From a virus, in IMG/VR virus record IMGVR_UViG_3300026484_000079, positions 1 through 20,633 of that record: 20,633 nucleotides of DNA; one strand, 5' to 3'. The notes under the pieces were generated by a model, which was not told the DNA's origin, made no database searches, and was given only the letters and a program-made list of their open reading frames with translations. The position numbers and the translations under genes are program-made. Position 1 is the first letter of the stretch, and each line of letters begins with the position of its first letter. Shown piece by piece: positions 1 to 20,633 of this stretch.

Positions 1-504
1 ATTCATATATACTAATGAAGTACTATCAGCTTGTAGTTCTAAGTTGTCTAACTCTACTTTCATAGTAGCTAGTAAATTAGCTTTTGCTTCTTTAGCTTTC
101 TTTGTTTGGTACTCTTTCCATAAATAAAAGTTATTTAAATATTCTTCAAATTCTTCATCGGTCGGCAGCATATATTCTCTGACTAATTCAGTAATCTCTG
201 GCTCATCTTCTGTAGCTTCTTGCACCACAACTACTTCATTTAGCCATTCATCAAATGTTTTGTATTCTGGATTATCTGAATAATCTACCTTGATAGGAAC
301 TTCTATTCTTTCAACAAGGTCTTCAGAATTGGAATTACCTGATATATCTTCTTCGTATTCTGGAAATAACTTATTATACTCAGCTCTTTTATTCTCTAGC
401 CATTGTTGTTTATGGCTCTGTCTAAAGTACTCTTCAAGGAGCCTTTTGGCTCCCTTCGTCTTGTTTAGCTCTAATGCTTTTTTTATTTTATCTATCTGAT
501 TCAT
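1..504 (-). CDS. Partial CDS downstream of the tail fibre; possible fibre-assembly or DUF4376-like protein
   Basis: An open frame starts with ATG at 504-502 and stays open for 168 codons to the window edge, so the C-terminus is missing. The start follows the fibre stop by one base, and its Shine-Dalgarno (AAAGGA) lies in the last codons of the fibre gene, which implies coupled translation. The product is acidic and lysine-rich, begins MNQIDKIKKALEL, and has a charged helical stretch near the end (EYQTKKAKEAKANLLATM). A small protein straight after a fibre gene is often a fibre chaperone or a DUF4376-type protein. The terminal stretch, helix followed by VELDNLELQADS, loosely resembles DUF4376, but I do not recognise the family firmly. 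The coding frame is certain; the function is a guess from position. Confidence 0.8.
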   Translation of the reverse strand, partial: MNQIDKIKKALELNKTKGAKRLLEEYFRQSHKQQWLENKRAEYNKLFPEYEEDISGNSNSEDLVERIEVPIKVDYSDNPEYKTFDEWLNEVVVVQEATEDEPEITELVREYMLPTDEEFEEYLNNFYLWKEYQTKKAKEAKANLLATMKVELDNLELQADSTSLVYMN

Positions 505-505
505 T

Positions 506-3500
506 TTATATTTCCTTTAACATATTTAGTGGTCGACTTGCTACAACGGTTCTACATGTATTTCCGTTAAGGTCTGTAGCTATTCCATTTGTAAGTTGTC
601 CAAACTCTCCATTATCTCCATCAAAGCTGCCACTATCTGCGTCTTTAACTAACTCTTCTACAAACCATTGAGCATATAACTCTCCATCACTATCACTAGC
701 TATTGTTAGAAATGCTTTAGCTGCTTTATCTCCTGTGTTGTCTAATGTGATAGTTTTATGATTTGGCTCTGTAACTATTAATCCATCTTTATCGATTATC
801 GTGTTTCCTATAGCATTCGTCTCTGGTTTACCTGTGCCCGTACCCACATTTATCAAAGATGTAATATTGTTACCTAATGCTATCTCATTATTATTACTAG
901 CAATATACTTCTCTAGTACATATTCTACTGCTTTAGGGTCTTGTATTGGAGCTACTGGGATTGAAGCTGCGTAAAAAATAATATAGATATTGTCATCTTG
1001 TGATTCAAAGCTAGATGTATTTGTTATATTATTTATATATCTGTTAGGATATGAATTGTATGTCTTTGTTTCTATATCTTGACGAAGTAGGAAGCCAAGA
1101 CCTATTGCTTTTTGAGACAGTATCTCATCAATGTCATTTGATGTAGCATAATCAGTTCCGTCCTGTCCAACTAATAAGGGGTTAATTCCCACAATAGTAT
1201 TCTCTTCAGCTAATCTATCTTTCATAACAGTAGAATAATTCTCAGGTGAGCCTAATACATCAATGCAAAATTGTTCTCCTACTTGTGTTATTGGTAGATA
1301 AACCAATGTGCCATCTTCTATATACTCATGTTGTTGCTTATATGGCTCAGTTGGCAATCTAGTTAACCCTAAAGTATCACAAACACCACCTTTACCACCA
1401 ACACCATCACTAAATTCTTTACTAGCTGTGTCGTGATATGATATTACATCAGCTGAATATCTTAGGTCTCTGAATTGTGAAGGATAAACTATATCATAGA
1501 ATTTACCTTGTGGGTGATATACTCTACTTTCTAATATTCTCCCACTCTCTATTCTTACTTTTTCATATTCTGAACCAGTACTCCCCAGCATAAATAAATC
1601 AGCAGTATTTTCAAGAAAAATATTCCTACTTCCATTAACATTATTAAACCAATGTGTAGAACCACTGTTGCCTAATTCATAAAATTCACCTCTTGTTCCC
1701 ATCGGATTTAGCATTGGGTGATAAGCACCTTTATTCAATGTTTGTATATAGCCCATTGGTGTAACTACATCATTTCCTTTGCTAAACAATCCTTTACCTA
1801 AACTGCTATATCCATTGTTAGTTAGTATTTTAGTTGCACTATCTTTAGCATATGCATCATTCGTCAATACATCATAAGTATATGAGCCATCATCTTTCAT
1901 ACCTACAAATACTTGATTACTAATCCAATCTTGTGGTTTGAATTTACTTGAAGCTAAACTTTCTCCATCATCTGTATCTTCTATTGCTTTGAATGTGTCA
2001 TTAGCTAGTTTTACTGATATGCCGTCTGCATACACAGTATTGTTATCAGCGGTTGACATGCTATACAAATGAGGTACACAGCTAGTAGTCGTAGCAACAA
2101 ATGTTGCACTCCCCTCAGAAGTTAGATTGACAATATTAGTCCCATTCTTGGAAGTTGCTAGTCTAACTTGTGCATCGGTCCCGCTAATATAATCAGCCTT
2201 TAATATATATTTGCACCCTATAGTTAGAGGAATTGAAGCTCCGTAAGCATACCCATAATCATCCGTAGATGTTACTAACTTTAATTTGCCTTCATCGACA
2301 GATATACTAACATTTCTTTCTTCAACCCATCCATTCGTATCATTATCAAATGTACCATTAGTAACCAATTCTTCTCTATCTAAAACTACATAATCCCCTC
2401 GCTTCATCTTGCCATCAACAGTTAATCCTGTACTAACCTCAGCAGTAACTTGTATATCTTCATCACCACTACCATCATTTGTAATCTTAGTAGCTTTAAC
2501 TTTATATCCATCATCATTAACAGGTAATGTAAATGTAAGCGTTTCAGCATCTGTACCATCTATAGTCTGTGTTCTAACTACTGCATCACTATCTGATTTA
2601 TCTAATATTTCTACTTTGATACCATCTGTTGTAGGTTTAACTCTACACTTGATTCTAGTATTAGCTGTTTGAGCAGGTACATTATCTAATATGCTACCTA
2701 TTTGTGCATCAGCTGCTACATCTGATCCTGTGATTGAACCTGTACTAATTGGGTCAAACCCTACTACGTGTACGTGTGGTACAAAACTATTATCACCCTC
2801 TCCATTAAAACCTGTTCTATCATTAGTTGTGTCTAGGTCTATTGTTTCATTAGGTTTAGCTACCTTACCATCAACAATATACTGTTCTTGTGGATTAGCA
2901 ACTTTAAGTATATTATTCTCAGATGTTTCAAATCTCATATCTATTTTATCACCAGCATATCCATTGAAGGGGAACTTAGCTTTGACGATATCTTTGTTTT
3001 GTTCTAATGTTTTCTTTTCAGCAGTCTTGATAGCATAAGCAGATTTGAAATCCAATACACCAACGTTACCATCCAAATACACCTTGTCATAAAACCTAGA
3101 ATCTGTTCTGTATGGGTTTGTAGATTCTGTAGCAACAGAACCAATATGGTCTGCATTACCACTAATATTAGTTATACATTTATAAGTAGTATCTGTAGAC
3201 ATTGCTAAGTCAGAATTCCAATATTCAATATAATCACTTGTCTCTGATTCGCCCTCTCTTCTCACTCCTCTTGTACCAAACACATTATGCATAGGATTGT
3301 AACAAGCATTGTTTAGTCTACGAACTAAACCAATTATAATAGCTTCTCCAGTATATGTCTCACTATTTCCATCATTGCCAACCACTTCTAAATTGGTTAC
3401 ACTATATAAATTCTCATCTATCTTAGCAAATCCATAAGCATTGGCTATAGCGTCTATATCAGAACCATCTTGGAAGTTATGGTAACCTTTGATTGTTTTA

Positions 3501-4249
3501 TATTTACCATCTTCTCCAATGAAGATTACATCTTGTCTTGAAACAAAATCAATCTTCGAGAACTTTGTATCATCCGTGACTAAATCTCCACTAGTTGTAT
3601 CTGTTATAGCTTGATATGTTTGTTCAATGCCATCACCATCTCCACAATGAATAATGTTTCCAGCTTTATGGTCCATCTGTGTTTCAAAACCATTGTCACT
3701 ATGGCTCAGCAACTCATCTGTTGAACCGTCAGCAAAAGGAGCTAAGGGCAAATGAATGTTTTCTGCATTATTTCTTTTTACTAATCCTTTACTAAATCTA
3801 ATGGTGTCTCCACCCTTGTCTTGAACAATATAAGGAGTATTTGTCTCCTCAAACCTTTCACTTTTCTTTAGTTCTTTTGTGTACCCATAAGCATTAAAAG
3901 CTGCTTCAAGTATAATATTATCTTTTGCATCTATGTCCGCATAAGTATAGGTAGCGTCCTGTGGTATAACGTAACTTTCTATTTCATCTCTTGCATTTGT
4001 AGCTTCATTTTTTGCTTGTTCGGCTTGTGCTGCTGCATTTGTAGCATTAGTTGCACTTGTGCTAGCTTGTAAATTTTTCTGCGTTAAATCTTCAGCTAAA
4101 TAGTTTGCTTCGCTTGAAAAATTATTCATTTGGTTTATTCGTGAATTTTCCTCTGCCAAACGTGTGTCCATATCTTCACTAAAAGTAGCTGGGTTTTGTC
4201 TATTTGGTGTTTTAGTGAATGGTTGAATAACTGTTGTAATTTTCGCCAT
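506..4249 (-). CDS. Modular tail fibre / host-recognition protein (1247 aa)
   Basis: This is a large tail fibre or side-tail protein, expected to sit at the tail tip and bind the host surface. Residues 1-45 resemble the N-terminal attachment segment of many fibres (MAKITTVIQPF, then an NPATF stretch). Residues about 50-92 form an Ala/Asn/Gln-rich helix likely to trimerise. A module with the motif LNNACYNPMHNVFGTRG (312-328), FYDKVY (386-391) and LDFKSA (399-404) recurs as LNKGAYHPMLNPMGTRG (838-854), FYDIVY (917-922) and LRYSA (929-933). A more degenerate copy lies near 100-175. Between the two clear copies, residues 628-750 look like a CBM4/9-type carbohydrate-binding fold (ELVTNGTFDNDTNGW start), preceded by a beta-rich stretch (about 500-610). 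The start has a strong AAGGAG site. No chaperone-cleavage or enzyme motif is evident. Being a fibre is near certain; which glycan it binds is unknown. Confidence 0.85.
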   Translation of the reverse strand: MAKITTVIQPFTKTPNRQNPATFSEDMDTRLAEENSRINQMNNFSSEANYLAEDLTQKNLQASTSATNATNAAAQAEQAKNEATNARDEIESYVIPQDATYTYADIDAKDNIILEAAFNAYGYTKELKKSERFEETNTPYIVQDKGGDTIRFSKGLVKRNNAENIHLPLAPFADGSTDELLSHSDNGFETQMDHKAGNIIHCGDGDGIEQTYQAITDTTSGDLVTDDTKFSKIDFVSRQDVIFIGEDGKYKTIKGYHNFQDGSDIDAIANAYGFAKIDENLYSVTNLEVVGNDGNSETYTGEAIIIGLVRRLNNACYNPMHNVFGTRGVRREGESETSDYIEYWNSDLAMSTDTTYKCITNISGNADHIGSVATESTNPYRTDSRFYDKVYLDGNVGVLDFKSAYAIKTAEKKTLEQNKDIVKAKFPFNGYAGDKIDMRFETSENNILKVANPQEQYIVDGKVAKPNETIDLDTTNDRTGFNGEGDNSFVPHVHVVGFDPISTGSITGSDVAADAQIGSILDNVPAQTANTRIKCRVKPTTDGIKVEILDKSDSDAVVRTQTIDGTDAETLTFTLPVNDDGYKVKATKITNDGSGDEDIQVTAEVSTGLTVDGKMKRGDYVVLDREELVTNGTFDNDTNGWVEERNVSISVDEGKLKLVTSTDDYGYAYGASIPLTIGCKYILKADYISGTDAQVRLATSKNGTNIVNLTSEGSATFVATTTSCVPHLYSMSTADNNTVYADGISVKLANDTFKAIEDTDDGESLASSKFKPQDWISNQVFVGMKDDGSYTYDVLTNDAYAKDSATKILTNNGYSSLGKGLFSKGNDVVTPMGYIQTLNKGAYHPMLNPMGTRGEFYELGNSGSTHWFNNVNGSRNIFLENTADLFMLGSTGSEYEKVRIESGRILESRVYHPQGKFYDIVYPSQFRDLRYSADVISYHDTASKEFSDGVGGKGGVCDTLGLTRLPTEPYKQQHEYIEDGTLVYLPITQVGEQFCIDVLGSPENYSTVMKDRLAEENTIVGINPLLVGQDGTDYATSNDIDEILSQKAIGLGFLLRQDIETKTYNSYPNRYINNITNTSSFESQDDNIYIIFYAASIPVAPIQDPKAVEYVLEKYIASNNNEIALGNNITSLINVGTGTGKPETNAIGNTIIDKDGLIVTEPNHKTITLDNTGDKAAKAFLTIASDSDGELYAQWFVEELVKDADSGSFDGDNGEFGQLTNGIATDLNGNTCRTVVASRPLNMLKEI
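1921..2368 (-). other. CBM4/9-like carbohydrate-binding module within the tail fibre
   Basis: Codons for fibre residues of about 628-750 encode a stretch with the signature of jelly-roll carbohydrate-binding modules: a leading LVTNGTFDNDTNGW, then KLKLVTS, YGYAYGAS and a GCKYILKADYISGTDAQVRL core, ending in VYADGISVKL. In known CBM4/9 domains the N-G-(T/S)-F-(D/E) start and a late D-(D/G)-(V/I)-(S/K) strand bracket a beta sandwich. The assignment rests on this motif order and is not a computed match. The boundaries are approximate. Confidence 0.5.
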
Positions 4250-4265
4250 TGTTTACTCCTTTTTT

Positions 4266-4288
4266 TTGTAATTATACCTTATTTACAA
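4266..4288 (-). promoter_or_regulatory. Possible promoter for the tail fibre, with flanking inverted repeat
   Basis: A perfect TATAAT (minus strand, 4276-4271) lies just after the stop of the tail-tip gene and about 22 bases before the fibre start. A 6-base inverted repeat, TTGTAA and TTACAA, brackets it with 11 bases between the arms. No convincing -35 exists and the extended -10 is only partial (AGG instead of TGN), so it may be fortuitous in AT-rich DNA. Confidence 0.3.
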
Positions 4289-5188
4289 CAAGCCTTTAAT
4301 CGTAACACTAATAGTACTTTTTAGTGCATTTGATATTAATATAGAAAAGTTTTGCCAATATCCAAAATTTAACAAATTTTCTAAGTTACTGTTTTCACTT
4401 TCATCCATTATGAATAATACAGGTTTAGCGTCGTATTTAACTGCAATACGTCGCAACATAGGTACTTTATTGCTTGGTATCTCAACTTCGTAACTATCTA
4501 AATTCACTGCACCTCTATGGATTAAATCAGCGTTGCCAAACTCGTCCGTAACTCTTCTGCTGTAACTTTCTATAGATAGATTTGCATTAAATCCTGTGTC
4601 GCCTATATAAATAGAACGTCCAAAAACTAATCTCCCACACTCTGCAATTTCTGTTTCGTTGTCTATATTTACAATAAGTTTAGAGTTGCTATAAATAGGA
4701 ATTTGCACATATACAGAAGGTTTAAATGCAAATTCGCCAAAACAATATGAGTAAAATTCCACTACATCGCTTTCATCTTGTAGGTCTATACTTTTACTAA
4801 ATACAACTGTATTTTCATCATCGCTAAACAAATCTATTGTTATTGTTTTTGCAACCAATCCTAAAAGTGCAAAAGTATCATAGTTTACGTCATCTATCTC
4901 TATCTGTATGCTTTCACTAACTTTTGTTGTTGTATTTGTTTTTCCATCAAGCATAGCATAGTAGTTTGTAGGACGAATTTTAACCCACACTACATTTATG
5001 TTGCTATCTATGTTTGATTGTGGATTTGTATCTGTATTTGTGTCGTCATTTCCAGCATACTTATAGATATAGTGTCCCCAACGCAACTCATCAGCATATT
5101 TATAAGTGCTATCTGCGTCCCAAAGCGTTTCATCTTCCGTGAAATTCGCACTTAGATAATCTGTTGTTTTGTTTTCTACTATCTTCAT
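4283..5188 (-). CDS. Tail-tip structural protein, sole gene between tape measure and fibre (301 aa)
   Basis: This protein lies directly between the tape measure and fibre genes, the place of distal-tail and tip proteins. The C-terminal half has a recognisable run: AECGRLVFGRSIYIGDTGF (about 182-200), then SYSRRVTDEFGN (about 208-219), ending in STISVTIKGLL. I recall this layout (an ECG or GE start, a Y/S-R-x-x-D-x-F-G-N box, and a terminal I-x-G-L) from uncharacterised structural proteins of proteobacterial phages. The N-terminal half (about 1-175) is beta-rich with a Trp/Tyr-rich WGHYIYKYAG segment. No signal peptide, membrane segment or enzymatic motif is seen. Shine-Dalgarno AAAGGT precedes the ATG. 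Structural role from position and family resemblance; exact part of the tip unknown. Confidence 0.65.
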   Translation of the reverse strand: MKIVENKTTDYLSANFTEDETLWDADSTYKYADELRWGHYIYKYAGNDDTNTDTNPQSNIDSNINVVWVKIRPTNYYAMLDGKTNTTTKVSESIQIEIDDVNYDTFALLGLVAKTITIDLFSDDENTVVFSKSIDLQDESDVVEFYSYCFGEFAFKPSVYVQIPIYSNSKLIVNIDNETEIAECGRLVFGRSIYIGDTGFNANLSIESYSRRVTDEFGNADLIHRGAVNLDSYEVEIPSNKVPMLRRIAVKYDAKPVLFIMDESENSNLENLLNFGYWQNFSILISNALKSTISVTIKGLL

Positions 5189-5202
5189 TAAACTACCTTT
5201 TT

Positions 5203-8200
5203 TTATACAACTTCTACTAGCAAAGTATCGCCACCGTTACTCATAGATCTAATCAATCCGTTTAAACGCTTCATCTCGTCAACCAAAATAAACATATACT
5301 TCTCAGTCTTATCACTTAATCCATTCATAGCTTTAGTGACTGTTTTACTAGTAAAGCCACCGTTTGCAAATCCTTTCAACCTCGCTTGTTCAAGTGTGTT
5401 AAATAATCCTTTGTTGTTATCTATCATCCATTTTGGTGCTACCCACTCATCTTCGTGTACTATTCCCGCTTGTTTATACCCTGTGCTATCTCTAGCACCT
5501 GCACCGCGACCTGTAAAGCCACCGTTTGCATACCAGCTCATACTGCTACTGTCATGTTCGTCCACCATACCACTCCAATCTATACCCGTACTTAAGTCTG
5601 TTGCTTCCGCTGGTCCAGTTGTTGTTACAGTTGTCTCTTTTTTTATAAACTTTCCATCTTCTTCACCATAAGAACCAGTAAACTGTACAACTGTTTTACT
5701 GTAAGCAATATCGTCTAGTGTTTTTGCTGCATCTCCTTTAATGTTTGCATCATCAACTGCACCTGTTACATTTTTAGTCTCATCTGTCACTTCTTCTAAT
5801 CTATGTTTTGCTGTAACATCAAATGTTTTTAAATTTCCATTGCTTGTGATTTTTAAGTTTGAAATGTCGCCAACGTCCAAACCTGTATCAACTGATAAGT
5901 CGGGCAATGTGCTAGCTATGCTTGTAAGGCTTATACCTTTGCTTTCCCCTCCCATCAACTTTTCAACAAAATTACCAACTGTATTTGTTTCATTTATGTT
6001 TGTATCAAGTTTTTTCGAAGAAGTGTAATCGTATGTTTTTAAACTTCCGTGTCCTGTTAGTTTTATTTTTCCAATATTGCCTAAATCATCACTTTTTGCT
6101 AAACCGCTGTTGTTGTAATATTCTTGAGAACTTATATTTCTATCAGTTGCTAAACCGCTGTTGTTGTAATATTCTTGTTCGTTAATAGCTTCGTTTAAGT
6201 CATCAACAGTTGGAACAAGAACTCCTCTGTGACCTAGCAATACTTCATTTTTTGCATTTACATCATCAGCAACACCTGCTATTGTTTCTTTTTCCTCGTC
6301 AGTCAAAATACCATCTTCATAAGCTTTATTAATTGAAAACAGTAAATCGTTCATACTTTCTAAAACGTCATAAGTGTCCATTGCCGTACTTTGAAGTTCT
6401 CTAGTTTGAACATCAGCTGTTACGCTTGCGAATTGTAATTCTTCAGCTGTTGTGAAATGTGAAGTATCGCTTAAATAATCACTAACACTACTTGAAAATT
6501 GATTAAAAGCGTCTGCATATTGCTCCCCTATATCCTTGTCTAGTGGGTTATCTATTAGCTTACTTCTAACTGCTAAAACATCATTTAGAGCTTGTTCGTA
6601 ATTTACGCTTTGATAACTTACAAGATTTGAACCAACATTGCGAAGAGTATTTGCATTTCTTTTTAAACTATTTATAAAAGTATTCTCAAATTCAAATACA
6701 AAGTTTTCTAGTGTATCGTTTGCATCACTAAAAGCATTGTTGGCATCTGAAACTATTTCCGTTGCGTCCTTGATAACTTCTTGTGTTTCTGTAAAAACTG
6801 TATAAACGTCATCATCCCCACTTGTTGCAACAAATGTTTCTTTTAAATCATCTAAAGCATTGTTTGCATCTTCTACTGCTTGAGTAATGTTATCTTGCGC
6901 TTCAACTTGTTCATCAGTAGGCGTTAGTAATGCACCAGGTTCTGCTGTTTGAGTTTCACCGAAATATTGCTTGTCTGCAACCGCTACAACATCATCTTTT
7001 ATGGCCTTGTAAGTTTCGTCAATATCTTTTATCAACTCATCTGTAAACGTTTGCCCTTTACCAACATTTAAAACGTTACTTATTGCTTCTTCTAAGTTTT
7101 CAGATGATAAGCCATAATCAAATGCAATAGCATCAACTTGAGCAAAGTCTTGTATTTGTTGTTTGTATGAGCTAAAATCAACTTTACCTATATATCCTAT
7201 CTCTATTATTCCTAAAGAGTTTATTCCAGCTATTAGGTCGTTAGTCCATCCAATAATACTATTAAACATAGACTCAAATAAATCAAGCGTACTATCTGCA
7301 ACTTTTACACCTGCTAACTCTATACCGTAAAAAGCTTTTTCTCCAGCATACTTTAAAACGTCGAAGCTGTTTCCTATAATATCAAACGCATCATACAAAA
7401 CACCTGCTGTACTTATTACACCTTTTATTGCATCAATAGTATAATCTGCAAAAGCTTTCCCCATATCTTTAGCATTCCCAAATGCTTCTGTAAGCCTATC
7501 TCCAGCAACTGTTACAATAGATTTCAAATAAGCAAATAAACCCTCATCCATAACGTCTTTTTTAAATAGAGTCCATTTATCTTGCATGTTAGAAACCATA
7601 CCGTTCCACGTTTTAGATTGCAGTTCCATAGCACCCTCATATTTGCTATTGAAAATTGCTTCTAACGTTGATTGGATTATTTCACTATTGTTTTGCACGA
7701 TAGTAGTTCGCATCTCCCCACTAGCGTTAGTCCAAGAATATTTAATATCATCGCCTATAATGTTTGCTTTTATTCCGAACTCTTTTAAACGCTCATTCTC
7801 TCCTACAACTGCATCTGCTATCGCTTCGACGGCTTGTTCTATATCTTTACCCATCGCACTAGCCGTATCGCCTAAAGTTCTCAGCAATCCATCTGTAGGC
7901 TCTAATCCATACGCTTTTAGCTTAACAAAAGACTCTGTAATCTTGTCAATATTAAATGGTGTGCTACTTGAAAAATCTTCAACCCATTTAAGACTGTCCT
8001 CTGCCTTTGTTGCACTCCCCTCTATTGTTGTTAATACCGCTTCGAATTGTTCAAATTGTGCGGATGTTCCTACAAGTGATTTACTGATATTTGTTAGTGA
8101 GTCTGTAAGTTTATCAATTGCAACGTAAGCAATAGCAGCAGTCGCGATCTTTTTAATTGATGCAGCCACCTTCTCGCTATCCGTTGTAGTTGTTTTTGTA

Positions 8201-8286
8201 GTTTTGTCTAAGTTTTTTAAACTGTTGTCAAGTTGAGTTACTTTACTCTGGCCTGAAACGTCTATGTCTATTTGCAACTTTGCCAT
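5203..8286 (-). CDS. Tail tape measure protein (1027 aa)
   Basis: The tape measure protein spans the tail tube during assembly, sets tail length and probably exits at infection. Recognition is by position after the chaperone pair and by sequence. Residues about 75-240 resemble the conserved TP901-type tape measure core (SAQFEQFEAVLTTIEGSA, PFNIDKITESFVKLKAYGLEP). A hydrophobic middle (about 285-365) is followed by helical coiled-coil-like sequence to about 700. The C-terminus carries the usual end box WYANGGFTGRG, AGIVHEDEWVAPKWM and a second ANGGFT. At the usual 0.15 nm per residue, tail length would be near 150 nm, which suits a siphovirus. Residues 704-837 hold two repeat sets described separately. 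The start follows the frameshift product's stop by three bases, with GGGG as a weak Shine-Dalgarno. Confidence 0.93.
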   Translation of the reverse strand: MAKLQIDIDVSGQSKVTQLDNSLKNLDKTTKTTTTDSEKVAASIKKIATAAIAYVAIDKLTDSLTNISKSLVGTSAQFEQFEAVLTTIEGSATKAEDSLKWVEDFSSSTPFNIDKITESFVKLKAYGLEPTDGLLRTLGDTASAMGKDIEQAVEAIADAVVGENERLKEFGIKANIIGDDIKYSWTNASGEMRTTIVQNNSEIIQSTLEAIFNSKYEGAMELQSKTWNGMVSNMQDKWTLFKKDVMDEGLFAYLKSIVTVAGDRLTEAFGNAKDMGKAFADYTIDAIKGVISTAGVLYDAFDIIGNSFDVLKYAGEKAFYGIELAGVKVADSTLDLFESMFNSIIGWTNDLIAGINSLGIIEIGYIGKVDFSSYKQQIQDFAQVDAIAFDYGLSSENLEEAISNVLNVGKGQTFTDELIKDIDETYKAIKDDVVAVADKQYFGETQTAEPGALLTPTDEQVEAQDNITQAVEDANNALDDLKETFVATSGDDDVYTVFTETQEVIKDATEIVSDANNAFSDANDTLENFVFEFENTFINSLKRNANTLRNVGSNLVSYQSVNYEQALNDVLAVRSKLIDNPLDKDIGEQYADAFNQFSSSVSDYLSDTSHFTTAEELQFASVTADVQTRELQSTAMDTYDVLESMNDLLFSINKAYEDGILTDEEKETIAGVADDVNAKNEVLLGHRGVLVPTVDDLNEAINEQEYYNNSGLATDRNISSQEYYNNSGLAKSDDLGNIGKIKLTGHGSLKTYDYTSSKKLDTNINETNTVGNFVEKLMGGESKGISLTSIASTLPDLSVDTGLDVGDISNLKITSNGNLKTFDVTAKHRLEEVTDETKNVTGAVDDANIKGDAAKTLDDIAYSKTVVQFTGSYGEEDGKFIKKETTVTTTGPAEATDLSTGIDWSGMVDEHDSSSMSWYANGGFTGRGAGARDSTGYKQAGIVHEDEWVAPKWMIDNNKGLFNTLEQARLKGFANGGFTSKTVTKAMNGLSDKTEKYMFILVDEMKRLNGLIRSMSNGGDTLLVEVV
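5776..6084 (-). repeat. Diverged tandem repeat pair in the tape measure protein
   Basis: Residues 735-767 and 805-837, exactly 70 residues apart, align without gaps: LGNIGKIKLTGHGSLKTYD against VGDISNLKITSNGNLKTFD, and both copies end in an ET pair. They share G-x-I, K-x-T, G-x-LKT-x-D and a later L. Unlike the nearby 31-base repeat, the DNA has diverged, so this duplication is older. Confidence 0.75.
6096..6177 (-). repeat. 31-base exact direct repeat inside the tape measure gene
   Basis: Bases 6096-6126 and 6147-6177 are identical over 31 positions and lie 51 bases (17 codons) apart, so the frame is kept. The encoded repeat is QEYYNNSGLA at residues 704-713 and 721-730, with a 7-residue linker. 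The DNA-level identity points to a recent in-frame duplication. Confidence 0.9.
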
Positions 8287-8289
8287 ATT

Positions 8290-9041
8290 TTACCCCGTTT
8301 TTAAATTCTTTACATAATTATAAAACATTTGTGAAATTAAATTTATGTAGTTTTTTGGTTTTAGCCCATTCCACCTTAAAGAGTCTTTAACTTGTAAATA
8401 ATTAAATCCAGTAGGCTTACCACTAAAGCCATATGTAAATTGAAGTTGCTTAAATATTTGCATTAATACAAAGGCTTCATATTCATAATTGTTAAATGAA
8501 ACAATTTTCGATAGAGGATCATTTAAAATCTCTCTATCCCTTTCATCTAAATTCGTAAAGTCTGTACCGTCTGCAAATTGTCCCGCCCACTCAATTAGTT
8601 TTGAGTAGCGTTCTGCTTTTTTTCTTCAATATCCTTTAGAATTGTTTGCATAACAATTTCATATGAGTATTGCTCACAAATTTCTAAAAGATCGTCAATT
8701 TTATCGCTTTCAACACACATATTGAAACGAATTTTTGAAGCTTCTTCTCTTGTGTTTAAGCTTTCAAGCTCTTTTTGTATAGCTTCTGTTTCATCTTCAA
8801 TTTTAAATATTTTCTTTTGCAACTCTTTAATCTTGCTTTTATCGTCCTCATACTTGAGTTCAATTGATAAACGTTTAGCTTTTTTTGCTAGTTTTTGAAG
8901 TTTGTTAGTTAATTGTTGATCTTTTTCAAATTTAAGTTCAATCTCTTTTTTTTCTTTTTTAGTTAAATCTCTAAAAGTTCCACCAATTACAGTTCCGTTT
9001 TCAAGTTCAATTTTAAAAGTTTCTTTAAATGTAAGTTTCAT
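8290..9041 (-). CDS. Tail assembly chaperone, long form made by -1 frameshift (GT-type, about 250 aa)
   Basis: This is the frameshift fusion equivalent to lambda gpG-T. Translation from ATG 9041 shifts back one base at the slippery heptamer A AAA AAG (8622-8616) and continues GCA GAA CGC TAC. That frame is open for 108 codons to TAA at 8292-8290, directly before the tape measure start. The extension is well-formed coding sequence (AERYSKLIEWAGQFADGT to YNYVKNLKTG) and has no start of its own with a ribosome site. In lambda and many siphophages the long form recruits tube protein to the tape measure while the short form coats it, and their ratio matters. Position between major tail protein and tape measure is exactly as expected. 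The shift itself is inferred but very well supported. Confidence 0.92.
8587..8637 (-). promoter_or_regulatory. Programmed -1 frameshift signal (internal Shine-Dalgarno, slippery site, hairpin)
   Basis: Three elements follow each other on the mRNA. An internal Shine-Dalgarno AAAGGA lies at 8637-8632. Nine bases later comes the slippery A AAA AAG at 8622-8616, in the right phase. After a 7-base spacer, a hairpin forms between CTACTCAA (8608-8601) and TTGAGTGG (8594-8587), 8 pairs with one G-U and a 6-base loop. The zero-frame stop codon sits partly in that loop. The arrangement mirrors the E. coli dnaX signal. Confidence 0.85.
8595..9041 (-). CDS. Tail assembly chaperone, short form (G-type, 148 aa)
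   Basis: The unshifted product ends at TAA 8597-8595, 21 bases after the slippery site. It is lysine/glutamate-rich with a long heptad-like helix (about residues 30-95 of this form), as is common in short tail chaperones. I place the start at ATG 9041 (MKLTFKETFKIEL) and not at the upstream in-frame ATG at 9095. The former has an AGGA site with 6-base spacing and gives a typical N-terminus. The longer reading would begin inside a short tandem repeat with a cysteine/histidine-rich leader. It probably coats the tape measure before tube polymerisation. Role assigned from gene order and the frameshift signal, since these proteins share little sequence. Confidence 0.88.
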   Translation of the reverse strand: MKLTFKETFKIELENGTVIGGTFRDLTKKEKKEIELKFEKDQQLTNKLQKLAKKAKRLSIELKYEDDKSKIKELQKKIFKIEDETEAIQKELESLNTREEASKIRFNMCVESDKIDDLLEICEQYSYEIVMQTILKDIEEKKQNATQN

Positions 9042-9052
9042 ATTTTTTCCTA

Positions 9053-9080
9053 TGTAGATTGTTTTTGTGTAGATTGTTTT
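9053..9080. repeat. Short tandem repeat upstream of the chaperone gene
   Basis: The 13-base unit TGTAGATTGTTTT occurs at 9053-9065 and again at 9068-9080, a 15-base period. It lies in the 75-base gap between the major tail gene and the chaperone start. No function is evident. Confidence 0.8.
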
Positions 9081-9085
9081 CAGGT

Positions 9086-9110
9086 GGTGGCACATATCTA
9101 CAAAGCCACC
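9086..9110 (-). other. Hairpin between major tail protein and tail chaperone genes
   Basis: GGTGGC (9086-9091) and GCCACC (9105-9110) form a 6-pair GC-rich stem with a 13-base loop, just after the major tail stop. On the minus-strand RNA it is followed by an A-rich tract, not a U-run, so it is not a standard terminator. It could protect the abundant tail-protein message from 3' decay. Confidence 0.45.
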
Positions 9111-9116
9111 TCGCTA

Positions 9117-10082
9117 TTAAGCGAAGAAACCGTGCTTAAGTGAGATTTGATTGTCTCCTGTTAATAACCAAGTAAAAGAACGCTTTAGTGTAGATTTATC
9201 CACACTATCGCTAAAAGTGTTTGCCTTTGCTGTGCTACAAGTAATATCAACAGATTTACCATTAATTAAAGCACCTGTGCCATCTGTGCCTAATTTTAGG
9301 TTAATTGCTTCAACTGTTCCATTTTTAAGTGATGAAATAGCATTATTATAGTCTGCATTTTCAGGGTAAAAGTCTGCTGTTACTTTAATAACATAGTCTT
9401 TCATTTCAAAGTTTTTACGTCCCATACCGTAAAACTCTTGAATATCTGCACCCATTTCAATAGAAACGTTATCAGGTACTAAATTAACGCCACCAGCGGT
9501 AAACACATCAGCAGAGCTAACAAGCAAAATAGGTTCAGGATTTGGAGTTACAGTTGGATTTGCTTCTGCAACAGATACGCCCTCGTTATCTAAAAACGCA
9601 GAAATAGTTGCATCAATAGTTGCAACTCTACCAACTGGAAAGTTGAATTTAATATCTGCTACCGCTGCATCTGTAACAGTGTGCTTGTTTCCATCTAAAT
9701 AAGCAACAATACTACCTCTCAAAGGAGTTTGTGAATTTACATACGTAACAGTTTCTTCGTCCTCTGTTGAAGTGTCAATAATTTCATCAAAGCCACCAAT
9801 TTTTAAAAGCTCTCCATATTCTGGATGTGTATCAAGTGCATCAGCTGCACTGTTTGATGATCTCATATTTATAGTAAAGCTCTGTGAGATTGTAACGTGT
9901 CCCGTATCTACATAAGATGAATTACTACCAAGTTTACCATTAATACGTTTAAACTCTTCTACTGGAACATCAGGCGAAAAAGCAAATTCTTCTGTAACCT
10001 CTAAAAAGTTCGCTGGTGCATCAGGTAACGTTGCACCACTCAAAACAAATAAAGCACTTTTTTTTGTGTTTGTTAATGCCAT
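9117..10082 (-). CDS. Major tail (tube) protein (321 aa)
   Basis: This is the main tube subunit of a long non-contractile tail. It lies between the tail terminator and the chaperone pair, the standard place. The protein is beta-rich and Ser/Thr-rich with no signal peptide. It starts MALTNTKKSALFVL, with a glycine/serine loop (RINGKLGSNSSYVDTGHVTIS) near residues 46-66. At 321 aa it is about twice a single tube fold. The second half (about 190-321) reads like a second beta domain (DNVSIEMGADIQEFYGMGRKN, LKRSFTWLLTGDNQ), so it may be a two-domain subunit that makes trimer-of-two-fold rings or carries an outward decoration domain. AAGGA precedes the ATG. Family assignment rests on position and fold character, with no diagnostic motif. 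Confidence 0.8.
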   Translation of the reverse strand: MALTNTKKSALFVLSGATLPDAPANFLEVTEEFAFSPDVPVEEFKRINGKLGSNSSYVDTGHVTISQSFTINMRSSNSAADALDTHPEYGELLKIGGFDEIIDTSTEDEETVTYVNSQTPLRGSIVAYLDGNKHTVTDAAVADIKFNFPVGRVATIDATISAFLDNEGVSVAEANPTVTPNPEPILLVSSADVFTAGGVNLVPDNVSIEMGADIQEFYGMGRKNFEMKDYVIKVTADFYPENADYNNAISSLKNGTVEAINLKLGTDGTGALINGKSVDITCSTAKANTFSDSVDKSTLKRSFTWLLTGDNQISLKHGFFA

Positions 10083-10097
10083 ATATTTTTCCTTTTA

Positions 10098-10478
10098 TTA
10101 AAATTTGTTCACTTCAAAAATAGTTAACACCTCAAAAAAGCCATTATCTAAGTTTGTAGCTCCTCTGTCTTGTCCTATACTTACATTTATATCTGCAAAT
10201 TGTTTACCATTCAAGAAAGTTTTTACATCATCAGATAATTTATAAGTTAAAGGAACGGTTTTTGCATAACAAAATACTTTTAAAATAGCGTTGTTTCTAA
10301 TTCTTCCGACACTTGATCCATCAAAACCTATAAGATCATTCTTAATAGGTGTGTAAACTAAGCTTATCCATTTATCAACATTGCTATAATCAAAGTCCAC
10401 GCCATCAAATTGTATTTGTGTTTGAGTCCAGTTATCTATGAAGTATTGTTCTAACGTGCTTTTAATTTCTAAAGTCAT
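10098..10478 (-). CDS. Tail terminator protein, DUF4128-like (126 aa)
   Basis: It probably caps the tail tube and joins it to the neck, as lambda gpU does. The size (126 aa) and location just before the major tail gene are typical. The order of elements matches the DUF4128/tail-terminator family as I know it: an N-terminal helix with an F-I-D-N-W box (about 13-17), D-K-W-I-S (about 35-39) followed by strands, a G-R-I-R-N-N turn, a strand reading ILKVFCYAK, a helix with L-S-D-D-V-K-T-F-L, and a closing strand. AAAGG lies 8 bases before the ATG. Probable, not certain. Confidence 0.7.
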   Translation of the reverse strand: MTLEIKSTLEQYFIDNWTQTQIQFDGVDFDYSNVDKWISLVYTPIKNDLIGFDGSSVGRIRNNAILKVFCYAKTVPLTYKLSDDVKTFLNGKQFADINVSIGQDRGATNLDNGFFEVLTIFEVNKF

Positions 10479-10503
10479 ACAAAAACCTTTCCTTGTAATT
10501 ATA

Positions 10504-10824
10504 TCATTTTTGTAGCGAATTTAATTTATTTTCTATTCTATTCTCAAACTCTTTCAACATAGACTCTCCACCGTCAATCCATTGTTCAGAGCCTAACCAC
10601 TTTTTACCAACTTTTCTACGTCCTGCAAATAAAATATCTGCATATTCCATATTATTAGAAATGCTCCAAGAATACTTTTTGTTCTTATCTAGACTCCACG
10701 CACTTCTAAAGCTTCCTGTATCAACTGGAGATGCTTTCACAAACTCACTATAAAGTGTAATTACTTCATTTGTTATCGCTTGTTCTGTTTCTTTTATAAG
10801 TTCACTAAAAGAGTCACTTAACAT
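10504..10824 (-). CDS. HK97 gp10-like neck/tail-completion protein (106 aa)
   Basis: The key signature is SPVDTGSFRSAW (about residues 32-43), the P-V-D-T-G-x-(F/L)-R-x-S-(W/I) box of HK97 gp10-type proteins, followed by a W-S-I-S-N-N-M-E-Y-A strand and a G-S-E-Q-W-I segment near the end. These proteins sit at the head-tail joint or tail end in siphophages. The start codon overlaps the stop of the preceding gene (TAATG), which implies translational coupling. The C-terminal 20 residues form a charged helix. Confidence 0.82.
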   Translation of the reverse strand: MLSDSFSELIKETEQAITNEVITLYSEFVKASPVDTGSFRSAWSLDKNKKYSWSISNNMEYADILFAGRRKVGKKWLGSEQWIDGGESMLKEFENRIENKLNSLQK

Positions 10825-11171
10825 TATTTTCTCGCTAAAATCTCATACTTTAAAACTGTACCTTGTAAAATAGATTCAGTCACTTTTATAATATCATACT
10901 CAACATTATTAAACACTATCTTATCTTTTTTTGTTGGTTCAATATCACTATAAAGCATCAATTCTAAAACTTTACTATTTATTGTTTCTTTAGGCACTTT
11001 TTCTGTTTTATTGTTTCTAATAAAAGCATTTAAGTTTATATCTGTTGTAGTTTCTGTTTGTCCTGTTTGTGTATCATAACTACTTTGCGTAACAACTCTT
11101 AATACAACTCCTGTTCCATAGTCTGAAAGAGCTTGTTTTATATCTTTTAATACACTTGTTGCTTCACTCAT
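10824..11171 (-). CDS. Head-closure / head-tail joining protein (115 aa)
   Basis: A small beta-rich protein sits between an adaptor-type gene and the gp10-like gene, where head-closure (stopper) proteins are encoded. It has a GTGVVLRVVTQSSYDTQTGQ segment (about 19-38), where phage stoppers often have the pattern V-x-L-R-x-x-T-x-x-x-Y-D-x-x-T-G. It ends in strands around EYDIIKVTESILQGTVLKYEIL. The shared YD-TG-type loop supports the role. The ATG is one base beyond the stop of the upstream gene, with GAAAGAGG as ribosome site. Role from position and this pattern; moderate confidence. Confidence 0.65.
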   Translation of the reverse strand: MSEATSVLKDIKQALSDYGTGVVLRVVTQSSYDTQTGQTETTTDINLNAFIRNNKTEKVPKETINSKVLELMLYSDIEPTKKDKIVFNNVEYDIIKVTESILQGTVLKYEILARK

Positions 11172-11172
11172 T

Positions 11173-11598
11173 TTAGCCTCTTTCTACACGAAAAGCTCCA
11201 GCACTTCTAAAGCCGAACTCACTTAGCAACTCGCTTACGATAGACGGGAAAGAATTAGATTTTTTACCTTTAGTAAAATACTCTTTTTTTAATGCTCCAT
11301 CAACCTCAAGAACTTTAATGTTACTACTTCCATCTTCATTAGTCATATCTTTATCTATTGAAAATAAGCTAAGATAGACAACTGCTAATTTTAGATTGAA
11401 AGGCGTTTCACTCTCAGTTGTCTCATTAATTTTATTTTTAATTAATAGTGTGCTTTGCCTCAAATACAACTCTTTTTTTTCAGAAGATAAATTATCCCAT
11501 CCCCGAGTGTTTGTTGCATATTTTACAACAATATCATCTGCTTCTTCAACGCCTAAAAAACTATCATAATTTGCTTCAGGATATACAATAAGTGCCAT
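11173..11598 (-). CDS. Head-tail connector (adaptor), DnaT-like-domain family (141 aa)
   Basis: The first 60 residues follow the layout of phage head-completion proteins annotated as 'putative DnaT-like': an alanine start, a Y-D-S-F-L-G-V-E-E-A-D box (about 11-21), then T-R-G-W-D-N-L-S-S-E-K-K and a helix LRQSTLLIKNKI. In this family the matching pattern is S-Y-V-S-x-x-x-A-D ... W ... K-x-x-A-L-x-x-A-T. Such proteins form the first ring under the portal, and the DnaT label is a historical domain name, not evidence of replication. The C-terminus has a conserved-looking S-E-F-G-F-R-S-A-G-A-F tail. AAAGGA precedes the start. Confidence 0.65.
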   Translation of the reverse strand: MALIVYPEANYDSFLGVEEADDIVVKYATNTRGWDNLSSEKKELYLRQSTLLIKNKINETTESETPFNLKLAVVYLSLFSIDKDMTNEDGSSNIKVLEVDGALKKEYFTKGKKSNSFPSIVSELLSEFGFRSAGAFRVERG

Positions 11599-11620
11599 AA
11601 CTATTCCTTTGATTATCTTA

Positions 11621-11646
11621 ATAGAGAGGTAAAAGTACCCCTCTAT
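11621..11646 (-). other. Strong 11-pair hairpin between two head-tail genes
   Basis: On the minus-strand RNA, ATAGAGGGGTA and TACCTCTCTAT pair over 11 positions (one G-U) around the 4-base loop CTTT. It fills the 55-base gap between the 49-aa gene and the connector gene. It is not followed by a U-run, so an RNA processing or stability element is more likely than a terminator. Confidence 0.6.
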
Positions 11647-11653
11647 AAAACAA

Positions 11654-11803
11654 TCACTTTTCAGCAGCTTCTTTTAATGCTTTCTTTTCAGCAGCTATTA
11701 AAGGCTTTTCAAGTGTATAGCCAGCAGTAAGCCAATCTTTTACATCAATTCTATGATTAACTTTATACTCTTTTCCTTTTTTATCATAAACAATAGTACT
11801 CAT
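11654..11803 (-). CDS. Small conserved-type head-region protein (49 aa)
   Basis: A short gene reads MSTIVYDKKGKEYKVNHRID and continues to a lysine/alanine-rich helix ending AAEK. The middle contains a D-W-L-T-A-G-Y box. Short proteins with a D-W-L-x-x-G-(W/Y) box and a basic tail are common between capsid and connector genes of tailed phages. Start support is good: AGGGA lies 7-8 bases upstream, and the gene sits 10 bases after the cement gene stop in an otherwise empty 215-base gap. Function is unknown; a capsid-associated or connector-accessory role is inferred from location alone. Confidence 0.75.
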   Translation of the reverse strand: MSTIVYDKKGKEYKVNHRIDVKDWLTAGYTLEKPLIAAEKKALKEAAEK

Positions 11804-11813
11804 TTATCATCCC

Positions 11814-12176
11814 TTAAATTTTACTAATAAAAGCCGTATAAGTTACTGTTGCACCGTCGCCTGTTTCTGTTGCAGTTACACGGAAAAACTTATTAGCTTG
11901 TTCGGCTGCGAAACCTACTTCAAATTTACCACCAGCTAAAGGCACTTGAATACCATTACCAACTGGAACGAATGTGCCATTAGCACTATCGCTAACCTCT
12001 AATTGTAGAGTAAAATAGTTGTCTGTGTCTGTACCTGTTGCATCTGTAACATTAAATACACAAACATAAGTTGATTCTCCAATATCTAATCCATCAATTT
12101 TAACCGCAGCAGTTGAGGTCGTAGTGTCAGTAGTAATACCATCTACAATTAACCCTAATTTATCAAAAGTTTTCAT
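11814..12176 (-). CDS. Capsid cement/decoration protein, Bbp16-like (120 aa)
   Basis: This small, acidic, beta-rich protein directly follows the major capsid gene, the standard place of decoration proteins. It has a KIDGLDIGES strand (about 26-35), a FTLQLEVSDSANGTFVPVG segment (about 55-73), and a FFRVTATETGDGATVTYTAF end. The order 'strand, L-x-x-S-D-x-x-x-G-x-F loop, then F-R-x-T-x-T' resembles the Bordetella phage Bbp16 capsid-cement family as I recall it, but similar loops occur in other small beta proteins. Its message starts after a possible weak terminator at 12197-12217, which would lower its level relative to the capsid protein. No cysteine pair or enzyme motif. Confidence 0.6.
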   Translation of the reverse strand: MKTFDKLGLIVDGITTDTTTSTAAVKIDGLDIGESTYVCVFNVTDATGTDTDNYFTLQLEVSDSANGTFVPVGNGIQVPLAGGKFEVGFAAEQANKFFRVTATETGDGATVTYTAFISKI

Positions 12177-12196
12177 TTAATTTCCTTGTTTTAATT

Positions 12197-12217
12197 CAAA
12201 CAAAGCCACTAGGCTCT
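12197..12217 (-). terminator. Possible weak terminator after the major capsid gene
   Basis: AGAGCC and GGCTTT pair over 6 positions (one G-U) with a 4-base loop. On the RNA the stem's 3' arm runs into TTTGTTTG. It lies 5 bases past the capsid stop. The stem is short, so partial read-through is expected, and the downstream genes have no other clear promoter. Confidence 0.35.
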
Positions 12218-12221
12218 GCTA

Positions 12222-13127
12222 TTAAGCTGTTACAGCTTCGTCTGTGATTTTAGAAAGTCTTGCGGCAGTACGTGGAGCAAAAACACCAAAACCACTATAC
12301 CATTCAACACGTGTTCTAAACGCAGGTTTTGTTTCAAGCTCTCCAAGATCTCTTACATCCATTCCACCATTTTCAAGCCCAGAAACCTGCCCCTCGCCAA
12401 GTGCTAAAACATAAATAGAAGTAGTGTTTCCAACTTCTGAAAAACCTAAAATATCTGTGTTGTTGTTGTCTTTATCAACAATTAAGATAGGTAAATCATT
12501 GTATTGAGCAATTTGACGACCGAACTCATCTTTAGAATAAGTAATGTTGCCACCAATAGAACTATCTCTTGCAGCAACGGTTAAACGACGTCTCATTGCT
12601 TTGCTCATAAGAATTACATTCGCACCATCTACCGCGTCGATAACTTCATCTAGTTTTGCAAGAGATAATCCAGCACCATCTGTATCGTTTTCAATAAGAG
12701 CATCACCTGTTAAGCGTTTTTGTAAACCATCAAACTCGCGTGGATTCTCCTCGCTATCCCCTTTGATAAAAGTGCGTGTCCAAGCTAAAGCAAGAGATTT
12801 AACTTTCATTGCTTCTTGTACTGCTCTTTGTGATTGTCCCATTGTATCAACGATAAACTTATCAACGTCTAAATCTCCACCAGCGATAGTTAAGGACTCA
12901 ACTTTAGGATTAATAATGCCCGTTGACTCATCAAAAGACTCGTTTACACCACGGAACCCAACACCAGGAAGCGTCTCTTCTACGTTGTACTTTAATGAGT
13001 TTCCGTTAATGCCTTCGAAAGGTAGAACTCTAAGAATATCAGAAGTTTCTGCAAATTTAGTTAAAACTCCTGCTTTGTAAACATCGCCGCCATTTAATTT
13101 GGCAGCTTCTAAAAGTGTTAAAGCCAT
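12222..13127 (-). CDS. Major capsid protein, HK97-fold (301 aa)
   Basis: This is the shell subunit of the phage head. The N-terminus MALTLLEAAKLNGGDVYKAG, then SDILRVLPFEGINGNSLKYN and LPGVGFRGVNESF, is a widespread phage capsid pattern that I recognise. Further in are AGGDLDVDKFIVDTMGQ (about 82-98), LALAWTRTFIKGD, and near the end a W-Y-S-G-F-G-V-F-A-P-R strand. The length (301 aa) and absence of a leading delta domain or protease gene suggest maturation without cleavage, with scaffold supplied by the upstream gene. AAGGA is 6-8 bases before ATG. The gene shares the scaffold promoter at 13883-13914, consistent with high expression. Confidence 0.92.
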   Translation of the reverse strand: MALTLLEAAKLNGGDVYKAGVLTKFAETSDILRVLPFEGINGNSLKYNVEETLPGVGFRGVNESFDESTGIINPKVESLTIAGGDLDVDKFIVDTMGQSQRAVQEAMKVKSLALAWTRTFIKGDSEENPREFDGLQKRLTGDALIENDTDGAGLSLAKLDEVIDAVDGANVILMSKAMRRRLTVAARDSSIGGNITYSKDEFGRQIAQYNDLPILIVDKDNNNTDILGFSEVGNTTSIYVLALGEGQVSGLENGGMDVRDLGELETKPAFRTRVEWYSGFGVFAPRTAARLSKITDEAVTA

Positions 13128-13167
13128 TTTGTTTCCTTTTTAATTTGTTTTAAAATTGCAAAGTAGA

Positions 13168-13851
13168 TTATTTTCTACCCTGCTTCATCATTTCAGTAGC
13201 ACTTAAACCACTAAAATTATTAGGTGTTGCAGTTCCTGCTGTATTTTGAGTACCTGCTCCGCCTTGTGTTGTTGGCTTAAACAATCCAGCATAAGCCTCA
13301 TTTGATGAGATTTGCTTAATCTTATCTTCGATAGTCATAGGGCGACCATCTACTAAAGCAGTTGAACCATCTTCGTTTTTAAATACGATTTTCTCGTTAT
13401 CATTAAAAGTTGCACCTTGTTTTGCAAGTCCTTTTAAAATAGATAAAGTCTCTTTGTTCGCTGCAATATCAACTAATCCACTATTTGCAAAAGCATTATC
13501 TAAAGCCATATTTTGAAGTTTAGATTTGTAAGAGTTCTCAATCTCTTTTTTAGCTTCTACTTCTTGCGATAGTGCCTTTTTAAGATTTTCAATTTCTGCA
13601 ATTACTTGCTCATCTGCTTTACCTTTTTTCACACCGTCTAAAGCTTCATCACTAATCTCTTCTAAACCAAATTTAGTTTTAACAAGATTAAGTTTTTCTT
13701 TTGCCTTGTTTCTTGTTTCTACCGCTTCGTTGAACTTAACTTCCATTGAGTTATACTTCGAACTCAACTCCTCTTGTTGCGACTTGATTTTTTCAACAAG
13801 ATTTTTACCTGCTTCATTATCTCCGATAATCTTAAGCAATTCTTCAAACAT
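13168..13851 (-). CDS. Scaffolding protein (227 aa)
   Basis: The protein sits directly before the major capsid gene. Residues about 10-115 are a long charged coiled coil (heptads in ELSSKYNSMEVKFNEAVETRNKAKEK and later NLKKALSQEVEAKKEIE), followed by a compact segment and a glycine/threonine/asparagine-rich linker (about 195-215), then a short basic end (SATEMMKQGRK). That is the layout of capsid scaffolds, which template the procapsid and leave or are lost. The start at ATG 13851 has the best ribosome site in the window, GGAGG with 6-base spacing, and follows a promoter by about 25 bases, so the product is probably abundant. No protease motif. Assignment by structure and position. Confidence 0.85.
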   Translation of the reverse strand: MFEELLKIIGDNEAGKNLVEKIKSQQEELSSKYNSMEVKFNEAVETRNKAKEKLNLVKTKFGLEEISDEALDGVKKGKADEQVIAEIENLKKALSQEVEAKKEIENSYKSKLQNMALDNAFANSGLVDIAANKETLSILKGLAKQGATFNDNEKIVFKNEDGSTALVDGRPMTIEDKIKQISSNEAYAGLFKPTTQGGAGTQNTAGTATPNNFSGLSATEMMKQGRK

Positions 13852-13857
13852 ATAATA

Positions 13858-13862
13858 CCTCC
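13858..13862 (-). promoter_or_regulatory. Strong Shine-Dalgarno of the scaffold gene
   Basis: GGAGG, 6 bases before the ATG, is the closest match to the anti-Shine-Dalgarno in the window. Most other genes have AAGGA or weaker. This fits the need for many scaffold copies. Confidence 0.75.
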
Positions 13863-13882
13863 ATATTAAAATGTATGATTGT

Positions 13883-13914
13883 ATTATATCATAAAATTTT
13901 ATTTAGTTTATGAT
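13883..13914 (-). promoter_or_regulatory. Scaffold/capsid promoter with extended -10 and overlapping inverted repeat
   Basis: The extended -10 TGATATAAT lies at 13891-13883 on the minus strand. The -35 region is AT-rich with no consensus, as is usual in Campylobacterota. An 8-base inverted repeat, ATCATAAA (13907-13914 on the minus strand reading) and TTTATGAT (13888-13895), spaced by 11 bases, covers the upstream edge of the -10 and the -35 region, which is operator-like. The start of RNA would be near 13876. Confidence 0.6.
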
Positions 13915-13987
13915 TTTGCCAACATATTGACAATTAAGTTTAAACTGGATATCATAGCACTGAGCTAACAGGGAAAATAGAGTTTGT

Positions 13988-14011
13988 ACACTAGCATTAT
14001 TTAGCTAGTGT
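13988..14011 (-). other. Hairpin over the 3' end of the minor head protein gene
   Basis: ACACTAGC (13988-13995) and GCTAGTGT (14004-14011) are a perfect 8-base inverted repeat around an 8-base loop that includes the stop codon. The minus-strand RNA continues ACAAACTCTATTTT, so a terminator is possible but not standard. It separates the packaging block from the scaffold/capsid block. Confidence 0.5.
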
Positions 14012-14926
14012 GTCTTTTATGTCTTTAAGACTTAACTCTTTGCCCTTAACATCACTTAAGCCACCTACTTTATATTTGCCTTTTTTATACGCTTCAAACT
14101 TCTTTTTACCTAAAACTTTCTTTTGAAATGCTTCATCTTGCAATTTAAACCATTCGCCATATGTTGTACTTCCATCCACTTCCCCAAATTGTGAAGCTCT
14201 TTTATGCTTTGTATCAACACAAGGGATAAAAACACTTCTGCAATGAAAATGTACATTTATTTCTCCTTGTATTTCTTCAATAGATTTGTGATACTTTCTG
14301 CCATCGTGATTTCTGCAATATTCGCTTGTCCTGCTATCAAGTGTAGCAACATACTCGAAACAATCAATATTAAGCTCTTTGTATGCTTTATGCCTTGTTG
14401 TTGCTCTGCTCTCGCTTATGTAAGTATAGACAACGTTATTGAGTTGATGACATATTAGCTTACTATCTTTAAATCTTAAATCTTTTATTATCTCGTGTGA
14501 CGGTTTACCTTGTGCAACTCCTGCACCAACAATTCTTTTAAGTTGTCTTATGTGATTATCGCTTGTAGCTTTTATTAAGTCTTTGAATTGATAACCTTGA
14601 ATAAGTCTATTTTGATTAACTATCTCTTCTATTGTAGATTTTGGTAGTGTAGCACCTAAATAAGCACTGTATGCTATTGCACTAGCTTCTACTGCGTCTT
14701 GCTGCAAATCGTCAAATAACTGTTTATATGCAGGACTTATCTCACTAACTATCAATGCGAATAACTCATTTAATCTTTTACGCGTAAAATTATCGTTAGT
14801 TAGTTCTATTTCATCAATAATATTATGCAATGCCAACTTTAATGTTTTTTCTATATCTGTTTTTGATGGGGCTTCTAGCAATTCAAAGAGTGTTTGTTCC
14901 TTGAAAGCTAAGTCGTAATAATTCAT
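13997..14926 (-). CDS. Minor head protein, MuF / SPP1 gp7-like (309 aa)
   Basis: The hallmark is at about residues 195-238: ATLDSRTSEYCRNHDGRKY, then INVHFHCRSVFIPC. This is the Mu F / SPP1 gp7 box (D-S-R-T-x-x-x-C-x-x-x-D-G, later H-x-x-C-R). Such proteins enter the procapsid with the portal and may help genome ejection. Residues 1-190 are helical. After about 245 comes the common C-terminal segment TYGEWFKLQDEAFQKKVLG and a basic K-rich run. No extra toxin or enzyme domain is fused, as happens in some relatives. The start follows the portal stop by one base, with GAGGTG as ribosome site. Confidence 0.9.
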   Translation of the reverse strand: MNYYDLAFKEQTLFELLEAPSKTDIEKTLKLALHNIIDEIELTNDNFTRKRLNELFALIVSEISPAYKQLFDDLQQDAVEASAIAYSAYLGATLPKSTIEEIVNQNRLIQGYQFKDLIKATSDNHIRQLKRIVGAGVAQGKPSHEIIKDLRFKDSKLICHQLNNVVYTYISESRATTRHKAYKELNIDCFEYVATLDSRTSEYCRNHDGRKYHKSIEEIQGEINVHFHCRSVFIPCVDTKHKRASQFGEVDGSTTYGEWFKLQDEAFQKKVLGKKKFEAYKKGKYKVGGLSDVKGKELSLKDIKDTLAK

Positions 14927-14927
14927 T

Positions 14928-16196
14928 TTACACCTCTATTAATAGGGCTTTTTCTCTGTCTTTGTCTTCGATAGACAACATCTCTCCAGCTTCTAGTAAC
15001 TCCCATAGCGTATCTAAGCTAATAATTCCCTCTCTGTAAAGAGTTATGTTTTGATTTACTTGCTCAGGTGTAAGTTTATTGCTATCATAATCTTTATTAA
15101 TAAACACTTCTTTATCTGTTTTATAAATAGGGTTGTATAGGCTTAAAAGTTTAATAGCTTTATTGATGCCTCTCTCAACTTCTTGTGCAATAGATACTAA
15201 TTTACTTTCGTCTTCTGTGCTTTCTGTTTCAACTTGTGTAGCTGTTTTAACTTTAGATGATGTTGCAAATGTAACTGCAATATTAAGCATTTGAGTTTCT
15301 AAATCTGCAATTCTTTCTTTAATTGCTTGAGTATTTTTAGCCTCAAGCCCTACCCATTCAAAACCAGCTTCATTTTTAGGAGCATCAAAGTTAATTCCAT
15401 CGTTTATTCCAATAGTTACCACGCTATTTTCATCCATAGGTAGCATATAACTAACTGGAATTGGTGCTGATGCAATACGAATATAATTATCTAGTTCACT
15501 ATTTCTATTCATATGTGATATATTTAATTTAGCCTGATCGTAAACAATAGGAACATCATCAACGCCAATTTTAACAATAGGGACTTCTTTCAATCCTGTT
15601 TCTATTTTATAGAACAACTCGTCACCTCTATACACTTCAACAAGCCCACTATCATAAAATACTTTATATTGCTCTGCTACAGCTTCTTTGAATCCATCAT
15701 AAGTTGAGTAAAACTCTCTAATCATAACCCATTCGTAAGAGTTTGCTGTTTTCATTTTCCAATTCACAACATTATTACGCTCTATATGTACAAAATAAGG
15801 ACGAAAATCAGCACGTAATTCATCAGCCTTAGTTTTTATGTTATCACTTAATGTTGGTGCGTCAACAAGAATAAAAGTGTAACCGTCTTTCACTACTGAT
15901 TTTAAAATATCTTTACCGAACTGATTGATGTCTCTAGTTAAATCAATTGTTTTAAAAATATCAAAATCTAACTCACTTTTATCAAATGGTTTTCTGAATA
16001 TAATATTTGCAATACTGTCAACTGTTCGTTTTACATAATTATCAAGGGTTGAAACTTTCGCTCTCTCTTCGAATTTCTTAGCGTTCTCTCTTGTAAACTG
16101 TTGCAAATATGCACTAGCAGTTAACGAACCACTATAAACGTTATTGCATAATTCAACTATAGACTTTTTAGCCTCATAATCACTTTTGAAGTCCAT
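14928..16196 (-). CDS. Portal protein, DUF4055-like (422 aa)
   Basis: The portal is the dodecameric DNA gate at one head vertex and the docking site for terminase. Features that fit: order (terminase, portal, MuF), length, an early Y-L-Q-Q-F-T-R-E-N-A-K-K-F-E-E-R-A box, VDSIANIIFRKPFD (about 57-70), an F-I-L-V-D-A-P box (about 105-111), and a C-terminal Q-V-N-Q-N-I segment. The pattern is close to the DUF4055 portal family in my memory. I choose ATG 16196 (MDFKSDYEAKK) over an upstream in-frame ATG at 16241, because AGGGG lies 5 bases before it and the added leader looks non-coding. A TGGTATAAT promoter-like site lies about 100 bases upstream. Confidence 0.82.
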   Translation of the reverse strand: MDFKSDYEAKKSIVELCNNVYSGSLTASAYLQQFTRENAKKFEERAKVSTLDNYVKRTVDSIANIIFRKPFDKSELDFDIFKTIDLTRDINQFGKDILKSVVKDGYTFILVDAPTLSDNIKTKADELRADFRPYFVHIERNNVVNWKMKTANSYEWVMIREFYSTYDGFKEAVAEQYKVFYDSGLVEVYRGDELFYKIETGLKEVPIVKIGVDDVPIVYDQAKLNISHMNRNSELDNYIRIASAPIPVSYMLPMDENSVVTIGINDGINFDAPKNEAGFEWVGLEAKNTQAIKERIADLETQMLNIAVTFATSSKVKTATQVETESTEDESKLVSIAQEVERGINKAIKLLSLYNPIYKTDKEVFINKDYDSNKLTPEQVNQNITLYREGIISLDTLWELLEAGEMLSIEDKDREKALLIEV

Positions 16197-16201
16197 CGTA
16201 A

Positions 16202-16208
16202 CCCCTTT
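16202..16208 (-). promoter_or_regulatory. Shine-Dalgarno that fixes the portal start
   Basis: AAAGGGG ends 5 bases before ATG 16196, whereas the in-frame ATG at 16241 lacks a comparable site. This supports the shorter 422-aa portal. Confidence 0.65.
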
Positions 16209-16295
16209 TAAAAACTTTTGCTTTAGGCAAATCTCTACCAAAAGGCTTTAGCAATATCCTATATAATAAAGTCAATAACAATCCTTTTTAGCGAA

Positions 16296-16304
16296 ATTAT
16301 ACCA
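16296..16304 (-). promoter_or_regulatory. Possible promoter upstream of portal
   Basis: TGGTATAAT (16304-16296), an extended -10, spans the last codons of the large terminase gene. RNA would begin near 16289, about 93 bases before the portal start, inside a 100-base gap with no open frame. The -35 is not recognisable. Confidence 0.4.
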
Positions 16305-17541
16305 TTTTACTTTGTCTAATTGTTGCACGCGGTGCTGTTAAACCAAATTTATAATGAATAACATAACCTAGTGCGTCGTTAAAGTCATCAACCGTAGCAG
16401 CTCCTCCGAACTTTTCAGGCTCTCCGTTATCGTTATATGCTTGCTGTTCAAGTGCCATTGTTAGCTGTGGGCATCGCAACGTGTTTACAAGCAACTCGTT
16501 TCTATAAAACATATTATTCACACTATTCACCCTATCTCTTACACGTGGGTTTTTAGATGGAGCTTGTATGATAAATCCTGCCTCTTTTAATAGCTTCATA
16601 TCACTTTTACTTGAATTTGTTTTCTCTGAATTACTCGAAGCGTCTGGAACGATAACTATTTTATGTTTATGGTAATTTTCTTTTAAGTAGTTGATTATTT
16701 CGTGTGTATCACTTACAACGTATTCACTAACTACAACAGGTTTATTATCTCTTAAAACTACGATTGTACCAACGCACCCACCAACGTTAAAATCTTGACC
16801 TATGTATAAAATATCATTTGGCTTTATGGTTTCGTCTGTGTTATGTTTTTCTCTGTTGAAATAAGAGTAAACAGTACCACTTGCTAAGTTTACAAATTCC
16901 CCCTCTAAATAAGCTTTTAATAGCTGAGGTGGATATTGTGTTTTGAGCGTTTTTATAAAGTCATCAGGTAAATATTTGTTATCAGTTGTTTTTGCACGTA
17001 TAAGCTTTCTATCACCTTTGTTGTCTGTTACAAATATCTTGTAAAGTGCTTTAAATCCCTCTGGTGTTGAGACTATAATCAATTGTCTAACTCTCCCAGC
17101 TCTTAAACGCCCTAAGATTTTCTCAAATGCTTTTAATGCTAATTCTATTTTAGAAGTATCTAACTCATCCATAATAGCCCACGCTGCATTGATACCAACT
17201 AAACGCTCGTAATTTTCTGCACTCATACATAGTATTTTATTAGTGGCACCATTTACACGTATTTCAAATATGGAATTAGATTTATTAAAAGTATAATCTA
17301 TGTTATGCTTATCAAGTGTCGATAGCATATCTGGTATAAAAATATCTCTCAACATAGGATAAGTAGGCTCTGTTATTATTCCTACTGTGTTTGGATTTAA
17401 TAAAGTTAATTGCAAAGCCTTCTCACAAGCTGCATAAGTCTTGCCACTTCCGTATCCTGCAACCATTCCAATAATTTTAGTTTTAATGTCTTTTAAAAGT
17501 TCGTATTGATGCTTTAAAAGCTTTATTTCTATTTTACTCAT
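16297..17541 (-). CDS. terL: Terminase large subunit, ATPase and nuclease (414 aa)
   Basis: This is the packaging motor and DNA-cutting enzyme. The ATPase motifs are clear: Walker A GYGSGKT (29-35), Walker B WAIMDE with catalytic Glu126, and the coupling motif STPEG (158-162). The RNase H-like nuclease is complete: Asp250 in YIGQDFNVGG, Asp300 in IVIVPDASSNS, and Asp389 in DDFNDALGY. At 414 aa the subunit is of the compact PBSX/SPP1-like kind. It starts within the small subunit gene (8-base overlap), which suggests coupling. All catalytic residues appear intact. Whether packaging is by cos or headful cannot be told from sequence alone here. Confidence 0.96.
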   Translation of the reverse strand: MSKIEIKLLKHQYELLKDIKTKIIGMVAGYGSGKTYAACEKALQLTLLNPNTVGIITEPTYPMLRDIFIPDMLSTLDKHNIDYTFNKSNSIFEIRVNGATNKILCMSAENYERLVGINAAWAIMDELDTSKIELALKAFEKILGRLRAGRVRQLIIVSTPEGFKALYKIFVTDNKGDRKLIRAKTTDNKYLPDDFIKTLKTQYPPQLLKAYLEGEFVNLASGTVYSYFNREKHNTDETIKPNDILYIGQDFNVGGCVGTIVVLRDNKPVVVSEYVVSDTHEIINYLKENYHKHKIVIVPDASSNSEKTNSSKSDMKLLKEAGFIIQAPSKNPRVRDRVNSVNNMFYRNELLVNTLRCPQLTMALEQQAYNDNGEPEKFGGAATVDDFNDALGYVIHYKFGLTAPRATIRQSKMV

Positions 17542-18094
17542 CTAAAATTAACTTAATCTCATTCACTTGTGCTACTTTTGTATCTTGCTGCACGTTTACT
17601 TCTGTTTTGCCATTATCTATAACACCAAGTGTTTGACCTGTCTTATAAAGTGCATTACTTGCTTTTTCGTAGTGTTCTGGTTGCATATCATATTCTACAA
17701 CTTCTGGAGATGATATTCCGCCTCCTTGATTAACTGTGACTACTTTTTGTGCTTTGCCTTTTCTAATAGACTCTTGAAGCCCTTGCAATATATCGTTTGC
17801 TACTGAATGAACACTCTCCATATTTTTATATTTGTACTCAATACTATCTAGCTTATATCGTGCAGCTTGTTCGACTGCTTTTCGCTCAATCGTACTAATT
17901 TCGTACTTTTTAACTTGCTCTAATCGAACTTGTGCATTTACTAAGTCAGAGTTATCTTTCTCTACGCCTTTGCATATTTTCCTTACTGCACCCTCCGTTA
18001 TCTTATATGCCTTTGCTAATTGTATGTTAGTATAAGCACCAGTTTTGTATTTAGCTATTAAGTTGTTTTTTTGCCTATCTGTTAATTTAGCCAT
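17534..18094 (-). CDS. terS: Terminase small subunit (186 aa)
   Basis: This subunit recognises phage DNA and feeds it to the large subunit. It has an HTH-type stretch (N-I-Q-L-A-K-A-Y-K-I-T-E-G-A-V-R-K-I, residues about 25-42), then a long helical region with oligomerisation character, and a C-terminal tail that ends VAQVNEIKLILDE, where contact with the large subunit is usual. The start at ATG 18094 (MAKLTDRQKNN) is preferred over ATG 18106, since GGGGA lies 5-6 bases before it and MAKLT-(D/E)-(R/K)-Q is a usual small-terminase start. It overlaps the large subunit gene by 8 bases. No enzymatic motif is expected. Confidence 0.88.
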   Translation of the reverse strand: MAKLTDRQKNNLIAKYKTGAYTNIQLAKAYKITEGAVRKICKGVEKDNSDLVNAQVRLEQVKKYEISTIERKAVEQAARYKLDSIEYKYKNMESVHSVANDILQGLQESIRKGKAQKVVTVNQGGGISSPEVVEYDMQPEHYEKASNALYKTGQTLGVIDNGKTEVNVQQDTKVAQVNEIKLILDE

Positions 18095-18106
18095 ATGTTT
18101 CCCCAT

Positions 18107-18667
18107 TTAAAGCATTTCATCTTTTAAATCTTTTATCTTTTGCTTGTATGTCTTTATAATCTCTTGAAGTTCATCAATCTTCCAATCTTTTAGTTGGTTT
18201 GGCTGCTCTAACTTCTCGACTTCCTCTAAACCTATCCTTTTGATAAGTTCTTCTCTGTATGGCACTAAATTGCCGCTAAGTACAGTATTGCAACGATAAC
18301 AAGATTTATGCACGTTGTTCTCATTAAATCTTAATGCACTATATCCACCTACTGGTTTAAAGTGACTGGCGTGATATTGAATACCTTGTTTTGTGGTTCC
18401 ACAACTTACACACGGAAGATCTTTATCTCTTAATCTGATATATGTATTAAAAGTTTTTTGAGCTAACTCTTTCAAAGCAGATTTATCGCTTTGTTTCCAT
18501 TGTTTTAATGCTTTGCGATTTTCACTCTTTTTCTTTTTTTCCCGCTTTTCTTGTTGCTTTTTAGCGTATTCGATACTGCACTCGAAACCACAAACCAAAT
18601 GATTCATATGATTTTTAACATATTCTTGTTTACAAATCTTGCATTTGGCTTTTTTCGGATAACTCAT
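18107..18667 (-). CDS. ninG: NinG-family recombination protein (186 aa)
   Basis: It matches lambda NinG (Rap) layout along its full length. First, a zinc-ribbon-like start has Cys9, Cys12, Cys26 and Cys30. Next comes a lysine/glutamate-rich helix, then N-T-Y-I-R-L-R-D (about 74-81). The C-terminal nuclease-like part has Cys86/Cys89, H-A-S-H (99-102), GGYSALRFNENNVH and Cys123/Cys126 with S-G-N. It ends with a helical EELIKRIGLEEVEKLE stretch. Rap is a structure-specific endonuclease of branched DNA that works in phage recombination. The gene overlaps its upstream neighbour by 4 bases (ATGA) and ends one base before the upstream small-terminase ATG, so it is part of the same operon. Confidence 0.93.
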   Translation of the reverse strand: MSYPKKAKCKICKQEYVKNHMNHLVCGFECSIEYAKKQQEKREKKKKSENRKALKQWKQSDKSALKELAQKTFNTYIRLRDKDLPCVSCGTTKQGIQYHASHFKPVGGYSALRFNENNVHKSCYRCNTVLSGNLVPYREELIKRIGLEEVEKLEQPNQLKDWKIDELQEIIKTYKQKIKDLKDEML

Positions 18668-18816
18668 TTTTTCTTTTCCATATTTTCTTTATAGGCTGGT
18701 AACCCAAACTGCAACAAGATTCTCTTTTTCTTGTCAAACTTTCTAGCTGTTATATGGGCAATACCTAGAAAATCTGCGACATCTTTTAAAGAAGCCTTTT
18801 TAATTTTTCGTTTCAT
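18664..18816 (-). CDS. Small HTH-like protein (50 aa)
   Basis: The product MKRKIKKASLKDVADFLGIA continues with an HTH-like second helix (H-I-T-A-R-K-F-D-K-K-K-R) and a conserved-looking L-L-Q-F-G-L-P-A-Y-K end. The pattern is that of excisionase- or Cro-like small DNA-binding proteins. The longer in-frame start at 18897 is rejected: those codons are the out-of-frame reading of the 55-aa gene, and ATG 18816 has AAGGA at 8-base spacing. It overlaps ninG by ATGA. A regulatory role in the phage is inferred from the HTH-like shape and is not proven. Confidence 0.7.
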   Translation of the reverse strand: MKRKIKKASLKDVADFLGIAHITARKFDKKKRILLQFGLPAYKENMEKKK

Positions 18817-18817
18817 T

Positions 18818-18985
18818 TTAATATCCTTTTTTAAAAAATTTCCAATAAACCTTATAAACATTCCAGAACAAAGAATGTCTAGGTAAGCCTGATTCAAAAA
18901 AACTCTGCAACATTTCTCCGTAATCTGTTCTTTTCATTCTAAACTTAATTACTCCATCTTTTGTATAAGCCACCAAGTGCTCCAT
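18818..18985 (-). CDS. Hidden 55-aa protein overlapping the preceding gene
   Basis: An ATG at 18985 opens a frame of 55 codons, MEHLVAYTKDGVIKFRMKRT and onward, ending in an aromatic, basic tail (V-Y-W-K-F-F-K-K-G-Y) at TAA 18820-18818. AAAGGA sits about 8 bases before the ATG, inside the upstream gene. The frame overlaps the last 41 bases of that gene and ends one base before the HTH-like gene, filling an otherwise empty gap. An alternative start is the internal ATG (MKRTDYGEML). Its close fit to both neighbours and good ribosome site make it likely real. Function unknown. Confidence 0.65.
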   Translation of the reverse strand: MEHLVAYTKDGVIKFRMKRTDYGEMLQSFFESGLPRHSLFWNVYKVYWKFFKKGY

Positions 18986-19259
18986 TGTATGTTCCTTTTT
19001 TTGAATAAATTGCGTATATATGCTCTAAATACTCTTTTAAAGTAGTTGTTTCAAGTTCTTGTAGATCATTGCTGATGTTCCAAAATCTTTTATCCCCAAA
19101 CTCTTCAAACAGTAACTCGTTTGCTCTCTTAACTATCGATTCTGCTCTTTCATAGTGCATAGTTGGATAAAGTCCATAACCATTTTGTAAATATTTATCA
19201 CTTCTAAGATCTAATCTAAACTCTTTCTTCAAAGTGCTAAAAAACTCTTTCTTGTTCAT
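18945..19259 (-). CDS. Unknown phage protein (104 aa)
   Basis: I do not recognise this protein. It starts MNKKEFFSTLKKEFRLDLRS, is charged and mostly helical, and has a conserved-looking Y-P-T-M-H-Y-E-R-A-E segment (about 31-40) and a late G-A-L-G-G-L-Y-K-R-W. A Trp-Asn-Ile-Ser segment sits in the middle. No signal peptide, membrane segment or cysteine motif. AAAGGA precedes the ATG at good spacing. A TATAAT sits 26 bases upstream, so this may start a small transcription unit reaching the terminase genes. The final 41 bases also code for the 55-aa protein. Confidence 0.75.
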   Translation of the reverse strand: MNKKEFFSTLKKEFRLDLRSDKYLQNGYGLYPTMHYERAESIVKRANELLFEEFGDKRFWNISNDLQELETTTLKEYLEHIYAIYSKKGTYNGALGGLYKRWSN

Positions 19260-19280
19260 TTCGCTTCCTTTAATTTCAAG

Positions 19281-19307
19281 TTTAATTATAGTTTAGAAGT
19301 AATTAAA
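19281..19307 (-). promoter_or_regulatory. Possible promoter with overlapping inverted repeat
   Basis: TATAAT (19290-19285) lies in the 66-base gap after the methyltransferase gene. A perfect 8-base inverted repeat, TTTAATTA and TAATTAAA, spaced by 11 bases (19281-19307), overlaps it. There is no -35 consensus. The sequence is nearly all A/T, so chance is a serious alternative. Confidence 0.4.
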
Positions 19308-19325
19308 TACCGCTTAAAATGTATA

Positions 19326-19979
19326 TTAAATACCTAGTCTATCTTTCGCTATATTGTAATATTTCTCGTCTAGCTCTATGCCAATGCCTTTGCGACCTAA
19401 GTTTTTGCAAGCAACTAAAGTGCTAGCACTGCCAGCAAATGGGTCTAGGATCACATTGTATTTATCAGTAAATTTTTCTATTAAATGCTCAATCAAATCG
19501 ACTGGTTTTTCAGTAGGATGATTTTTATTTCCTGTCTTGTTGAACTTTAAAATATTTGGTGTTCTTTTTCCATTTATCAATCTTCTACCTTTATGCAAAA
19601 ACAAAATAAATTCTACTTTTGGTGCAAAATCTCCTCTCAAATCTCCCATAGAGGTATTATTTTTTTCCCACACTAAAATATTTTTTATCTTAAAATAGTT
19701 CTCAAATGCTATTTTGAATTTATCAATATTATGGAAGCTGCAAAAGATATAATGTGCTGTGTTTTCTTTACTCAAGTTATAACATTTTTCTGCAAAATCG
19801 TCCAGCCACACTAAGCTATCATCATTTTTTATTTTGTTATACTTTTCATTTCTATAATTGGACTGAAAATTTATTCCGTATGGTGGGTCTGTTATTATTG
19901 AATCAACTTTTACACCCTTTTGAATCAATCCGTCCATAACTTCCAAACAATCGCCGTGTATTAATTCTATATCTTTCAT
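19326..19979 (-). CDS. Orphan DNA methyltransferase, beta class, N6-adenine or N4-cytosine (217 aa)
   Basis: Catalytic motif IV DPPY is at residues 31-34 (SIITDPPYGINF). The S-adenosylmethionine-binding motif I, DPFAGSAS (179-186), comes near the C-terminus. The order IV before I defines the beta class. The HPTEKP box (about 152-160) and I-G-I-E-L-D-E-K-Y-Y end fit too. DPPY points to N6-adenine or N4-cytosine methylation of host or phage DNA. The target-recognition region is short, which makes specificity unpredictable. No restriction gene is nearby, so it is an orphan, perhaps protecting phage DNA. AAAGGA precedes the ATG, which overlaps nothing and lies one base after the neighbour's stop. 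Confidence 0.93.
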   Translation of the reverse strand: MKDIELIHGDCLEVMDGLIQKGVKVDSIITDPPYGINFQSNYRNEKYNKIKNDDSLVWLDDFAEKCYNLSKENTAHYIFCSFHNIDKFKIAFENYFKIKNILVWEKNNTSMGDLRGDFAPKVEFILFLHKGRRLINGKRTPNILKFNKTGNKNHPTEKPVDLIEHLIEKFTDKYNVILDPFAGSASTLVACKNLGRKGIGIELDEKYYNIAKDRLGI

Positions 19980-19980
19980 A

Positions 19981-20196
19981 CTACAATCCTTTTAAAAGCT
20001 CTTTGATTTCATCTTCTGTGCTATCTGCTTTAAGTGCTATTGTTTGAATAGTTATTTCAAGAGTTCCTATGTCGAACATCCAATCATAGTCAAAAAATAC
20101 TTTATAAAAAGTTGTAGTTCCAAATTTTGCACTCTGTTTTGTGTGTTTCTCTACTAAAACCCTTAAATCATTTACTTCAAAATCTACTTTTTCCAT
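19981..20196 (-). CDS. Unknown small phage protein (71 aa)
   Basis: I do not recognise the family. The product is acidic and beta-then-helix in character, starting MEKVDFEVNDLRVLVEKHT, with a hydrophobic aromatic segment F-Y-K-V-F-F-D-Y-D-W and a charged helical end D-E-I-K-E-L-L-K-G-L. Its ribosome site is GAGGAG formed by the last Glu codons of the upstream gene. It ends one base before the methyltransferase start, so the two are likely co-translated. Function unknown. Confidence 0.7.
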   Translation of the reverse strand: MEKVDFEVNDLRVLVEKHTKQSAKFGTTTFYKVFFDYDWMFDIGTLEITIQTIALKADSTEDEIKELLKGL

Positions 20197-20201
20197 TTTT
20201 C

Positions 20202-20633
20202 TTACTCCTCATATAGTTTTTTAAGTGCAGTTTCTACACTAAATTTTTTTGTTTTTTCTTTTTGTATAGCTCTCTCAAGCCTTTTAAAATAGACATATAA
20301 ATATGCCAATCTTTTGCCTCTGTTTAATTTAAACATTCTCTCTCTTATATTAAACTCTTCAAAAAGATATTTAGTGACGTACTCTCTTAAAGAAGCCGTT
20401 TCTGTAACTGTTAAGCCAAAATAATTAGATATAGTATCTGTTATTTGTTTTTCACTTGCGAATGGTTCTAGCACATATAGAAAATTCTGGCAATACTCTT
20501 TTATTCTAAAATATCTCAAAACTCTCGAAGTGAGATACTTTTCATCTATATAAACAGTTCCATTGTTTTTTTTAATGTAATAATTTTTCTTAACGTTATT
20601 ATAAAGTTGAGCTTCTGTTACTTCCCACTTTTC
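20202..20633 (-). CDS. Partial CDS, unknown, N-terminus beyond the window
   Basis: The frame is open from the right edge (EKWEVTEAQLYNNV) through an in-frame TTG at 20519 to TAA at 20202, 143 residues in the window. The TTG is therefore not the start; the true one lies upstream. The visible part is basic and aromatic, rich in Tyr/Phe/Lys, with an early V-T-E-A-Q-L-Y-N-N-V-K-K stretch that has the look of a DNA-binding helix, then L-R-E-Y-V-T-K-Y-L-F-E-E and K-L-N-R-G-K-R-L-A-Y-L. I do not know the family. It could be an early or replication-associated protein. Its last codons form the ribosome site of the next gene. Confidence 0.75.
   Translation of the reverse strand, partial: EKWEVTEAQLYNNVKKNYYIKKNNGTVYIDEKYLTSRVLRYFRIKEYCQNFLYVLEPFASEKQITDTISNYFGLTVTETASLREYVTKYLFEEFNIRERMFKLNRGKRLAYLYVYFKRLERAIQKEKTKKFSVETALKKLYEE

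Follow-up and report, generated by a model that had tools for sequence, protein, structure and literature searches.

A predicted programmed -1 ribosomal frameshift with a dnaX-like signal in a phage tail assembly chaperone gene

Results

A candidate three-part frameshift signal in the tail chaperone gene

A tailed-phage tail assembly chaperone gene was identified that is predicted to be decoded by programmed -1 ribosomal frameshifting, with stimulation by an internal Shine-Dalgarno (SD) sequence and a downstream hairpin. We put the probability of this reading at roughly 0.93, and we infer the action of the SD, the efficiency of the shift and the roles of the proteins. The gene lies in an IMG/VR virus record (20,633 bases), analysed in full and called the window here, as part of a minus-strand block of head and tail genes (terminase, portal, head proteins, connectors, probable major tail protein, chaperone gene, tape measure gene). 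The two chaperone frames immediately precede the tape measure gene and follow the probable major tail protein, which aligns with the 32 kDa structural protein of Nitratiruptor phage NrS-1 (31% identity, 239 columns, E 1e-26), encoded at the same gene place. The window probably derives from a low-GC phage with a Campylobacterota host.

Table 1. Features of the chaperone locus in the window.
Feature	Position	Strand	Basis
Short tail assembly chaperone (gpG-like), 148 aa, zero frame	8595..9041	-	ORF; flanked by probable major tail protein and tape measure gene
-1 frame extension (gpT-like), 108 codons + TAA, predicted to be read solely after the shift	8290..8616	-	Open frame, selection, homology
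Slippery heptamer A_AAA_AAG, zero-frame codons AAA AAG	8616..8622	-	Sequence, correct phase; same in L003
Internal SD-like AAAGGA, 9 nt 5' of heptamer	8632..8637	-	6-nt complement to 16S 3' end
Downstream hairpin, 8 pairs, 6-nt loop, 7 nt 3' of heptamer	8587..8608	-	Fold
Zero-frame stop UAA inside hairpin loop	8595..8597	-	Sequence
TGA closing the -1 frame upstream, one codon before heptamer	8626..8628	-	Sequence
Tape measure protein, 1027 aa	5203..8286	-	Pfam TMP_3 E 3.5e-18; PHROG tail length tape measure E 1.9e-45
Probable major tail protein, 321 aa	9117..10082	-	Homology to NrS-1 32 kDa structural protein

An initial annotation had described AAAGGA, a phased A_AAA_AAG, an 8-pair hairpin 7 bases downstream and a zero-frame stop in the hairpin loop, and every one of these elements was recovered in place (Table 1). 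The stem pairs 8608-8601 with 8594-8587 and includes one U-G; the loop is AACUAA (8600-8595), its final three bases forming the zero-frame stop. Within the 31-nt overlap of the zero and -1 frames the heptamer is the sole X_XXY_YYZ motif, and because the upstream TGA closes the -1 frame, a shift would be confined to A_AAA_AAG at 8622-8616. The proposed 108-codon extension was also present, open to a TAA at 8292-8290, with no stops in the -1 frame of this region versus 10 and 13 in the other two frames. It had been said to end exactly at the tape measure start; the extension does adjoin that gene, with a gap of 3 bases before the ATG (8286-8284). The predicted products are proteins of 148 aa and 250 aa, the long one carrying 108 additional codons after Lys-Lys.

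In the proposed mechanism most ribosomes would stay in the zero frame and end at the UAA (8597-8595), giving the gpG-like protein, and a fraction would pause as A_AAA_AAG occupies the P and A sites. The pause would be caused by pairing of the elongating ribosome's anti-Shine-Dalgarno with the AAAGGA and by the hairpin. Both tRNA-Lys would then re-pair one base back, and reading would continue in the -1 frame to yield a gpGT-like protein. In chaperones of the gpG/gpGT type, the short and long products are made in the ratio needed for tail assembly.

A scan of the window's ORFs indicated how often such parts meet. An in-phase A_AAA_AAG occurs at three places, and both stimulators accompany only one of them, the site at 8622-8616. 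As background, a 5-nt SD at a distance of 7-14 nt was found upstream of 2.1% of codon positions and a fold of <= -11.3 kcal/mol downstream of 1.0%; the two were found together at 0 of 5,784 codon positions.

Frame-specific selection on the two parts

The extension was assessed by comparison with a relative, L003 (IMGVR_UViG_3300026521_000059), whose short product is 91% identical and whose extension is 95% identical. Before the heptamer, substitutions were distributed 15/2/29 over the zero-frame codon positions, with a pN/pS of 0.129; after it, they were distributed 4/4/21 over the -1-frame codon positions, with a pN/pS of 0.077. Protein-level selection was thereby detected in both parts, each in its own frame, and the pattern is that of a protein that would switch from the zero to the -1 frame at the heptamer.

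The slippery site across the family

Relatives were gathered from Nitratiruptor phages NrS-1 and NrS-3, one Sulfurospirillum genome, one Nitratiruptor genome, several other Campylobacteria genomes and many environmental contigs. An initial genome-contig scan with the extension as query gave no matches, and the useful loci came from genome-contig scans with a tape measure alignment and an extension alignment. For the short product there was no clear relative in Pfam, PHROGs or a tblastn search of 50,697 phage records, and homologues were found in L003, in L086 and L088 (37-38%) and in L181, a locus in a Campylobacteria genome. The extension matched phage records weakly, in NrS-2 and NrS-3 only; its homologues were found at about 25 loci.

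All the relatives examined share the layout, with homologous zero frame and extension overlapping in -1. A canonical in-phase heptamer was present at the junction in 23 of the 25 loci of one search, mostly G_GGA_AAG, with A_AAA_AAG in the L003 contig and L151. The other two loci, together with two Campylobacteria-genome loci, hold G_GGG_AAG or G_GGC_AAG at the same place. At these junctions (G_GGG_AAG in L173, L176 and L168, G_GGC_AAG in L164) the canonical A-site slip is lost and both frames are seemingly intact; such loci may slip in the P site only, or their shift rate may differ. As a separate observation, L160 and L161 (1492-1507 in each) carry G_GGA_AAG followed 9 nt later by A_AAA_AAG, both in phase and within the overlap.

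In a tree of the extension, L145-L148 form the sister group of the window and L003, with support of 99/97 for all six together, and L151 lies apart on a long branch whose place is unsure. L003 is identical to the window in the heptamer, in AAGGA and in the 8-pair stem. L145-L148 have G_GGA_AAG and keep the two-frame arrangement, with no SD and no hairpin, so that the lineage of the window and L003, as judged from this tree, differs from its nearest relatives in heptamer, SD and hairpin simultaneously. Because L145-L148 have neither stimulator, SD and hairpin are not required in all relatives.

The downstream hairpin is probably under selection

Folding the hairpin region returned the 8-pair stem-loop that the initial annotation had asked to be checked, at -11.3 kcal/mol over 45 nt (z = -3.07; 0 of 200 dinucleotide shuffles as good). 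Over a longer 86-nt stretch the z-score was only -1.79, and the conserved 8 pairs alone give -7.7 kcal/mol; the hairpin is only moderately stable. Random synonymous recodings of the -1 frame, which leave the protein unchanged, were seldom as stable (P 0.02-0.04). In L003 the sole change within the hairpin is in the loop (C8598 to U), and G8584 to A abolishes extra basal pairs that are possible in the window.

The same recoding null was applied across the family. Taken over 19 family representatives, the 45-nt stretch 3' of the heptamer folded better than this null (Fisher 1.7e-8, a combined P that overstates independence, as the representatives are related), with P < 0.1 for 58% of family sites against 18% of control windows taken from these genes. 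A direct comparison of the 19 family hairpins with 76 control windows gave a Mann-Whitney P of 9e-4. No hairpin beyond the synonymous null was found in L145, L153, L161 or L165. These results suggest that the hairpin is probably under selection, here and across the family. They also bear on the annotation's remark that many tail chaperone shifts rely on the slippery site alone, which is only partly right, hairpins being common 3' of such sites both in the family test and in the available text of PMC3483164.

Position and sequence of the hairpin vary among subgroups, and it looks as if the hairpin has been remade rather than inherited pair by pair; because hairpins sit at different offsets, the pairs of different subgroups are not homologous. 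Covariation was considered and dropped as evidence, the stem being invariant between the window and L003. It was likewise dropped for the Sulfurospirillum/Nitratiruptor group, where the 5' arm GAUAGA, which holds the stop, is invariant. A search of Rfam gave no match.

Internal SD sequences and oligo-A heptamers

The AAAGGA of the window rests on one synonymous choice, Lys AAG rather than AAA, and AAG accounts for 122 of the 543 Lys codons in the window. Because this one choice suffices, the internal SD taken alone could be due to chance. It would not be placed for initiation, since the next gene start lies about 340 nt downstream, and its spacing falls in the range of 9-14 nt given for -1 shifts in PMC5009743, where dnaX and lambda G/GT are also described.

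The association of SDs with heptamer type was examined in two sets of loci, having been spotted in the first and afterwards tested in the second. Set 1 comprised non-redundant tail-chaperone sites adjoining the window's type of tape measure. Here an SD-like word stood 8-14 nt upstream of 9 of 14 A_AAA_AAG sites, compared with 8.3% of control windows, and of 4 of 21 G_GGA_AA sites (Fisher P 0.012 between heptamer types); overall, control windows from these genes carried one in 8-10% of cases. Set 2 comprised loci with Firmicutes-type tape measures, from which a few accidental overlaps were dropped by eye. In this set an SD was found upstream of 9 of 18 oligo-A sites, compared with 10.2% of controls (P 2.5e-5), and of 1 of 11 U_UUU_UUN sites. 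Set 2 is mostly A_AAA_AAC, with almost no A_AAA_AAG or G_GGA_AAG, and replicates only the contrast between oligo-A and U_UUU; the two sets together support an SD association with oligo-A heptamers rather than with A_AAA_AAG as such. Chaperones at the Firmicutes-type loci L190-L220 often have A_AAA_AAC with the stop directly or one codon after it, and often an SD 8-14 nt upstream.

Taken together, a stimulatory role for the internal SD is plausible. We tentatively propose a broader rule, namely that oligo-A (A_AAA_AAN) tail-chaperone sites recruit an internal SD as dnaX and IS elements do, unlike G_GGA_AAG and U_UUU_UUN sites, and that the window lineage, having A_AAA_AAG instead of its sisters' G_GGA_AAG, has SD and hairpin alongside. 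No statement of this rule appears in the available text of PMC5009743, PMC3483164 and PMC3711429, and the association is the most interesting lead from the analysis.

Alternative explanations for the overlapping frames

A real -1 shift might also be driven by the heptamer alone, perhaps with the hairpin, in which case AAAGGA would be a by-product of Lys-Asp codons and the likeness to dnaX partly accidental. This is possible, if unlikely. The SD takes a single synonymous choice, a codon used for 22% of Lys residues; the sister group L145-L148, with Glu-Asp at this place, retains the frameshift arrangement with no stimulator; and conservation of AAGGA in L003 is uninformative at such divergence. 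These points are countered by the enrichment of SDs, in both sets, before oligo-A chaperone heptamers and not before G_GGA or U_UUU, and by L181, a zero-frame relative in which A_AAA_AAG has GAGG 10 nt upstream and no hairpin.

Two further explanations would dispense with a ribosomal shift altogether. Programmed transcriptional slippage on the seven-A run (8623-8617), with an extra A in some mRNAs joining the frames, is improbable: hairpins can stimulate polymerase slippage too (PMC5009743), but published cases require longer runs (An, n > 7; PMC3711429) than the A7 here, most homologues hold G_GGA_AAG there with no long homopolymer, and the codon phase of the heptamer fits tandem tRNA slippage. 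That the locus contains two separately translated genes, the extension having its own start and no fusion being made, is very improbable indeed. The extension homologue is annotated as a separate ORF in the NrS-1 and NrS-3 records, where the chaperone halves appear as separate hypothetical proteins (AB746912.1, 26205-26821; LC545444.1, 29648-30264), yet in both phages an in-phase G_GGA_AAG lies upstream in the extension frame, which stays open through it. Moreover, the conserved extension starts directly at the heptamer, and the window's ORF list contains no ORF of >=60 aa with an ATG, GTG or TTG start that ends at 8290. Homologues encoding the extension as an independent gene would have counted against the initial annotation; among the homologues found none has a separately started extension, and all keep the two-frame arrangement. 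Because of this conservation and the frame-specific selection described above, a programmed -1 frameshift joining the tail chaperone to the 108-codon extension is strongly supported by comparative sequence evidence.

Predicted structures of the two products

Neither part matches Pfam or PHROG chaperone families; tail chaperones of different phages have low mutual similarity (PMC5009743). Structures were also compared as AlphaFold models. For the short product, pLDDT was 83 in the best of five models and about 40 in the remaining four; the best structure match was an uncharacterised myovirus protein (E 2.9e-5), followed by a tail assembly chaperone (E 0.03). The extension model reached a pLDDT of 86, and its first two structure matches were each a 'Tape measure chaperone' of T5-like phages, with two further matches of that name within the first twelve (E 0.035 to 1.5, weak). 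These model-based matches, along with gene order, support the chaperone assignment. Lambda offers an analogy, from which the part shared by both products is expected to bind the tape measure protein, and the extension to recruit the major tail protein.

Comparison with known frameshift systems

Like lambda G/G-T, the chaperone gene sits between the (probable) major tail protein and tape measure genes, would give a short and a -1-extended product, and has an X_XXY_YYZ motif near the end of the first gene. Lambda's heptamer is G_GGA_AAG, and most homologues of the window's gene carry it; the window copy differs in having A_AAA_AAG, an internal SD and a hairpin, and in lacking a curated chaperone family match by sequence. 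The lambda G/G-T frameshift and its many relatives were reportedly described by Xu, Hendrix and Duda in 2004. Frameshifting of the lambda type is general in tailed phages, as reviewed in PMC5009743.

The combination of SD, A_AAA_AAG and stem-loop is the dnaX signal (PMC5009743), and scored for presence only, the window has all of its parts: the phased heptamer, an SD-like sequence within 9-14 nt and a stem-loop a few nt downstream. The initial annotation had likened this to the full E. coli dnaX design. That description holds for the three parts, the identical heptamer and the close spacings (SD at 9 nt here and 10 nt in dnaX; hairpin at 7 nt and about 5-6 nt, respectively). It does not extend to the hairpin, which is much weaker here than that of dnaX (-19.7 kcal/mol, same fold over 45 nt), or to the outcome, since the -1 frame of dnaX ends at once to give a shorter product. 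The proteins are unrelated. On this evidence the window signal would work like that of dnaX, with a weaker hairpin and the reverse outcome, a longer product. Signals of the dnaX type have a high shift efficiency, about 50% or more.

IS3-family and IS911 elements use the same kinds of parts and likewise shift to a longer fusion, but in transposase genes and often with more elaborate structures (a three-way junction in IS911, a pseudoknot in IS3). SDs are common in IS elements, 56% of which are estimated to have one 5' of the site (PMC5009743).

Published tail chaperones already include frameshifted ones with A_AAA_AAG and stem-loops, according to the available text of PMC3483164 and PMC5009743. 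The former lists A_AAA_AAG sites in the tail chaperones of AH2, VT1-Sakai, psiM2, PVL, PV83, ul36 and a Borrelia prophage; heptamer and gene are those of the window, and AH2 has a predicted downstream stem-loop, but SD stimulators are not discussed for these sites in the available text. Searches of phage collections gave no match between the window's chaperone proteins and phages such as these. NrS-1 (genes 41/42) and NrS-3 (57/58) share with the window a homologous extension (about 30% identity in the aligned family), the tape measure and the -1 overlap; they differ in having G_GGA_AAG, a stop in the 5' arm of the hairpin and no SD at 8-14 nt.

One gain from the analysis is an explicit annotation of the 148-aa and 250-aa products, since the extension would escape automatic callers, as happened in the NrS-1 and NrS-3 records. 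With members that use G_GGA_AAG alone or A_AAA_AAG plus SD and hairpin, the family also offers a ready-made series for the question of how a product ratio persists when the slippery site changes.

Other A_AAA_AAG sites were met during the searches. A second chaperone type beside the same tape measure type (L005:3690-4327, L006:4334-4977, L013:3195-3874, L075:476-1146) has no clear similarity to the window's chaperone and also carries A_AAA_AAG, which in L005 is accompanied by an 11-pair hairpin and by AGGA 12 nt upstream. The mechanical scan of overlaps adjacent to tape measure genes also caught accidental overlaps in GC-rich loci and L048, which were excluded from the counts; L048:2287-3467 is an IS3-like transposase gene pair of the IS3 family from Avibacterium, in which A_AAA_AAG has an upstream SD.
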